Shown piece after piece: positions 1 through 64,000 of a stretch of 64,000 bases of DNA. Positions within the stretch are counted from its first letter, which is position 1; each line of letters starts with the position of its first letter. The translations under genes were made by a program, and so were the position numbers. Below the pieces are notes generated by a model. The model saw only the letters and a program-made list of their open reading frames with translations. It was not told the DNA's origin and did not search any database. Source of the DNA: Bradyrhizobium elkanii WSM2783 (lineage in GTDB: Bacteria; Pseudomonadota; Alphaproteobacteria; Rhizobiales; Xanthobacteraceae); contig NZ_AXAP01000006.1 in NCBI RefSeq assembly GCF_000472865.1, positions 1 through 64,000 of the forward strand, in the 5' to 3' direction.

Positions 1-290
1 CCCGTGCTTTTTGTTGCACGGGACCCATGGGTGCAACCGGCACCCGGCTTTCCCTGCGCCCTCTGTTCGATGAGAGGGTGAAACGAACGCAAAGCTCGGG
101 CGCAATGCGCCGCGAGAATGTGGACTCACATCCTCAAGCTGTTTGAAAATTGAATCGGACGTTCCCCTCGTCGACCCATAACCACAGGACTTTGCTGTGT
201 GCTCCGCTACCATTGCTTGCTCGCGCCACCACAACTCCCTGTGGTTATGGGTCCCCGCCTTCGCGGGGACGACATCGGTGTGTGTGTGAC
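1..290. repeat. Repeat-rich intergenic edge with palindromes
   Basis: No gene is visible in the first 354 bases. The stretch holds several inverted repeats: arms at 1-7 and 16-22, arms at 59-64 and 73-78, a perfect 15-bp pair at 174-188 and 238-252, and an 8-bp GC-rich hairpin at 251-270 (gtccccgc, loop cttc, gcggggac). The last motif resembles the dispersed palindromes I associate with intergenic DNA of Bradyrhizobium and Rhodopseudomonas. That association is memory, not a search. No promoter for the following gene stands out. Confidence 0.5.
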
Positions 291-354
291 CCGCCTGGCT
301 GATACAATCGAAGACATTGCCGGCCCCTCGGGATTTTCGTACATCACCACCGCC

Positions 355-984
355 ATGACTCAACCGTCCCTTTCCCCCGGCTGCGCCGACGTCCTGTTGT
401 TCGACCTCGGCCGCGTCGTGCTCGATATCGATTTCGGCAAGGTGATGACCACCTGGGCCGGCCATGCCGGCTGCGAGCCCGGCGAGCTCGCCACCCGCTT
501 TGTGATGGACGAGAGTTACAGACATCACGAGGTCGGCAAGATCGATGACGCCGCCTTCTTCGCAAGCTTGCGGCAGTCGCTCGGCATCGGCATCTCCGAC
601 GCCCAGTTCCTGGAAGGCTGGAACGCGATCTTCGCCGGCGAGATGCCGGGAATCGCCGAGCACCTGGCGCGCGCCAAGACGCGTCTGCCGCTTTATGCTT
701 TCTCGAACACCAATCCGCCCCATATCGAGCATTTCTCGACAGCCTATTCGGACGTGCTCGGCCACTTCCGCCAGATCTTCTTCTCCTCGACGATCGGGCT
801 ACGGAAACCTGACGCGGACGCCTATGATTACGTGATAAAGGCGATCGGCGTGCCGGCCTCACGCATCGTGTTCTTCGACGATTCCGCAGAGAACATTCGC
901 GGCGCACGGGCGATAGGTCTCACGGCCATTCACGTCACATCGCCGGATGATGTGACGAACGCGCTTGTCGCGCTCGGAATTTAG
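355..984 (+). CDS. HAD-superfamily phosphatase, YihX-like
   Basis: This 209-aa protein belongs to the HAD subfamily IA. Motif I is FDLGRVVLDID, close to the FDLGNVIVDID of E. coli YihX (alpha-D-glucose-1-phosphate phosphatase). Motif II is SNTN, motif III is the lysine in LRKPDADAY, and motif IV is VFFDDSAENIRGA. The whole length matches YihX, with no extra cap domain. The frame is open upstream to 199, but those residues are encoded by palindromic repeat DNA, so I take the ATG at 355. The stop overlaps the ribosome binding site of moeA, so the two genes are probably co-transcribed. A sugar-phosphate substrate is inferred from the family. Confidence 0.8.
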   Translation: MTQPSLSPGCADVLLFDLGRVVLDIDFGKVMTTWAGHAGCEPGELATRFVMDESYRHHEVGKIDDAAFFASLRQSLGIGISDAQFLEGWNAIFAGEMPGIAEHLARAKTRLPLYAFSNTNPPHIEHFSTAYSDVLGHFRQIFFSSTIGLRKPDADAYDYVIKAIGVPASRIVFFDDSAENIRGARAIGLTAIHVTSPDDVTNALVALGI

Positions 985-993
985 GAGTTGCCC

Positions 994-2205
994 GTGGCCC
1001 TGATGCCGGTCGCCGATGCGCTAGCCGCGGTCCTCGCCGGCGCGGAACCATTGCCGGAAGAGATGGTCGCGCTCGATGCCGCCTATCACCGCACGCTTGC
1101 CCGTGACGTCGCGGCAAAGCGTACTCAGCCGCCACTGGCGATGTCGGCGATGGATGGCTATGCGGTGCGATCCGCCGACGCCGCCGACTTGAGCGCGCGG
1201 CTGAAGGTGATCGGCGAAGTCGCCGCGGGCCGGCCGTTCGATCGGGAACTTGGTCCGCGGGAAGCGGCACGGATCTTCACCGGAGGCGTCATTCCCGCCG
1301 GCGCTGATGCGGTCGTGATCCAGGAGGACACCCGGGTCGATGGCGATCACATCACCATCACCGAGGCCGCTGTCGCCGGGCGGCATATCCGACCCGCCGG
1401 CGTCGATTTCCGCGAGGGTGACGTGCTGCTGAGGCGCGGAAGCCGCCTGACCGACCGCGCGTTGTCGCTGGCGGCGTCAATGAACTATCCGGAACTCCCC
1501 GTGCGGCGCCGGCCGAAGGTCGCCGTGCTCGCGACCGGCGACGAACTGGTGATGCCGGGCACCTCTCCGGGTCCAGGCCAGATCGTCTATTCCAACGGCT
1601 ATGCGCTGCGGGCGATGGCGCGTGCGGAAGGCGCTGAAGCGATCGATCTGGGGGTCGCCGCCGACACGGTTGCCGCCACCACCGACGGCATCCGCCGCGC
1701 GCATGCCGCGGGCGCCGATATCCTCATCACCACCGGCGGCGCTTCGGTCGGCGACCATGACCTCGTCAAACCGTCGCTCGAGGCCGAGGGCGTGACCATG
1801 GCGTTCTGGAAGATCGCGATGCGGCCGGGCAAGCCGATGATGCATGGCCGGCTCGGCGCGATGCGAGTGATCGGCCTGCCCGGCAATCCGGTGTCGTCCT
1901 ATGTCTGCGCCTATCTGTTCCTGGTGCCGTTGATTCGGGCCCTGCTCGGCCGCTCGGCGATTCATCACGTGACGGAAAGCGCCCTGCTCGGCCGCGATCT
2001 CGCCGCCAACGATCAGCGCGAAGATTATCTTCGTGCGCTACTCGAAGAGCGCGACGACGGCACGCTGATCGCAACGCCGGTCACCAAGCAGGACAGTTCG
2101 CTGCTTGGGAATCTCACTGCGGCGCAGGCACTTGTGATCCGTCCGCCATTCGCGCCAGCCGCAGCAAAAGGCGCGCCTTGCGACATTCTCCGATTGCCCG
2201 AATGA
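994..2205 (+). CDS. moeA: Molybdopterin molybdenumtransferase MoeA
   Basis: MoeA inserts molybdate into adenylylated molybdopterin, the last step of molybdenum cofactor synthesis in the cytoplasm. The 403-aa protein shows the family landmarks: MSAMDGYAVR near the N-terminus, IFTGGVIPAGADAVV, KVAVLATGDELV at the start of the MogA-like domain, ITTGGASVGDHD and GLPGNPVSS. The C-terminal domain IV is complete. The reading frame also has a TTG at 988 and an ATG at 1003. I choose GTG at 994 because TAGGAG at 982-987 is correctly spaced from it. It follows the HAD gene by nine bases. Confidence 0.95.
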   Translation: MALMPVADALAAVLAGAEPLPEEMVALDAAYHRTLARDVAAKRTQPPLAMSAMDGYAVRSADAADLSARLKVIGEVAAGRPFDRELGPREAARIFTGGVIPAGADAVVIQEDTRVDGDHITITEAAVAGRHIRPAGVDFREGDVLLRRGSRLTDRALSLAASMNYPELPVRRRPKVAVLATGDELVMPGTSPGPGQIVYSNGYALRAMARAEGAEAIDLGVAADTVAATTDGIRRAHAAGADILITTGGASVGDHDLVKPSLEAEGVTMAFWKIAMRPGKPMMHGRLGAMRVIGLPGNPVSSYVCAYLFLVPLIRALLGRSAIHHVTESALLGRDLAANDQREDYLRALLEERDDGTLIATPVTKQDSSLLGNLTAAQALVIRPPFAPAAAKGAPCDILRLPE

Positions 2206-2267
2206 CGTCGCGACCAACACCCGCCGGAGCATCTCTGGTCGCGTTCACCAGAAATTAAGTGGTTGCG

Positions 2268-2282
2268 GAACACATATCGAAC
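2268..2282. promoter_or_regulatory. LexA operator (SOS box) of lexA
   Basis: The sequence is GAAC-N7-GAAC, a perfect match to the alphaproteobacterial LexA box. It lies about 125 bases before the lexA start. A possible -35 (TTGCGG, 2263-2268) and a weak -10 (TAGTGT, 2286-2291) flank it, so bound LexA would cover the promoter. A second, imperfect half-pair, GTTC-N7-GTTT, lies at 2294-2308. Confidence 0.85.
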
Positions 2283-2406
2283 ATATAGTGTCCGTTCATG
2301 ATTTGTTTCGAAACTCGCTGTCTACGAATGGGAGTGCGAGACTCCCGAGATCAGCTCTTCTCAAGTCTCGGATCGAACGACGCTACCAACCGGGGGAATG
2401 CTCGCG

Positions 2407-3108
2407 ATGCTTACGCGCAAACAGTATGAACTTCTGCGTTTCATCAACGAACGGCTGAAAGAGGCCGGCGTGCCTCCTTCCTTCGACGAGATGAAGGACG
2501 CGCTCGACCTGCGCTCGAAGTCCGGCATCCACCGCCTGATCACGGCGCTGGAGGAACGGGGCTTCATCCGCCGCCTGCCGAACCGCGCCCGCGCGATCGA
2601 GGTGATCAAGCTGCCCGAGCTCTCCGCCGCCGGCAACGGTCGCCGCGGCTTCACGCCAAGCGTCATCGAGGGCACGCTCGGCAAGCGCACGACCAGCGCG
2701 GCCGTGGCCGAAGACGATGGCAACCGTCCCGTCGCCGTTCCCGTGATGGGCCGGATCGCGGCGGGTACGCCGATCGAGGCGCTGCAGACCCGCAGCCACA
2801 CCATCAGCGTGCCGCCCGACATGCTCGGCTCCGGCGAGCACTATGCGCTCGAGGTACGCGGCGATTCCATGGTCGAGGCCGGCATCCTCGACGGCGACAT
2901 GGCGCTGATCCAGCGTAACGACACCGCCAACACCGGCGACATCGTGGTGGCGCTGATCGATGAGGAGGAGGCGACGCTGAAGCGCTTCCGTCGCCGCGGC
3001 GCGTCAATCGCGCTTGAGCCTGCCAATGCGGCCTACGAAGTCCGCATCCTGCCGCCGAACCGGGTGCGGATCCAGGGCAAGCTGATCGGGCTTTATCGCA
3101 AGTACTGA
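2407..3108 (+). CDS. lexA: SOS repressor LexA
   Basis: LexA represses DNA-damage genes and cleaves itself when RecA filaments form. The 233-aa protein has an N-terminal winged-helix domain starting [10 protein letters not shown] and a C-terminal S24 protease domain. The scissile Ala119-Gly120 sits in RIAAGTP, the catalytic Ser154 in GDSMVEAG and the catalytic Lys192 in ATLKRF. An in-frame ATG at 2398 exists, but the GGGG at 2392-2396 is too close to it and is better placed for the ATG at 2407, which also gives the usual family N-terminus. Autoregulation is indicated by the LexA box at 2268-2282. Confidence 0.97.
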
Positions 3109-3201
3109 GCCGACGAGGACGCAGCAGCTCGTCTGGTACTTTGGTGGGTGCTCTGCCCTCAAGGACACTGACAAGAACGATTTAGAGTGATTAGAATAAG
3201 A

Positions 3202-3223
3202 GCCCCGGTAAGTTCGCCGGGGC
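3202..3223. terminator. GC-rich hairpin downstream of lexA
   Basis: A 7-bp perfect stem (GCCCCGG at 3202-3208, CCGGGGC at 3217-3223) with an 8-base loop lies about 95 bases after lexA. No clear T-run follows, so intrinsic termination is uncertain. The rest of 3109-3401 shows no convincing gene. Confidence 0.35.
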
Positions 3224-3401
3224 ACTCTCGGTGCAAGGAGATGTGCGGCAGCGCCTCCTATCGTGTTTGTGAACGGCTGGAGGGCGCGGGCCGTACAAAT
3301 GCCAAGAACGGAGCAGAGGCTTATAAGTTATCGTCCACTCTGATAGAGGCCTGCGCCTCTTCCCAGGCACGGGTCGGCTATCTCGAATGAGGAGCAATCC
3401 G

Positions 3402-3827
3402 ATGTGTGACTATAGCCTGCACGCCGTGGCGACGCGTCCCGCCCAGGTTGGAGAGACGCTTATCACCACCACCTTCCGCGGTACCTCGACCCGCGGCTTC
3501 GCTTCGGAAAGCGATCCGACGGTCGCAGTCTGCATGCTTCCCGGGACCGAACTCGCGTTCGCCGATAACGTCCGTTACGACAATCGCTGGATCTGGACCA
3601 AGACGACCGGCTTCCGTGTCGGCAAGTTCAACCAGATCGATGCGCATATTCGGGATCGTCATCACGACGCGATCGAATTCCCCGATGGCAGCCATGTGCT
3701 GGTGACCCAGCTCTGCGAAGGGCAGCGGGCGACCGTGCTGCAATTGCCAGTGACGCATCATGTTGCAGAGCCGGCACCGAAGGCGGTCGAGCAGCGCCCC
3801 GCGCCGAACCCGCTGTTCATCGGCTGA
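3402..3827 (+). CDS. Conserved hypothetical protein
   Basis: This 141-aa protein starts MCDYSLHAVATRPAQ and has no signal peptide or membrane segment. AGGAG at 3390-3394, seven bases before the ATG at 3402, fixes the start over an in-frame ATG at 3387. I recognise no catalytic motif. It contains several His residues (RDRHHDA, THHVAEP) and a Pro-rich tail. An intrinsic terminator follows at 3903-3939. I recall similar proteins in other bradyrhizobia but cannot assign a function. Confidence 0.7.
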   Translation: MCDYSLHAVATRPAQVGETLITTTFRGTSTRGFASESDPTVAVCMLPGTELAFADNVRYDNRWIWTKTTGFRVGKFNQIDAHIRDRHHDAIEFPDGSHVLVTQLCEGQRATVLQLPVTHHVAEPAPKAVEQRPAPNPLFIG

Positions 3828-3902
3828 GAGCTTCGGGCAGCGTGCGCCGCCGGTCCCGGCCGGCGGGACGTTGCCGCGGGTGAAAAGCAAAGTATTCGAG
3901 CG

Positions 3903-3939
3903 GCCCCGGAGGCCATCCCCGGGGCGCATGCGGTTTTTT
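3903..3939 (+). terminator. Rho-independent terminator
   Basis: A 7-bp GC stem (GCCCCGG at 3903-3909 with CCGGGGC at 3919-3925) is followed by six T at 3934-3939. It lies 75 bases after the stop of the 141-aa gene and fits as its terminator, although the T-run begins eight bases after the stem. Confidence 0.55.
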
Positions 3940-3967
3940 GTTGAACTATTCGCAAGGGGCATGATCG

Positions 3968-4189
3968 GTGGTCACCAAGATCACATGGCAAAAAGCCGGA
4001 CGGGTGGCCCAGCCCGGCCGATACATGTTCAGGTTCGGCTGGCTCACCGTCGCAGCGGAAGATCTCGCGATCTGGGAGCGATTTCCGGATGCGAGCTTCA
4101 CGCTCGTGCAAGTGCCGTCGCATTCGGGCGGTCCGGACGAATTTCGGCTCGGCGCCTTCGAGCTGCCGGCCAACGCCGGTGGAGATTGA
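3968..4189 (+). CDS. Small conserved hypothetical protein
   Basis: This 73-aa protein begins with GTG. AAGGGG at 3954-3959 is spaced eight bases upstream and supports that start. The protein is soluble, with no transmembrane stretch, and contains paired Trp and Phe residues (RYMFRFGWLTVA, IWERFPDASFTLVQV). No domain is recognised. It converges on comEC, whose stop is nine bases beyond its own. Frame use and the ribosome binding site make it a likely real gene. Confidence 0.6.
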   Translation: MVTKITWQKAGRVAQPGRYMFRFGWLTVAAEDLAIWERFPDASFTLVQVPSHSGGPDEFRLGAFELPANAGGD

Positions 4190-4198
4190 CGGGAGCGC

Positions 4199-6487
4199 TC
4201 AGTCTTCCGGCTGCAGGTCGGACTCGGACGGGGTCGCATCGATGGCGCGCGGCGCGGGTGCCCCTTGGATCCGGATCGTGGTCTCGGGTTCGCCTTCGCC
4301 TGACACCGCAGGCGACCACGGCCGGTCGAGGCCGGCGGGCTTGACCGCATCGATGACGAAGCCGTTCCGGTTCCGCCGCAGCGCCAGCCCGCCCTGCCGC
4401 CGCAGGCGCTCGGCATCGATGACCGCCGCCGCACAGCCTTGTGGCACCGGCCGTGCGGTCACGATCAGCACCGCCCGTTCGCAATCGTCCGCGAGCGCCT
4501 CGGATCGCTGCGTGAGCGCGATGAACGCGCCGCCCGCGGCCGGGGTCACGCAGCCGCCCTCATCGCATGAGACGCCCTCCGTGAGCGACGGGTCGCTTGC
4601 AGTGCGGGCATCGGCATCCGCGGCAAGCCACTCCTTGGCGAGAAACGCGTCCTTCGCGGTCCGCATCAGGTGCAACCGCCCGTCACCGCCGCGGACGGCG
4701 ACATTGCGGCCGTCGCCGGAAATCAGGATGTCGGGTTGCGGCGCCCTCACCGCCCAGACCACCGCAATGAGAAGCACCGCCGCGCCGGCGAAGCGCAGCG
4801 GCGTGCGCAACAGCCCGAGCAGGATGACGCCCAGGCTCGCGGCGATCAGCGGGCCGATCCCGAACGCACTGACGTGGCCGACTGCGCCCGGCAGCGCGGC
4901 GACCCATTGCGCAACTACGATCATCCAGTCGATGCCGCTGCCCATGATCGCCCAGAACACGCCGTCGAAACCGAACGGCATCGCCAGCAAGCCGAGGAGC
5001 CCGGCCGGCATCACCAGCGCCGACACCACCGGCATCGCCGCCAGATTGGCAAGCACGCCGAAGGGCGCCACCCGATGGAAGTGAAAGGCGGCATAGGGCG
5101 TGGTCGCCAGCCCCGCTACCAGCGAGGCCAGCAGCAGCATCGCAATCTCGCGCCCGCCCCACAGCGCGATCCGCGCGGTCGCGGAATGATCGGGCGCGGC
5201 AAACAGATGCGGCATGCCAATCTGCACCAGCGCCACCAGCCCGAGGGTCGCCGCAAAAGACATCTGGAAACTGGGGTGAACCAGCGCTTCCGGCGCGATC
5301 GCGAGCACAATCATGGCCGCGACGGCGAGCGTCCGGAACGTCACCGCGCGGCGGTCGACCATGACGGCGATCAGCACCACTGCCGTCATGAAGAACGATC
5401 TCTGGGTCGCGACCTCCGCACCCGACAGCAGCAGATAGAAGGCGGCAGCGACCAGCGCCGCCGCGGCGGACCATTTCTTGATCGGAAAGCCCACAGTGAG
5501 CACCGGGAACAGTGCGAGCAAGGCGCGGACTGCGAAGAAGACCACGCCCGCGACCACCGCCATGTGATAGCCCGAGATCGAGAGCACGTGGCCGAGCCCC
5601 GAGATGAACATCGCATCATTCACCGGCTCGGAGATCGCATCGCGCCGGCCGGTCAGGAGTGCGGTCGCGATCGCGCGATTGTCGCCTTCGAGCACGTTGC
5701 GGATCCGCGCATCGATCGCATCGCGCATGCCTTGCATGAACGCCGCATAGCGCAGCGCAAATCCGCGGCCTTCCGGCGACGCCGTCGTCTTGATCGCGCC
5801 GAGTACGAAACCGGAGGCGCCGATGCCCTGGAAATAGAGATCGCGGCTGAAATCGTAGCTGCCGGGCCGTAAGGGAGCGAGCGGCGGCTGCAGCCGTGCC
5901 TTCAATTCGACGAAGCTGCCGACTTCAGGGGCAGTGCCCTTCTTCACCGACAGCCTGACACGCTCGAGCTTCGGCGCGCCGCGCTGGCTTTCGATGCTCG
6001 CGACGCGCAGCACGAAACGGTCGGTACGCTCGCGGATGTCACGTGTCTCGACAAATCCGGTGAGCGACACCGAAAACATCGGCCGCGCCAGCACGCCATG
6101 TGCGACCCGCGCGGTGCGCCAGGTGGCAACCGCAAAACCCGCCGCAACGGCGGCAATGATGACGGCGGCAGCGAACGCCTGCCGCCGCCTGAGCAGGAAC
6201 GCGACAGCGCATAGCGCGATGGCGACGATTGCCGCGACCGACAGCACTGGCTCATGGTCGGCGGCGAAGTAAAGCGCGATGCCGCAGCCGAACGCGACCG
6301 GCACCCAGGGCAGAAGCCGTCCGGCGCCCGCTTCCGCCCGGATCCACTGGCGCAACGTCCCGACGATTGGCGGCCAGGCGCCGACGCCGATCGGGGCATA
6401 CCCACCCGCCGGCGCCACCGCCTCGCGGGGCGGCCAGGTGCCGGCATAGCCGCGCCTGCCGCCCGGCGTCCTGCCCTCGTCCGACAT
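4199..6487 (-). CDS. comEC: ComEC/Rec2-family DNA uptake membrane protein
   Basis: This 762-aa polytopic protein belongs to the ComEC/Rec2 family, which forms the inner-membrane channel for DNA in natural transformation. After a hydrophilic N-terminus come paired membrane helices and the soluble DUF4131-type region, then the Competence domain with its hallmark HVLSISGYHMAVVAGV and many helices. The C-terminal part is short: I see no metallo-beta-lactamase domain with HxHxDH such as B. subtilis ComEC carries. Whether this organism is competent cannot be told from one gene. The gene runs convergent to the 73-aa gene and divergent from the transporter gene at 6888. Confidence 0.9.
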   Translation of the reverse strand: MSDEGRTPGGRRGYAGTWPPREAVAPAGGYAPIGVGAWPPIVGTLRQWIRAEAGAGRLLPWVPVAFGCGIALYFAADHEPVLSVAAIVAIALCAVAFLLRRRQAFAAAVIIAAVAAGFAVATWRTARVAHGVLARPMFSVSLTGFVETRDIRERTDRFVLRVASIESQRGAPKLERVRLSVKKGTAPEVGSFVELKARLQPPLAPLRPGSYDFSRDLYFQGIGASGFVLGAIKTTASPEGRGFALRYAAFMQGMRDAIDARIRNVLEGDNRAIATALLTGRRDAISEPVNDAMFISGLGHVLSISGYHMAVVAGVVFFAVRALLALFPVLTVGFPIKKWSAAAALVAAAFYLLLSGAEVATQRSFFMTAVVLIAVMVDRRAVTFRTLAVAAMIVLAIAPEALVHPSFQMSFAATLGLVALVQIGMPHLFAAPDHSATARIALWGGREIAMLLLASLVAGLATTPYAAFHFHRVAPFGVLANLAAMPVVSALVMPAGLLGLLAMPFGFDGVFWAIMGSGIDWMIVVAQWVAALPGAVGHVSAFGIGPLIAASLGVILLGLLRTPLRFAGAAVLLIAVVWAVRAPQPDILISGDGRNVAVRGGDGRLHLMRTAKDAFLAKEWLAADADARTASDPSLTEGVSCDEGGCVTPAAGGAFIALTQRSEALADDCERAVLIVTARPVPQGCAAAVIDAERLRRQGGLALRRNRNGFVIDAVKPAGLDRPWSPAVSGEGEPETTIRIQGAPAPRAIDATPSESDLQPED

Positions 6488-6887
6488 CCTGCGCCCTGGA
6501 GTATTCCTGCTTCAACAAAGCTACCGGAACCGGGTATCCGCGGGATAGCGGAACAGATGCGGAATACGGAGGAAAGAACGCCCTGCCGGCGCGTTTCCGA
6601 TCTTAGCGCTCCAAGCCCGATTGAGCCGAAAGTCTCATAAGGCCACAGTCCCATTGAGGATTAGACTACCGTGACGCCTCCACCCGGACAGATGGGAAAG
6701 AGGCAGTGGTGGCTCGCGGTTCGAAGACCGCTGGAGCCCTTCTCAGGTGGTTCAAGGCTTCCCTGAGACCGGCGTTGCGGACGCAACTCGCAAATCAGGC
6801 CTGTAGCGTCACGCATCACGCGCACTCCGCGAGCGAACAGAGCGCTGAAAAACGCGAGGAGAAGCCTTTGAACCGAAGGAGCAGCAC
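6488..6887. other. Intergenic region between comEC and the MHS transporter
   Basis: These 400 bases separate divergent genes and must hold both promoters. I see no convincing coding frame, RNA gene, repeat or operator, only a short hairpin at 6716-6731. A good ribosome binding site (AAGGAGC) lies just before the transporter start. Confidence 0.4.
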
Positions 6888-8216
6888 ATGGCAATTCAAG
6901 TACCGAGCGATTTTCGCCGGGTGATCGTTGCCGCGTCGGTCGGAAACATCATCGAATGGTATGACTTCTATATCTTTGGCAGCCTGGCCGCCGTTCTGTC
7001 GGTCAAGTTCTTCGAACAATCCCACCCCGTCGCAGCCCTGCTGAGCACGATCGCCCTGTTCACTGCAGGATTCCTGATCCGTCCGCTCGGAGCATTCCTC
7101 TTCGGATGGATGGGCGACCGGGTCGGCCGCAAGTACACGTTCCTCATCACGCTCACCGGAATGGGACTGGGAACGGGCGCGATCGGCCTGATCCCGACTT
7201 ACCAGTCGATCGGTCTCACCGCCGCGTTCGTGCTGTTCGGGCTGCGCATGATCCAGGGCCTGTGCCTCGGTGGCGAATATGGCGGCGCCATCACCTATGT
7301 TGCCGAGCATGTGCCCGACGACAGACGCGGCTACTACACAGGCTGGCTCCAGACCTCGCCGACGCTCGGGATCGTGGTGTCGCTGGCCGTGATCATTCTG
7401 ACCCGGATCTATTTCGGCGATCAGGCCTTCAACGAATGGGGATGGCGCGTTCCGTTCCTGCTGTCATTCCTGCTGGTGGCCATCGCCATCTACATCCGCC
7501 TCCAGCTCCAGGAGACGCCGATCTTCCAGGAGATCAAGGCCCGCGGGCAGATGACCAGGAATCCCTGGAAGGAGGCGTTCCTTAGCTCGAACATCAAATA
7601 CATCGGAATCGCCATCATCGTCCTGATCGGACAGGGCGTGGTGTGGTACAGCGGTCAGTTCTGGGCGCTGTACTTCCTGCAGCAGGTCTCCAAGGTGGAC
7701 GCGCTGACCTCGTCGTACATCGTCGGGGCTGCGCTGCTACTTGCGACGCCGAGCCTGATCTTCTTTGGCTGGCTGTCGGACCTGATCGGCCGCAAACCGG
7801 TGATCCTGGGAGGCATGCTGCTTGCCGCCATCACCTATTATCCGCTGTATCTGTGGCTCGGAACGGTCACGCAGCCCGGAAACATCAACTATCCGATCGC
7901 AATCTTCATCATCTTCATCCTCGTCTGTTACGTCGGGATGGTGTACGGGCCGGTCGGCGCGTTCCTGGCGGAGTTCTTCCCCAGCAGAATCCGGTACACG
8001 TCGGTGTCGGTGCCGTATCACATCGGCAATGGCTGGGGCGGCGGCTTGGTGCCGTTCATCACCTCGGCGGCTTTCGCCGCCACTGGCAGCGTCGGCTACG
8101 CGCTGATCTATCCGATCCTAGTTCCTGCGATCTGCTTCGTGCTCGCCGTTTTCCTGATGCCGGAAACGAACAAGACCAGCATCTGGGAGCAGGTCGAACC
8201 GAGAACCGCATCGTGA
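6888..8216 (+). CDS. MFS transporter, metabolite:H+ symporter (MHS) family
   Basis: This 442-aa, twelve-helix protein shows the MHS-subfamily signature. It has VGNIIEWYDFYIFG in helix 1, RPLGAFLFGWMGDRVGRKYTF in the loop between helices 2 and 3, and a repeated GxxxDxxGRKP-like loop (GWLSDLIGRKPV) in the second half. Characterised members (ProP, ShiA, KgtP, CitA) import small organic acids or osmolytes with protons. The substrate here cannot be read from the sequence. AAGGAGC precedes the ATG. The gene lies in a stretch of accessory genes between comEC and glnS. Confidence 0.85.
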   Translation: MAIQVPSDFRRVIVAASVGNIIEWYDFYIFGSLAAVLSVKFFEQSHPVAALLSTIALFTAGFLIRPLGAFLFGWMGDRVGRKYTFLITLTGMGLGTGAIGLIPTYQSIGLTAAFVLFGLRMIQGLCLGGEYGGAITYVAEHVPDDRRGYYTGWLQTSPTLGIVVSLAVIILTRIYFGDQAFNEWGWRVPFLLSFLLVAIAIYIRLQLQETPIFQEIKARGQMTRNPWKEAFLSSNIKYIGIAIIVLIGQGVVWYSGQFWALYFLQQVSKVDALTSSYIVGAALLLATPSLIFFGWLSDLIGRKPVILGGMLLAAITYYPLYLWLGTVTQPGNINYPIAIFIIFILVCYVGMVYGPVGAFLAEFFPSRIRYTSVSVPYHIGNGWGGGLVPFITSAAFAATGSVGYALIYPILVPAICFVLAVFLMPETNKTSIWEQVEPRTAS

Positions 8217-8369
8217 CGCCCAATAGCCGTTGCCGCGGGGCTACCAAGCCCTGTGGCGGGGGAATCCAACATCCGGCAGGAGTGGGTCGACACCTCTGCC
8301 GCAACAATACCCTCGCGCCGGCCGCTACCGCGTAGCGGTCGGACCGATGGCTCGGCCAAACCTGCCTTC

Positions 8370-8732
8370 TCAGCCGGCGCGGTGATGCCAGCGATCGTGC
8401 CACCAGGCGGTGAAATCACGATCCGTCAGCAGCTCCCAGCCGGCCAAGAGGATCACCAGCATGCCCGACAGCACGCTGCTTACCGTCGCCGAGACCTGCT
8501 CGTAGCCGACCGTCCACGGTGCCAAGAGCAGAGCCAGTCCGAGCAGCATCTCTCCCCATTCCTCCAGATAGGACGGAATGACAAACGCCTCGACGGCAAA
8601 CAGGATGACAGCCAACCCAAGCGCGATGGTGATCCAGACGGCCGCTCCGCCGAAGCCCAGGGCAAACGGCGACCCGACCAGCCACACACCCACCAACAAG
8701 CTGGCAACGTCCTGCCAGTGTTGAATGCGCAT
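8370..8732 (-). CDS. SPW-repeat membrane protein
   Basis: This 120-aa protein has four predicted membrane helices in two copies of the SPW unit, with SPFALGF in the first and APWTVGY in the second. The family's function is unknown. The frame extends upstream to 8894, but the ATG at 8732 has an excellent ribosome binding site (GGAGG, about eight bases away on the minus strand) and begins MRIQHWQDVAS, right at the first helix. It converges on the MHS transporter gene and diverges from the small gene at 8984. Confidence 0.8.
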   Translation of the reverse strand: MRIQHWQDVASLLVGVWLVGSPFALGFGGAAVWITIALGLAVILFAVEAFVIPSYLEEWGEMLLGLALLLAPWTVGYEQVSATVSSVLSGMLVILLAGWELLTDRDFTAWWHDRWHHRAG

Positions 8733-8983
8733 GACGCTCACCTCCCCTCTCCCATGCATATGGTCACGCGGCGCGGCGCCGGAAAGACATCCCGCCTGAC
8801 CTGCGTTGTGTTGCGGCTCTCCGTGTTCCGGAGCCGCTTCCCGCCGCCCATCAGCCGGAAAGCACGCTTGCAAGTGCGCCGCAGCAGGATGCAAACTGCT
8901 GCGCTCAATCAGGTGTCAACGTCTACGGCTCTCGGCCCGACCGGAATTCAAGGTTGCGTCCAGAACGAGAGGAGCATGGCGCC

Positions 8984-9166
8984 ATGCGAGAAATCGAAAT
9001 CCACGATTATGCGCGGCAGCTCTTGGAAGCACATGGCGCCAAGGCCATTGCGGAAGCTGCGCAGAATGCCATCGAGCTCGAGGCAAAGGGCGAGGTCGAA
9101 CTCGCCAAGACCTGGCGGCATATCGAAGACGCCATGAAGCTGATGCGCGGGCCGCACCAAAGCTGA
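8984..9166 (+). CDS. Small conserved hypothetical protein (60 aa)
   Basis: This short acidic and helical protein begins MREIEIHDYARQLLEAHG and ends HIEDAMKLMRGPHQS. GAGAGGAG at 8967-8974 lies nine bases before the ATG at 8984 and sets the start. I recall very similar 55-65 aa proteins in other bradyrhizobia, always hypothetical. There is no signal peptide or membrane helix. The pattern of charged residues suggests a helical bundle. It lies 115 bases before the glutamine synthetase gene on the same strand, so the two may be co-transcribed. Confidence 0.7.
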   Translation: MREIEIHDYARQLLEAHGAKAIAEAAQNAIELEAKGEVELAKTWRHIEDAMKLMRGPHQS

Positions 9167-9281
9167 CGCTCCGGTGCGGCAACCGCGAACGTGGCGCAGG
9201 ATTCGTCGCAAGCCGCTTTAACACGCGGCGGAGCGACAACATGACCTCTAGTGACCGGCTCTCCATGACAGGAGCGAAGCC

Positions 9282-10712
9282 ATGTTTCCCAGATGTACGA
9301 CAGCCGAAGATCTCGTGAAGGCGATCACCGATGAGAAGGTGCAGATGATCGACCTGCGCTTCACCGACCTGCCGGGGGTGTGGCAGCATTTTTCCGTCCC
9401 GCCGAGCGCGGCGAGTATCGATGCTCTCAGCGAGGGCATTGGCTTCGACGGCTCATCGATCCGCGGCTTTCAGGAAATCCAGGAAAGCGACATGCTTGTC
9501 GTCGCGGATCCGACCACGGCTTTCCTCGACCCGTATTCGCTGGCATCGACCCTGGTCCTGATCTGCAACATCCGCGATCCCGTGACCGGTCAATCCTACA
9601 GCCGCGATGCCCGCTACATCGCCCAGAAGGCCGAGACCCATCTGAAGGGCACCGGGCGCGCCGATACGAGCTACTTCGGTCCGGAGGCGGAATTCTTCGT
9701 GTTCGACGACGTCCGCTACGGACAGGGCATCAATTACGCCTTCCACGAAATCGATTCCGGTGAAGGCAGTTGGAACACGGGCAAGGAGGAAGTGCCGAAT
9801 CTGGGCCACAAGCCGCGCCCGAAAGAAGGATACTTTCCCGTTCCCCCCACCGATAGCATGCAGGATCTCCGCGCCGAAATGGTGCTGACGATGGAAGAAC
9901 TCGGCATCCAGATCGAAGCCCATCACCATGAAGTCGCGACCGGCGGCCAGAACGAGATCGACATGCGCTTCACCACGCTCACGCGCATGGCGGACAATCT
10001 GATGATCTACAAATACGTGGTGAAGAACACCGCGAAGCAGCATGGCATGACCGCGACGTTCATGCCCAAACCGCTGTTCGAGGACAACGCTTCAGGGATG
10101 CACGTTCACCAGTCGCTATGGAAGGGCGAGACCAATCTGTTCTACGACAGGGGCGACTATGCCGAGCTGAGCCAGCTTGCCCGCTACTATATCGGCGGCC
10201 TCCTGACCCACGCCTGGGCGCTGTGCGGGCTTTGCGCGCCCACCACGAACTCCTATCGGCGCCTGGTGCCGGGCTATGAGGCCCCGATCAACCTGGTCTA
10301 CTCTCAGCGCAACCGCTCGGCCTGCTGCCGCATTCCGATGTATTCGCCGAATCCGAAGGCCAAGCGCGTCGAGTTCCGCTCGCCGGATCCTTCGTGCAAT
10401 CCCTATCTGGCTTTCTCCGCGATGCTGATGGCCGGCCTCGACGGCATCAACAACCGGATCGACCCGGGCAGCCCGATCGACAAGAATCTTTACGACCTGC
10501 CGCCCGCCGAGGCGAAGGATGTGAAGTCGACGCCCGGATCGCTGGACCAGGCGCTCGACGCGCTCGAGCGCGATCACGCCTTCCTGCTCCGCGGCGACGT
10601 CTTCACCGCCGACGTGATCGAAACCTGGCTCGACTACAAGCGGAAGAAAGAGGTCGATCCAATCCGGCTACGCCCGCATCCGTACGAGTTCCACCTCTAT
10701 TACGACATCTAG
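9282..10712 (+). CDS. Type I glutamine synthetase paralogue
   Basis: Glutamine synthetase makes glutamine from glutamate, ammonia and ATP as a cytoplasmic dodecamer. This 476-aa protein has the complete type I set: [39 protein letters not shown], the NRSACCRIP loop from Asn344, and [15 protein letters not shown]. Tyr404 in KNLYDLPP matches the adenylylation site of GlnA, so covalent control by GlnE is possible. Its sequence differs markedly from the housekeeping rhizobial GlnA I remember (for example in the N-terminus and the CC in the Asn loop), and no glnB lies next to it. I therefore read it as a second GSI, with a less certain role. AGGAG precedes the ATG. Confidence 0.85.
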
Positions 10713-10735
10713 CGACGACCGCCCGGGTGACCGGC

Positions 10736-11128
10736 CTATTGGTCAATCAGCGGCGTCTTCGATGAAACGTGATGGCTGGCGATTTTCCAGTCGCCGTCTT
10801 CACGAACGATGACCCAGGTGATCTTGACTGAGAGCGTGGGATCACTCTCGCCCAGAAAGAATGACGCGGTGCCAGCCATGTTGATGAGATCAGGGCTGAC
10901 CTGCGCGGCGCGCACATCGGAAAACTGAACGGTCGGCGAGCGCCATCGCGGCAGGCCGTTGAAGTAGGCCGCAACCCCTTCCCTGCCGCGATAGAGCGTC
11001 GGATTGGAGCCGAAGAAGAACGCGCGCTCCGAATAGAGCGAAGCGAGTGCTGCGGCATCCAGCCTGCTGAAGCCGGCGGACCATTTTGCCATGATGGCGG
11101 AGACGATCTCCTCGGCTTCGCCCTGCAT
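10736..11128 (-). CDS. SnoaL-like/NTF2-fold protein
   Basis: This 130-aa protein has the cone-shaped NTF2-like pattern of the SgcJ/EcaC and SnoaL_3 groups: an N-terminal helix with AIMAKWSAGFSRLDAAAL, then LYSERAFFFGSNPTLYRGREGVAAYF, and ending in the strand VREDGDWKIASHHVS. Members are cyclases, isomerases or binding proteins, and no specific activity can be assigned. It lies 11 bases downstream of glnS on the same strand, so it is probably transcribed with it. It converges on the glutamine synthetase gene. Confidence 0.75.
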   Translation of the reverse strand: MQGEAEEIVSAIMAKWSAGFSRLDAAALASLYSERAFFFGSNPTLYRGREGVAAYFNGLPRWRSPTVQFSDVRAAQVSPDLINMAGTASFFLGESDPTLSVKITWVIVREDGDWKIASHHVSSKTPLIDQ

Positions 11129-11139
11129 CTCGCCCGCCC

Positions 11140-12831
11140 CTAGCTCTTGCCGCCGACTTCCTTGGCGAAGGTATCGCGGAGTCCAATGGTGCGGTTGAAC
11201 ACCATCTTGTCCGACGTCGAGTCGGCATCGCGCACGAAATAGCCCTGGCGCTCGAACTGCATTACCTCGTTCGAATTGCTCTCGGCGATCGCCGGCTCGA
11301 TGCGCGCGTCCGTCAGCACTTCCAGCGACTGCGGATTAAGGTCGGCGGCGAAGTTGCCGGCGTCCGGACTGGGCGTCGCGAAGAGCTGGTTGTAGATGCG
11401 GATCTCGGCCGGTTTCGACTGCGCCGCCGGCAGCCAGTGCATGGTCGCCTTCACCTTGCGGCCGTCGGGCGCATTGCCGCCCTTGGTCGCGGGATCATAG
11501 GTGCAGCGCAGCTCGACGACCTCGCCGGCGTCGTTCTTGATGACGCCGGTGCACTTGATGAAATAGGCATAGCGTAGCCGCACTTCGGTGCCCGGCGAGA
11601 GGCGGAAGAATTTCTTCGGCGGGTTCTCCATGAAGTCGTCGCGCTCGATATAGAGCTCGCGGCCGAAGGCGATCTTGCGGGTGCCGGCCGTGGGATCGTC
11701 GGGGTGGTTGATCGCCTCGATCTCCTCAACCTGCCCTTCCGGATAGTTCTCGATCACCACCTTGAGCGGCCGCAGCACCGCCATGCGCCGGAGCGCGGTG
11801 CGGTTCAGCTCCTCGCGGATGCAGAACTCCAGCATGCCGACGTCGACGACGCTGTTGGACTTGGCCACGCCGATCCGCTTGATGAACTCGCGGATCGCCG
11901 CTGGCGGCACGCCGCGCCGCTTCAAGCCTGCAATCGTGGGCATGCGGGGATCGTCCCAGCCGGCGACATGTCCCTCGCGCACGAGCTGGGTCAGCACGCG
12001 CTTGGAGAGCAGCGTATAGGTCAGGTTCAGGCGCGCAAATTCGTACTGCCTGGGCTTGGACGGCACCGGCAGCTTGTCGAGCAGCCATTCATAGAGCGGG
12101 CGATGATCCTCGAATTCGAGCGTGCAGATCGAGTGCGTGACGCCCTCGATCGCGTCCGACTGCCCGTGGGCATAGTCATAGCTCGGATAGATCGACCATG
12201 TGTCGCCGGTGCGCGGATGGTGTGCGTGCAGAATCCGGTACAGCACCGGGTCGCGCATGTTGATGTTGCCCGAGGCCATGTCGATCTTGGCCCGCAGCAC
12301 GCGCGCGCCGTTCGGGAACTCGCCGGCCTTCATGCGGCGGAACAGGTCGAGGTTCTCCTCTACCGAGCGGTCGCGATAGGGCGAGTTCTTGCCGGGCTCG
12401 GTCAGCGTGCCGCGCGCGAGGCGAATCTCCTCCTGGCTCTGGTCGTCGACATAGGCATCGCCCTGCTTGATCAGTTCCTCGGCCCATTCGTAGAGGCGCT
12501 CGAAATAGTCGGAGGCGAAATAGAGGTTATCGCCCCAGTCGTAGCCGAGCCAGCGCACGTCGGCCTGGATCGAGTCGATATATTCCTGCTCCTCCTTGGT
12601 CGGATTGGTGTCGTCGAAGCGCAGGTTGCAGTGGCCGGGAAACTCCTGCGCGATGCCGAAGTTAAGTGCGATCGACTTGGCGTGGCCAATGTGCAGGTAG
12701 CCGTTCGGCTCCGGCGGGAAGCGCGTCACGACGTGGCTGTGCGTCTTTGACGCGAGGTCAGCCTGGACGATGTCGCGAATGAAATCGCGTCCGGTCTCCG
12801 CCGCTTCTGCCGCCACTGGTTCTGTCGTCAT
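11140..12831 (-). CDS. glnS: Glutaminyl-tRNA synthetase
   Basis: GlnRS charges tRNA-Gln directly. The 563-aa class I enzyme has the [15 protein letters not shown] signature near residue 40 and a KMSKS variant in [12 protein letters not shown], followed by the long C-terminal beta-barrel anticodon-binding region. The gene begins at an ATG that is divergent from gltX, 264 bases away. Many alphaproteobacteria lack GlnRS and use Glu-tRNA-Gln amidation by GatCAB instead. The presence of a full-length glnS beside gltX is therefore notable. Confidence 0.95.
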
Positions 12832-12845
12832 CGAGGGTTCCTATG

Positions 12846-12890
12846 CATGGTCCAGAAAACCGGAAGCCGCTTTCCCGAAAGATCATGCTC
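12846..12890. repeat. Degenerate REP-like element (catgatc family)
   Basis: An imperfect inverted repeat, ATGGTCC-GAAAACCGG at the left and CCCGAAAGATCATGC at the right, resembles the intact 49-bp element at 31078-31126. It lies in the glnS/gltX divergent region just upstream of the glnS start. Confidence 0.5.
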
Positions 12891-12940
12891 AAAAAAGGGA
12901 TCAGCCGCCCTTCTGCCAAATTCGCCCCGGCCCGCCAAGC

Positions 12941-12985
12941 CCGCTTTCGAGGCCACCGCTTTCGAGGCTGCCGCTTTCGAGGCTG
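12941..12985. repeat. Three tandem copies of a 15-bp unit
   Basis: CCGCTTTCGAGGCTG occurs at 12956-12970 and 12971-12985, preceded by a copy with two changed end bases at 12941-12955. It lies in the shared upstream region of glnS and gltX. The 15-bp period keeps frame in both directions, but no supported gene crosses it. Confidence 0.8.
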
Positions 12986-13095
12986 CCTTGGGACAGCCCA
13001 AGTGGACAGCCAAGGCTTTGGTAAGGCCAAGGCTTTAGTTATGCGTTGTTCCTGCTATACACCAGCGCCGTTCAAGCCCGAGTTCGCATCCGGTC

Positions 13096-14520
13096 ATGTC
13101 TGATTCCGTCGTCACACGCTTCGCCCCCTCGCCGACCGGCTTCCTCCATATCGGGGGTGCCCGCACCGCGCTGTTCAACTGGCTCTATGCCAGGAAGCAC
13201 GGCGGCAAGATGCTGCTCCGGATCGAGGACACCGACCGCGAGCGCTCCACCAAGGAGGCGATCGAGGCCATCCTGGATGGCCTGACCTGGCTCGAGCTGA
13301 ATTGGGACGGCGAGGTCATCTACCAGTTCAGCCGCGCCGCCCGCCACCGCGAGGTCGCCGAGCAGTTGCTCGCCGCCGGGCGCGCCTATCGCTGCTACGC
13401 CACGGCAGAGGAACTTGCCGCCATGCGCGAGAAAGCGCGCGCCGAGGGCCGCACCCGCCTCTACGACGGAATGTGGCGCGACCGTGATCCGGCCGACGCG
13501 CCGGCCGGGATGAAACCCACGATCCGGCTGAAGGCGCCCCTGACCGGCGAGACCGTGATCGAGGATCAGGTCCAGGGCCGCGTGGTCTGGCAGAACGAGA
13601 ACCTCGACGACCTCGTCCTGCTGCGCGGCGACGGCACGCCGACCTACATGCTCGCGGTGGTGGTCGATGACCACGACATGGGCGTGACACATGTCATCCG
13701 CGGCGACGATCACCTGATCAACGCCGCGCGCCAGAAGCAGATCTACGACGCACTGGAATGGAACATCCCGAGCATGTCCCATATCCCGCTGATCCATGGC
13801 CCCGACGGCTCAAAGCTCTCCAAGCGCCACGGCGCGCTCGGCGTCGATGCCTACCGGGCGATGGGCTACCTGCCGGCGGCGCTGCGCAACTACCTGGTCC
13901 GGCTCGGCTGGAGCCATGGCGACCAGGAGATATTCTCCACGCAGGAGATGATCGAGGCGTTCGACCTGCCGTCGATCGGCCGTTCAGCGGCGCGGTTCGA
14001 CTTCGCCAAGCTGGAGAACCTCAACGGCCACTATATCCGGCACAGCGACGATCAATCTCTCGTGACGCAGTTCGAGAACGTGCTGGACTACGTTCCCGAC
14101 GGCGCCGCCATCAAAGCCAAGCTCAACGAGGAGACGCGTGCGCAATTGCTGCGGGCGATGCCGAGCCTGAAGGAGCGCGCCAAGACGCTGATCGAATTGA
14201 TCGCGGGCGCCTCTTTCATCTTCGCCGACCGGCCGATCCAGATCGAGCCAAAGGCCGCCGCGCTGCTGACGCCGGAAACGCGCGCGCTGATCGGCAAGCT
14301 TCGCGCGGCGCTGGAGACGGTCACCGACTGGCGGCTGGAGACCACGGAAGCCGCCATGCGGAATTTCGCGGAGCAGAACAATCTCAAGCTCGGCGCCGTC
14401 GCTCAGCCGCTCCGGGTGGCATTGACGGGACGCACCACCTCGCCGGGTATTTTCGATGTCCTGGCGGTATTGGGGCGGGAGGAAAGTCTTGCCCGGCTGG
14501 GCGATCAGTCGGCTGCGTAA
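13096..14520 (+). CDS. gltX: Glutamyl-tRNA synthetase
   Basis: GluRS attaches glutamate to tRNA-Glu. The 474-aa class I enzyme shows [20 protein letters not shown] at the N-terminus (HIGH equivalent) and [10 protein letters not shown] as KMSKS motif, with an all-helical anticodon-binding C-terminus. No strong Shine-Dalgarno sequence precedes the ATG, but the start gives the usual family N-terminus. The gene is divergent from glnS, and gltA follows on the same strand after 163 bases. Confidence 0.95.
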
Positions 14521-14683
14521 GCCCCTGCCATGCCCCTCCGAGGGTCCACCTTGCAGCGCACAGGGCAATAAGCTACGCATTCCGCGAGGCCTTCTAGACA
14601 ATCCGGCTTGTCCCGACATCCGCCGTAGAAACGGCAACCCGGGCAGGCTCGATTTTCGCAACAAATTCATCGGGGACTACACG

Positions 14684-15988
14684 ATGGACGCACAATCCAG
14701 CAGCAAAACAGCTACCCTCACGATCGGCAACAAGACCTACGATTTCCCGATCCTGAGTGGCACCGTCGGTCCTGATGTCATCGACATCGGCAAGCTGTAC
14801 AACCAGGCCGGCGTGTTCACCTACGACCCGGGCTTCACCTCGACGGGGAGCTGCCAGTCCAAGATCACCTATATCGACGGCGACGCCGGTATCCTCGAAT
14901 ACCGCGGCTATCCGATCGAGCAACTCGCCGAGCACGGCGATTTCCTGGAGACCTGCTATCTCCTGCTCTACGGGGAGCTTCCGACTCCGGCGCAGAAGAA
15001 GGATTTCGACTACCGCGTCACCCATCATACGATGGTGCACGAACAGATGGCGCGCTTCTTCCAGGGCTTCCGCCGCGACGCCCATCCTATGGCGATCATG
15101 GTCGCTGCCGTCGGCGCACTCGCCGCGTTCTACCACGACTCCACCGACATCAATGATCCGCAGCAGCGCATGATCGCTTCCATGCGCATGATCGCGAAGA
15201 TCCCGACGCTGGCGGCGATGGCCTACAAATACACCATCGGCCAGCCCTTCATGTATCCGAAGAACTCGCTGAAGTTCGCCGAGAACTTCCTCAATATGTG
15301 CTTCGGCGTGCCTTGCGAGGAATACAAGATCAACCCGGTGCTCGCCGACGCGCTGGAGAAGATCTTCATCCTGCACGCCGACCACGAGCAGAATGCGTCG
15401 ACCTCCACGGTACGCATCGCCGGCTCTTCGGGCGCCAACCCGTTCGCCTGCATCGCGGCCGGCATCGCCTGTCTGTGGGGCCCGGCGCATGGCGGCGCCA
15501 ACGAAGCCGCGCTGAACATGCTGTACGGCATCGGTAAGGTCGAGAACATTCCGGACTTCATCGCCAAGGTGAAGGACAAGAACAGCGAAGTCCGCCTGAT
15601 GGGCTTTGGCCACCGCGTCTACAAGAACTACGATCCACGCGCCAAGATCATGCAGAAGATGTGTCATGCCGTGCTGAAGGAGACCGGCCACGGCGACGAT
15701 CCGATGCTGAAGGTGGCGATGGAGCTGGAGAAGATCGCGCTCAGCGACCAGTACTTCATCGACCGCAAGCTCTATCCGAACGTGGACTTCTATTCGGGCA
15801 TCACGCTGAAGGCGATGGGCTTCCCGGTCGACATGTTCACCGTGCTGTTCGCGGTCGCCCGCACCGTCGGCTGGATCAGCCAGTGGAGCGAGATGATCGA
15901 AGATCCGCAGCAGAAGATCGGCCGTCCGCGCCAGCTCTACACCGGCGTCGCCCGCCGCGAATACGTCCCGATCGACAAGCGGAAGTAA
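14684..15988 (+). CDS. gltA: Citrate synthase
   Basis: Citrate synthase condenses oxaloacetate and acetyl-CoA at the entry of the TCA cycle. The 434-aa protein is a typical type II, Gram-negative enzyme: [31 protein letters not shown] (His), [12 protein letters not shown] (His) and [14 protein letters not shown] (substrate loop), with a late catalytic Asp in PNVDFYSG. The frame is open upstream to 14456, but GGGGAC at 14672-14677 fits the ATG at 14684. A strong intrinsic terminator follows at 16015-16048. Confidence 0.97.
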
Positions 15989-16014
15989 GCTTCAAGCTTT
16001 CTGCGAAGTTTCAG

Positions 16015-16048
16015 ACGGCGCCATCGTTCTGATGGCGCCGTTTTCGTT
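16015..16048 (+). terminator. Rho-independent terminator of gltA
   Basis: An 11-bp perfect stem (16015-16025 with 16031-16041), a 5-base loop and a T-rich tail (TTTTCGTTT) lie 26 bases after the gltA stop. Confidence 0.85.
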
Positions 16049-16083
16049 TGCGGCGGGCTGCGATCTCCACCGATGACCGCTTG

Positions 16084-17538
16084 CTAATACGCGATCGTGC
16101 TGCGTACGCCGATCAGCGCCCCGCTCTTCACCGGCGAATTCGGCAAGACCGGATCGGGAACGTGTCCACCGGGATGGACGATGTATTCGAAGACCGGCTG
16201 AAGCGTCCAGCCTGGCTTGATCTGAGCCTGGTAGGAGAGCTCAATCGTGAGCTCGAAATCTCTAAGCGGCTGTTGGACTCCAGTTAGGCCGATGATGTCG
16301 CGATCGAGCGCGCGCGCCCGATCGGATATATGCGCGCAGATGAACGACGCTCCGAACTTGTCGTCGGGTCTGCCGGGCAGCAGTCCTGAGAACACGATTC
16401 CGGTGTCGACGAAGAAGTCGATCAGGTTGCGATCCGATGGAGTGCCCGAGATCCGGCTGAACACGGCGATGCCGCTTGCGGCATCCCCGCCCTCGGGGCG
16501 CCAGATCTGCTGATCAATGATGCCGTAGATGCCGCTCGACCCGCGAAACAGACGAGCGTTCCCGCTGCTGAACGGGCTCGCCTGCGATAGGCCGGCATCG
16601 TCGAACCTCATGTCCGCGAACATCCCGAAGTGGTGCCATCCGCCAAGCCGCAGCGTGCCGGCCAGCCCGCGCGAATCCTTGTCCTGATTGTAGCGATACT
16701 GCAATTCCCCCATCAGCAAGGGCGGATCGTTCACGCGGAAATTGGTGCCGGCGCGATTGACGGTCGCCTGCCCGCCCGGATCGCCGTTGAACAATCCGAC
16801 CAGGGTCGTCCAGCTTGGGCTGGGATCGAATTTCAGCCGGATGCCCGGCGTTGCGAGAGGATAAGCGGGACCGCCACTTGGCAAATTGCCACCGGCGATT
16901 GTCGGCCAATCGCTGCTGATGAGCGTCTTGCTGTAGTCGCTGACGAAGAACTCGGTGTCCGCCGCAAGCTGGCCGAGGCGGATGCTGAAGCGATCGTCGA
17001 ACAATTTCTGCTCCAGCCATAGCTCGGACAGCCGTGTCGACGGCACAGCCTCGATGTTGCTGATCGTGATCAGGCTCTCGAAATGCTGGTCGCGCAGCCC
17101 CGCCGTATGATGAATCTGGAAGGCGTTGGCGAAGAAACCCAGCCCTGACCACCCCGCGAGCTTCTCCAGGTCGGCCGCGACGAAGGCCTCGAGCTTGCCC
17201 TCATAGAGCCCACCGCGCCGCACGCCTCCGGACAGGTTGCGCAACGCTTCGCCGGTGTAGATCAGCCCAAAAGTGATCCCGCGTTCCGCGAGCCATTTGC
17301 GCACGCCGGTGGGATCGCCTTCGGCCGGCAGGCTGGTCGCGATCGACGACGGTGGAATGCCACTCGGCGAAGCAGAATCGTCAGCGACAGCAGGCGCGCA
17401 AACAAGAAGCGCAGCCGCCAAGCCCATCACGACTGACACCCGAAATGGTCGATGGGGACCGAGAAGATGCAATTGCGATGCATTCGCAATTCCATTGCAG
17501 ACCTCCCCCAAATCCCCGATCTGACGCCTCACTCCCAC
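16084..17538 (-). CDS. OprB-type carbohydrate-selective porin
   Basis: This 484-aa outer-membrane protein has the OprB pattern. A mature N-terminus includes KWLAERGITFGLIYTGEALRN, then alternating beta strands with aromatic girdles (GGLYEGKLEAFVAADLEKL, LGFFANAFQIHH), and the C-terminal strand ends in ...IGVRSTIAY with a terminal aromatic residue. A hydrophobic export segment (MGLAAALLVCAPAVA) lies at about residues 38-52. The start is uncertain: GTG at 17538 gives the longest form, and the ATG at 17427 would leave a signal peptide without positive charge. Family members pass glucose or other sugars through the outer membrane. No sugar genes flank it. Confidence 0.8.
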   Translation of the reverse strand: MGVRRQIGDLGEVCNGIANASQLHLLGPHRPFRVSVVMGLAAALLVCAPAVADDSASPSGIPPSSIATSLPAEGDPTGVRKWLAERGITFGLIYTGEALRNLSGGVRRGGLYEGKLEAFVAADLEKLAGWSGLGFFANAFQIHHTAGLRDQHFESLITISNIEAVPSTRLSELWLEQKLFDDRFSIRLGQLAADTEFFVSDYSKTLISSDWPTIAGGNLPSGGPAYPLATPGIRLKFDPSPSWTTLVGLFNGDPGGQATVNRAGTNFRVNDPPLLMGELQYRYNQDKDSRGLAGTLRLGGWHHFGMFADMRFDDAGLSQASPFSSGNARLFRGSSGIYGIIDQQIWRPEGGDAASGIAVFSRISGTPSDRNLIDFFVDTGIVFSGLLPGRPDDKFGASFICAHISDRARALDRDIIGLTGVQQPLRDFELTIELSYQAQIKPGWTLQPVFEYIVHPGGHVPDPVLPNSPVKSGALIGVRSTIAY

Positions 17539-17778
17539 AGTCGCCCCACCCCAGTTGCGAGTTACTCGCAGTCAGGACTGACACAGGCGGTTCCACTAGG
17601 CAAGCTTTATGCAACTAAGTCGCAACAGCAACAAGCAGCCCTCGCTGAAGGCGAGGCATGGTCTAAGCGGGCCGATGGAGATCTGATCGGTTAGTCCGGG
17701 AGCTCAATGGATGAATGACGACGGGGCTGATGCGCGCCGGCGTGCTGAAAGAGGCCCGTGAATGACGGCTAGCTCGAC

Positions 17779-17882
17779 TAGAGCGCTTTCGAGCGAAGTG
17801 GACACCGGTTCGCGTAAGAAAACGCGTCAAAACAAGAATCCACAGCTTCGGTTCTAATTCCATCAGAACCGAAAATGCTCTA
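17779..17882. repeat. About 104-bp dispersed repeat, copy A
   Basis: This element starts TAGAGCG and ends GCTCTA, so its tips are inverted. It contains GAGCGAAGTGGACACCGG and an internal inverted repeat around TTCGGTTCT and AGAACCGAA. A near-identical copy lies at 63362-63466. It occupies much of the 380-base gap between the porin gene and the DUF1330 gene. I see no gene in the rest of that gap. Confidence 0.9.
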
Positions 17883-17918
17883 TGCGCCCCACACCAGCGG
17901 CGGGGGCCGTTTCCGATA

Positions 17919-18326
17919 TCATCGACCTCGAGTGGCGAAGAAGCGCCAGTTGGCGATCCCGGCGAGCCGATGCGGGGTGGCGGTTCGGTCGTAGGCGTCG
18001 CTTTCCACGATCTTTCTAAGGTCGGCGAAACGCTCATAGCGCACGACGACGATGTCGTCCCAATCATCGTTCGGCCCGGCGAGCAGTCCGTTCAGCCGGT
18101 TGCCCGCATAAACGACCTGGGAGGCGACGCCGAGATCTTCGGCTGTTGTCCTGAAAGCACTCGCATAGCCTTCATAATAGGCGCTGCGGGCGTTCGGCTT
18201 GGCGCCCTCGAACCCAGCGGGGTAGTCGGGAGCGTTGCGGAACCAAAGTAGATTGATCATCACCACTGGACCCTCGCCGACCGCGCGCTCCGCAGCGTCC
18301 AAGGCTTCCTTCGTGAGTTCGTTCAT
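17919..18326 (-). CDS. DUF1330-like protein
   Basis: This 135-aa protein has the ferredoxin-like dimeric barrel pattern of DUF1330: GPVVMINLLWFRN, then VVYAGNRLNGLLAGP, DDWDDIVVVRYERFADL and ATPHRLAGIANWRFF. Function in the family is largely unknown. The frame continues upstream to a TTG at 18356, but the ATG at 18326 starts MNELTKEAL and is better. It is divergent from a TetR-family gene across 90 bases with operator-like repeats, so TetR control is likely. Confidence 0.75.
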   Translation of the reverse strand: MNELTKEALDAAERAVGEGPVVMINLLWFRNAPDYPAGFEGAKPNARSAYYEGYASAFRTTAEDLGVASQVVYAGNRLNGLLAGPNDDWDDIVVVRYERFADLRKIVESDAYDRTATPHRLAGIANWRFFATRGR

Positions 18327-18361
18327 TTCCACGAAAATCTCCCTACAAATTGACAATTTTC

Positions 18362-18390
18362 GTATTAATGTCAGACAGTCAAACTGGCAA
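18362..18390 (-). promoter_or_regulatory. Promoter and candidate TetR operator between DUF1330 and tetR
   Basis: On the minus strand TTGCCA (18390-18385) and TAATAC (18367-18362) are separated by 17 bases, a good sigma-70-like promoter for the DUF1330 gene. It overlaps TGTC-A-GACA (18369-18377) and the wider pair TGACA (18351-18355) / TGTCA (18369-18373). A 7-bp inverted repeat, CGAAAAT/ATTTTCG, lies at 18332-18338 and 18356-18362. Confidence 0.5.
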
Positions 18391-18416
18391 CATTGATCAG
18401 TGAGGAATTTGGCGCG

Positions 18417-18971
18417 ATGGCGCTGAATAGATCAAAGGAAGAGCGGGCGTTGGACGGCGCGACCGAGGTGTTTACCCGTTACGGCTACGCGCGCACCACC
18501 ATGGGCGACATCGCCGTTAAAGCGGGGATGTCCCGACCCGCTCTTTATCTCGTGTTCCCAGACAAGGAAGCCGCTTTCAATCGGGTGATCGCACACATGG
18601 ATCAGCGCAAGCTGACCGAGATCGCCGCTGTTCTGTCGACGCTACCGAACCTTGAATCCAAGCTGCTGCACGCGTGCCTCGCTTGGGGCCTGCACGGAGT
18701 GGAACTGGCGGCCATGCATCCGGACGCCGCCGATCTGTTCGATTTGCGCTTCCCAGCGGTCCGGCAGGTCTATGCGAACTTCCAGGCTCTGGTGACCGAG
18801 CTGATCTCCGACGCGGTCACCAACTCGCATCTGGAGGCGACCCCGGCGGATCTCGCCCGTGTTCTGGTATACGGCCTGCGCGGCCTGCGCGAGGCAGCCT
18901 CGGACCCCGACGACATGCGCCGGCTCGTCACCACGCATGTTCTTAGCTTCGCCAAGGCTATAAGTGCGTAG
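18417..18971 (+). CDS. TetR/AcrR-family transcriptional regulator
   Basis: This 184-aa repressor has the N-terminal helix-turn-helix ATEVFTRYGYARTTMGDIAVKAGMSR followed by ALYLVFPDKEAAF, typical of TetR proteins. The C-terminal ligand domain is variable and gives no ligand. GAGGA lies ten bases before the ATG at 18417, which is preferred over the TTG at 18393. It is divergent from the DUF1330 gene and probably controls it and itself through the repeats between them. Confidence 0.88.
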   Translation: MALNRSKEERALDGATEVFTRYGYARTTMGDIAVKAGMSRPALYLVFPDKEAAFNRVIAHMDQRKLTEIAAVLSTLPNLESKLLHACLAWGLHGVELAAMHPDAADLFDLRFPAVRQVYANFQALVTELISDAVTNSHLEATPADLARVLVYGLRGLREAASDPDDMRRLVTTHVLSFAKAISA

Positions 18972-19074
18972 TCACTGGCCAGATCCGTGAAAGCGACCGT
19001 TTGCCTGCCGGCAGTCTATCGGACAGCACGCGATTGACTGGCCGGACTACAACGCCTGAAACGCCGTGCTTAGT

Positions 19075-20262
19075 CTAATTCGTCTGCCGGCCGTTCCGCA
19101 TCGTCGCCAGCACGATGTCGGCGGCGCGAACGCTTGGCGGCTGGTCGCCGGTCGACATGATCGCGTCCATCGTGGCGAAGGCCTCGATCTGGCTGCGGCG
19201 CAGCGCGGAATCCGCGAGCACCTCGCCGAGCGCCTGCGACAGCTTTTCGCGCGTCGCGTTCTCCTGCAGGAATTCCGGGATCACCTCCCGGCCGATCACG
19301 AGATTGGCCAGGATCACCGATGGCACGCGGATCGCGCGGCGCAGGATGAAGGCCTCAATGGCGCCGACGCGGTAGGCCGTCACCATCGGAACGCCTGACA
19401 GCGCCAGCTCCAGCGTCACGGTGCCGGATTTGGCGAACGCGGCATGTGCGATCCTGAACGCGGCGCGCTTCTCGCTCTCGCCGACCACGATCTGCGGCTT
19501 GATCTGCCAGCCCTGCACACCCTCGCGGATCACAGCTTCCAGATGCGGCATGGTCGGAAGGACCGGCTCGAACACAACGCCGCTTGCGCGCAATTGCGCC
19601 AGCGTTTCGCCGAACAGCGCGAGGTGATGCCTGATCTCGCTGCGCCGGCTCCCGGGCAGCACCAGCAGGACCGGCGGCTGCGCATCGCGCCGCTTTGCTT
19701 CCTCGTCGTTCGGCCGCAGCGAGGCAAACTGCTCGGTCAGGGGATGGCCGACATAGCTGCAGGGCGGCCCGCGCAGCTTGCGATATTCTTCCGGCTCGAA
19801 CGGCAACAGCGCCAGCACGTGATCGACATAGCCGAGCATCGCGCGCGCCCTGCCCGGCCGCCAGGCCCAGACCGACGGCGACACATAGTCGACGATCGGA
19901 ATGGTAGGATTGCGCGCCCGGACGCGACGGGCGACGCGATGGGTGAAGTCGGGGCTGTCGATGATGACCAGCACGTCCGGCGCCGCATCGATCACGGCAT
20001 CCGTAGCGTGCCGGATCAATCGCAGGATTTTCGGCAACTGCTGCACGACAGCGGCAAGGCCGACAATCGAAAGTTCTTCGATCGGAAACAGCGACGCGAG
20101 GCCCTCGCGCGCCATCATGCGGCCGCCGACGCCAGCAAACTGCACGGCATCGCCGAGCCGCTGGCGCAGCACCTTCATCAGCGCCGCCCCGAGGCGATCG
20201 CCGGATTCCTCCGTCGCAATCAGGAAGATCTTGCGCGTGATGTCTGGGGCGCGGCCGTGCAT
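19075..20262 (-). CDS. lpxB: Lipid-A-disaccharide synthase
   Basis: LpxB joins UDP-diacylglucosamine and lipid X to form the lipid A disaccharide at the inner membrane (GT19 family). The 395-aa protein shows KIFLIATEESGDRLG at the N-terminus, FAGVGGRMMAREG, DYVSPSVWAWRPGRA and the substrate-site region AFAKSGTVTLELALSGVPMV. The open frame reaches back to 20682, but the ATG at 20262 overlaps the lpxI stop as TGATG, which indicates translational coupling. It is the last gene of the lipid A run. Confidence 0.95.
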   Translation of the reverse strand: MHGRAPDITRKIFLIATEESGDRLGAALMKVLRQRLGDAVQFAGVGGRMMAREGLASLFPIEELSIVGLAAVVQQLPKILRLIRHATDAVIDAAPDVLVIIDSPDFTHRVARRVRARNPTIPIVDYVSPSVWAWRPGRARAMLGYVDHVLALLPFEPEEYRKLRGPPCSYVGHPLTEQFASLRPNDEEAKRRDAQPPVLLVLPGSRRSEIRHHLALFGETLAQLRASGVVFEPVLPTMPHLEAVIREGVQGWQIKPQIVVGESEKRAAFRIAHAAFAKSGTVTLELALSGVPMVTAYRVGAIEAFILRRAIRVPSVILANLVIGREVIPEFLQENATREKLSQALGEVLADSALRRSQIEAFATMDAIMSTGDQPPSVRAADIVLATMRNGRQTN

Positions 20263-21119
20263 CAGCTTGGCACACCGACGACGAACAGCAGTCTTGCGTC
20301 CGCAGCCTCGATCATCGCCTGCGGTTCGGCGGCAAGCGTATTGCCGGCAATGACGGCAATCCCGGCAAGACCCGCTTTCGCGGCGCCCTCGACTGTGCGC
20401 GGCCCGACTGTCGGCAGATCGTAGCGCAGATCCTGGCTGCTCTTGGGCGCCTTCACCAGCACGCCGCGACCGCTCGGGGCGCGGATGCGGCCGTCGGCAC
20501 GCAGCCGCGTCACACGCGCCAGAAGCCCGTCGGTGCCCTCGATGTCCTCGACCGCGACCACATGCCCGTCGATCACAACCGCAGCCTGGCCGATGTCGAA
20601 CGGGCTGAGCGCGGCAAGCACCTCGCGCCCCCTTGCAATGTCGGCGCTGGCGTTGACGGCCGGCGTCGTGCGCGTGATGCAACCTTCGGGCATCAGCAGA
20701 TCCGGGGCGACATCTTTGATCCCGACCATGCGAAATCCATCCTGCTCGAGAATGCGGCCCACCCCCGATAGCAGATGATCGTCACCGCCTCGAAACGCGC
20801 GGATGACGTTTGCGAGAACACGGAGCGTCTTCAGATCCAGCCGGATTTCCGACAGCGCCGGCCGCATCAAGGTGCCGATGAAGATCAGGTCGCGGCAGCC
20901 CTCCTCGCGAAACAATCTGGTCGCCCGCCCGAGCTGGCCGACCGAAATCCAACGATGGCGGAACCCCTCGACACGGACCGGATCGCACGCGCCGCGCAAT
21001 GCGAACAGCACCGGCGCGATACCGCGTTTGGCGAGCGACTCCGCGACCGCAAACGGCATGGCGCCGCCGCCTGCGATGACGCCAACCGGAGAGGAAATCG
21101 CTGGAGCCGCTGACGTCAT
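20262..21119 (-). CDS. lpxI: UDP-2,3-diacylglucosamine pyrophosphatase LpxI
   Basis: LpxI hydrolyses UDP-2,3-diacylglucosamine to lipid X, the step done by LpxH in enterobacteria. The 285-aa DUF1009 protein has VGVIAGGGAMPFAVAESL at the N-terminus and the conserved blocks GRILEQDGFRMVGIKDVAPDLL and KAPKSSQDLRYDLPTVGP. The frame runs upstream into lpxA. The ATG at 21119, 19 bases after the lpxA stop, is the sensible start. Its stop overlaps the lpxB start by one base. Confidence 0.93.
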   Translation of the reverse strand: MTSAAPAISSPVGVIAGGGAMPFAVAESLAKRGIAPVLFALRGACDPVRVEGFRHRWISVGQLGRATRLFREEGCRDLIFIGTLMRPALSEIRLDLKTLRVLANVIRAFRGGDDHLLSGVGRILEQDGFRMVGIKDVAPDLLMPEGCITRTTPAVNASADIARGREVLAALSPFDIGQAAVVIDGHVVAVEDIEGTDGLLARVTRLRADGRIRAPSGRGVLVKAPKSSQDLRYDLPTVGPRTVEGAAKAGLAGIAVIAGNTLAAEPQAMIEAADARLLFVVGVPS

Positions 21120-21138
21120 GGCTCGGGCGCCCCTCGCG

Positions 21139-21936
21139 TCAGTGCTTGCCGTCGACAGCCGGAAGACAGAGCGGCCGCTTGCCTTTGCCGATGAAGGCGA
21201 GGATTTCGGCGATCGCCGGATCCTCGGCGGCCAGCGGCTGCACCGCGGCCAATCGCTCGGCGAAGACGCCCTCGCCATGGAATAGCTTCTGGTAGAAGGC
21301 GCGGACGGTCACCAGCCGCTCCCTGGTGAACTTGCGGCGCTTCATGCCGATGATGTTGAGACCTTCGAGCACGGCATATTGGCCGTTGGCGAGGCCGAAC
21401 GGGATGATGTCGTCGCGCACGCCGCAGACGCCGCCGACCATCACCTGTCGCCCGATCCGGGTGAACTGGTGCACGGCCGAGAGCCCGCCGATATAGACGA
21501 AGTCCCCGATCTCGCAGTGACCGCCAAGCGTGGCTGATGTCGCAAAGATCACATCATTGCCGACCATGCAGTCATGACCGACATGGCTGTTGTTCATGAA
21601 ATAGCCGCGGTCGCCGATGCGCGTCAGCCCGCCGCCCTTCACCGTGCCGATGTTCATCGTCACACCTTCGCGGATGGTGCAGCCGGTGCCGATCTCAAGC
21701 CGCGTCGGTTCTCCGCGGTAGCTCAGATCCTGCGGCGGCCCGCCCAACACTGCAAACGGCGAGATCACGCACTCCGCGCCGATCGACGTATGGCCGGAGA
21801 CGGTCACATGCGCATCAAGCTTGCAGTTCGCGCCGATCGCGACGTTAGGGCCGATGATGCAATAGGGGCCGATCGAGGTGCCCTCGCCGATCACGGCGCC
21901 ATCCGCAATCCGCGCGGTGGGATCGATCATGCTCAT
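21139..21936 (-). CDS. lpxA: UDP-N-acetylglucosamine acyltransferase
   Basis: LpxA transfers a 3-hydroxyacyl chain from ACP to UDP-GlcNAc, the first step of lipid A synthesis. The 265-aa protein begins with hexapeptide repeats of the left-handed beta helix (IDPTARIADGAVIGEGTSIG...), carries the catalytic His region GGHCEIGDFVYIGGLSAVHQF and ends in the helical LpxA C-terminal domain (LNIIGMKRRKFTRERL). It lies between fabZ (156 bases upstream) and lpxI (19 bases downstream). Confidence 0.96.
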   Translation of the reverse strand: MSMIDPTARIADGAVIGEGTSIGPYCIIGPNVAIGANCKLDAHVTVSGHTSIGAECVISPFAVLGGPPQDLSYRGEPTRLEIGTGCTIREGVTMNIGTVKGGGLTRIGDRGYFMNNSHVGHDCMVGNDVIFATSATLGGHCEIGDFVYIGGLSAVHQFTRIGRQVMVGGVCGVRDDIIPFGLANGQYAVLEGLNIIGMKRRKFTRERLVTVRAFYQKLFHGEGVFAERLAAVQPLAAEDPAIAEILAFIGKGKRPLCLPAVDGKH

Positions 21937-22092
21937 TACGACAGGCCCGCTACTGGTTGATGCGCAAGCGCGCTAAACAATCGAATTTTCCGGCTGTTAG
22001 CGCGACATTGCCCGGCATGTCCAGTGACGTATCATGACTGCATATTGCAGCGCGCGGTACACGGGACGAAGATTGAAGGCGCGCCGAGCCGA

Positions 22093-22551
22093 TCAATCCG
22101 TCAGCATCGCGCCGACATCGGCTTCGGCGACGATCTGACCGTTGACCTTGGCGTCGCCGTGAAACCACCACATGGTCTTGCGGCGGCCGATCGAGCGCAT
22201 GTGGTACTCGATGGTGTCGCCGGGCATCACAGGCTTACGGAATTTGCACTTGTCGATGGTGAGGAAGTAGACCGCGCGCGGCTTCTCGGTGCCCTCCACC
22301 GACTTGATGCCGATCACGCCGGCAGTCTGCGCCATGGCCTCGATCATCATCACGCCGGGATAGACGGGACGTTCGGGAAAATGCCCGAGGAACGATGGTT
22401 CGTTGTACGTGACGTTCTTGACGCCGATGCCGCTATAGTCGGCGCGGATGTTGATGACCCGGTCGATCAACAACATCGGATAGCGGTGCGGCAGCGTCTT
22501 GAGGATGTCGTTGATGTCCACAAGCTCGAACCTGACCGGTGACTCCTCCAT
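22093..22551 (-). CDS. fabZ: 3-hydroxyacyl-ACP dehydratase FabZ
   Basis: FabZ dehydrates 3-hydroxyacyl-ACP in fatty acid elongation and competes with LpxA and LpxD for the same substrate pool. The 152-aa hot-dog-fold protein shows [13 protein letters not shown], the catalytic His in [14 protein letters not shown] and the catalytic Glu in [12 protein letters not shown]. The ATG at 22551 overlaps the lpxD stop as TGATG. A GTG at 22554 is a less likely alternative. The position between lpxD and lpxA is the classic arrangement. Confidence 0.96.
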
Positions 22552-23618
22552 CACTCCCTTTCCTCGCCTTTCGAATTCGGCGCACCGTCACGCACCAGGC
22601 GCTCCACCGCAAGGATCTCCCTAAACCACTGTTTGGTCGGTTTGGCAAAGTGACCGCCCCAGCGGCCGTTGGCTGGAATGTCGTCCTTCACGGCACTCAT
22701 CGCGGTGACCTGGGCGCCGTCGCCGATCTTCAGATGGTTGTTGATGCCCACCTTGGCGCCCAGCGCGACATTGTCGCCAATGGTCAGGCTGCCTGCGAGC
22801 CCGATCTGGGCCGCCAGCAAGCAGTGCCTGCCGATGGTCACATTGTGGCCGATCTGGACCTGGTTGTCGACTTTAGTACCCTCGCCGATCACGGTGTCGC
22901 GCAGGCTACCGCGGTCGATGGTGGAACCAGCGCCGATCTCGACATTGTTCTGGATCAGGACCCGACCGGTCTGCGGCACCTTCAGATGGCCGTCGGGCCC
23001 GAAGAAGATGAAGCCGTAGCCGTCCTGGCCGATGTTGCAGCCGGGATGGATCAGCACGTTGTTGCCGATCAGCGTGTTCTGGATCGTCGTCTTGGCGCCG
23101 ACATTGCAGTCGCGTCCGATCTTGACATCGGCCCCGATCACGGCGCCCGCCCCGACGACAGTCCCCGAACCGATCTCGACCCTGGCCCCGATCACGGCCA
23201 ACGGGTCGACGATCACGCCGTCCTCCAGATGCGCCGTGGGGTCGATGATCGCCGACGGCGCGATGCCTTCGACACCGAACCACGAGCCCGGCCTGAGCGC
23301 GTCGCTGTGCCATTGCCGGGCCAGTTGCACGAAGGCGTGGAACGGCTTTGCGGCCCGTAACACGGCCACATGGGCAGGCACGTCCGCCTCGAAGCGCGGG
23401 CTGACCAGACAAGCACCGGCCTTGGTTGCGGCGAGCTGGTCGACATATTTGAGATTGTCGAAAAACGTCAGATGCATCGGGCCAGCCTCGTCGAGCGAGG
23501 CAAGCCCCTTGATCACATGATCGCCCCTGGCGGGATCGACCAAATGCGCCTTCGTCAACGCGGCGATGTCAGCCAGCGTCGACGAAGGGGGACTCTTGAA
23601 GAAGATCGGCAGCGCCAT
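22551..23618 (-). CDS. lpxD: UDP-3-O-acylglucosamine N-acyltransferase
   Basis: LpxD adds the second 3-hydroxyacyl chain in lipid A synthesis. The 355-aa protein has the N-terminal uridine-binding domain, then many hexapeptide repeats of the beta helix, with the catalytic His in [16 protein letters not shown], and a C-terminal helix ([17 protein letters not shown]). It starts 32 bases after bamA ends, and its stop overlaps the fabZ start. Confidence 0.96.
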
Positions 23619-23650
23619 TCCATCCGTCGCAGTGCGGCCGACGATCGCGG

Positions 23651-26230
23651 TTAGAACGATGTTCCGCCGCCAAACTTGAATTGCTGCACGCGATCGAACT
23701 GACCCTTGGTAAGTGGGACCGCGTAGTCGAACCGCAGCGGACCGAACGGCGATTGCCAGATCAGGCCGACACCGACCGAGGTGCGGACGACGTTACCATT
23801 ATCGTACTGCAGTCCGAGGCAGGTTCCAGGATTGGACGGGACCACCCCATTGCCGACAGTTGGCGGAATGCAGCCCGGCACGTTGACCTCGGCCGTCTGC
23901 GCCCACGACGTCGGTCCCTTGTAGTCATAGAGACCACCGGCGTCAGCATAGATCGACCCCTTGAGCCCGACTTCCTTCGGCAGGAACCAGAACGGCATCT
24001 GCAATTCCGCCGACACGCCCCAGTACTTGGTGCCGCCGAGCGCGTCCATCGTGCCGAACGGGTTGATGTCGCGCGGACCAATGCCATTCGGAGCAAAACC
24101 GCGGACCAGGTTCGGACCCATCTGGAAGTGGTCGAGCATCCGGATCTGATCGTTGCCGACCTGGTTGAGAATACCACCCTGGGCATGGATCAGGCCGACG
24201 ATATCGGCGACCAGCGGGGTGTAGTACTTCACGTCGATCGCGGACTTGATGTAGCTGACGTCGCCACCGACGCCGGCGAAGTCCTGCTTGAAGTCGACCA
24301 GCAGGCCGTCCGTCGGGTTCTTGTTGTTGTCGAGCGTGTTGTAGTTGAGCGAGTAGCCGAGCGCCGACGTGAGCGTCTTGCCGCCCTGCAACTCCTTGCG
24401 AACCGGCAGCGAAGCTTCGCCGTCGCTGTAGCACCACAGGCCGAGTCCGGAGCTGTCGGTGGCGCTCTGGCCCCCGGCCGTCGCAGTGCCTCCCGCGGGA
24501 ATTCCGTTCAGTTGCGCGAAGGCCGGCGACGGGTTGAAGGCAAGCAGGCCGTTGTTGGGATTGTTGTTACAGTTCGCGAGCTGGTACGGCAGGCTGATCT
24601 TCTGCTGATAGATCGAGTAGCGGAGCTGCAACGCGAGGTCTTCACGCAGGCTGAAGCCTAGCCGCGGGCTGAAGCCGAGCGTTTCGGTACCGTACGAAAT
24701 GTAGCTGTTTGCGAGTTGCTGGCGCTGGTACAGGTCGAGACCGAGCGCGACGCGATAGTCGAGCAAATACGGCTCGACGAACGACAGCGAGTAGCCGCGC
24801 GCATATTGTCCGTAGGTCACCGACGCCTTCGCAAACAGGCCTCGTCCCAGGAAGTTGCGTTCCGAGATACTGACTTCGGCGAGCGCACCGTCGGTGGTCG
24901 AATAGCCGCCCGAGACCGAGAAGTCGCCGGTCGACTTCTCCTCGAGATCGACGACCAGGACGACGCGGTCGCTGGACGAGCCCGGCTCGGTGGTGATCTT
25001 CACGCTCTTGAAGAAGTCGAGGTTCTTCAGCCGCCGCTCGGCGCGGTCGACCAGGGCGCGGTTGTAGGCGTCACCCTCGGAGAGATCGAACTCGCGGCGG
25101 ATCACGTAGTCGCGGGTGCGGGTATTGCCGCGAATATTGATACGCTCGATATAGGTCCGCGGGCCCTCGTCCACGGCGAACACGATCGAGACCGTGTGAT
25201 TCTCGAAATTGCGATCGCCGCGCGGCCGCACGACGGCGAAGGCGTAGCCGCGCCGCGAGGCTTCGATCTGCATTTCCTCAACCGATTTCTCCAGCGCCTC
25301 GGCGTTGTAGAGCGAGCCGACGGAAACACGCGAGAACGAGCTCAGCGAGTTCGGATCCAGCGTCGCGATCGAAGACTGGTAGCTGACGGACGCCACCCGA
25401 TACTGCTGTCCCTCCTCGATCTTGAAGGTGACGAGGAAGCCCTTCTTTTCGGGATCGTATTCGGTCAGCGCGGCCACCACCTGCACGTCGGCGAAGCCGT
25501 GCTTGAGGTAGAAACGGCGAATCAGGTCGCGGTCGGCCTCGACCCGATCGGGATCGTAGGTGTCGGCGCCGCCGAGGAAGCTCAGCAGGTTTGATTCGCG
25601 GGTCTTGATGACGTCGCGCAGGCGATAAGAGGAATAGTAATTGTTGCCGATGAACTCGATCGACCGGACACCGGTCTTCTGGCCTTCGGTGATGGTGAAG
25701 ATCAGGTCGACGCGGTTGTTCGGCTGCTCGATGATCTCCGGGTTGACGCGCACGTCATAGCGGCCCGAACGGCGGTAGATTTCGACGATACGCTGGGCAT
25801 CGGACTGCACCATCGGGCGCGAGAAGGTACCGCGCGGCTTCGACTGGATTTCAGCCGAAAGCTGGTCGTCCTTGATCTTCTTGTTGCCCTCAAAGGCGAT
25901 GCGGCCGATCACGGGGTTTTCGACCACGGTGACGACGATCCGGCCGCCGGCGGGCGTGATTCGAACGTCCTGGAACAGGCCGGTCTCGATCAGCGCCTTC
26001 AGGCCATCGTCGATGTCAGCCTGGCTCAGGCGCCCGCCCGGACCCGGCTTGAAGTAGGAGCGGATGGTCTCGACCTCGACACGGCGGTTCCCCTCCACCG
26101 TGATCGTCTCCACCGTCTGCGCAACGGCAGGCGCAGACACAAACATTGCCGCCAGCGAGGCAGCTACCGGCACAGCGAACATGATCAGAGCGGCAAGCAA
26201 GCCCCCCCGCACTCGCATTCCAACAATCAT
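23651..26230 (-). CDS. bamA: Outer-membrane protein assembly factor BamA
   Basis: BamA is the Omp85 core of the machine that folds beta-barrel proteins into the outer membrane. The protein is about 859 aa, with a signal peptide ending near APAVAQ, five POTRA domains (the first starts [17 protein letters not shown]) and the 16-stranded barrel with the conserved VRGF in lid loop 6 ([10 protein letters not shown]). It ends GGGTSF with a terminal Phe. The frame opens further to 26395. I choose the ATG at 26230 for its AAGGG and its signal peptide; 26218 is an alternative. The neighbours rseP and lpxD match the usual alphaproteobacterial order. Confidence 0.95.
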
Positions 26231-26405
26231 GCGCACCGCGCCCTTATCATTCCACGGCCGGCCCGTTCCCCAACGGACCGGCAGATTCCCAACCTTGCTG
26301 CACAGCTTGTAGCCAATTTTGTTACGTCGGCAACCGACTGACGGCTGTGCAATTCCATTTTCATTCCAAGACGTTGCCGTTAGGCAACGCCACAAAAAAG
26401 CCGTT

Positions 26406-27557
26406 TCACGATGCCGCGAGATGGAGAATGTCGTTGTAGGTCGCGAACACCATCAGCATTAGCACCAGAGCGAGGCCGATTCGGAACCCCATTTCCTGAG
26501 CGCGTTCAGATAACGGCCGGCCGCGGATCGCCTCGACCGCATAGAACAGAAGGTGACCGCCATCGAGCAGCGGTACCGGGAACAGGTTGAGAAGCCCGAT
26601 CGAGATCGAGAGCACGGCGGCAAGGTGAATCAGAGCGGCAATGCCGATGCTGGCGACCTGGCCCGAGATTCGCGCGATCCCAAGCGGCCCGCCGACCTGG
26701 TTTGCCGCCTCGCGCCCGGTGAACACACCGCCGATATAGGACAGTGTCCGATCGACCACGAACCAGGTCTCCTTCACCCCGAGCCAGAGCGCGGTGGCGG
26801 GATCGACCCGCTCGGTCACTTGCTCGCCCGGAGCGGTGGCGCGGGTGATTCCCAGGATGCCCTGCCGGTGGGTGTTCCCGAAGGGATCCTTGATGTCGCG
26901 AAGCTCAGGCGTCGCCTGCAACTGGATCGTGGAACCGCTGCGTTTGACGGTGAAAGTGAGCTGATCGCCGCCGTGGATGCTGACGACGCGCTGCATGTCC
27001 GAGAAGCTGCCGATCGTAGCACCGTCGATCGCGGTGATGACGTCACCGACCTGGAAACCGGCGACCGCCGCGGCACTTCCCGGCTCGACCTTATCGACCT
27101 GCGCCGTGGTGCTCGGCTTGCCGAAGAAGGTGAACAGGCAGGTGAAGATCACGATCGCCAGGATGAAATTGGCAATCGGGCCGGCGGCGACGATCGCCGC
27201 GCGCGGCGCGACCTTTTTGTGATGGAAGCTGCCCTTCCGCTCCTCCGCCGTCATGCCCGACAGGGTCTCGGTCGAGGGCGTGGAAGCTTCACTGTCATCG
27301 CCGAAGAATTTGACATAACCGCCGAGCGGAATCGCGGAGAGCTTCCAGCGCGTGCCATGCCGGTCGTTGAACCCGAACAGCTCCGGCCCGAAGCCGAGCG
27401 AGAAGGTCAGCACCCTGACGCCGACCCAGCGGGCGACCAGGAAATGGCCGAGCTCGTGAAAGAAGACGACGATAGTCAGGACAAACAGGAAGGGAACCAC
27501 ATAACCGACGAGCCCGTGGCTCAACGTGTTGAAACCATGTACGAAAAACTCGGTCAT
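26406..27557 (-). CDS. rseP: Site-2 intramembrane protease RseP
   Basis: RseP is a zinc metalloprotease that cuts transmembrane substrates, such as anti-sigma factors, within the inner membrane. The 383-aa protein has the HELGH motif (His34, Glu35, His38) in the first helix, a central PDZ domain (AQVDKVEPGSAAAVAGFQVGD) and the third zinc ligand region VPLLDGGHL near the C-terminus. It follows dxr by 42 bases and precedes bamA by 175 bases. Confidence 0.95.
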   Translation of the reverse strand: MTEFFVHGFNTLSHGLVGYVVPFLFVLTIVVFFHELGHFLVARWVGVRVLTFSLGFGPELFGFNDRHGTRWKLSAIPLGGYVKFFGDDSEASTPSTETLSGMTAEERKGSFHHKKVAPRAAIVAAGPIANFILAIVIFTCLFTFFGKPSTTAQVDKVEPGSAAAVAGFQVGDVITAIDGATIGSFSDMQRVVSIHGGDQLTFTVKRSGSTIQLQATPELRDIKDPFGNTHRQGILGITRATAPGEQVTERVDPATALWLGVKETWFVVDRTLSYIGGVFTGREAANQVGGPLGIARISGQVASIGIAALIHLAAVLSISIGLLNLFPVPLLDGGHLLFYAVEAIRGRPLSERAQEMGFRIGLALVLMLMVFATYNDILHLAAS

Positions 27558-27599
27558 TCAGTTCCCCTCAACCAGGGCAACAGGCCCGGTTCCAACCCT

Positions 27600-28823
27600 C
27601 TAAGATGCCTTTAAGGCAATTTGAGGCAATAGGGAGGCAGCCCTATTTCTCGCGTTATGGTCAACGGAAATCGCATCATCTGCCGATGTCAGAGGCGCCA
27701 GATTGCCGGACCTGATCCAGTCGTCCAGGGTCGCCTCTACCAGCCGCGCGATCGCGCCGAACTTGATCTTGCCGGCGATGAAGGCGGCAACCGCCACCTC
27801 ATTTGCCGCATTATATACCGTGGTCGCGCCCCGACCGGTCCTTAACGATTCGTAAGCCAGCCGTAGCCCCGGGAACCGCTCGAAATCCGGCGCCTCGAAG
27901 GTCAACTGGCCGATCTTGGCCAGGTCCAGCTTGGCCGACGGCCCGACGATCCGGTCCGGCCAGCCGAGGCAATGCGCGATCGGGATGCGCATGTCGGGCG
28001 TGCCGAGCTGCGCGACCACCGAGCGGTCCGAGAATTCCACCATGCCATGGATGATCGACTGCGGATGCACGAGCACGTCGATCTGATCCGGTGTCAGCGC
28101 GAACAGATAGGAGGCCTCGATCACCTCGAGCCCCTTGTTCATCATCGAGGCTGAGTCGATCGTGATCTTCTGACCCATGCTCCAGTTCGGATGCTTCAGC
28201 GCCTGCTCCAGAGTAGCCTGCTCGATGTCAGCGGGAGCCCAGGTGCGGAACGGCCCGCCGGAAGCGGTGATGATCACCCGCACCAGTTCCTCGCGATTGC
28301 CGGAGCTCAGCGCCTGAAACAGTGCGTTATGCTCGGAATCCGCCGGCAGGATGCAGGCGCCCGCCTTCAGCGCGCGCTGCATGAAGAAATCGCCGGCGCA
28401 GACCAGGCATTCCTTGTTGGCGAGCGCGACCGTCGCTCCGCGATCGACCGCCGCGAGCGCCGGCTTCAGGCCCGCTGCGCCACTGACCGCCGCCATCACC
28501 CAATCCGCCGGCCGTGCGGCCGCCTCGATGATCGCGCTGTCGCCGGCGCCGCATTCGATCCGGGTGCCCGCCAGCGCATCCTTCAATTCGGACAGCTTGC
28601 TCGGATCGGCCACGGCCGCAAAACGCACGTTGAATTCCCGGGCGAGCTTGGCCAGGGCCTGCGCATTGCCATTGGCGGTCAGCGCCTCGACGCGGAAACG
28701 GTCGCGCGCACCGCGCAGCAAGTCCATGGTGCTGTCGCCGATCGAGCCGGTGGCGCCCAGCACGGTCACCGTGCGGACCGCGGAGGCCGCAGCCTTGTTG
28801 TTTCGCAATGGGACAGCACTCAT
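27600..28823 (-). CDS. dxr: 1-deoxy-D-xylulose 5-phosphate reductoisomerase
   Basis: Dxr makes 2-C-methyl-D-erythritol 4-phosphate in the MEP isoprenoid pathway with NADPH and a divalent metal. The 407-aa protein has the nucleotide motif [14 protein letters not shown], the metal and substrate region [15 protein letters not shown] and the flexible-loop sequence ASGGPFRTW. The frame extends to 28901, but the ATG at 28823, with GGTGAGA upstream, is preferred and lies four bases after the cdsA stop. Isoprenoid supply fits the neighbouring uppS. Confidence 0.96.
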
Positions 28824-28827
28824 TTTC

Positions 28828-29676
28828 TCACCAAACCATAAGACCGCGGCCGACGCCATCCGCGCCGCCCCGCAAGAAGCCGAAAATTGCGGCAACGGCA
28901 ACCGCGGCGACGAAGCCGTCCAGCCGGTCCATCAGCCCGCCATGGCCGGGAATAAGATGGCTGGAATCCTTCACGCCGAACCGCCGCTTCACCGCGGACT
29001 CGAAGAGATCGCCGAACTGGGAAACCACCGAGAGCACCGCGCCCAAGATCAGCAGCGGCACAACCGCGCCGAGGCCGAACACCGCAAAACCCGCCGCGAC
29101 GACGAGACTACCGACGAAGCTGCCGACCGCGCCCGCCCAGGTCTTCTTCGGGCTGACCCGCGGCCAGAGTTTTGGGCCCCCAATGCTGCGACCGGCGAAA
29201 TAGCCGCCGATGTCGGTCGCCCAGACGACCAACAACACGAACAGCAGCGCCACAAAGCCTTCTTCCGGATCCTGCCGCAGCAGGACCGAGGCGACTTCCG
29301 CGACGGCGGCGTAACAAAATCCAGCGATCGTCCACCGACGTTGCTCGGATGAAATCACAGCGATCACGATCAGCCCGATCGCCAGCACCGATAGCGCGGC
29401 GTCAAGCCGCCCTGCCCCGAGACAGAGCCCAGCAGCCGCCAGCGCAAGCGCACCGGCCACGGTCACGCGCAGCGTGTGTCCGGCGCCGATGACCATCAGC
29501 CATTCGACATAGAGGCCGATCGCGGCGAGCGTGACCAGAAGCGTCCAGAGAACACCGCCGGCATAGGCGATCGCAATCGCAACCGGCGCCAAGACCAGCG
29601 CGGCGATGATGCGCATCAAGAGATTGCGCGAGGACGGCTCGCTTCTTGCCGCGGGTGCGGCTTTATCTTGGGTCAC
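28828..29676 (-). CDS. cdsA: Phosphatidate cytidylyltransferase
   Basis: CdsA makes CDP-diacylglycerol, the precursor of all phospholipids, at the inner membrane. The 282-aa protein has about eight membrane helices and ends with the family signature: [19 protein letters not shown] followed by [11 protein letters not shown]. Translation probably starts at the GTG at 29676, which overlaps the uppS stop as GTGA. The longer frame back to 29772 lies inside uppS. Confidence 0.95.
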
Positions 29677-30431
29677 GATGCGGTTTTCGCAGCCAGACCG
29701 CCGAAGCGGCGCTCGCGTCTGGCGTATTCGGCGATCGCACTTTCCAGCGCCGCCTTGTCGAAGTCCGGCCAATGGATCGGCACAAACACAAGCTCGCTAT
29801 AGGCCGCCTGCCACATCAGGAAATTCGACAGCCGCTGTTCGCCGCTGGTGCGGATGATCAGATCGGGATCGGGAATGTCGGGCGTGCCGAGATATTGCCC
29901 GAGTGTGTCGGCATCGATCGATGCGGGATCGCGCCTTCCTTCCGCCACCTCCCGCGCCAGCCGCCGCGCGGCGCCGGCGATCTCCTGGCGCGAGCCATAA
30001 TTGAAGGCGACGACGAGATTGAGCTTGGTGTTTGCCCTGGTCAGCTCTTCGGCTTCGTTGAGCAGCGCACAGATATCCGGATCGAGTCCCTCGCGCTCGC
30101 CGATGACGCGCACCCTCACCCCGTCCCGGTGCAACGTCGCCAGATCATTGCGGATGAAGCGGCGCAACAGGCCGAAGAGATCGCCGATCTCGGTCGCCGG
30201 ACGCGACCAGTTCTCCGACGAGAACGAGAAGATGGTGAGATAGAGGATGCCGAGTTCGTGCGAGGCCCGCACCACCCGGCGCAACGCCTCCACGCCGCGC
30301 CGATGTCCCTCCGCGCGCGGCAGGCCGCGTGCCGCCGCCCAGCGCCCGTTGCCGTCCATGATGATCGCCACATGCAACGGACTGCCGGTTCGATCCGGTC
30401 CGGCAGTTGCAGGTGCGGGGGCGTTCGACAT
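29673..30431 (-). CDS. uppS: Undecaprenyl diphosphate synthase
   Basis: UppS condenses isopentenyl units in cis to make the C55 lipid carrier for peptidoglycan and other glycans. The 252-aa protein has the catalytic Asp26 in [10 protein letters not shown], then [21 protein letters not shown] and the C-terminal [20 protein letters not shown]. It follows frr by 13 bases and overlaps cdsA by four. Confidence 0.96.
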
Positions 30432-30444
30432 TGGCGCTGTCCAA

Positions 30445-31008
30445 TCAAACGGTCAGGATTTCCTTTTCCTTGGCCGCCAGCAACTGATCGATCTCGGCGA
30501 TCACGCCGTCGGTCGCCTTCTGCACCTCGGCGGCGAGCCGCTCCTGATCGTCCTCGGAGATCTCGTGATTCTTCTCGAGCTTCTTGACGACATCGAGCCC
30601 GTCGCGGCGGACATGGCGGACCGCCACCTTGGCCGCTTCCGCATATTTATGCGCGACCTTGACGAGTTCCTTGCGCCGCTCGGCGTTGAGTTCGGGAATA
30701 CGCAGCCGCAACACCTGGCCTTCGGTCGCGGGCGTGAGGCCGAGATTCGAATCGACGATCGCCTTCTCCACCGCCTTGACCATCGTCTTGTCCCAGACCT
30801 GCACCGAGAGCAGCCGCGGCTCGGGCACGCTGACAGTGGCGAGCTGGTTGAGCGGCATGTGCGAGCCATAGGCCTCGACCTGGACCGGCTCCAGCATCGA
30901 CGCCGCGGCACGGCCGGTACGCAGGCCGCCCAATTCGTGCTTGAGGGACTGGGTCGCACCTTGCATACGGCGCTTTACTTCGTTGATGTCAAAACCAGGC
31001 GTGGGCAT
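30445..31008 (-). CDS. frr: Ribosome recycling factor
   Basis: RRF splits post-termination ribosomes together with EF-G. The 187-aa protein matches the usual length and shows the two-domain pattern, with the helical N-terminus ([20 protein letters not shown]), [16 protein letters not shown] in domain II and a long C-terminal helix. It belongs to the rpsB-tsf-pyrH-frr series. A 152-base gap carrying a REP element separates it from pyrH. Confidence 0.96.
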
Positions 31009-31077
31009 GACGCTCTCCCTTCCTCTGCATCAGCGTCCGATCACGTCGGATCGGATCACGATCTAATCACTTCGTTT

Positions 31078-31126
31078 GAGCATGATCTCTGCGGAAAACC
31101 GGCTTCCACTTTTCCGGATCATGCTC
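31078..31126. repeat. REP-like palindromic element
   Basis: Perfect 10-bp inverted ends, GAGCATGATC (31078-31087) and GATCATGCTC (31117-31126), enclose CGGAAAACCGGCTTCCACTT. It lies between pyrH and frr. Related, decayed copies are at 12846-12890 and 40334-40386. I associate this family with Bradyrhizobium genomes. Confidence 0.85.
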
Positions 31127-31160
31127 GTGAAACCAACCGCCATGCCGCAACGCCCAAGCG

Positions 31161-31877
31161 TCAGCCGGCGACGACCGTACCGTGGCCCGTGCCGCGCAGG
31201 ATGGCGCCGATCGAACCAGGCTCGGCGATCGAAAACACAATGATAGGCAGCGACGTCTCGCGGGCAAGCGCGAATGCGGTCGCATCCATGACCTTGTAAC
31301 CGCCGGCGATCGCCTGCGAATGCGTCAGGCGATCGAAACGTTTGGCCGATGGGTCCTTCTTGGGATCGGCGCTGTAGACGCCGTCGACATTGGTGGCCTT
31401 CAAGACCGCGTCCGCGCCGATCTCGGCCGCGCGCAGGACCGCGGTGGTATCGGTGGTGAAGAACGGATTGCCGGTTCCACCACCGAGCAGGATGATCTTG
31501 CCCTCGGCGAGGTATTTGTGCGCCGCACTGCGGGTGAACAATTCGGAGATTTCCGGCATCACGAAGGCTGACAGGGTGCGCGCCGGTGTGCCCTTGCGCT
31601 CGACCGCCGATTCCAGCGCGAGGCAGTTCATGACGGTCGCCAGCATGCCCATGGTGTCGCCGGTGGTGCGGGACACGCCATGGGACGACACCTGCACGCC
31701 GCGTACCATATTGCCGCCGCCGACCACGACCGCAATCTCGGTGCCGAGATGGCGCGCCGCGATCAGGTCGTCGGCGATGCGGTCGATGGTGGGCTGGTCG
31801 ATGCCGAAGGATTGGCTGCCGGCGAGGTATTCGCCTGAAAGCTTGATCACCACGCGACGATAGACCGGCTCAGCCAT
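31161..31877 (-). CDS. pyrH: UMP kinase
   Basis: PyrH phosphorylates UMP to UDP. The 238-aa amino-acid-kinase-fold enzyme shows [13 protein letters not shown] at the N-terminus, [47 protein letters not shown] and [13 protein letters not shown]. Length and motifs are those of a normal bacterial hexameric PyrH. It follows tsf by 66 bases. Confidence 0.96.
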
Positions 31878-31943
31878 GATGCTCCCTCATCCCGCGCAAG
31901 CAGGTTCCGGCACGATGGCGCCGGAACCATTCGACCCACGCGG

Positions 31944-32867
31944 TTACTTCTTGCCGCTGGCCGCCGCGACTTCGGCTGCGAAATCGGATTCCTGCTTCTC
32001 GATTCCCTCACCAAGAGCATAGCGCACAAAACCGGCAATCTTCACCGGACCGCCGACCTTGCCCTCAGCTTCCTTGACCGCCTGCGCCACGGACTTTCCG
32101 CTATCGTGGATGAAAGCCTGCTCCAGCAGGCAGACTTCCTTGTAGAAGGTCTTCAGGCCGGACTCGACGATCTTCTCGATCACGTTCTCGGGCTTGCCCT
32201 GCTGACGGTACTTGTCGGCCAGCACATCTTTCTCGCGCCGGACGACGTCAGGATCGAGCCCGGCGGGATCGATCGCCTGCGGGTTGGCCGCGGCGACATG
32301 CATGGCGAGCTGGCGGCCGAGCACGGCAAGCTCATCGGTCTTGCCGGCCGATTCCAGCGCCACGATCACGCCCATCTTGCCGGCGCCCTCGGTGACTGCG
32401 TTGTGGACGTAGCTCGACACCACGCCCTTGCCGACCTCGAGCGAAGCCGCGCGGCGCAGCGTCATGTTCTCGCCGATGGTCGCAATCGCATCGTTGATCG
32501 CAGCCTCAACAGTGACGTCGCCGACCTTGGCCGCCTTGATCTTCTCGACGTCGGCGCCAACCTCGAGCGCGACCTGGGCGACCATCTTGACCAGGCCCTG
32601 GAATTGATCGTTGCGCGCGACGAAGTCGGTCTCGGAATTGACCTCGACGACGACGCCCTTGGTGCCCTGGGTCAGGGCGCCGATCAGGCCCTCGGCCGCA
32701 ACGCGACCGGCCTTCTTGGCGGCCTTCGACAGGCCCTTCTTGCGCAGCCAGTCCTGCGCGGCCTGCATGTCGCCGGCGGCCTCGGTCAGCGCCGCCTTGC
32801 AATCCATCATTCCCGCGCCGGTCGACTCGCGCAGGTCCTTGACCATCGCTGCTGTGATCGTTGCCAT
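31944..32867 (-). CDS. tsf: Elongation factor Ts
   Basis: EF-Ts exchanges GDP for GTP on EF-Tu. The 307-aa protein begins [24 protein letters not shown] with the UBA-like domain and contains the Tu-binding motif [10 protein letters not shown]. Two ATG codons are adjacent (32870 and 32867). AAGGAA is better spaced from the second. It lies 126 bases downstream of rpsB, the standard pair. Confidence 0.96.
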
Positions 32868-32993
32868 CATTGAATTCCTTCTTGCCTGTGAAGCGCGGCG
32901 GCGCCCTTAGGGCGCCGCCGTCAGCGACAGGGAATGCCTTGATCTGGGAATTGAAGCGCTGGCCGGAAAGATCCGGCCACGCGGCCGTTCAGG

Positions 32994-33992
32994 TTATTCC
33001 GCTTCCGCGGTAAGCGCCTTGGCCTGGGCGACCCAAGCGTCGGCACGGCTCGGCAGACCGACCTGTTCGCCGATCTTGTGGGCGGTGTCGTGATCGAGCT
33101 CGGCGAGCTGCCAGTAGTGGAAGACGCCGAGGTCATTGAGCTTCTTCTCGATCGTGCCCGACACACCGGTGAGCTTCTTGAGGTTGTCGGCAGTGCCACG
33201 CGGCCCCGGCAGACCCTGGAAGCCGGTCGTCGCCGACGGCGCCGGGAGTTCTTCCTGTTGCGGCTGGACGGAGGCGCCGATATCGATGCCGGCATCGCCC
33301 TGCGCGCGCGAGATGCCGTCGATCGCGGCCCGCGCGACCAGGTCGCAATAGAGCGAAATCGCCCGGCCGGCGTCGTCATTGCCCGGCACCACATAGGTGA
33401 TGCCCTTCGGGTCCGAATTGGTGTCGACGATCGCGGCGACAGGGATGTTGAGCCGCTGCGCTTCCTGGATCGCGATGTCTTCCTTGTTGGTGTCGATCAC
33501 AAAGATCATGTCGGGCAGGCCGCCCATGTCCTTGATGCCGCCGAGCGAACGGTCAAGCTTGTCGCGCTCGCGCTGCAGCGTCAGCCGTTCCTTCTTGGTG
33601 TAGGAATTGGCTTCGCCGGACGAGAGCACCTCGTCCAGATGGCGCAGCCGCTTGATCGAGGCCGAGATCGTCTTCCAGTTGGTCAGCGTGCCGCCGAGCC
33701 AGCGCGAATTGACGAAATACTGCGCCGAGCGCTTGGCCGCATCCGCGACCCCGTCCTGCGCCTGCCGCTTGGTGCCGACGAACAGGATACGGCCGCCCTT
33801 GGCGACGGTATCGCTGACCGCCTGCAACGCACGGTGCAGCATCGGCACGGTCTGGGCGAGATCGATGATATGGATGTTGTTGCGGGCGCCGAAAATGTAC
33901 TCCGCCATTTTCGGGTTCCAGCGGTGGGCCTGGTGGCCAAAGTGCACGCCAGCTTCCAAAAGCTGACGCATAGTGAAATCGGGTACCGACAT
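32994..33992 (-). CDS. rpsB: 30S ribosomal protein S2
   Basis: S2 binds the 30S head-body junction. The core runs from [21 protein letters not shown] through [14 protein letters not shown] and [14 protein letters not shown]. At 332 aa it is roughly 90 residues longer than E. coli S2. The extra C-terminus ends with a helical segment ([18 protein letters not shown], then [18 protein letters not shown]) that resembles helix-hairpin-helix extensions also found in related alphaproteobacteria. The ATG at 33992 begins the conserved core. The open frame runs further upstream to 34226, but it is not supported. Confidence 0.95.
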
Positions 33993-34325
33993 CGTTTTGA
34001 TTCTCCGGTTGGTTCCTCCGGAAACGTGTGAGCAAGCGAGCCTTGTCGGCCCGGCTGCCACCGGACGGCCTTCTAGAGCCATGTTTCCGTGTGAGATGGC
34101 GCGCTGTATAGCGCGATTTCCGCCAGAAGCAAGGAAATATGGGCGGATTTGGGGGGGCTTGGCGGCCTTAGGCGATTGGCGACGATTGGCACGCCCATTT
34201 CCTCGACATCTCGGCGGCGACACCATTTCCCAATGGCAGCAATCACTTATCTCGGTTCAACAACCGAATCTGTGAAGAATGCAATCCGCCGCGCCGTCGG
34301 TGGCGTCGGATCCGCAATCCGGCGC

Positions 34326-37300
34326 TCACAGCGTTTCGACCATCTCGACGCCGGTCACCGCCTTGATTGCGCCGGCGATCTGCGGGGATACCTGGAAGCG
34401 GCCTTCGAGCTTGAATTCGACCTCGGTCTCCAGATCGAGCCGCAGCACCAGCGCGACGTCGCCACCGGTGCCGTTGCCCGGCTGAAGCCGCTTGGCGATC
34501 GAGTCCAGCGGCTTGGTGTCGCGCAGGAAGATGCGCAGGCCCTTTTGCGTCTTGGCGGCTGCGGCATCGAGCGGCTCGGCATGCAGCACGCGGGCGCGGA
34601 CGTCCTCGCCCTGCAGCTCGGCGCCGAGCTGCAGCAGCACGGCTGCGCCCGGCTCCAGCACGTCGCGGTATTGCGCCAATCCTTCGGAAAACAGCACCGC
34701 CTCGAAATGGCCCGTGGGATCGGACAGGCCCATGATGCCCATCTTGTTGCCGGTCTTGGTGCGCCGCTCCATGCGCGACACCACCGTTGCCGCGACCTTG
34801 CCGGCGGTCGCACCGGTTTTGACCGCGCGCGAGAACTCGGCCCAGGATTGCACGCGCAATCGCTTCAAGGCCGTGGCGTAGTCGTCGAGCGGGTGACCCG
34901 ACAGGAAGAAGCCGATGGCGTCATATTCGCGTCGCAGCCGATCCGCCGGCAGCCACGGCTCGACCTGCGGCAGCACGATGCTCGGCGCGTCCGAAAGCCC
35001 GCCAAACATATCGTTCTGGCCCGATGTCGCGGCCTCATGGCTCCGCTGGCAGGCGGCGAGGATCGCATCGGCGCCGGCGAAGACGCGGGCCCGGTTCGGG
35101 TCGAGCGAATCGAAGGCGCCGGCGGCGGCGAGGCTTTCGATGATGCGCTTATTGATTGCGCGCGGGCTCACGCGCGCCGCGAAATCGGCCAGCGATGTGA
35201 AGGCCCCCTTGCGCCGCTCCTCCACGATCTGCTCGACCGCCTGCAGACCGACGCCTTTCAGCGCGGCCAATGCGTAGTAGATCGTCTTGTCGCCGACATC
35301 GAACGTTGCGCCGGAACGATTGACGTCGGGCGGCTCGACCTTGATCCCCAGCCGCTGTGCCTCGGCACGGAATTCGGAGAGCTTGTCCGTATTGTTGAGT
35401 TCGAGCGTCATCGACGCTGCCAGGAACTCCACGGGATAATGCGCCTTCATATAGGCGGTCTGATAGGAGACCAGCGCATAGGCCGCGGCGTGGCTCTTGT
35501 TGAAGCCGTAGTCGGCGAACTTGGCGAGCAACTCGAAGATCGTCTCCGCCTGCCCTTTCGGCACGCCATTCTTGACTGCGCCGGCGACGAAGATCTCGCG
35601 CTGCTTCTCCATCTCGGCGCGAATCTTCTTGCCCATGGCGCGGCGCAACAGGTCGGCTTGGCCGAGCGTGTAGCCTGCCATCTGCTGCGCGATCTGCATC
35701 ACCTGCTCCTGGTAGATGATGACGCCGAACGTCTCTTTCAGGATCGGCTCCAGGATCGGATGCAGATATTCCGGCTCTTCGTCGCCGTGCTTGCGCGCGC
35801 AATAGGTCGGGATGTTGGCCATCGGGCCGGGGCGATACAGCGCCACCAGCGCGATGATGTCCTCGAAACGGTCCGGCCGCATGTCGATCAGCGCGCGCCG
35901 CATGCCCTGGCTTTCAACCTGGAACACGCCGACCACATCGCCCCGCGCCAGCATCTGATAGCTTTTGGCATCGTCGATCGGCAGCGTAGCCAGATCGACA
36001 TGCACATCGCGCTGCTTGAGCAGCCTCACGGCGACATCAAGCACCGTCAGCGTCTTCAGGCCAAGGAAGTCGAACTTCACAAGCCCCGCCGGCTCGACCC
36101 ATTTCATGTTGAACTGGGTCACCGGCATGTCGGATTTGGGATCGCGGTAGAGCGGCACGAGCTCGCTCAAGGGGCGGTCGCCGATCACGATGCCGGCGGC
36201 GTGGGTCGACGCGTGCCGCGTCAGACCTTCCAGGCGCTGCGCGATATCGAAGGCGCGCGCGACCACCGGATCCTCGTCGCGGAAAGCCTGCAGCTTGGGT
36301 TCGCCCTCGATCGCCTGCGCCAGCGTCACGGGCGCGGCGGGATTTTGCGGCACCAGCTTGGTTAGCTTGTCGACCTGGCCATAGGGCATCTGCAGCACAC
36401 GGCCGACGTCGCGCAGCACGCCGCGCGCCTGCAGCGTACCGAAGGTGATGATCTGCGCCACCTGGTCGCGGCCGTAGCGCTCCTGCACATAGGAGATCAC
36501 CTCGCCGCGACGATCCTGGCAGAAGTCGATGTCGAAGTCCGGCATCGACACGCGTTCGGGATTGAGGAAGCGCTCGAACAGCAGCCCGAATCGGATCGGA
36601 TCGAGATCGGTGATCGTCAGCGCCCAGGCAACCAGCGAGCCTGCGCCGGAGCCACGGCCCGGCCCGACCGGGATGTCGTGGGCCTTGGCCCATTTGATGA
36701 AGTCGGAGACGATCAGGAAGTAGCCCGCATAGTTCATGCGGTTGATGACGTCGATCTCGAAGGCGAGACGCTTCTGATAGTCCTCTTCCGTGATGCCCGG
36801 CGACAAGCCGTGGATCCGCAGACGCCTCGCGAGCCCCTCCTCGGCCTGGCGCATCAGCTCCGCCGCCTCCTCGCTTGCCGCATCGGAGGCCGATCCGGCG
36901 CCGACTGTGAAGCGCGGCAAGATCGGCTTGCGTGTCCTTGGCCGGAACGAGCAGCGCTCGGCGATCTCGACCGTCGACGCCAGGGCTTCAGGAATATCCG
37001 CAAACAGCACCGCCATCTCGGCGCGTGTCTTGAAGCGGTGGTCGGGCGTGAGCTGCTCGCGATCGGTCTCTGCGATCAGCCGGCCGCCGGCAATGCACAG
37101 CAGCGCATCGTGGGCCTCGTAGTCGTCGGTGCTCGCGAAATAGGGCTCGTTGGTCGCAACCAGCGGCAGCCCCTTCGTATAGGCAAGATCGATCAGGCCG
37201 GCCTCGGTGCGGCGCTCTTTGTCGATGCCGTGGCGCTGCAGCTCGATATAGAGGCGGTCGCCGAATAGGCTTGCCAGCCGGTCGCAACGCGTGGCGGCAA

Positions 37301-37772
37301 GGCTCGCTTGATCGGCCGCGAACGCAAGCGTGATCGGCCCGTCCGGACCGCCGGTCAGCGCGATCAGGTCCTCGGCATCGTCCGTCAGCCAGTCGAACTT
37401 GATATGCGGCAACTGGTGGACGGGCGTCTCCAGGAACGCCCGCGAGTTCAGCCGCATCAGGCTGCGATAGCCGCGTTCGCGCGCGGCGAGCAGCACGATT
37501 CGGGCCGGAGCGCCGGCCAGCACACTGCGCGAATTCGGATCGACGTCGCCGAAATCGATCGCGAGTTCACAGCCGACAATAGGCTGGATGCCATAGCCGG
37601 CCATCTTGTCGGAGAATTCCAGCGCCCCGAACATGTTGTCGGTGTCGGTCAGCGCCAGCGCCGGCTGGCGGTCCGCCTTGGCGAGCTCGCCGAGCTTGGC
37701 GATCTTGATCGAACCCTTCAGCAGCGAATAGGCCGAATGAACGTGAAGATGGACGAATCCGGCACTGGGCAT
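34326..37772 (-). CDS. dnaE: DNA polymerase III alpha subunit
   Basis: This is the replicative C-family polymerase. The 1148-aa protein has the N-terminal PHP domain (FVHLHVHSAYSLLKGSIKI), the palm with GPGRGSGAGSLVAWAL and the catalytic PDFDIDFCQDRRGEVI, the finger region (GFNKSHAAAYALVSYQ), a helix-hairpin-helix and a C-terminal OB domain. I read it as the housekeeping DnaE1 from length and motifs. The start is the ATG at 37772, as the frame upstream to 37853 lacks conservation. An SOS-controlled microprotein gene lies 205 bases upstream on the same strand. Confidence 0.95.
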   Translation of the reverse strand: MPSAGFVHLHVHSAYSLLKGSIKIAKLGELAKADRQPALALTDTDNMFGALEFSDKMAGYGIQPIVGCELAIDFGDVDPNSRSVLAGAPARIVLLAARERGYRSLMRLNSRAFLETPVHQLPHIKFDWLTDDAEDLIALTGGPDGPITLAFAADQASLAATRCDRLASLFGDRLYIELQRHGIDKERRTEAGLIDLAYTKGLPLVATNEPYFASTDDYEAHDALLCIAGGRLIAETDREQLTPDHRFKTRAEMAVLFADIPEALASTVEIAERCSFRPRTRKPILPRFTVGAGSASDAASEEAAELMRQAEEGLARRLRIHGLSPGITEEDYQKRLAFEIDVINRMNYAGYFLIVSDFIKWAKAHDIPVGPGRGSGAGSLVAWALTITDLDPIRFGLLFERFLNPERVSMPDFDIDFCQDRRGEVISYVQERYGRDQVAQIITFGTLQARGVLRDVGRVLQMPYGQVDKLTKLVPQNPAAPVTLAQAIEGEPKLQAFRDEDPVVARAFDIAQRLEGLTRHASTHAAGIVIGDRPLSELVPLYRDPKSDMPVTQFNMKWVEPAGLVKFDFLGLKTLTVLDVAVRLLKQRDVHVDLATLPIDDAKSYQMLARGDVVGVFQVESQGMRRALIDMRPDRFEDIIALVALYRPGPMANIPTYCARKHGDEEPEYLHPILEPILKETFGVIIYQEQVMQIAQQMAGYTLGQADLLRRAMGKKIRAEMEKQREIFVAGAVKNGVPKGQAETIFELLAKFADYGFNKSHAAAYALVSYQTAYMKAHYPVEFLAASMTLELNNTDKLSEFRAEAQRLGIKVEPPDVNRSGATFDVGDKTIYYALAALKGVGLQAVEQIVEERRKGAFTSLADFAARVSPRAINKRIIESLAAAGAFDSLDPNRARVFAGADAILAACQRSHEAATSGQNDMFGGLSDAPSIVLPQVEPWLPADRLRREYDAIGFFLSGHPLDDYATALKRLRVQSWAEFSRAVKTGATAGKVAATVVSRMERRTKTGNKMGIMGLSDPTGHFEAVLFSEGLAQYRDVLEPGAAVLLQLGAELQGEDVRARVLHAEPLDAAAAKTQKGLRIFLRDTKPLDSIAKRLQPGNGTGGDVALVLRLDLETEVEFKLEGRFQVSPQIAGAIKAVTGVEMVETL

Positions 37773-37977
37773 GGGTGATTCGAACGGCCTTGGTTTGGTG
37801 GAGGAACGCAACCGCCGGGCCTGGGCACATGGCCGCCGATCCCGACTCGCCATTCAATGGTGAAGCGTCCGATCCCCGGAGTCCACGCCGAACGCGCCAT
37901 CGTGATGCGGCGTCCCGCTTTTCCCCAAGGGATGGCAACCGATGGCGGCCGACGAAATCGATGCGCCCTCCTCCCAC

Positions 37978-38076
37978 TCAGAACTGCGGAATCAACTGCG
38001 CCCAGACCGCGATCATTCCAATGAACAGCGTGATCGATGCCAGCGCCGCCGCCTCTTCGACGAAAATCTTCAACAT
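37978..38076 (-). CDS. SOS-controlled single-pass membrane microprotein (32 aa)
   Basis: A 33-codon frame encodes a short charged N-terminus (MLKIFVEE), one hydrophobic helix (AAALASITLFIGMIAVWAQL) and a tail IPQF. An ideal ribosome binding site, AAGGAG, lies eight bases before the ATG at 38076. Two perfect LexA boxes (38095-38109 and 38113-38127) lie 19-51 bases upstream, so the gene is very probably repressed by LexA and induced by DNA damage. I recall near-identical unannotated frames in other bradyrhizobia. Size, topology and control recall SidA, the 29-aa SOS division inhibitor of Caulobacter. The function here is inference only. Confidence 0.75.
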   Translation of the reverse strand: MLKIFVEEAAALASITLFIGMIAVWAQLIPQF

Positions 38077-38094
38077 CGGCCGTCTCCTTGATGA

Positions 38095-38127
38095 GAACAT
38101 ACGAGGAACATTGTTCCTTATTTGTTC
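38095..38127. promoter_or_regulatory. Tandem perfect LexA boxes
   Basis: GAAC-N7-GAAC at 38095-38109 is followed after three bases by GTTC-N7-GTTC at 38113-38127, and the junction GGAACATTGTTCC is itself palindromic. A possible -35 for the minus strand, TTGACT, lies at 38137-38132. The boxes cover the core promoter of the 32-aa gene. Confidence 0.9.
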
Positions 38128-38214
38128 ATGGAGTCAAGGCCGAGCCGTCGGGCTGCCGCGGAGAATCGAACGCGAATGAAGCGGGTGGTTAATGCGCGGC
38201 CGCAACCAGCAAGG

Positions 38215-38430
38215 TCATCCGAACACTTTTTCCGGTTGGACCGTCAGCCTGTGAGCGACGTAGGGCTCCTCGCTGTAGCGCTCGAGGATTTCATTGCAGA
38301 CGAGGCAACGGAATTCCCCCGGCTGACCGGGAAGCGAATCGACCTCGATGCGGCGGTAACCGGCTTCGCATCTCGGACATTGCACGTCGGATTTCAGCCT
38401 GGCGCTGGGGATGCGCCGCGATCGCGTCAT
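38215..38430 (-). CDS. Small zinc-ribbon-like protein
   Basis: This 71-aa protein carries two CxxC knuckles, CPRC and CLVC, about 21 residues apart, as in small zinc ribbons. It reads MTRSRRIPSARLKSDVQCPRC and continues with EVDSLPGQPGEFRCLVCNEI. No catalytic domain is present. I recall related hypothetical proteins of this size in bradyrhizobia. Metal binding is inferred from the cysteines. It lies upstream of the tandem LexA boxes, so it is not controlled by them. The ribosome binding site is weak. Confidence 0.65.
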   Translation of the reverse strand: MTRSRRIPSARLKSDVQCPRCEAGYRRIEVDSLPGQPGEFRCLVCNEILERYSEEPYVAHRLTVQPEKVFG

Positions 38431-38481
38431 TTTCGCGCCGCGCGCCGAGAATGATCAGGAGCCGATCGCAGGCAAGCCAAG

Positions 38482-38511
38482 AAAAAAGCCCCGGGCAGAT
38501 CGCCCGGGGCT
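38482..38511 (-). terminator. Rho-independent terminator of the outer-membrane gene
   Basis: On the minus strand a 10-bp GC-rich perfect stem with a 5-base loop (38487-38511) runs into six T (38487-38482). It lies 27 bases after the stop of the barrel gene. Confidence 0.85.
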
Positions 38512-38538
38512 GATTGTGCCGCGTTGGTTTCGCGAGGA

Positions 38539-39288
38539 TCAGTACTTGCCGATGAGCGGAGCGCCGCCGAAGCCGAACTTGTAGTTCACGCGGACGGTGA
38601 CGAGGTCGGCGTCCTGCTTGATGTCGTCGATACGCGTGACGCCGAGAATCGGGCTGACGAAGGTGTGGCTCTCGGTGTCGAGGAACAGATGGTTGTATTC
38701 GACGCCGGCCGACCAGCCGGGAGCGAAGGCGAATTCGAGGCCAGCGCCAACGGTGCCACCCCAACGGGTCTTTTCGACGCTATCAATGGTCAAGCCAAGG
38801 ACCTGGCCCTGGTACTTGCTGTTGGTGACCGCAGCACCGCCCTTCGCGTAGAGCAGCACGTTGTTCCAGGCGTAACCGACCTGACCGGTGATCAAACCGA
38901 AGGCGTCGATCTTCGTGCGGTTGGAGAGAGCAGGAGCAAGGAGGCTGGCGTTCGAGCCGCTGAAGTCGGCCCAGTTGCCCTGGCCTTCGACACCGAACAC
39001 CCAGTTGCCCGCCTGCCAGCGATAGCCGAGCTGGCCACCGACCGTACCGCCGGTCGCATCATGGGAACCTTCACCGACGCCGAAACCAAACTCCGACCTG
39101 TTGGTCCAGGTGTTGTGGCTCGAACCCCAGCCGCCGTTGACGCCGATGTAGAAGCCGCTCCAGTCATAGATGGCGGCAACCACCGGCGGAGCCTTCGTAT
39201 AAGGACGCGCAGCGAGATCCGCAGCGACCGCGGGCGCAGCGGCGCCAAGGGCGACCAAGCTCGCCGTTACAAGCAAAACCTTTTTCAT
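38539..39288 (-). CDS. Outer-membrane beta-barrel protein, Omp25/31-like
   Basis: This 249-aa protein has a clear signal peptide (MKKVLLVTASLVALGAAAPAVA), then the segment YDWSGFYIGVNGGWGSS typical of the small rhizobial porin-like Omp25/31 or RopB group. Eight predicted strands follow (GYRWQAGNWVFGVEGQGNWA, GLITGQVGYAWNNVLLYAKGG) and the end is VRVNYKFGFGGAP. Such proteins are abundant structural barrels that contribute to envelope stability. It is monocistronic, with its own terminator. Confidence 0.88.
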   Translation of the reverse strand: MKKVLLVTASLVALGAAAPAVAADLAARPYTKAPPVVAAIYDWSGFYIGVNGGWGSSHNTWTNRSEFGFGVGEGSHDATGGTVGGQLGYRWQAGNWVFGVEGQGNWADFSGSNASLLAPALSNRTKIDAFGLITGQVGYAWNNVLLYAKGGAAVTNSKYQGQVLGLTIDSVEKTRWGGTVGAGLEFAFAPGWSAGVEYNHLFLDTESHTFVSPILGVTRIDDIKQDADLVTVRVNYKFGFGGAPLIGKY

Positions 39289-39592
39289 TTTATTTCCCGT
39301 TCCAGATGTGACGACCCCACGGCCTTCACGCGCCTCAATAAACAGGGTTCCTCAAAATTGCTGTAACTTGGCTGCAACAGATACGGCGAAACGATTCTGA
39401 CGAAAACGTGAGTTAATGTTGTATTACTTATACTTAGCCTCCGAAGATCGTACCGTTCCCCTGCCTCAAAAAATTCACAATTCGGCCTTCGCCACACTCC
39501 TTGTGTTGCATATTTGTTTGACGTCGTCTCGGTTGTACGGCTTGGATCGGGTGACGAGCGAACGAGCGACGAGCTGCGATCAAGGAGAAGAG
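39289..39592. other. Divergent promoter region of the barrel gene and DUF3551 gene
   Basis: These 304 bases hold no supported gene. The part around 39360-39480 is AT-rich compared with its surroundings, as expected for promoters. No operator or RNA gene is evident. AAGGAG at 39582-39587 serves the downstream gene. Confidence 0.4.
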
Positions 39593-39889
39593 ATGCGCAA
39601 CGTAATCCTGGTTTTGTCCGCGGCCGCCGCGATCGGCGCCCTTGGAACCGCGCCGGCCGCAGCGGTCGGCACGCGCTATCCATTCTGTATCCAGGGGAAC
39701 GAACAGCCCGGGCTCAGCAACTGCACCTTCACCAGCTATGAGCAGTGCCAGGCAACGGCGTCCGGGCGCTTCCTGTGGTGCATACCCAATCCCTTCTATG
39801 CCGGCGGCGGCAACGGTCCGCGGGCTTCGCGCCGGCCTCTGCCGCCGCCCCCGCCCGCAATCCCCTTCTTCGAGCCTTTCAACGATTGA
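39593..39889 (+). CDS. DUF3551 secreted protein (copy 1)
   Basis: This 98-aa exported protein starts with a signal peptide (MRNVILVLSAAAAIGALGTAPAAA) and carries the DUF3551 core: YPFCIQGNEQPGLSNCTFTS, then YEQCQATASGRFLWC, with four spaced cysteines that probably form disulfides. The tail is proline-rich (RRPLPPPPPAIPFF). AAGGAG lies five bases before the ATG at 39593. The domain is common in Bradyrhizobium and its function is unknown. A second copy lies 139 bases downstream. Confidence 0.8.
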   Translation: MRNVILVLSAAAAIGALGTAPAAAVGTRYPFCIQGNEQPGLSNCTFTSYEQCQATASGRFLWCIPNPFYAGGGNGPRASRRPLPPPPPAIPFFEPFND

Positions 39890-40028
39890 GTCGGGGTGCA
39901 CGTCCGCTCCGCGAAGACCAAATGATCGGCGCGGGAACGTGACTTGACGGTCCCGCCCGCGAATACTCTGTTCCGAGCGGGGTTAGCGATGGGAGGACGG
40001 AATAGTCGTCCTGACGCGGGAGGAACCG

Positions 40029-40322
40029 ATGCGCATTCCGATGTTGGCGATCCTGACGCTTGGCGCGGTCGCGGCGGCGTCATCCGCCCGCGCGCAGACT
40101 TATGACCCGAATTATCCGGTCTGCCTGCATGTCTACGGCCCCGTCACCTATTACGACTGCAGCTACACCTCGCTGCCCCAATGCGCGATGTCCGCGTCGG
40201 GCCGGGCGGCTCAGTGCGTGATCAATCCTTACGCGGCCAACGCCTACCCTTATCCTTACGCGGCCAACGCGTATGTCGACTCGTCACCGCGGCGTCACAA
40301 ACGATATCGCCGGGTCTACTGA
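40029..40322 (+). CDS. DUF3551 secreted protein (copy 2)
   Basis: This 97-aa protein has a signal peptide (MRIPMLAILTLGAVAAASSARA) and the same cysteine layout as its neighbour: YPVCLHVYGPVTYYDCSYTS, then LPQCAMSASGRAAQC. The tail differs: a short tandem repeat encodes PYAANAY twice, followed by a basic end (RRHKRYRRVY). GGAGGA precedes the ATG. Sequence divergence from copy 1 suggests an old duplication. Confidence 0.8.
   Translation: MRIPMLAILTLGAVAAASSARAQTYDPNYPVCLHVYGPVTYYDCSYTSLPQCAMSASGRAAQCVINPYAANAYPYPYAANAYVDSSPRRHKRYRRVY
40227..40270 (+). repeat. Coding tandem repeat, 27-bp period
   Basis: CCTTACGCGGCCAACGC occurs at 40227-40243 and again at 40254-40270. It encodes the two PYAANAY units of the second DUF3551 protein. 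Confidence 0.8.
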
Positions 40323-40333
40323 GAGACCTTTGT

Positions 40334-40386
40334 TTAAGCATGATCTCCGCGCAAACGCTTCGCGTTTGTCGCGAGGAGAAACGTGC
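40334..40386. repeat. Truncated REP-like element
   Basis: It begins TTAAGCATGATCTCCGCG, includes the hairpin CAAACGCTTCGCGTTTG and ends with ACGTGCTC. It matches the left end of the element at 31078 but has lost the intact right palindrome. It lies between the convergent DUF3551 and lolD genes and may act as a transcript end. Confidence 0.6.
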
Positions 40387-40387
40387 T

Positions 40388-41098
40388 CTAATCAAGCTCG
40401 ACCACCTGCCCGTTCGCCAGCGACACGCGGCGGTCCATCCGGGCGGCAAGGTCCATGTTGTGGGTCGCGATCAGCATCGCAACCCGCGTCGCCTTCACCA
40501 GTTGCATCAGCGCGTTGAAGACGTGGTCAGCAGTCTGCGGATCAAGGTTGCCGGTCGGCTCGTCGGCCAGCAGCGCCCGTGGCGCGTTCGCAACTGCGCG
40601 CGCAATCGCGACCCGCTGCTGCTCACCGCCGGAAAGCTCGGCCGGCCGATGCTTGATACGGTCTCCGAGACCAAGATAGGACAATATCTCGGTCGAGCGT
40701 TTCACGGTCTCGGAGCGTTTGAGGCCGCGGATCATCTGCGGCAGCATCACGTTCTCCAGCGCGGAGAATTCCGGCAACAGCCGGTGCGACTGGTAGACGA
40801 AGCCGATATCGGTGCGGCGAATCTGGGTGCGGTCGATATCCGACATTTGCGACGTCGGCGTGCCTCCGACGTAGACTTCGCCGTCGTCGGGGGTCTCGAG
40901 CAGACCCGCGATGTGCAGGAGCGTCGATTTGCCCGAGCCGGACGGCGCCACCAGCGCCACGGACTGTCCCGGCCACAGCGCGAGCTTGGCGCCGTCGAGA
41001 ATCGTCAGCGTCGCCTCACCCTGCCGGTACTGGCGCTTGATGTCGTGGAGATAGATGACCGGCACATCTTGCGCCCCCTCCGCCATCTCAGCCCTCAT
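40388..41098 (-). CDS. lolD: Lipoprotein-releasing ABC transporter ATPase LolD
   Basis: LolD powers release of lipoproteins from the inner membrane to LolA. The 236-aa ABC protein has Walker A (APSGSGKST), the Q-loop (FVYQSHRL), signature [14 protein letters not shown] and Walker B ([12 protein letters not shown]), with the LolD/MacB-type order. The ATG at 41098 overlaps the lolC stop as ATGA, which I prefer over the downstream ATG at 41086. It is translated with lolC. Confidence 0.95.
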
Positions 41099-42363
41099 TC
41101 GTAGCGCAGTGCTTCGACGGGATCGAGCCGCGCGGCCCGCCACGACGGATAAAGCGTCGCCAAAAACGACAGCGTCAGCGCCATGATGACGACGGCCGTG
41201 GTTTCGCCGAAATCGATCTCGGCCGGCAGCTTCGACAGGAAGTAGAGCGTCGGGTCGAACAATTCGGTGCTGGTGAGCCAGGACAGGAATTGCCGGATCG
41301 ATTCGATGTTCACGCAGATCAGCATACCCACGAGGAAGCCGACGATGGTGCCCACGACACCGATCGAGGCGCCCGTGATCAGGAAGATGCGCATGATCGA
41401 TCCTTGCGAGGCGCCCATCGTGCGCAGGATCGCAATGTCCTGTCCCTTGTCCTTTACCAGCATGATCAGGCCGGAGACGATGTTGAGCGCCGCGACCAGC
41501 ACGATCATGGTCAGGATCAGGAACATCACGTTGCGCTCGACCTGCAGCGCGTTGAAGAAGGTCGAGTTGCGCTGCCGCCAGTCGACCAGGAACACTGGCC
41601 GTCCCGCGGCTTCCGTCACGGTCTTGCGAAACGTGTCGATGCGATCGGGATTGGTGGTGAATATCTCGATCGCGGTGACGTCGTTGTTGCGGTTGAAATA
41701 GGCCTGCGATTCTGCAAGCGGCATGAACACGAAACCCGAGTCATATTCGGACATGCCGATCTCGAACACCGCCGCGATCTTGTAAGGCTTTATGCGCGGT
41801 GTCGTCCCCATCGGCGTCACCGCACCGCGCGGGGCCACCAGCGTGATGCTGTCGCCGGCATGCAGCGATAGTTGATCGGCCAGGCGGCGGCCGATCGCGA
41901 CCCCCTGCGCTTCGTCGAAATTCTCGAGGCTGCCCTGTTTGATGTTCTTCGCGATCGAGAACAGGTTGTTCAGATCTTCCGCCCGCATGCCGCGCACGAG
42001 CACGCCGGAGGCATTGAAGGCGGAGGACGCCAGCGCCTGTCCGTCCACCACCGGCGCCGCAAGCCGGACGCCCTGCACCTGGCTGATGCGCTCGGCGACA
42101 TCCTTCCAGTCGGTGAGTGGCGATTCCAGCGGCTGGACCAGGAGATGGCCATTGAGGCCGAGGATCTTGTCGAGCAATTCCTTGCGGAAACCGTTCATCA
42201 CGGCCATCACCACGATCAGCGTGGCGACGCCGAGCATGATGCCGAGAAAGGAAAAGCCGGCAATGACGGAAATGAAACCCTCCCTGCGACGCGCCCGCAG
42301 GTAACGTCCGGACAGCAGCCATTCGAAGGGCGCAAAAGGCGGGGTACGGACTTTTTCGGTCAT
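41095..42363 (-). CDS. lolC: Lipoprotein-releasing ABC transporter permease LolC/E
   Basis: This 422-aa permease has an N-terminal helix preceded by [20 protein letters not shown], a large periplasmic domain and three C-terminal helices (FxGxxxG-rich ...[20 protein letters not shown]). It ends with the MacB/LolC signature [18 protein letters not shown]. Like many alphaproteobacteria it shows one LolC/E-type gene here, which probably forms a homodimer with LolD. The start is uncertain: ATG at 42363 gives [10 protein letters not shown], and ATG at 42375 adds four residues. Confidence 0.93.
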
Positions 42364-42449
42364 GGCCTCATCCATGTGTCGATAATCCCATGATTCGGGG
42401 CCAAATGTGGCCAGACTGGCCAACCGCACGCGGATGCGGTGGATAAACG

Positions 42450-43769
42450 CTATCCCGCGATCTTCACAAGCGCGTCGTCGAGCGTGAGGTTTTCGCGCGT
42501 GCCGTCGCTGCGCCGCTTGATCTCGACCTTGCCTTCGGCCAGGCCTTTCGGGCCGACCAGGACCTGCCAGGGGATGCCGATCAGGTCGGCGGCGGCGAAT
42601 TTCGCGCCGGCGCGCTGGTCGGTATCGTCATAGAGCACGTCGACGCCCTTGGCCTTCAAATCCGCGTAGAGCTTTTCGCAGGCAGCATCAACGGCGGCAT
42701 CGCCCTGCTTCAGGTTCAGGATCGCCGCCTTGAACGGCGCAACCGCCTCCGGCCATTTGATGCCGGCATCATCGTGGCAAGCCTCGATGATGGCCCCGAC
42801 CAGCCGCGAGACCCCGACGCCATAGGAGCCGCCGTGGATCGGCACTTCCGCGCCGTCGGGCCCCGCAACCAGCGCCTTCATGGTGTCGGAATATTTGGTG
42901 CCGAAATAGAAGATCTGGCCGACCTCGATGCCGCGGGTGTTGACCCGCTTCTCCGCCGGCACCTCACTCTCGAAGCGCGCAGCATCATGGACGTCCTCGG
43001 TCGCAGCATAGACCGAGGTCCATTGCTTGATGATGTCAGTGAGATCGCCGTCGTAGTCGACGTCATCGGGCGGAATCGGCAAATCGAGCACGTCGCGATT
43101 GCAGAACACGCCGGACTCGCCGGTCTCCGCCAGCACGATGAATTCGTGGCTCAAGTCGCCGCCGATCGGCCCGGTCTCGGCGCGCATCGGGATCGCCTTC
43201 AGCCCCATCCGCGCAAACGTGCGCAGGTAAGCCACGAACATCTTGTTGTAGGCGCGCCGCGCGCCGGCCTCGTCGAGATCGAAGGAATATGCGTCCTTCA
43301 TCAGGAATTCGCGGCCGCGCATCACGCCGAAGCGCGGGCGCTGCTCGTCGCGGAACTTCCACTGGATGTGGTAGAGATTGAGCGGCAGGCTCTTGTACGA
43401 TTTTACATACGCACGGAAGATTTCCGTGATCATTTCCTCGTTGGTCGGCCCGTAAAGCAGCTCGCGCTTGTGGCGGTCGGCAATCCGCAGCATTTCGGGG
43501 CCGTAGGCGTCGTAGCGGCCGCTCTCGCGCCAGAGGTCGGCGAGTTGCAGGGTCGGCATCAACAGTTCCAGCGCGCCGGCGCGGTCCTGCTCCTCGCGCA
43601 CGATCTGCTCGATCTTCTGCAGGACCTTGAAGCCGAGCGGCAGCCAGGCATAGATGCCCGCGGCCTCCTGCCGGATCATGCCGGCGCGCAGCATCAGGCG
43701 ATGCGAGACGATCTCCGCCTCTTTCGGGTTTTCTTTCAGGATCGGCAGGAAAAACCGCGACAATCGCAT
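42450..43769 (-). CDS. proS: Prolyl-tRNA synthetase (short alphaproteobacterial form)
   Basis: ProRS charges tRNA-Pro. The 439-aa class II enzyme has motif 2 region [21 protein letters not shown], motif 3 [14 protein letters not shown] and the C-terminal anticodon-binding domain ([22 protein letters not shown]). It lacks the about 180-residue editing insertion of E. coli-type ProRS, as expected for this clade. It starts at an ATG giving [15 protein letters not shown]. It lies 86 bases upstream of lolC on the same strand. Confidence 0.95.
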
Positions 43770-43979
43770 GGGCGCACTCAGGAATCAGTTGAGGAGGCAA
43801 GAGAAACGCAGTGAAACCGGATCGGGTGCGAAAACACAAGGCCGGGAATTGCGAAAAAGCCGCCAAATAAGCCGATTTGCGGGCGTTGCGCCGATTTGTA
43901 ATGAGATCGCCGGGGCTGGGTAAAGCGAACCTTACCAGCCGTTCACACTAAATCTGGCCCACCCAACGGCTCCATTGCC

Positions 43980-44507
43980 TCACTTGCTGCCGGAATGATC
44001 GTGCGACTTCTTCATTTCCATGTGGCCGCCCTGTTCGCCGCCCGGCGCCTGTGCTCCGACAGCCTGCACATCGAGCGACAGCGTCACCTTGCCCGCCTTC
44101 TCGAATTCGAGCGTGACCGGCACCTTGTCGCCCTGCTTCAGCGGCTGCTTCAGGTCGAACATCATCAGATGATAGCCGCCGGGCGCGAGCTTCACGGTCT
44201 TGCCGGGCTCGATCGCGAGGCCCTTGTCCTGCGGCCGCATCTTCATCACGCCGTTCTCCGTCACCATCTCGTGCACCTCGAGCTTGCCGGCGATGTCGCC
44301 GGAGGCCCCCACCAGCCGGTCCGGTGACGAGCCCTTGTTCTCGATCGTGAGATAGCCGCCAGCGACCTTCGCGCCGCTCGGCGTCGCGCGGCTCCAGGCC
44401 TGGCTGATGACGAGATCGCCGGCCTTGATGTCTTCGGCCTGCGCCGGGACGCCGAACAAGACGGCCAGCAGAGGAGCGAGCGTAATGATGGAAGAGAGTT
44501 TCTTCAT
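43980..44507 (-). CDS. pcuC: Periplasmic copper chaperone PCu(A)C
   Basis: PCu(A)C proteins carry Cu(I) in the periplasm and help build the CuA centre of cytochrome oxidase. The 175-aa protein has a signal peptide (MKKLSSIITLAPLLAVLFGVPAQA) and the H-x-M copper motif: His/Met in EVHEMVTENGVMKMRP and His/Met in GGYHLMMFDLK. A second Met/His cluster is at the C-terminus (HMEMKKSHDHSGSK). It is the last gene of a copper-type operon and follows the TlpA-like gene by 31 bases. The symbol follows the B. japonicum pcu operon as I remember it. Confidence 0.88.
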   Translation of the reverse strand: MKKLSSIITLAPLLAVLFGVPAQAEDIKAGDLVISQAWSRATPSGAKVAGGYLTIENKGSSPDRLVGASGDIAGKLEVHEMVTENGVMKMRPQDKGLAIEPGKTVKLAPGGYHLMMFDLKQPLKQGDKVPVTLEFEKAGKVTLSLDVQAVGAQAPGGEQGGHMEMKKSHDHSGSK

Positions 44508-44538
44508 GTTGTTCTATCCCGTATTCCAGATTGACTTG

Positions 44539-45042
44539 TTATCTTGATCCCGTCGTCGCGGCCTGTCCTTGTGCCCATTTGTCGAGCTCCGGCATCTCGG
44601 CCGCTCCCTCGATGGTGGTGACTGCGCCGCCGCGCGCGATCAGCATCGTGCGCGGAATATCGCCCTGCCAGGCCGGATCGATTTCAAATCGCAGCCGATC
44701 GGCAAAGCCATCGCTGAACATCCAGTTCTCGGCCGCGGAGAGCCCGGCTTTCTGCAGCATCGATTGCGTCGCCTCCGGGAGGTTGGGCACCAGGTCCGCA
44801 CTGATCGTGACCACATCGATTCCAGGATGGTCCTTCATGAACTTGCCGAGCTGGGGCAACTCGACCTTGCACGGACCACAGGTCACGCCCCAGAAATGAA
44901 CCAGGGTCGGACGACCGGCGTGTGAACGCAGAATTTGCTGCCAGCTTCCGCGTTCGAATGACTTGAGCTCGGCGTCATCAGCGGTTGCTGCGGCGGAAAG
45001 CGTCCCCAACAGAAATGCTGCGGCAAGCAGTTCGCGTTTCAT
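44539..45042 (-). CDS. Periplasmic TlpA-like thioredoxin
   Basis: This 167-aa exported thioredoxin-fold protein has a signal peptide (MKRELLAAAFLLGTLSAAATA), the active site WGVTCGPCKVELP and the cis-Pro region GDIPRTMLI. TlpA-type proteins reduce disulfides in the periplasm, including those of copper chaperones and CuA subunits, which fits the adjacent PCu(A)C gene. Its start overlaps the upstream BNR-protein stop as ATGA, showing coupled translation. Confidence 0.88.
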   Translation of the reverse strand: MKRELLAAAFLLGTLSAAATADDAELKSFERGSWQQILRSHAGRPTLVHFWGVTCGPCKVELPQLGKFMKDHPGIDVVTISADLVPNLPEATQSMLQKAGLSAAENWMFSDGFADRLRFEIDPAWQGDIPRTMLIARGGAVTTIEGAAEMPELDKWAQGQAATTGSR

Positions 45043-46265
45043 GGCTGTCTCTCGATTGGTTGGAAACGATATCCATCGGCCTTCGTCATCCAGGAGAGAT
45101 AGACTCGCCGGCTGTCCGAGACGAGCAGCGGATGGTCGGAATTGTCGGTCGTGCTGGCGATCGCCCTGGATGTCGACCAGGTCGCTCCATCATCTTGTGA
45201 CGTCATCAGCTTCACCTCGGTCTTCTCGCCGTCGAACTCCTTCCAGACCATCACAAGCCCTTCCGGTCCGGCGATGACCTGCGGCCGCGACGGGCTTCGG
45301 CTGGGCTCGCCGACCGGCAGCGGATTCGAGAAGGTTTTTCCGCCGTCGGTCGAGCGCGCATAGAACAGCCCCTTGCGCGCCTTGCCGTTCGTGTACCAGG
45401 CGACATGATAGGTTCCATTCGGCGAGATTGACAGGCTCGGTCCGTGGTGCGGACAGGCTGCGATCTGCCAGTCATCCCGGCTGACGCGGTGAACCTCCCC
45501 CGGCGAGGCCGAACCTGAGAAGGTGACGACGGCATGATCGCGGACACCGCCTTCAAAGATGTTCCTGAATACGATCACCGGGCGGCCGTGGCCATCCAGG
45601 GCCAGGCCAAGGCGACAACATTCGCAGGTGTTGTCGGCGACGAGTTGCGCGTCCAAGTAAGTCGAACCACCATCCTTCGATGTCGCGAAGAACAGGCCCG
45701 CGCCATCATGTGGCTTGCCGTTCTGTCGCGCCGGCACGCGGTTGCGCTTGTCGAGCCATGCCGCGAACGCGGTGCCGTCAGGCTCCAAGGCAATGGCCTC
45801 GAAGCGCTGGCTCTCGTTATCAGCGGTGATCGGGCGCAACGGAGCAAAGCTCTTGCCGCCATCGGTCGATTGCGTCGCGAGCACCTGACCGTTGAAGGCC
45901 TTGTCCCTGAAGATCGAGAACGCCAGCACAATCCGTCCCTTGCCATCGATGGCGATCTTCGGACGGGCGTCCGGTCCCCAATCCAGATTTAAGCTCTCGC
46001 GCGTGACCTGTACCGGCGAGGAAAAGGTCTTTCCGTCGTCCTTCGAACTTGCAACGGAGATCTGGCCGCCGGCCATCCACACCAGCCAAAGCGTGCCGTC
46101 GGCAGCGAACGCGGGCGTGACCTTGCTCGCGCAGCGCAGGAGCGTTTCCTCGCACGCGGCTTCCGATGCGTGCTGATGGTTCATCTGCGCGAATGCACCG
46201 CCGTGCCAAAGCGTGAAGACGGCCGCCATGGCAGCAGCGCCAAGGATAGCTCTGAGATCCCTCAT
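45039..46265 (-). CDS. Exported BNR-repeat (sialidase-fold) protein of the copper operon
   Basis: The protein is about 408 aa, with a signal peptide (MRDLRAILGAAAMAAVFTLW...AFA). It contains at least four BNR/Asp-box motifs of the S-x-D-x-G-x-T-x type (SSKDDGKTF, STDGGKSF, SKDGGSTY, STDGGKTF, SQDDGATW), so it is a beta-propeller. It is annotated as sialidase-like by fold only. I see no sialidase active-site Arg triad with confidence. Possible metal ligands are NHQH at the mature N-terminus, CECC and CPHH. The ATG at 46265 has GAGGTG upstream. An ATG at 46280 overlaps the receptor stop. A copper-binding role is inferred from context. Confidence 0.75.
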   Translation of the reverse strand: MRDLRAILGAAAMAAVFTLWHGGAFAQMNHQHASEAACEETLLRCASKVTPAFAADGTLWLVWMAGGQISVASSKDDGKTFSSPVQVTRESLNLDWGPDARPKIAIDGKGRIVLAFSIFRDKAFNGQVLATQSTDGGKSFAPLRPITADNESQRFEAIALEPDGTAFAAWLDKRNRVPARQNGKPHDGAGLFFATSKDGGSTYLDAQLVADNTCECCRLGLALDGHGRPVIVFRNIFEGGVRDHAVVTFSGSASPGEVHRVSRDDWQIAACPHHGPSLSISPNGTYHVAWYTNGKARKGLFYARSTDGGKTFSNPLPVGEPSRSPSRPQVIAGPEGLVMVWKEFDGEKTEVKLMTSQDDGATWSTSRAIASTTDNSDHPLLVSDSRRVYLSWMTKADGYRFQPIERQP

Positions 46266-46276
46266 GACAACGCACC

Positions 46277-48670
46277 TCATTTGAACGCCAGTTTCATGCC
46301 GGCCACAAACGTTCTTGGCGCTCCGGCATAGATCGAGCCGGTGGTGTTGGCCAGCACGCTCGCGGGGTTTTGAATGCCCGCCGCCGTTACCGTGTCACCA
46401 ATGTTGTTGGCGGAAGCCACGTATGTGCGGTCGAAGACGTTCCGCACCTCGAGGTAGAAGTTGACCGCCTTGAAGTAGTCCGAGACCAGGTCGGTGCCAT
46501 AGTGGACATTGAGGTTGACCAGCTCATAGCCGGGCGCCTTCAGGAGGTTGGTGTTGTCCATGTAGAAGGAGTCCTTCCACTGCACTTCCACGAACGCGCC
46601 GAGCCCTCGCAGCGGCCCAGACAACTGGTCGTAGGAAAGCCGTGCGGTCAACTCGTTCGGCGAGATGCCGGGGATCTTGTTGCCCGCGCGGTTGAAGCCG
46701 AACACCGCACCATTGGTGATGTTCTCGATGTACTCCGTGTAGATCTCATCGAGATAGGTGTAGGCTGCCGTCAGCCGCCAGCCCGAATAGAAACGCCAGT
46801 CGACGGCAAGCTCCACGCCGCGATGCTCGGATCGCGGTGCATTGAACGTATAGCTCGCATTGGGTGCTCCGACTGGCGTTGCCTGCGTCACCAGTTCGTC
46901 CTTGAAGAACTCGTAGAAACCGGTGGCGCTCAGCCTGAGCGCGCTGTTCGGCGTCCAGTCGAAGCCCAGATCATAGCCGAGATTTTTCTGGGCCTGCAGC
47001 CCTGTATTGTTGCCGTTCTGGCCGTTCGGCAGCACGAAGAGATTGCTGACCTGCGGCGTCCCGTAGCCGGTCGCCACCCTGCCGCGGAATTGCCACTCGC
47101 TGTTCAGCCTATAGAGAAGCGCAAGCTCCGGCGCGGTGTTCTGGAATTGCCGATCGGCGGTCGTCACCATCGTCGTCGTGATCGGTATCGGCCCCGTATA
47201 AGTGTACGCCGTGTTCCTTCCCTTGAGGTTGGTCGTTTCCCAGCCAATGCCCGCAATCGCGGTGAGCTGCGGGTTGAGCTTGAGTTCCTGTCGCGCGCGA
47301 ACGCCGTAGTTGGATGTATCGCTGTAGAGATTGCTGGATAGCGCGCCGAGCGTGGCGTTGCCGCCCGGCGCGACATTGCGCGTGTCGCTGGAGGCGACGA
47401 GCGTGTTGTACCAACCCCCGAAATAGGTGGTCGATTCCATGCCAAGGATCTCGCCGCGCCGCGTGACGTCGCTCATATAATTGTAGGACGGGAAGTCGCC
47501 GATCGCGCTGGTCGCCCCGGTGGGCTGGTTGATGTTGCGGTCGTCGAATACGAACTGGTTGCGCCAGGTGGTCTGGTTGTCGAAATCGTGCTCCCAGCGG
47601 CCGCCAACGATGGTGCGGCGATCGTTGCGAGCGAGGCCTGCCTGCAGCGCAGTCTCCCTGTCGACTCCCGCCGCTGCGTTGAAGCCATTGTTGAACAGCG
47701 GCACCGTTGCGCAGCCAAGCGCGGCCGTGGCTCCGGTGACGCAGCCGCGCTGGAACGGGTTTTGGTCATATTGATTCAGCGACAGCCGGATCGGCAGCCG
47801 CGCGCTCAAGTCGTTGTTGATGAACTTGACGGTGAAGCGGTCATCGGGCGTGGCCTGCAGCGTGCCGAGGAAATTCACCGTCTGGGTGTTGAACCAGCTA
47901 TTGGTGATGTAACCGTCGCCGCGCGCATCGCTCGCAAACAGCGAGCCCTCGAAATTGCCGACCTTCTTGCCCGCAGCCAGATAGTTGTTCAGGTAACCGA
48001 AGCTGCCGCCGTCGACGCCGTATTCGACACCGTCGATCGTACCGCCCGGCCGCGTCCGGAAATTCAGCGCGCCGCCGGTTGCGTAGTTGCCGTAGAGCGC
48101 CGAGGACGGTCCACGGATCACGTCGATCGCGCCATAGGCGTGCGGATCGATCAGGTCGCTGCGCGACAGTCCGTCCGGCTGAGTGACCGGAAAGCCGTCC
48201 TCGAAGATGACGAGGTTGCGAATCCCGAAGCCGTTGCGGGCATTCGATCCGCGGATCGAAATGCCGACGTCGCGCGGCCCGTTGCCCTGCTTGATCGAGA
48301 TGCCGGGGCTCTCTCGCAGCACGTCTCCGACCGAAAACGCCGGCCGATTGTCGAACTGACTGCGGTCGACGGTGGTTTGAGTTTGGCCACTGGGAGCCTG
48401 GTTCAGCCCGTCGCGCAGAACCGTGGGCGTGACGTCGCGCTGCACCACGACGGTCGGGATGGCGGTGGTCCTTGGCGGCGTCACCCGCGGCCGGGCGGCG
48501 AGCGTGCGTCCCGCCGGCTTCGGTTTCGCCGGCTTGGCGCGGGCTTCTCGGGGAGCCTCCACGTTGACCGGCGGCAAGGCGGTTTGCGCCGTAGCCGGTG
48601 ATGGATCGGTGGCGAGCATGGCACCGAGCACCATTGTGCCGGCACCGCTCAGGTAAGCGAGGCGTAACAT
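46277..48670 (-). CDS. TonB-dependent outer-membrane receptor (copper-type, PcuB-like)
   Basis: This 797-aa receptor has a signal peptide, a Pro/Lys-rich linker, a TonB-box-like stretch (TVVVQRDVTPTVL), the plug domain (SVGDVLRESPGISIKQG, IDVIRGPSSALYG) and a 22-strand barrel that ends in a terminal Phe-Lys (GMKLAFK). Such receptors import metal chelates with TonB energy. It is placed in an operon with DUF2946, BNR, TlpA-like and PCu(A)C genes. That, and the memory of pcuB in B. japonicum at the same locus beside proS, suggests copper or a copper chelate as ligand. Confidence 0.88.
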   Translation of the reverse strand: MLRLAYLSGAGTMVLGAMLATDPSPATAQTALPPVNVEAPREARAKPAKPKPAGRTLAARPRVTPPRTTAIPTVVVQRDVTPTVLRDGLNQAPSGQTQTTVDRSQFDNRPAFSVGDVLRESPGISIKQGNGPRDVGISIRGSNARNGFGIRNLVIFEDGFPVTQPDGLSRSDLIDPHAYGAIDVIRGPSSALYGNYATGGALNFRTRPGGTIDGVEYGVDGGSFGYLNNYLAAGKKVGNFEGSLFASDARGDGYITNSWFNTQTVNFLGTLQATPDDRFTVKFINNDLSARLPIRLSLNQYDQNPFQRGCVTGATAALGCATVPLFNNGFNAAAGVDRETALQAGLARNDRRTIVGGRWEHDFDNQTTWRNQFVFDDRNINQPTGATSAIGDFPSYNYMSDVTRRGEILGMESTTYFGGWYNTLVASSDTRNVAPGGNATLGALSSNLYSDTSNYGVRARQELKLNPQLTAIAGIGWETTNLKGRNTAYTYTGPIPITTTMVTTADRQFQNTAPELALLYRLNSEWQFRGRVATGYGTPQVSNLFVLPNGQNGNNTGLQAQKNLGYDLGFDWTPNSALRLSATGFYEFFKDELVTQATPVGAPNASYTFNAPRSEHRGVELAVDWRFYSGWRLTAAYTYLDEIYTEYIENITNGAVFGFNRAGNKIPGISPNELTARLSYDQLSGPLRGLGAFVEVQWKDSFYMDNTNLLKAPGYELVNLNVHYGTDLVSDYFKAVNFYLEVRNVFDRTYVASANNIGDTVTAAGIQNPASVLANTTGSIYAGAPRTFVAGMKLAFK

Positions 48671-48757
48671 TGAGAAATTCCTGACACCGGCTCTGCGGCC
48701 GGCTTGATGGACGACGTCAACCGGCGCAGCGAAGGCCTAACCGGCAGCGAACGGCAG

Positions 48758-49126
48758 TCAGGAAATCGATGGTGGGGCGCGCGCCTGCGCGTGGGAGCGT
48801 GCCCGGACATCCGCCAGACGGGAGACGAAATCGAGCCATGCCACCTGTTCGGGCGACCGCTCGATAACGCCGACGGTCATCTCGGGTGGATCGACCGGAG
48901 TGCCGGTCTGCAGCACATTACAGATCGAGCAGCAGCCGTCGCGGACGTGCGGTCCGCCAGGGTCGGTTTCGCCGGAACCGGCGCTGTTGTCATGGCAGAT
49001 GATGGCGGCGGCCAGCGGATCGGAGGCGGCGATTCCGGCCGCCCAACAGGCCGCGATCGGCGCAAAGATCTGCACCATCAGCGCAATCAGGAAAACGGGC
49101 AGAAAATTCTTCAGCCGCCGGCGCAT
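48758..49126 (-). CDS. DUF2946-type exported protein (PcuA-like)
   Basis: The protein is about 122 aa, with an N-terminal export segment (RRLKNFLPVFLIALMVQIFA) and the DUF2946 cysteine cluster VRDGCCSICN. A single ATG upstream (49138) is an alternative start. DUF2946 genes often sit beside TonB receptors and copper genes. This one heads the probable copper operon and may match the periplasmic PcuA of B. japonicum, an identification I cannot confirm. The receptor gene follows after 87 bases. Confidence 0.7.
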   Translation of the reverse strand: MRRRLKNFLPVFLIALMVQIFAPIAACWAAGIAASDPLAAAIICHDNSAGSGETDPGGPHVRDGCCSICNVLQTGTPVDPPEMTVGVIERSPEQVAWLDFVSRLADVRARSHAQARAPPSIS

Positions 49127-49522
49127 CGCAAAACCCATCCGATGGCGGAACTAATCACTGCGTCCGGCCGGAGTCGAGAGCGGAAACGCCGCCTTTTTGT
49201 CCCGGCACAAGGAATAATCGGGTTCGGATCGGCACCCCCATACCCCTACTTTCGTACCCCGCGGCGGGTCTTAAACGCGGATTTACAACCGATAGTGGCG
49301 AAATCCCAATCATTTCGCAAACTGCTCGAATTTTGAACAATCGTTGCTGAAATTGATGACAAAACAAAAAAGATGGTCTACCAATTCAGGCTCAGGCCAG
49401 CCACAGGGCGGACGGTCTGGTGGTCCAAGTCTCGGGAGGAGCCCGGCGCGCAGAAGCAGCGTCACCCCATCAATCAAGATCAAATCCGAATTTTTGGGGA
49501 AATAGGGTCGACACAATTCCTC

Positions 49523-49551
49523 GAGCAGGGCTAGGAGCCCTGCTCTTTTTT
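49523..49551 (+). terminator. Orphan Rho-independent terminator
   Basis: A 10-bp perfect stem (GAGCAGGGCT at 49523-49532, AGCCCTGCTC at 49536-49545), a 3-base loop and six T form a textbook terminator. No plus-strand gene ends near it: the 438-base region 49139-49576 lacks a supported CDS. It could end a small RNA or attenuate the globin gene that begins 26 bases later. The rest of the gap should contain the promoter of the copper operon. Confidence 0.85.
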
Positions 49552-49576
49552 CTTTGGGCCATCGCGATCGCTGATC

Positions 49577-49981
49577 ATGTCATCGGCAAATCCGATCGAG
49601 CGCAGCTTCGAACTTGCGGCGGCGCGCTGCGATGATCTGACACCGCTGATCTATCGTCGCTTGTTCGAAGCGCATCCCGAAACCGTCGCAATGTTTCGCA
49701 CCGAAGGCAGTGAGCTCGTCAAAGGCTCGATGCTGGCGCTGACGATCGAAGCGATTCTCGATTTCGCCGGCGAGCGGCGCGGCAACTTCCGGATGATCGA
49801 ATGCGAGGTCGCCTCGCACGATGCTTACGGCACGCCCCGAGATTTATTCGTCGCGTTCTTCGCCGTGATCGCGGGCACGCTCCAGGAAATTCTTGGTGTG
49901 GAGTGGACAGCCGAGATCGATGCTGCGTGGCAAAAACTGCTGCGCGAAATCGAAAGCATGGTGATTCCTGACGTCGCCTAG
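49577..49981 (+). CDS. Single-domain bacterial globin
   Basis: This 134-aa protein follows the globin helix pattern: PIERSFELAAARCDDLTPLIYRRLFEAHPETVAMF (A-C/CD with Phe), a helical E region and the proximal-His segment ASHDAYGTPRDLF with His81 at F8, ending in the H helix (AWQKLLREIESMV). It has no reductase domain. Such globins bind O2 or NO. The start codon lacks a strong ribosome binding site. The close upstream terminator suggests a regulated leader. Proximity to a copper and oxidase-assembly operon is suggestive but unproven. Confidence 0.75.
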   Translation: MSSANPIERSFELAAARCDDLTPLIYRRLFEAHPETVAMFRTEGSELVKGSMLALTIEAILDFAGERRGNFRMIECEVASHDAYGTPRDLFVAFFAVIAGTLQEILGVEWTAEIDAAWQKLLREIESMVIPDVA

Positions 49982-50099
49982 CGCAGCCGCGGAAGCGGAA
50001 CCGTTGGCATGAACGCTCCGATTGTGACAGACTTTCCCCGATCCGCGGCGCGTGCAACAGACGCCGACGGCGCCAAGAACAGACATCAGGGAGCGTGCG

Positions 50100-51122
50100 A
50101 TGCCAGGGAAGGACACATCTTCAAGGACCAGGCGCGATCTTCTTCAGACGGCGGCAGCCGGCGGCGCAGCGGCTGCGCTGCTCGGCGGAATTGGCGTGAG
50201 CCCCGCGCTCGCGGCGGAAGTGGGACGTTCCGAGAAACCGCTGAAGGCTGCATTCTCCAACGCCGGCCTGCAGGCCACCTGGTGCGCGCAAGGCAAACAG
50301 GCGGCCGAATATTGGGGCAAGCTCTTCAACGTCGAGGTCACATGGTTCGACGGCCAGCTCGATGCGGTCAAGCAGCGCGCCGCGATCGACAATATGGCGT
50401 CGCAAAAATGGGACTTCGTCGCCATCCAGGCGTTCGGCATCGGCACGCTGACCCAGCCGGTGCAGAAGATGATTGACGCCGGCATTCCCGTCATCGACAT
50501 GGATACGCTGATCGCTCCGCTCGATCAGATCAACGTCCATTCCTTCCTCGCCCCGGACAATGAATTCATGGGGTCCTCGGTGACGCAGGCGCTCGTCAAC
50601 GCCATCGGCGGCAAGGGCAAGATCATCATGACGCAAGGCGCGCTCGGCCATACCGGCGCGCAGGGCCGCGCCAAGGGCTTCAACGCAGTCGTGAAGCAGT
50701 ATCCGAACATCGAGGTGCTCGACACCCAGCCGGCCGATTGGGATGTCTCCAAGACCGCGCGTCTGTGGGAGACCTATCTCACCAAATACCCGCAGATCGA
50801 CGCCGCCTTCTTCCACAATGACGACATGGCGCTCGCCGCCTACAACATCATGAAGGCGCGCAACCGCACCAACATCCTGATCGGCGGGGTCGACGCCATG
50901 CCGCCGGCGATCCAGGCGGTGAGCGAAGGCCGCATGTTCGCGACCGTCCGTAATCCATCCTGCCGCATCCACGGCGGCGCCATCATCGCGGGCGTCGCCG
51001 CGGTGACCGCGGGCGAGAAGAGCGGACAGGGCATTCCAAAGAGCGTGGTGACCGACGGCCCGGTGGTAACCAAAGCCAATGCCGCCGGCATGCAATGGAT
51101 GGAGGATCATTTTCTGATCTGA
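50100..51122 (+). CDS. Sugar-type ABC transporter substrate-binding protein
   Basis: This 340-aa periplasmic binding protein of the ribose/xylose (Peripla_BP_4) type has a Tat-like signal (SSRTRRDLLQTAAAGG) ending near SPALAAE. The mature part reads LKAAFSNAGLQATWCAQGKQ, then the hinge-crossing GIPVIDMDTLIAP and the C-lobe AAFFHNDDMALAAYNIMKA. AGGGAG precedes the ATG at 50100. Upstream in-frame codons to 50052 are not supported. It heads an operon with an ATPase and a permease. The ligand is not predictable from what I see. Confidence 0.85.
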   Translation: MPGKDTSSRTRRDLLQTAAAGGAAAALLGGIGVSPALAAEVGRSEKPLKAAFSNAGLQATWCAQGKQAAEYWGKLFNVEVTWFDGQLDAVKQRAAIDNMASQKWDFVAIQAFGIGTLTQPVQKMIDAGIPVIDMDTLIAPLDQINVHSFLAPDNEFMGSSVTQALVNAIGGKGKIIMTQGALGHTGAQGRAKGFNAVVKQYPNIEVLDTQPADWDVSKTARLWETYLTKYPQIDAAFFHNDDMALAAYNIMKARNRTNILIGGVDAMPPAIQAVSEGRMFATVRNPSCRIHGGAIIAGVAAVTAGEKSGQGIPKSVVTDGPVVTKANAAGMQWMEDHFLI

Positions 51123-51131
51123 GCCGCCCGC

Positions 51132-52634
51132 ATGCCACAGGGACGCTCACCGATCCTCGAATTGAAGGAGATCACGAAGGCTTTCGGCGGTGTCGAAGCG
51201 CTTCGTGGGGTCGACTTCGCGCTTTACGCCGGCGAGATCCACGGTCTCGTCGGCGAAAACGGCGCTGGAAAAAGTACGCTGATGAAGATCATCGCCGGCG
51301 TGCATCCCGAATTCTCCGGCCACTTCGCACTCGACGGACGCGAAACTCGTTTCCGCTCCGCGCGCGACGCGCATTCGGCTGGTGTCGCCATGGTGCATCA
51401 GGAGTTGAGCGTCGCGCCCGATCTTTCCGTCGCCGAAAATGTCTTTCTCGGGACACAGCCGACCAACCGTTTCGGCCTGGTTCAATGGCGGAGAATGGCG
51501 CGCGAGGCGGGCGAGCAGCTTGCGCGCTTCGGAATCGACGTCGATCCGATGACGCGGCTCGGCGATCTGCCGATCGGCCTGCAGCAACTGATCGAGATCG
51601 CCCGCGTGCTCTTTTCCGGCGCCCGTATCATCATTCTGGACGAGCCGACCTCCGCGCTCTCCCCGCCCGAGGTCGAGCGGTTGTTCGCGACCTTGCGACG
51701 GCTGCGCGACGAGGGCACCGGCATCGTCTTCATCTCCCATTTCATCGAGGACATCCTGCGCATTTCCGACACCGTGACGGTGTTCCGCAATGGGCGGAAG
51801 GTCCACGAAACCGAAGCCGCCGCGACCAGCAAGGCCGCACTGATCGAAGCGATGATCGGCAAGGGCCGCGAGGCGCTGGAAGAGACCTATGCGCATGACA
51901 TCACGCTGCCGCCGCGCGGTGACCGCCCTGTGGTCTTGAAAGCCGACGCACTGTCGCTCGCACGCAGCGTCCAGGACGTCTCGTTCGAGGTACGCGCCGG
52001 CGAAGTGCTCGGCATCTACGGCTTCATGGGATGCGGTCAGTTGGAACTGGCGCGGGTCCTGTTTGGCAAGATCAAGCCAGATAGCGGCACGGTGGTCATC
52101 GACGACAACCGCACAGCCTTCCGCAGCACGGCCGCGGCCCGGCGCGCCGGAATCGCCTTTGTCCCCGAGAGCCGACGCGCGATGCTGTTTCACCAGGAGC
52201 CGGTCTACAAGAACATCTCGATCAGCGTGCTCGACCGTATATCTGCACTTCTGCTCAAGCCGTCGCGCGAGCGCTCGATTGCCGCCCGGCAGGTCGAGCA
52301 ATTGCAGATCCGCCCGGCGGCGGTTGAGCTCGACCTCGGGATGCTTTCGGGCGGCAATCAGCAGAAGGTGGCGCTGGCAAAGTGGCTGAGCTATCCGCCG
52401 CGGGTGCTGGTGCTGTGTGAGCCGACCCGCGGCATGGATGTCGGCGCCAAGAACGATGTCATCAACATCGTCCGCGAGCTCAGCGCCAAAGGGCTCGCCA
52501 TCATCGTGCTCTCGACCGAACCGGAGACGGTGTTGTCGCTTGCCGATCGCATCATCGTCATGAAACGCGGCGCGGTGGTGCGCGAATTTGCGGGTGAGGT
52601 GGTCAGCAAGGACCGCCTGCTCGAGGCGGCCTGA
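51132..52634 (+). CDS. Sugar ABC transporter ATPase (RbsA/MglA family)
   Basis: This 500-aa protein has two fused ABC domains. The first has an intact Walker A (GENGAGKST), a Walker B (IIILDEPTSALS) and a signature region near LPIGLQQLIEIARVL. The second has a degenerate Walker A (GFMGCGQLEL) and a signature LSGGNQQKVALAKWL, as is normal for the CUT2 class. It lies nine bases after the binding-protein gene and eleven before the permease gene. Confidence 0.93.
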   Translation: MPQGRSPILELKEITKAFGGVEALRGVDFALYAGEIHGLVGENGAGKSTLMKIIAGVHPEFSGHFALDGRETRFRSARDAHSAGVAMVHQELSVAPDLSVAENVFLGTQPTNRFGLVQWRRMAREAGEQLARFGIDVDPMTRLGDLPIGLQQLIEIARVLFSGARIIILDEPTSALSPPEVERLFATLRRLRDEGTGIVFISHFIEDILRISDTVTVFRNGRKVHETEAAATSKAALIEAMIGKGREALEETYAHDITLPPRGDRPVVLKADALSLARSVQDVSFEVRAGEVLGIYGFMGCGQLELARVLFGKIKPDSGTVVIDDNRTAFRSTAAARRAGIAFVPESRRAMLFHQEPVYKNISISVLDRISALLLKPSRERSIAARQVEQLQIRPAAVELDLGMLSGGNQQKVALAKWLSYPPRVLVLCEPTRGMDVGAKNDVINIVRELSAKGLAIIVLSTEPETVLSLADRIIVMKRGAVVREFAGEVVSKDRLLEAA

Positions 52635-52645
52635 CGGAGAACAGC

Positions 52646-53680
52646 ATGGCAAGCAGCGAAGGGGTGACTGCAACGGTGCATCGCGGCGGACAGCGCAGCG
52701 CGGCTGCGATCCTGCGCTCGCAGATGCGCAACATCGCGCCGTTCCTGACACTGATCTGCCTGAGCGGGTTCTTCGCAATCGCGAGCCCCTCCTTCGCGAC
52801 CCTCGACAATCTCGGCAACATCCTGACGCAAGTCTCCGTCACCGGCATCATCGCCGTCGGCCTGACCTTCGTGATTCTGTGCGCCGAGATCGACCTCTCG
52901 ATCGCCGCTATAGCCAACGTCACCGGCATTGCCGTTGCCTATTTCACGCTGCAGGAATCCTATGTGAACATCGCCAATGTACCGTTGCCGGGCTGGGCGG
53001 CGATCATGCTGTCATTGGCGCTCTGCGCACTGCTCGGCCTCGTCAACGCACTGGGGCTGACCGTGATCGGCATCCCCTCCTTCATCATGACGCTGGCGAT
53101 GATGCAGATCGCGGCCGGCATCTCGGCGCTGCTGGTGCGCGGCCAGATCGCCTACAAGGTGCCCGACCTGGTCACGACGCTTGGTTCCGGCTCGATCGGC
53201 GGCATTCCATGGATCGTGATCGTCGCGGCGGTGATGCTGCTCGCCGGCCACCTGGTGCTCACCTACACGCGCTTCGGCCGCTACGTCTACATGGTCGGCG
53301 GCAATCGCGAAGCGGCGGAATATTCCGGGCTCAACGTCAAGCTGATCCTCGGCAGCGTGATGGTGATCTCAGCAGTCTGCTCCGGCATCGCCGGCATGCT
53401 CGGCGTCGCGCATTTCGGCAGCGCGCAGCAGAACGAATTCGACACCTACCTGCTCGATTCGATCGCCGCTGTGGTGGTCGGCGGCACCAGCCTGTTCGGC
53501 GGCCGCGGCGGCATCGGCAACACCATTGTCGGACTGTTCGTGCTAGGCGTGCTCAACAACGGCCTCGACCACGTCAATATCGACAGCTTCCTGAAGATCC
53601 TGATCCGCGGCCTGATCCTGCTCGCCGCACTCGTCATCAATGTCTATGCGCAGCGGCTGCGAGCACGGGCTGCGGAATAG
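52646..53680 (+). CDS. Sugar ABC transporter permease (RbsC family)
   Basis: This 344-aa, eight- to ten-helix permease of the CUT2 class shows the RbsC-type blocks ITGIIAVGLTFVILCAEIDLS, GLTVIGIPSFIMTLAMMQI, GRYVYMVGGNREAAEYSGL and DSIAAVVVGGTSLFGGRGG. It completes a full importer with the two upstream genes. The GntR gene converges on it, eight bases away. Confidence 0.92.
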   Translation: MASSEGVTATVHRGGQRSAAAILRSQMRNIAPFLTLICLSGFFAIASPSFATLDNLGNILTQVSVTGIIAVGLTFVILCAEIDLSIAAIANVTGIAVAYFTLQESYVNIANVPLPGWAAIMLSLALCALLGLVNALGLTVIGIPSFIMTLAMMQIAAGISALLVRGQIAYKVPDLVTTLGSGSIGGIPWIVIVAAVMLLAGHLVLTYTRFGRYVYMVGGNREAAEYSGLNVKLILGSVMVISAVCSGIAGMLGVAHFGSAQQNEFDTYLLDSIAAVVVGGTSLFGGRGGIGNTIVGLFVLGVLNNGLDHVNIDSFLKILIRGLILLAALVINVYAQRLRARAAE

Positions 53681-53688
53681 TGTGCGGA

Positions 53689-54705
53689 TCAGCTCGAACC
53701 CGTATCCTTGAACGGAGACAGATAAGGCGGCAGCGGCGACCGGTCCGCCTTCGAGAAAATCTCGAAACGCTCGAGCCAGCGTGTTGCTGCGGAGCGCAGA
53801 TGCTCGCGCAACAATCTGGCGGCCTTGCTGACATTGTCGCGACGGAGCCGCTCGACGATCGCGAGATGCTCCTCCAGGGCATCGTGCATGGTCCCCTGCG
53901 GAACGCTCAGGCTGGAGTCGAGCAGATAAAGGCTCGGCACAAACAGGATATGCGTTCTCTGCAGCGCCTTGACGATCTCGCGGTTGGGACAATGGTCCAG
54001 CAGATTGATGTGGAGGTCAGTTTCGAGTTGCCCGACTGGTCCGATTTCGACCGGACCGTTTGATATCGCACGCCGCAGGTCCGCATGCATGCGTCCGAGT
54101 TCCGCCGCTGGCGCCAGCGGCGCGGCGCGCATCAGCGCCTCCGGCTCGAGGATCGCACGCATCTCGAACAGTTCGCGGATCTTGTCCGACGACACATGCG
54201 GCGCAATCCAATGGCCGAGCCCGTCCTTGCCGACCATCCCCACGCTGTGCATGCGGGCAAGGACATCGCGGGCGACGGTGCGGCTGACATTGAAGAAGTC
54301 AGCTAACGCCGCCTCGGTAATCCTGAGCGATCCGAACAGCACGCGAATCCAGAGTTCCTGCTCGACCTTCTTGTAAACCCGTTCCCATTGCGGCAACGGA
54401 GCGATCCGCGATTCGCCAAGCGAGGCGATCTGCCCGACATGCTCCGCCTTCGGACGGCCGGCGACCTGGTAACCCCGCCCCTCCAATGGATGGACGATCT
54501 TCGCCTCGCACAGCGCCCGCAACGCATGTCTGGCGGGTGAACGGCTGATGCCGAAGGCTTTGGCGACCTGCACTTCCAGCAATTTCTCACCGGGCCGAAT
54601 CCGCCCCTGCTCGATCATGTCCTTGAGCAACAGAAATGCATCCCGTTGCATCGACGTCTTCTCGAATGCTTCGGCAGCAGCGGCGGCTTGCGGTGACGCT
54701 TTCAT
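53689..54705 (-). CDS. GntR-family regulator with two winged helices and an FCD domain
   Basis: This 338-aa protein has an unusual layout. Residues about 19-83 form a GntR winged helix (LEVQVAKAFGISRSPARHAL). Residues about 106-170 form a second one (ITEAALADFFNVSRTVARDVL). Residues about 175-315 form an FCD ligand domain with the usual metal-site residues in ETDLHINLLDHC, ALEEHLAIVERL and LLREHL. It is the last gene of a run phyH-hydrolase-gntR and converges on the sugar importer. It may act at the palindrome 56662-56683. Confidence 0.85.
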   Translation of the reverse strand: MKASPQAAAAAEAFEKTSMQRDAFLLLKDMIEQGRIRPGEKLLEVQVAKAFGISRSPARHALRALCEAKIVHPLEGRGYQVAGRPKAEHVGQIASLGESRIAPLPQWERVYKKVEQELWIRVLFGSLRITEAALADFFNVSRTVARDVLARMHSVGMVGKDGLGHWIAPHVSSDKIRELFEMRAILEPEALMRAAPLAPAAELGRMHADLRRAISNGPVEIGPVGQLETDLHINLLDHCPNREIVKALQRTHILFVPSLYLLDSSLSVPQGTMHDALEEHLAIVERLRRDNVSKAARLLREHLRSAATRWLERFEIFSKADRSPLPPYLSPFKDTGSS

Positions 54706-54774
54706 GTTCCCAACGTCTGGTTGCAGACTTCGCCGGAACTTAACCGGCGAACAGCGCTTCGCGAAGATATACCT

Positions 54775-55800
54775 TCATCGCAGGAAGGTGCCTATCCGCC
54801 GGTTCAGCTCGGAGGCGGCGGCTGGATCGGTTGCACTGGCAACCTGGTGGCCGGCATCCGACATTACCTCCACCAATTCGCAATCGGCGATGTGCTGCGC
54901 CGCCCAGCGGCCGGCTTCCGTCGGATTGTAGAGGTCCAGCGGCGGGATCGCGATCAGCGTCCGCGCCCGGATCGATCGCAGCGCGGCGATCGTATCTCCC
55001 CGAAAGCCTGGCGTATCACCGACATCATGGCCGTCATACGCGAAGGACTGATAGATCCAATCGAGCGGATCGAACCCCTGCTCCAGCCAGAGCCGAGTAC
55101 GATCCGACAACCAGCGCCTGATCTCATCAGGACCGCTGAACTGCCTGTCAATATGCTGCGGCGTCCGCGCGCCGAGAAGCTGCATGACCGCGCTCCAGCT
55201 TTCCCAGCGGTTCGGAAGCTGGTCCGCACATGTATTCGGGTCCGCCGCATGGCTTTGCAGGGCAAGCCGCGCGGCATGGTTGACGGCGCCCGACCAGGCG
55301 GTCGTCTTCGCCATCGGCGTCATGGCCACGACCTGCCGCACAATATCGGGATAGGAAACCGCCCATTGCAGCGCCTGCATCCCGCCCATCGAGGCGCCGA
55401 TCACGAGATCGACGGTTTCGATGCCGAGATGCTGCATCAGCAGCTTCTGGCTGTTCACCATGTCGCGGATGGTGAAGCGAGGGAAGTTCAGCCGCGGCTG
55501 CCGACGCGACAGTGACGGTGAGCTGCTCAGGCCGTTGCCGATTGCATCGATCGCGAAGATCCTGGCCCGGCCGGGATCGAGCGCCCGGCCCTCCCCGATC
55601 AGGAAATCAAGCCGGTGGTGGCTGCTTCCGATGGCGCAGAGGGCGACGATGACCGGAAGCGAACGATCATCGATGTCGCCATGGACGGCATAGGACAGCT
55701 CGAAGTCCTCGATCGCTTCACCGCTCTCCAATACAAGGCGCGGCAGGCTTAGCCGTCCGTGCGGTGCATCGATCCAGCCGGGCTGCACGGGAGGGTGCAT
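54775..55800 (-). CDS. Alpha/beta-hydrolase, homoserine O-acetyltransferase (MetX)-like
   Basis: This 341-aa alpha/beta-hydrolase-fold protein has the nucleophile elbow GASMGGMQALQWAVSYPD (Ser in GASMGG), characteristic of the MetX group, an early oxyanion region and a C-terminal His in MSDAGHQVAS. True MetX has a conserved ...GHDAFL end and extra motifs that I do not see. A hydrolase or acyltransferase of unknown substrate is safer. The start ATG directly abuts the stop of the dioxygenase gene, so the two are co-translated. Confidence 0.8.
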   Translation of the reverse strand: MHPPVQPGWIDAPHGRLSLPRLVLESGEAIEDFELSYAVHGDIDDRSLPVIVALCAIGSSHHRLDFLIGEGRALDPGRARIFAIDAIGNGLSSSPSLSRRQPRLNFPRFTIRDMVNSQKLLMQHLGIETVDLVIGASMGGMQALQWAVSYPDIVRQVVAMTPMAKTTAWSGAVNHAARLALQSHAADPNTCADQLPNRWESWSAVMQLLGARTPQHIDRQFSGPDEIRRWLSDRTRLWLEQGFDPLDWIYQSFAYDGHDVGDTPGFRGDTIAALRSIRARTLIAIPPLDLYNPTEAGRWAAQHIADCELVEVMSDAGHQVASATDPAAASELNRRIGTFLR

Positions 55801-56625
55801 CTATGCCGGCACCTTCACGCCCTTATAGAGGATCTTCACCGAACGTTCGTGCTGCTTGCGATGAAACTCGACCGCCACCGGATCCATGTCGCGGCTTGGA
55901 ATCGGTTCGTGCTCGAAGGTCCGGTAAGTATCGACGCCACGCACCAGCGAGGCGCTGTCTTCCCCTTCGAGCTGCCGCACCGACGTCGGCATGTAGCGGA
56001 TCGCAAAGCCGATGCGGCGACGCTTCGACGGATTGGGCGCCGAGCCGTGGATCAGGCGCACATGGTGCAACGACATTTCGCCCGGCTCGAGTTCGAGCAT
56101 GACCGCCATTTTCGGATCGACCTCTACCGCAACCTCCTGTCCGCGCGTGAGCATGTTGTTCTTGGAGAACGTATCGCGATGCGGGATCTGATCCTGCAGA
56201 TGCGTGCCGGGCACGACTTCCAGGGCGCCGTTCGCCTTGTTGCTCTCCGACAGCGCAACCCATGCGGTGACGACATCCGGGCTCGACAGGCCCCAATAGG
56301 TGGAGTCCTGGTGCCATGACACGAATGATGGATCTTCCGCTTCCTTGATGAAGAAACTGCTCGCCCAGCACAGGATATTCTCGCCGTAGAGATCCTCGAT
56401 CGCATCGACGATCCGCTCTTCGCGGATCAAGTCGTTCAGCCAGGTGAACAATAGATGGCTCCGTCCGCGCAGCGACCCGCTGAGCGGACCGCCGATGGTT
56501 CGCTCGAACGCCTCAAGCTTCGCGCGGATCGAAGCCGCTTGCTCGGTCGATATCGCGCGGATGGGAGCGACATATCCATCTTTCCAAAAGCCTTCGATTT
56601 GCGCAGGCGACAACACCTTCGGCAT
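55801..56625 (-). CDS. Phytanoyl-CoA dioxygenase (PhyH) family protein
   Basis: This 274-aa Fe(II)/2-oxoglutarate-dependent dioxygenase has the metal triad HxD in VSWHQDSTYWG and the distal His in LIHGSAPNPS, followed by the 2OG-binding Arg in RRRIGFAIRY. Family members hydroxylate diverse small molecules. The substrate is unknown. A good ribosome binding site precedes the ATG. It is the first gene of an operon with the hydrolase and GntR genes and is divergent from the binding-protein gene at 56804. Confidence 0.88.
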   Translation of the reverse strand: MPKVLSPAQIEGFWKDGYVAPIRAISTEQAASIRAKLEAFERTIGGPLSGSLRGRSHLLFTWLNDLIREERIVDAIEDLYGENILCWASSFFIKEAEDPSFVSWHQDSTYWGLSSPDVVTAWVALSESNKANGALEVVPGTHLQDQIPHRDTFSKNNMLTRGQEVAVEVDPKMAVMLELEPGEMSLHHVRLIHGSAPNPSKRRRIGFAIRYMPTSVRQLEGEDSASLVRGVDTYRTFEHEPIPSRDMDPVAVEFHRKQHERSVKILYKGVKVPA

Positions 56626-56661
56626 TTCCTTCTCCCCTTGTTCTTCCCTACCCTCTTATGA

Positions 56662-56683
56662 TGTACATTGCATTCAATGTACA
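56662..56683. promoter_or_regulatory. Perfect palindromic operator between phyH and the binding-protein gene
   Basis: TGTACATTG (56662-56670) and CAATGTACA (56675-56683) form a perfect 9-bp inverted repeat with a 4-base spacer. ATGTACATTG is also directly repeated at 56661-56670 and 56677-56686. The site lies between divergent genes, 37 bases before phyH, where a repressor would act. The local GntR protein is the obvious candidate. Confidence 0.8.
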
Positions 56684-56803
56684 TTGATGGCAGGATATCG
56701 CGTCAAGTTCGGACCGGTCAACCCTCCAGCATGACGGTCCGGCCGGACCGATCCAATGAGGCCGCGCGAAGAAAGCGGCCCGCGCAAGCTAGGGAGAGTT
56801 GGA

Positions 56804-58042
56804 ATGTCATTGAGCCATACCGTCCGGCGGGTGTTTTTCGCGGCCGTCGCTGTGCTTGCCGCAACCAGCACGGCCTCGGCGCAGAAGAAATACGACGTCG
56901 GCGCCACCGATACCGAGATCAAGATTGGCAACATCATGCCCTATAGCGGGCCGCTGTCCGCCTATGGCGTCATCGGCGAGACCGAGGCGGCCTACTTCAG
57001 GATGATCAACGAACAGGGCGGCATCAACGGCCGCAAGATCAACTTCATCTCATATGACGACGCCTACTCACCGCCGAAGACGGTCGAGCAGGCCCGCAAG
57101 CTGGTCGAAAGCGACGAAGTGCTCCTGATCTTCCATGCATTGGGAACGCCGACCAACAGCGCCATCCACAAATACATGAACACGAAAAAAGTGCCGCATC
57201 TCTTCGTCTCCAGCGGCGCCACCAAGTGGAACGACCCGAAGCACTTCCCCTGGACCACGGGCTGGCAGCCGAACTACCAGAGCGAAGCCCGCAGCTTCGC
57301 GAAATACGTACTGAACGAAAAGCCCGACGCCAGGATCGGCGTATTCTTCCAGAATGACGATTCCGGCGTCGACTTCATGAAAGGCTTCCGGGACGGGCTG
57401 GGCGACAAGGCTCGCTCGATGATTGTCGCCGAGGAGAGCTATGAGACCTCGGAGCCGACGATCGACTCGCACATCGTGAAGATGAAGTCAGCCAATGTCG
57501 ACGTCATCGTCAACTTCGCGACTCCCAAGTTTGCAGCGCAAGCCATCAAGAAGATCGCGGAAATCGGCTGGAAGCCCATGCACGTCATGACCAGCGTCTC
57601 GATTTCGGTCGCGAGCGTGATGAAACCGGCCGGCCTGGAGAACGGCCAGGGCATCGTATCCGCCACCTATCTGAAGGATGCGACCGACGCCCAGTGGAAG
57701 GACGATCCCGGCATCCGCCGTTTCGACCAGTTTCTGACGAAGTATTATCCGAGGGGAAATCGGGCCGACGTGCTGGTGCTGACGGGATATTCAGCCGCCC
57801 AATCGCTGGTCCATGTCCTGAAAGCCTGCGGCGACAATCTGACGCGCGAGAACGTCATGAAGCAGGCCGCTTCGCTGAAGGACGTCGAGCTTGACGGGCT
57901 GCTGCCGGGCATCAAGATGAACACGAGCGCCAACGATTTCGGCCCGATCCAGGACCTGCAGCTCATTCGCTTCAAGGGCGAAAGCTGGGAGCGCTTCGGC
58001 GACGTCATATCCGGACGCCGCTCCGCGAGCGAGACGAACTAG
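56804..58042 (+). CDS. Branched-chain amino acid/urea-type ABC substrate-binding protein
   Basis: This 412-aa Peripla_BP_6 protein has a signal peptide (MSLSHTVRRVFFAAVAVLAA...ASA), then DTEIKIGNIMPYSGPLSAYG, the ligand-lobe sequences EQGGINGRKINFISYDDAYSP and FFQNDDSGVDFMKGF. These features are typical of HAAT-family binding proteins. AGGGAG precedes the ATG at 56804. No livHMGF genes accompany it, so it is an orphan or works with a distant transporter. It diverges from phyH across the operator at 56662. Confidence 0.88.
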   Translation: MSLSHTVRRVFFAAVAVLAATSTASAQKKYDVGATDTEIKIGNIMPYSGPLSAYGVIGETEAAYFRMINEQGGINGRKINFISYDDAYSPPKTVEQARKLVESDEVLLIFHALGTPTNSAIHKYMNTKKVPHLFVSSGATKWNDPKHFPWTTGWQPNYQSEARSFAKYVLNEKPDARIGVFFQNDDSGVDFMKGFRDGLGDKARSMIVAEESYETSEPTIDSHIVKMKSANVDVIVNFATPKFAAQAIKKIAEIGWKPMHVMTSVSISVASVMKPAGLENGQGIVSATYLKDATDAQWKDDPGIRRFDQFLTKYYPRGNRADVLVLTGYSAAQSLVHVLKACGDNLTRENVMKQAASLKDVELDGLLPGIKMNTSANDFGPIQDLQLIRFKGESWERFGDVISGRRSASETN

Positions 58043-58059
58043 CCTAGCGCTCGGGCGCC

Positions 58060-58135
58060 CCCTCTCCCTGTAAGAACGGGGAGAGGGAGGAAACCCGGGC
58101 TCGCTTCGCGTGCGGCGACAGAAATCGCCGCACGC
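58060..58135. terminator. Two hairpins between convergent genes
   Basis: The first stem pairs CCCTCTCCC (58060-58068) with GGGAGAGGG (58079-58087). The second is an 11-bp perfect stem, 58108-58118 with 58125-58135, around a 6-base loop. They separate the convergent binding-protein and monooxygenase genes and may stop transcription from both sides, although T-runs are absent. Confidence 0.5.
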
Positions 58136-58153
58136 CACCCGCGCAAATGAACC

Positions 58154-59956
58154 TCAGGAAAGATGATGGACTTCCTGCAGGCCGTAAACCGGCGTCGCAA
58201 GTCCCTCCTTTCGGGCCTTTAGCTGCAACGAAAGATACTGGGAGTAGTGGCGCGACTGGTGCAGATTGCCGCCGTGGAACCACAGACCTTCCTGTTGCGT
58301 CGGTTTCCACATGTTGCGCTGTTCGCCTTCCCACGGACCAGGGTCCTTGGTCGTGTTGGAGCCAAGTCCCCAGCATTTGCCGACCTTGTCGGCCACGTCC
58401 TTGGAGATCAGGTCCGCAGCCCAACCATTCATCGAGCCGTAGCCGGTGGCGTAAACGATCAGATCCGCGTCCAGCTCGCGGCCATCATCCAACAGGATGG
58501 AATGCTCCTTGAGCTCGCGAACGTTCACGCCGCTCACCAGCTTGATCCTTCCATCGGCAACGAGATCGCAGGCTCCGACATCTATGTAATATCCCGAGCC
58601 GCGGCGCAGATATTTCATGAACAGGCCGGACTCGTCGTCGCCGAAATCCAGCATGAAGCCTGCCTTTTCCAACCGCTTGTAGAACTCCGCATCCTTCTTG
58701 CGAATGGCGTTGTAAATCGGGATCTGGAATTCGTGCATGATGCGATAGGGGAGCGAGGCGAAAATCAGATCCGCCTTGCGGGTCGTCATGCCCGAGGCGA
58801 CGGCACGCTCGGAATAGAGATCGCCAAGGCCGATTTCCATCAGCGAGTCCGATTTCACGATGTGGGTCGACGAGCGCTGCAACATCGTGACATCCGCCCC
58901 GGCTTCCCAGAGCGCCGCGCAGATATCGTGGGCGGAGTTGTTGGACCCGACGACAACCACCTTCTTTCCCTTGTAGGCGTCGGGCCCCGGATGTTGCGAC
59001 GAATGCTGCTGCTCGCCCTTGAAAACGTCCTGTCCCCTGAACTTCGGGATGTTTGCCTTGCCCGACATCCCGGTCGCCAGCACGAGCTGTTTCGGTTTCA
59101 GCACGATCTCCTTGCCGCCACGCTCGACGACGACCGTCCACTCCTTTGCCTTCTCGTCGTACTTGGCGGATTTGCACGTCGTGGAACTCCAGTAGTTCAG
59201 CTCCATGACCTTCGTGTACATTTCCAGCCAATCGCCGATCTTGTCCTTGGGCGCGAACACCGGCCAGTTCTCCGGGAACGGGATGTAGGGCAAGTGGTCG
59301 TACCAGACCGGATCGTGCAGGCAGAGCGACTTGTAGCGCTTGCGCCAGCTATCGCCCGGCCGCTCGTTCTTCTCGACGATAATGGTCGGCACGCCGAGCT
59401 GCCGCAATCGTGCGCCAAGGGCGATGCCGCCCTGACCGCCGCCGACAATAACGACGTAGGGTTGCGTCTTGACGCCGAGCTCGGCGATCTCCTGTTCGCG
59501 CTTTTCCTTCCAGGTCTTGCGAGCAGGATCGCTGCCGTGCTCGGCTCCCATGAGCCGCATCGACCCTTTCGGCTCCTCGTGGCCTTTCAGCTCCGTCATG
59601 GTTGTGAGCAGCGTCCATATCAGTCCGTTCTTCAGCCGGATATGGCCGTAGCCGCGCGCCACTTCGGTTTCGAACTCAAACCAGCCGTCCGCGACGCCGT
59701 CGACTTCGCTCGCGGGATTGCTTGCGTCCTGACGAAAATGGCGGGGTTTGATGCCGGCGAGCTGCGCCGTCAACATCTCGCGAACCTGGCCCTGACCTTC
59801 CATGGTGCGCAGGTTCCAGGTGAAGGCCACGAGATCGCGCCAGTAGCAATCGGCCTGAAACAGATTCACCGCAACATCGATCTCGCCGCCGGCGAGCGCG
59901 TCCTCCAGCTTACCGAGGGCAGCCTCCACCTTGGTGTGAGGGCTATTGTCCAGCAT
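58154..59956 (-). CDS. Flavin-containing monooxygenase with N-terminal NTF2-like domain
   Basis: This 600-aa protein adds a SnoaL/NTF2-like domain (residues about 1-150) to a class B flavoprotein monooxygenase. The FAD motif is VIVGGGQGGIALGARLRQLG, the NADPH motif VVVVGSNNSAHDICAALWE and the late motif LIVYATGYGSMNG. Related enzymes oxygenate ketones, amines or sulfides. The substrate is unknown, although flanking dehydrogenases suggest an alcohol/ketone route. GAGGAG fits the ATG at 59956. The frame to 59989 is not needed. It is the last gene of the sigma-54 unit. Confidence 0.85.
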   Translation of the reverse strand: MLDNSPHTKVEAALGKLEDALAGGEIDVAVNLFQADCYWRDLVAFTWNLRTMEGQGQVREMLTAQLAGIKPRHFRQDASNPASEVDGVADGWFEFETEVARGYGHIRLKNGLIWTLLTTMTELKGHEEPKGSMRLMGAEHGSDPARKTWKEKREQEIAELGVKTQPYVVIVGGGQGGIALGARLRQLGVPTIIVEKNERPGDSWRKRYKSLCLHDPVWYDHLPYIPFPENWPVFAPKDKIGDWLEMYTKVMELNYWSSTTCKSAKYDEKAKEWTVVVERGGKEIVLKPKQLVLATGMSGKANIPKFRGQDVFKGEQQHSSQHPGPDAYKGKKVVVVGSNNSAHDICAALWEAGADVTMLQRSSTHIVKSDSLMEIGLGDLYSERAVASGMTTRKADLIFASLPYRIMHEFQIPIYNAIRKKDAEFYKRLEKAGFMLDFGDDESGLFMKYLRRGSGYYIDVGACDLVADGRIKLVSGVNVRELKEHSILLDDGRELDADLIVYATGYGSMNGWAADLISKDVADKVGKCWGLGSNTTKDPGPWEGEQRNMWKPTQQEGLWFHGGNLHQSRHYSQYLSLQLKARKEGLATPVYGLQEVHHLS

Positions 59957-59996
59957 AGTCGTCTCCTCTCTCTTGTATTTTGGTAACATCAGTCAA

Positions 59997-60030
59997 CGCG
60001 GGCGCTCGCCATGCATGGCGAGCGCCCGCG
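59997..60030. repeat. 34-bp perfect palindrome between the ADH and monooxygenase genes
   Basis: Seventeen bases (59997-60013) are followed directly by their exact reverse complement (60014-60030), centred on CATG with no loop. It lies in the 87-base gap between two genes transcribed leftward, and the RNA would form a very stable hairpin. No T-run follows, so it may limit read-through or protect the upstream mRNA rather than terminate. Confidence 0.9.
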
Positions 60031-60043
60031 CCTTTCGCAGAAG

Positions 60044-61120
60044 CTATTTCGTCAGATCGATCAGGATTTTCAGATGCTGACCGGCGGGATCGAGCAGCAC
60101 GTCAAAGCCTCCTCCGACCGCCTGATCCAGCGTGATCTTCTTGGTCACCACCTTCTTCGCCGGCAGCAGACCGGTGCTGATCAGCCTGATGACACGCGGC
60201 CAGTAATGCGTGGGATAGGCCCACGATCCCCGTATATCGATGTCCTTGAACGTGACCTGGAACCAGTCGAGCGGATTTTCGTGGGGATGAAGACCGGTCT
60301 GCACCACCACCCCCTGCTTCCGCACCGCGTCCGTGCAGGCCTTGAGAGTCTGCTCGTTGCCAACGCATTCGATCGCGACGTCGCAACCGACATTCCCTTC
60401 GCTCAGCGAGCGGACCACATCGCCGGGATTGTCGCGCTTCGGATTGATGGTGACGACGTCAGGCAAGATGCACTTGGCGAATTTCAATCGCGCGTCGTTG
60501 ATGTCTGAAACGAAAAGCTGAGCAGCACCCGCCGCCCGCGCAGCCAGCAGCGTCAGTATCCCGATTGGGCCTGCGCCGGTGACCAGCACGCTGTTGCCTG
60601 CTGTCACGCCACCGCGGTCGCAGGCGTAGACGGCCACCGCTGTCGGCTCGACAAGCGCGGCTTCCTCATCAGTCATCTCGTCTGGAATCTTCTCAACATT
60701 GTATTCGTTGAGCAGGGCATATTCCGCCATTCCGCCAGACACCCAACTCAACCCCGCCAATGCAAGTTGCGGGCTGAGATGGAAGAGACCGCGGTCGGCG
60801 AAATAATCGCCGGCGCGTGGCATGATCAACGGCTGAACCGATACGCGATCGCCCGGCTTCACCGAAGTAACCCCCTTCCCGACCGCTTCGACCACGCCGC
60901 CGAATTCGTGACCGAGAACCTGCGGCCCGCTGACACCTGTAAACGGATGCGGTTCGACGGGGATGAAGATCGGCCCGTAGGCATACTCGTGCAGGTCGGT
61001 GCCGCAGATGCCGACGAAGCGGTTCCGGATCAGGACCTGACCCGTGGCTGGCGTTTCCGCCGGTATTGGAATCGTATCGAGACGCAGATCTTTGGCTGCA
61101 TGAAATCGCAAGGCTTTCAT
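60044..61120 (-). CDS. Zinc-dependent alcohol dehydrogenase (butanediol/sorbitol dehydrogenase-like)
   Basis: This 358-aa MDR-superfamily enzyme has catalytic zinc ligands Cys39 (GICGTDLHE), His71/Glu72 (GHEFGG) and a Glu in VEPTAVAVYAC, and the NAD motif VTGAGPIGILTLLAARAAGA. The four structural-zinc cysteines usual near residues 95-115 are absent: the segment reads PLIMPRAGDYFADRGLFHLS. It probably oxidises a secondary alcohol to a ketone or the reverse. AGGAGG precedes the ATG. It lies between the membrane-protein and monooxygenase genes. Confidence 0.88.
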   Translation of the reverse strand: MKALRFHAAKDLRLDTIPIPAETPATGQVLIRNRFVGICGTDLHEYAYGPIFIPVEPHPFTGVSGPQVLGHEFGGVVEAVGKGVTSVKPGDRVSVQPLIMPRAGDYFADRGLFHLSPQLALAGLSWVSGGMAEYALLNEYNVEKIPDEMTDEEAALVEPTAVAVYACDRGGVTAGNSVLVTGAGPIGILTLLAARAAGAAQLFVSDINDARLKFAKCILPDVVTINPKRDNPGDVVRSLSEGNVGCDVAIECVGNEQTLKACTDAVRKQGVVVQTGLHPHENPLDWFQVTFKDIDIRGSWAYPTHYWPRVIRLISTGLLPAKKVVTKKITLDQAVGGGFDVLLDPAGQHLKILIDLTK

Positions 61121-61268
61121 TCTTTCCTCCTGTAACTATTTGCGTTTGTGGTTTGCTGCATTCGGCTTCAATGCCTGGTCCGGTTCATGCCGGGCTGGAG
61201 GTCATGGAAGGAAATTTGCCTGGACCGGCTATGATCGCGAGTTGCCCGGTTCGGCTTCTCTCTCATCC

Positions 61269-62330
61269 TCACGGGACATCATCCCATGAGCCTGGTGTCC
61301 TCTGTCCCTTCCAGAGATAGGGCTCGGCCAGCCCGTAACCGAACAGCATCGGAACTATGAAGGACCAGTGCGTGCCCATGTAGCCGTAGGTGAAGGCTTC
61401 GCTGATGTTGCCGAAAACCGGCCCGATCAGGTCGAACAAGAGTTTCGTCACCAGATAGGCGAGCAATAGGCAAAAGCTGGACGCCGCCAATCCACCCCAC
61501 GGCATGGGAATCTGGGAGAACGGCCAGTTGTGAATGGGGATCAAAACGCCATAGGTAACCGAACAGGCGACCATGAACCACAACAGCCAGTATTGATCGT
61601 CGGTGAAGTATCCGATGGACCAGAAATTCCCGACGCCGGGCTTGGCGGAATCCCACAGCCCCAAATAGCGGCTGACCCATAGGCAGAGCAGCACGGTCAG
61701 GAAGAGGATCGCCATCTGCGTAAACCCGCGACCCGGTTGTTTCATACCCCGCGTCCAGTATGCGAGCAGCCCCGTAGCGGCCCCCATCTGCACGAAGGGA
61801 AACCACCAGGCCGGTATCCAGCGCACCACCGAACTCGTAACGAGATAGGTGCAGAAGCCGATCAGAACCAGCAGAATGAAAAACTGCCGGTACGGCGGCA
61901 TACCCGCCACGATCCAGTTCTCACCCGTGAATGAAAAGAACGCCAGAAAGAAGAAGATGCATCCGACGATCGGAAATATCCAATCGGCGCCAAGCCCGCT
62001 CCAGTAGATCGACTTTGCCGATAACCAGCCCAGCATCCACGAAGCTGCAACGATGACAAATCCGCGCGCGAGATTGTTCTTGATCCGATCAAACGGCCAG
62101 CCGCAACATACGATTGACAGCAGGGCCCACCACAGACTGAGCAATTGCCAGGTGACGTTATCCAGCCAGAACATCTGGCTGATCTGATCGCTGCTCCATG
62201 GTCCGATCGGCATCGCCTTCACGATCAGATTGACGATGAAACACGAAAGTATCGTGAGCCCGTAGACCAACGCCAATCCCTTGATCGACGAATTAAGTCG
62301 TAATGGCGCAACCTCGATCGCATACTGCAT
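61269..62330 (-). CDS. Unrecognised polytopic membrane protein (about ten helices)
   Basis: This 353-aa protein starts MQYAIEVAPLRLNSSIKG and has about ten hydrophobic helices rich in Trp and Phe (LSLWWALLSIVCCGWPF, WIFPIVGCIFFFLAFFSF, QYWLLWFMVACSVTYGVLI). Short loops are conserved-looking, with Trp-Pro pairs (HNWPFSQIPMPWGG). It does not resemble MFS, ABC or Trk proteins, and I cannot name a family. AGGAGGGG, eight bases upstream, fixes the ATG at 62330 against the longer frame to 62438. It is the second gene of the sigma-54 unit, so a role in substrate uptake or membrane-bound oxidation is inferred. Confidence 0.8.
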   Translation of the reverse strand: MQYAIEVAPLRLNSSIKGLALVYGLTILSCFIVNLIVKAMPIGPWSSDQISQMFWLDNVTWQLLSLWWALLSIVCCGWPFDRIKNNLARGFVIVAASWMLGWLSAKSIYWSGLGADWIFPIVGCIFFFLAFFSFTGENWIVAGMPPYRQFFILLVLIGFCTYLVTSSVVRWIPAWWFPFVQMGAATGLLAYWTRGMKQPGRGFTQMAILFLTVLLCLWVSRYLGLWDSAKPGVGNFWSIGYFTDDQYWLLWFMVACSVTYGVLIPIHNWPFSQIPMPWGGLAASSFCLLLAYLVTKLLFDLIGPVFGNISEAFTYGYMGTHWSFIVPMLFGYGLAEPYLWKGQRTPGSWDDVP

Positions 62331-62474
62331 GTTTGTTTCCCCTCCTGGAGCCTTTCCGGCGCTGATGGAATCAAGCCGGGGTTTTGGTTTTTGTTTTGAT
62401 GCGGTTTCTTCGCGCGAACCGCTTTTCACGTCGCTCAAAAACGCAATAGAGCGTGATGATTTTTCTTCGCGACC

Positions 62475-63263
62475 TCAGATAAGAACCATGCCTCCGTCGA
62501 CGACGAGACTCTGGCCGGTCATGTAGTCGGATGCGGATGACGCCAGGAACCGGGAAACACCGCAGAGATCGTCCGCCGCGGATGGACGCCCGAGCAGAAT
62601 CCCGGCAGAGAACGTCTCGAAGGCTTCGTTGTCGCGCGAGGTCAAACCCTCGTCCTTGAAGCCCTTGTCGATGAGCTTCCACATGTCCGTCGCCACGACA
62701 CCCGGACAGATGGCATTGACGTTGATCTTCTGCGCTCCGAAAGCGCGGGCCGCCGCCTGCGTCAACGCCACGACGCCGAACTTGCTGGCCGAATAATGAG
62801 CGAGCGGTTCATAACCCTGCTTGCCCGCGATAGAGGCGGTGTTGATGATCTTGCCTCCGTGGCCCTGCGCGATCATCTGCTTGATCGCCTCCTGCATGCA
62901 GATGAGAACACCGAGACCGTTGGTATCCATAACCCTGCGCCAATCCTGCTCGGTGATGGACAGGAACGGCTTCGTCTGCGCTATGCCCGCATTGTTGAAG
63001 ATCACATCCAGCTTGCGGTGCGCCTTCACCGTCGCGGCGATCATGGCCTTGACGCTGTCGCGGCTGGTGACATCGACGCGGACGGCAATCGCCTTGCCGC
63101 CTGCGGCGCGAATTCCTTCCGCGACTGTGGAAGCATTGCCTTCGTCAATGTCCGCGATCGTCAGCAGCGCCCCATCCGCCGCAAGACCGCGTGCGATGGC
63201 TTCGCCGATGCCGCGGCCGGATCCGGTCACGACAATCGCGCGCCCCTCGAGATCGAATGGCAT
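62475..63263 (-). CDS. Short-chain dehydrogenase/reductase
   Basis: This 262-aa classical SDR has the cofactor motif VVTGSGRGIGEAIA, an acidic residue after strand 2 (IADIDEGN) favouring NAD, NNAG in FNNAGIAQ, the catalytic Ser in NTASIAGKQG and Tyr-x-x-x-Lys in HYSASKFG. The C-terminus ends GQSLVVDGGMVLI. It resembles acetoin or secondary-alcohol dehydrogenases. GGGAGG precedes the ATG at 63263. It is the first gene after the sigma-54 promoter at 63316-63332. Confidence 0.9.
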   Translation of the reverse strand: MPFDLEGRAIVVTGSGRGIGEAIARGLAADGALLTIADIDEGNASTVAEGIRAAGGKAIAVRVDVTSRDSVKAMIAATVKAHRKLDVIFNNAGIAQTKPFLSITEQDWRRVMDTNGLGVLICMQEAIKQMIAQGHGGKIINTASIAGKQGYEPLAHYSASKFGVVALTQAAARAFGAQKINVNAICPGVVATDMWKLIDKGFKDEGLTSRDNEAFETFSAGILLGRPSAADDLCGVSRFLASSASDYMTGQSLVVDGGMVLI

Positions 63264-63315
63264 GAAAATCCTCCCATTTGCTGTTGCACTCTTACGAATG
63301 CTTGCAAATGAAAGG

Positions 63316-63332
63316 AGCAATCGCCGTGCCAA
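63316..63332 (-). promoter_or_regulatory. Sigma-54 (RpoN) promoter
   Basis: Read on the minus strand, TGGCACG (63331-63325), four bases, then TTGCT (63320-63316) match the -24/-12 consensus with GG-N10-GC spacing. Transcription would begin near 63306, some 40 bases before the SDR start. This explains the need for the AcoR-type activator encoded upstream. Confidence 0.88.
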
Positions 63333-63361
63333 CGGCAAAACCCGAAGAATCCTTCGTTTTC

Positions 63362-63466
63362 TGGAGCGTTTTCGAGCGAAGTGGACACCGGTTCGCGTGA
63401 AGAAAACGCGTCAAAACAAGAATCTAGAGCTTCGGTTCTGATTCAATCAGAACCGAAAATGCTCTA
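63362..63466. repeat. About 105-bp dispersed repeat, copy B
   Basis: It matches copy A (17779-17882) over nearly its whole length. Here the internal palindrome is complete: a 12-bp stem around TCGGTTCTGATT. It sits between the sigma-54 promoter and the upstream CTGTTGCA sites, so it spaces activator sites from the promoter. Confidence 0.9.
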
Positions 63467-63484
63467 GCGAAACAGCGGTCGCTA

Positions 63485-63522
63485 CTGTTGCACGGCCTGC
63501 AACAGATGCCACACCTGTTGCA
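63485..63522. promoter_or_regulatory. Candidate upstream activator sites (CTGTTGCA half-sites)
   Basis: CTGTTGCA (63485-63492) and its inverse TGCAACAG (63498-63505) form a palindrome with 5-base spacer. A third copy is at 63515-63522. The sites are about 160-200 bases upstream of the sigma-54 promoter, the usual place for enhancer-binding activators. A fourth copy at 63281-63288 lies in the leader. Confidence 0.65.
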
Positions 63523-63539
63523 GTCGCACCGCGACAGCG

Positions 63540-64000
63540 TCAGGTACGTTGGCTCAAACCGTATCGCTTGATTTGACGATGAACGGTGGACCGGTCGACA
63601 CCCAGCCTGCGCGCGGCTTCCGAAATATTTCCGCCGCAGGCCGCAAGCATCGTTTCCAGCATCGTCTTCTGCGAATGCGGCTCTTTCGCCTTTGCGACGC
63701 GGGTCGTTTTCAGCAAAGCATCCGGGAGATCGTGAGGTTCGATGACGCCGTTCTGACAGAGCGCCGCGGCAACCGAGATGACATTGTCCAATTCACGGAT
63801 GTTGCCAGGCCAGGCGTATGTCTCAAGCACATCGAGCGCTGCCGGGGACACCACCAGAGAATCTTCCTTCGCCCGATGCCTCTCCATGATCTTGCCCAGC
63901 AGCCACGCAAAGTCGGATCGCTCCCTGAGCGGCGGCAAGAACAGCGTTGCGGCGTTCAGCCGGTAAAACAAGTCCTCACGAAAGGACCCTACCCTCACGA
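63540..64000 (-). CDS. Sigma-54-dependent activator, AcoR type (C-terminal part)
   Basis: Only the C-terminal 150 or so residues lie in the window, as the gene runs off the right edge. Visible are the end of the AAA+ domain (GSFREDLFYRLNAATLFLPPLRERSD, TYAWPGNIRELDNVI) and a Fis-type helix-turn-helix (GGNISEAARRLGVDRSTVHR). This architecture and the helix sequence match activators of the AcoR/MimR group, which sense small organic molecules through N-terminal domains not visible here. It almost certainly drives the sigma-54 promoter at 63316. Confidence 0.88.
   Translation of the reverse strand, partial: VRVGSFREDLFYRLNAATLFLPPLRERSDFAWLLGKIMERHRAKEDSLVVSPAALDVLETYAWPGNIRELDNVISVAAALCQNGVIEPHDLPDALLKTTRVAKAKEPHSQKTMLETMLAACGGNISEAARRLGVDRSTVHRQIKRYGLSQRT

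What the first reader, a model, noticed from the sequence alone, without database searches (positions are those of the whole stretch)
37978..38127. A 32-aa membrane microprotein under two perfect LexA boxes: candidate SOS division inhibitor
The frame at 37978-38076 has an ideal ribosome binding site and encodes one hydrophobic helix with a short charged N-terminus. Immediately upstream are GAAC-N7-GAAC and GTTC-N7-GTTC, both perfect alphaproteobacterial LexA boxes. Caulobacter SidA, a 29-aa LexA-controlled inner-membrane protein that blocks division through FtsW/FtsN, has the same size, topology and control. Bradyrhizobia lack an obvious SulA, so this could be the missing checkpoint protein. 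The gene is too short for most automatic annotation and lies directly upstream of dnaE.
Basis: partly seen in the sequence, partly recalled or inferred. Interest (0 to 1): 0.82.

Follow-up and report, generated by a model that had tools for sequence, protein, structure and literature searches.

The report
SOS division-blocking peptide beside dnaE
A 32-residue membrane peptide, too short for most gene finders, sits behind a damage-response switch next to the DNA polymerase gene, and it appears to be a relative of SidA, the peptide that stops Caulobacter cells from dividing while their DNA is broken.

Summary
The 32-aa frame is a real gene: in its genus codons change mostly at silent sites (pN/pS 0.16; shifted frames 1.4 and 5.8), and in 85 loci read, the window included, it is 32-34 codons long. 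All 85 have at least one exact GTTC-N7-GTTC-type LexA box upstream, 76 have two, and in 81 dnaE follows within the fetched DNA. lexA lies in the same window, behind a box of this type.

In Caulobacter vibrioides DSM 9893 the same place, behind a LexA box and about 35 nt before dnaE, holds a 29-aa frame that fits published SidA by length, control and gene number. Boxed peptides before dnaE recur in other alphaproteobacterial groups: of 30 loci fetched from a class-wide profile search, 29 have dnaE directly downstream and 29 a box. Direct window-SidA similarity is modest (p 0.001-0.03 by direction and control), so the case rests on similarity, place and control together. Division inhibition through FtsW is inferred, not shown. 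I call it a SidA orthologue.

The parts
37978..38076 (-). 32-codon microprotein gene (with stop), SidA-like: MLKIFVEEAAALASITLFIGMIAVWAQLIPQF
   Evidence: pN/pS; one helix 2-31, mean pLDDT 96
38084..38089 (-). Ribosome binding site AAGGAG, 7 nt before the ATG
   Evidence: an SD-like motif in 81 of 85 loci
38095..38109 (-). LexA box nearer the gene (GTTC-N7-GTTC on the minus strand)
38113..38127 (-). LexA box farther from the gene (GAAC-N7-GAAC on the minus strand), overlapping the promoter-like pair
38110..38137 (-). Promoter-like pair: TTGACT (38137-38132), 16 nt, AACAAT (38115-38110)
   Evidence: consensus match only; TTGAC begins 8-11 nt before the far box in 75 of 81 loci that have that box, 0 in a control stretch
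34326..37772 (-). dnaE (replicative-type DNA polymerase III alpha), downstream neighbour, perhaps on the same transcript (inferred); the frame is open to 37853
2398..3108 (+). lexA, 236 aa, the presumed repressor
   Evidence: (Pfam LexA_DNA_bind, E 3.5e-16; a weaker second match, E 8.7e-8, lies on another contig)
2268..2282 (+). LexA box of the same type upstream of lexA (presumed self-regulation)

Best explanation
This is the SidA orthologue of this organism, an SOS checkpoint peptide. Shown at sequence level: a LexA operator pair covers a promoter-like site, and a conserved 32-aa single-helix peptide follows just upstream of dnaE. Inferred: without damage LexA blocks RNA polymerase. When RecA on single-stranded DNA triggers LexA cleavage, the peptide is made, inserts as one helix in the inner membrane with its charged N-terminus in the cytoplasm, and, as SidA does in Caulobacter, binds FtsW (and FtsN) so that the assembled FtsW/I/N complex stays inactive and septation waits. 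Read-through may also raise DnaE (inferred).
For: Coding: pN/pS 0.156 in the own genus (7 loci) and 0.165 in the near clade (41 loci, these 7 included), against 1.4-5.8 in the shifted frames of the same sets. Control: boxes in 85 of 85 loci, TTGAC in 75 of 81, an operator pair found once in the genome, lexA present with a box of the same type; GTTC-N7-GTTC is the published Caulobacter box (PMC9578287, passage). Place: dnaE downstream in 81 of 85. SidA link: C. vibrioides DSM 9893 has a boxed 29-aa frame about 35 nt before dnaE; SidA is a 29-aa, SOS-induced inner-membrane protein acting on FtsW (PMC4211646, passages). sidA is CCNA_02004 (PMC10769358, passage); lexA is CC1902 and CCNA_01979, recN is CC1983 and CCNA_02062, dnaE is CC1926, so CCNA_02004 lies at or next to dnaE. 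Similarity: the window peptide's score on the Caulobacteraceae profile is reached by 23 of 20000 shuffles, p 0.0025 with layout-preserving shuffles; profile against profile P 0.0008. Of 22 boxed frames before dnaE in other groups, 13 and 9 score above layout-preserving shuffles on the two profiles. SulA not found.
Against: No expression or phenotype data. Direct similarity to SidA is weak: hhalign probability 24%. 1 of 100 unrelated membrane segments scores as well as the window on the Caulobacteraceae profile. In the other direction the C. vibrioides and Brevundimonas-like peptides reach only p 0.014-0.029, and 2 and 4 of 100 control segments score as well. W19, nearly invariant in Caulobacteraceae, is not kept here. 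No paper I opened prints the SidA sequence, so its identity with the C. vibrioides frame is by length, control and gene number. 38 of 149 family genomes and 17 of 119 in the Caulobacteraceae-like family gave no match, and 10 of 50 loci read in the latter have no exact box within 150 nt. Of 80 class genomes read before dnaE, 20 have an exact box and 14 a qualifying frame; in 5 of the 20 the box lies 49-82 nt before dnaE with no frame. Outside the Caulobacteraceae-like loci, 35 of 42 show no candidate. Three second hits (G513, G150, G253) lie elsewhere and were not followed.
Confidence: 0.82

Rival explanations
1. A LexA-controlled membrane peptide of the TisB or DinQ type: it lowers membrane energisation and slows growth rather than binding the divisome.
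For: Same size class, one helix and LexA control; DinQ and TisB are such peptides (PMC3567139 and PMC8145889, starts of abstracts in listings).
Against: Recurrent place before dnaE and sequence relation to the C. vibrioides SidA-like frame. No antisense RNA gene was looked for.
Confidence: 0.07
2. The LexA boxes belong to dnaE, and the frame is only a leader peptide that tunes dnaE translation.
For: dnaE follows in 81 of 85 loci and may share the transcript. In 5 of the 20 class loci with an exact box, the box lies 49-82 nt before dnaE with no frame between (L143, L153, L157, L162, L182), as if LexA controlled dnaE itself there.
Against: Selection acts on the amino acids over the whole frame. 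The distance to dnaE runs from about 93 to 1100 nt, and one relocated copy keeps the box but has no dnaE in the fetched DNA (L371).
Confidence: 0.05
3. A SidA-family peptide whose target has shifted, for example to another envelope complex of polar-growing bacteria, so that it does not act through FtsW.
For: Only a few positions (acidic residue before the helix, L, S, F) are shared with SidA. Polar growth in this group is recalled, not tested.
Against: Same control and same place argue for the same job; that FtsW/I/N are general is recalled, not tested here.
Confidence: 0.06

Closest known systems
[quoted passage not shown]
   Same: Size (32 against 29 aa), one membrane helix, LexA box, position just before dnaE, shared pattern E-x-x-A-L-x-S-[VI]-x-x-F-x-x-M with the C. 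vibrioides frame
   Different: 32% identity over 25 columns; two inverted boxes instead of one; Trp at position 25 instead of 19; 205 instead of about 35 nt to dnaE
DidA of Caulobacter
   Same: Small one-helix division inhibitor (PMC4211646, passages)
   Different: 71 aa, SOS-independent (DriD), binds FtsN
YneA, SosA, ChiZ, DivS of Gram-positive bacteria
   Same: Damage-induced small membrane division inhibitors (PMC13396833, passages)
   Different: Other lengths and domains (partly recalled); no sequence comparison made here
TisB, DinQ of E. coli
   Same: SOS-controlled one-helix peptides
   Different: Toxins of type I systems with antisense RNA; different locus (recalled)

Membership tests
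SidA | About 29 aa with a single membrane helix | tested here: met
   32 aa; predicted helix 2-31, mean pLDDT 96
SidA | LexA operator over the promoter | tested here: met
   Two exact boxes, 85 of 85 loci with at least one, promoter-like pair overlapped; binding itself not tested
SidA | Sequence homology to SidA | tested here: met
   Significant but weak directly: 23 of 20000 shuffles, P 0.0008 with probability 24%, p 0.014-0.029 in the other direction and 1-4 of 100 control segments as good; bridged by other groups. SidA is taken to be the C. vibrioides frame
SidA | Same chromosomal place as Caulobacter sidA (before dnaE) | tested here: met
   C. vibrioides DSM 9893 L251/L231 and 81 of 85 family loci
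SidA | Induced by DNA damage through LexA cleavage | not testable with these tools
   Needs RNA-seq or a reporter
SidA | Blocks division on overproduction; binds FtsW and FtsN | not testable with these tools
   Needs genetics and two-hybrid
SulA | SulA domain (PF03846) | tested here: not met
   0 matches in the genome; the control search finds it in E. coli
TisB-type toxin | Antisense RNA partner | not tested
   No search made

The most novel reading that the evidence does not exclude
sidA is an ancestral alphaproteobacterial SOS module, a divisome-blocking micropeptide and the replicative polymerase behind one LexA promoter, kept in place while its sequence drifts almost beyond recognition. 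Phages have captured it without the LexA box and so may block host division at will.
Probability: 0.4. Interest if true: 0.76.

Novelty: new member of a known kind. Interest (0 to 1): 0.66.

Why it matters
It would name the missing SOS division inhibitor of a large group of soil and symbiotic bacteria and show that SidA, described only for Caulobacter in the papers I saw, belongs to a wider family tied to dnaE. That makes the checkpoint testable in many organisms with one small construct each, and gives natural sequence diversity for mapping the FtsW contact.

Tried and rejected
Profile A1, built from the window's family alone, found no convincing class-wide hit (123 of 389 genomes match at E up to 1, but outside family f1 the best E is 0.004). 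Position before dnaE and then a mixed profile A3 showed the wider family. Pfam and NCBIfam gave no match, PHROGs one weak match (E 0.027), plasmid and phage records none at E up to 1. Literature: searches for SidA outside Caulobacter, LexA in alphaproteobacteria, gene numbers and Bradyrhizobium damage data showed no report of such a homologue. These were listings, several capped (20 of 145, 7 of 7, 12 of 23, 20 of 59 and 12 of 344 papers); of eight papers I read passages only, none whole. The 2011 SidA paper was not looked up; PMC545464 is not held. Recalled PopZ did not single out Caulobacteraceae across the class but did within one family.

Rows dropped or chosen before counts: L050, L070, L083, L089 (second copies or weak hits with no dnaE found) and L085 (start unclear) from the 90 family loci, leaving 85; L084 also from the pN/pS sets. 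In some searches I took 15 frames from the 14 loci and 7. I left out the 38 Caulobacteraceae-like loci and one frame of L312 inside an upstream gene; L313 was cut to an inner start, and L311 had only a one-mismatch box. Several of these 22 frames come from related genomes, so the Fisher p values are too small. Of the 30 loci, 11 come from genomes whose peptide is a row of A3. Among the other 19, dnaE follows in 18 and a box precedes in 18, some peptides being identical to rows of A3.

Full report
Observation. The minus-strand frame 38076-37978 encodes MLKIFVEEAAALASITLFIGMIAVWAQLIPQF, with AAGGAG 7 nt before its ATG and two exact boxes upstream, which on the gene's strand read GAAC-N7-GAAC-AAT-GTTC-N7-GTTC. 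A TTGACT/AACAAT promoter-like pair is overlapped by the boxes. A single box is common by chance (230 in the genome, 266 for the pattern read backwards); the inverted pair, with up to one mismatch, occurs at one place in 9.9 Mb, here, and its reversed control nowhere. GTTC-N7-GTTC is the published Caulobacter SOS box (PMC9578287, passage).

It is a gene. In the same family 111 of 149 genomes match at E up to 1, 106 of them at E up to 0.001. I read 90 loci from that search and dropped five before counting. In the remaining 85, the window included, the frame is 32 (76 loci), 33 (6) or 34 (3) codons. pN/pS is 0.156 in the window's genus (7 loci), 0.165 in the near clade (41) and 0.392 in the rest (43), while the two shifted frames give 0.94-5.75. 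Both boxes are present within 130 nt in 76 and at least one in all 85; a 3-nt spacer between them was seen in 65. Other repeat spacings give 0-3 of 85 and a distant control stretch 0 of 83. TTGAC begins 8-11 nt before the far box in 75 of the 81 loci that have that box. dnaE follows in 81 of 85 within the fetched DNA.

The regulator is at hand. A LexA DNA-binding domain falls in the window in a 236-aa frame at 2398-3108, and one of the other two exact boxes of the window, 2268-2282, lies upstream of it. The last one, 61341-61355, is inside a long frame and is probably chance. A second, weaker LexA-type domain lies on another contig. No SulA domain is found in the genome.

What it is. In the family I take for Caulobacteraceae, 102 of 119 genomes match the Brevundimonas-like peptide at E up to 1. 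I read 50 loci: each has a 29-31-aa frame with dnaE downstream, and 40 have an exact box within 150 nt. In the genome whose PopZ equals the C. crescentus PopZ I recalled, named by a later scan as Caulobacter vibrioides DSM 9893 (identical DNA), the peptide is [29 protein letters not shown], exactly 29 aa, behind a LexA box and about 35 nt before dnaE (the +45 printed is an extrapolation). Published SidA is a 29-aa SOS-induced inner-membrane protein that acts on FtsW (PMC4211646, passages). Its gene number CCNA_02004 (PMC10769358, passage) falls at or next to dnaE (CC1926), given lexA CC1902 = CCNA_01979 and recN CC1983 = CCNA_02062. I could not read a printed SidA sequence.

Sequence relation. 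The Caulobacteraceae profile scores the window peptide 7.4 bits; 23 of 20000 shuffles reach that, and 40 of 72 distinct family peptides exceed the 99th percentile of shuffles. With the charged and hydrophobic parts shuffled apart p is 0.0025, and 1 of 100 unrelated membrane segments does as well. The other direction is weaker: on the window-family profile the C. vibrioides and Brevundimonas-like peptides are reached by 286 and 401 of 20000 shuffles, p 0.0285 and 0.0265 with layout-preserving shuffles, and by 2 and 4 of 100 control segments. Profile against profile gives P 0.0008, probability 24%, 32% identity over 25 columns. This alone would not be enough. I therefore took frames chosen for a box, a length and a helix before dnaE in other groups (one, L313, was cut to an inner start). 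Of 22 such frames, 13 score above layout-preserving shuffles (p below 0.05) on the window-family profile and 9 on the Caulobacteraceae profile (Fisher p 5e-18 and 6e-12, too small because some frames are related). The last charge before the helix is acidic in 21 of these 22, in 72 of 72 distinct family peptides and in 42 of 45 Caulobacteraceae peptides, against 42% of control segments.

Spread. In 80 class genomes read upstream of dnaE, 20 have an exact box within 500 nt and 14 a qualifying frame behind it; other spacings give 0-6 boxes and 0-2 frames, and the opposite strand gives 1 frame. In 5 of the 20 the box lies 49-82 nt before dnaE without a frame, so LexA may control dnaE directly there. 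In a scan of named genomes, 32 of 38 Caulobacteraceae-like loci and 7 of the other 42 show a candidate with a box of at most one mismatch. Examples are Rhizobium alvei (MTEFLRDMAAFTSIIMFVASIAVFAISF), Stappia indica, Roseibium polysiphoniae, Parvularcula oceani, Asticcacaulis, Brevundimonas and Phenylobacterium. The 35 without include all the Rhodobacter-type genera, Aliihoeflea, Mesorhizobium and the loci outside Alphaproteobacteria. With the mixed profile A3, 42 of 389 class genomes match at E up to 0.05. Of the 30 best loci fetched, 29 have dnaE about 27-266 nt downstream and 29 a box upstream, neither of which the search used; the one without dnaE in reach keeps its box. Eleven of the 30 are genomes with a row in A3; of the other 19, 18 have dnaE and 18 a box. 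The weaker hits were not fetched.

How it works, and how sure. The gene, its control site and its kinship to the Caulobacter peptide are shown or well supported by sequence. Induction after damage, membrane insertion (one predicted helix, residues 2-31) and the block of septation through FtsW/I/N are inferred from SidA. A 2026 paper reports models, by its own word not of high confidence, that place SidA at FtsW TM7 (PMC13396833, passage).

Organism name.

Noticed in passing
L335:3001-3096, L338:3001-3090, L339:2986-3081, L340:2535-2627, L341, L336/L337 (viral contigs): SidA-like 30-32-aa peptides on IMG/VR contigs without dnaE in the fetched DNA and without an exact LexA box within 150 nt, by eye in several cases packed tightly between neighbouring small genes; L335 is 56% identical to the window peptide. 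They may be phage-captured division inhibitors. L334 is host-like DNA with dnaE and a box. Start codons of L336/L337 are unclear.
   Followed up: partly
L070 (G140), L089 (G120): Weak second matches to the peptide in genomes of the family, L070 beside a frame that looks like an integrase (by eye), without an exact box: possible prophage copies.
   Followed up: partly
L050:1515-1613 minus (G114): A second 32-aa copy, MFFSLIEEAASLASVTLFIAAIALWSDVLARF, beside a gene that looks like alkaline phosphatase D (name by eye), without an exact box: perhaps a paralogue outside SOS control.
   Followed up: partly
L371 (G518): A SidA-like peptide that keeps a LexA box 47 nt upstream although dnaE was not found in the fetched locus: perhaps a relocated copy.
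   Followed up: no
L143, L153, L157, L162, L182: An exact GTTC-N7-GTTC box 49-82 nt before dnaE with no peptide frame between: LexA may control dnaE directly in these genomes.
   Followed up: no
window 2268-3108 +: lexA with an upstream box of the same type lies in the same window.
   Followed up: yes
window 38095-38127 and L201, L205, L206: The double operator is inverted in the window's family (GAAC..GAAC-N3-GTTC..GTTC) but tandem in Brevundimonas-like genomes (GAAC..GAAC-N3-GAAC..GAAC), with the same 18-nt step.
   Followed up: no
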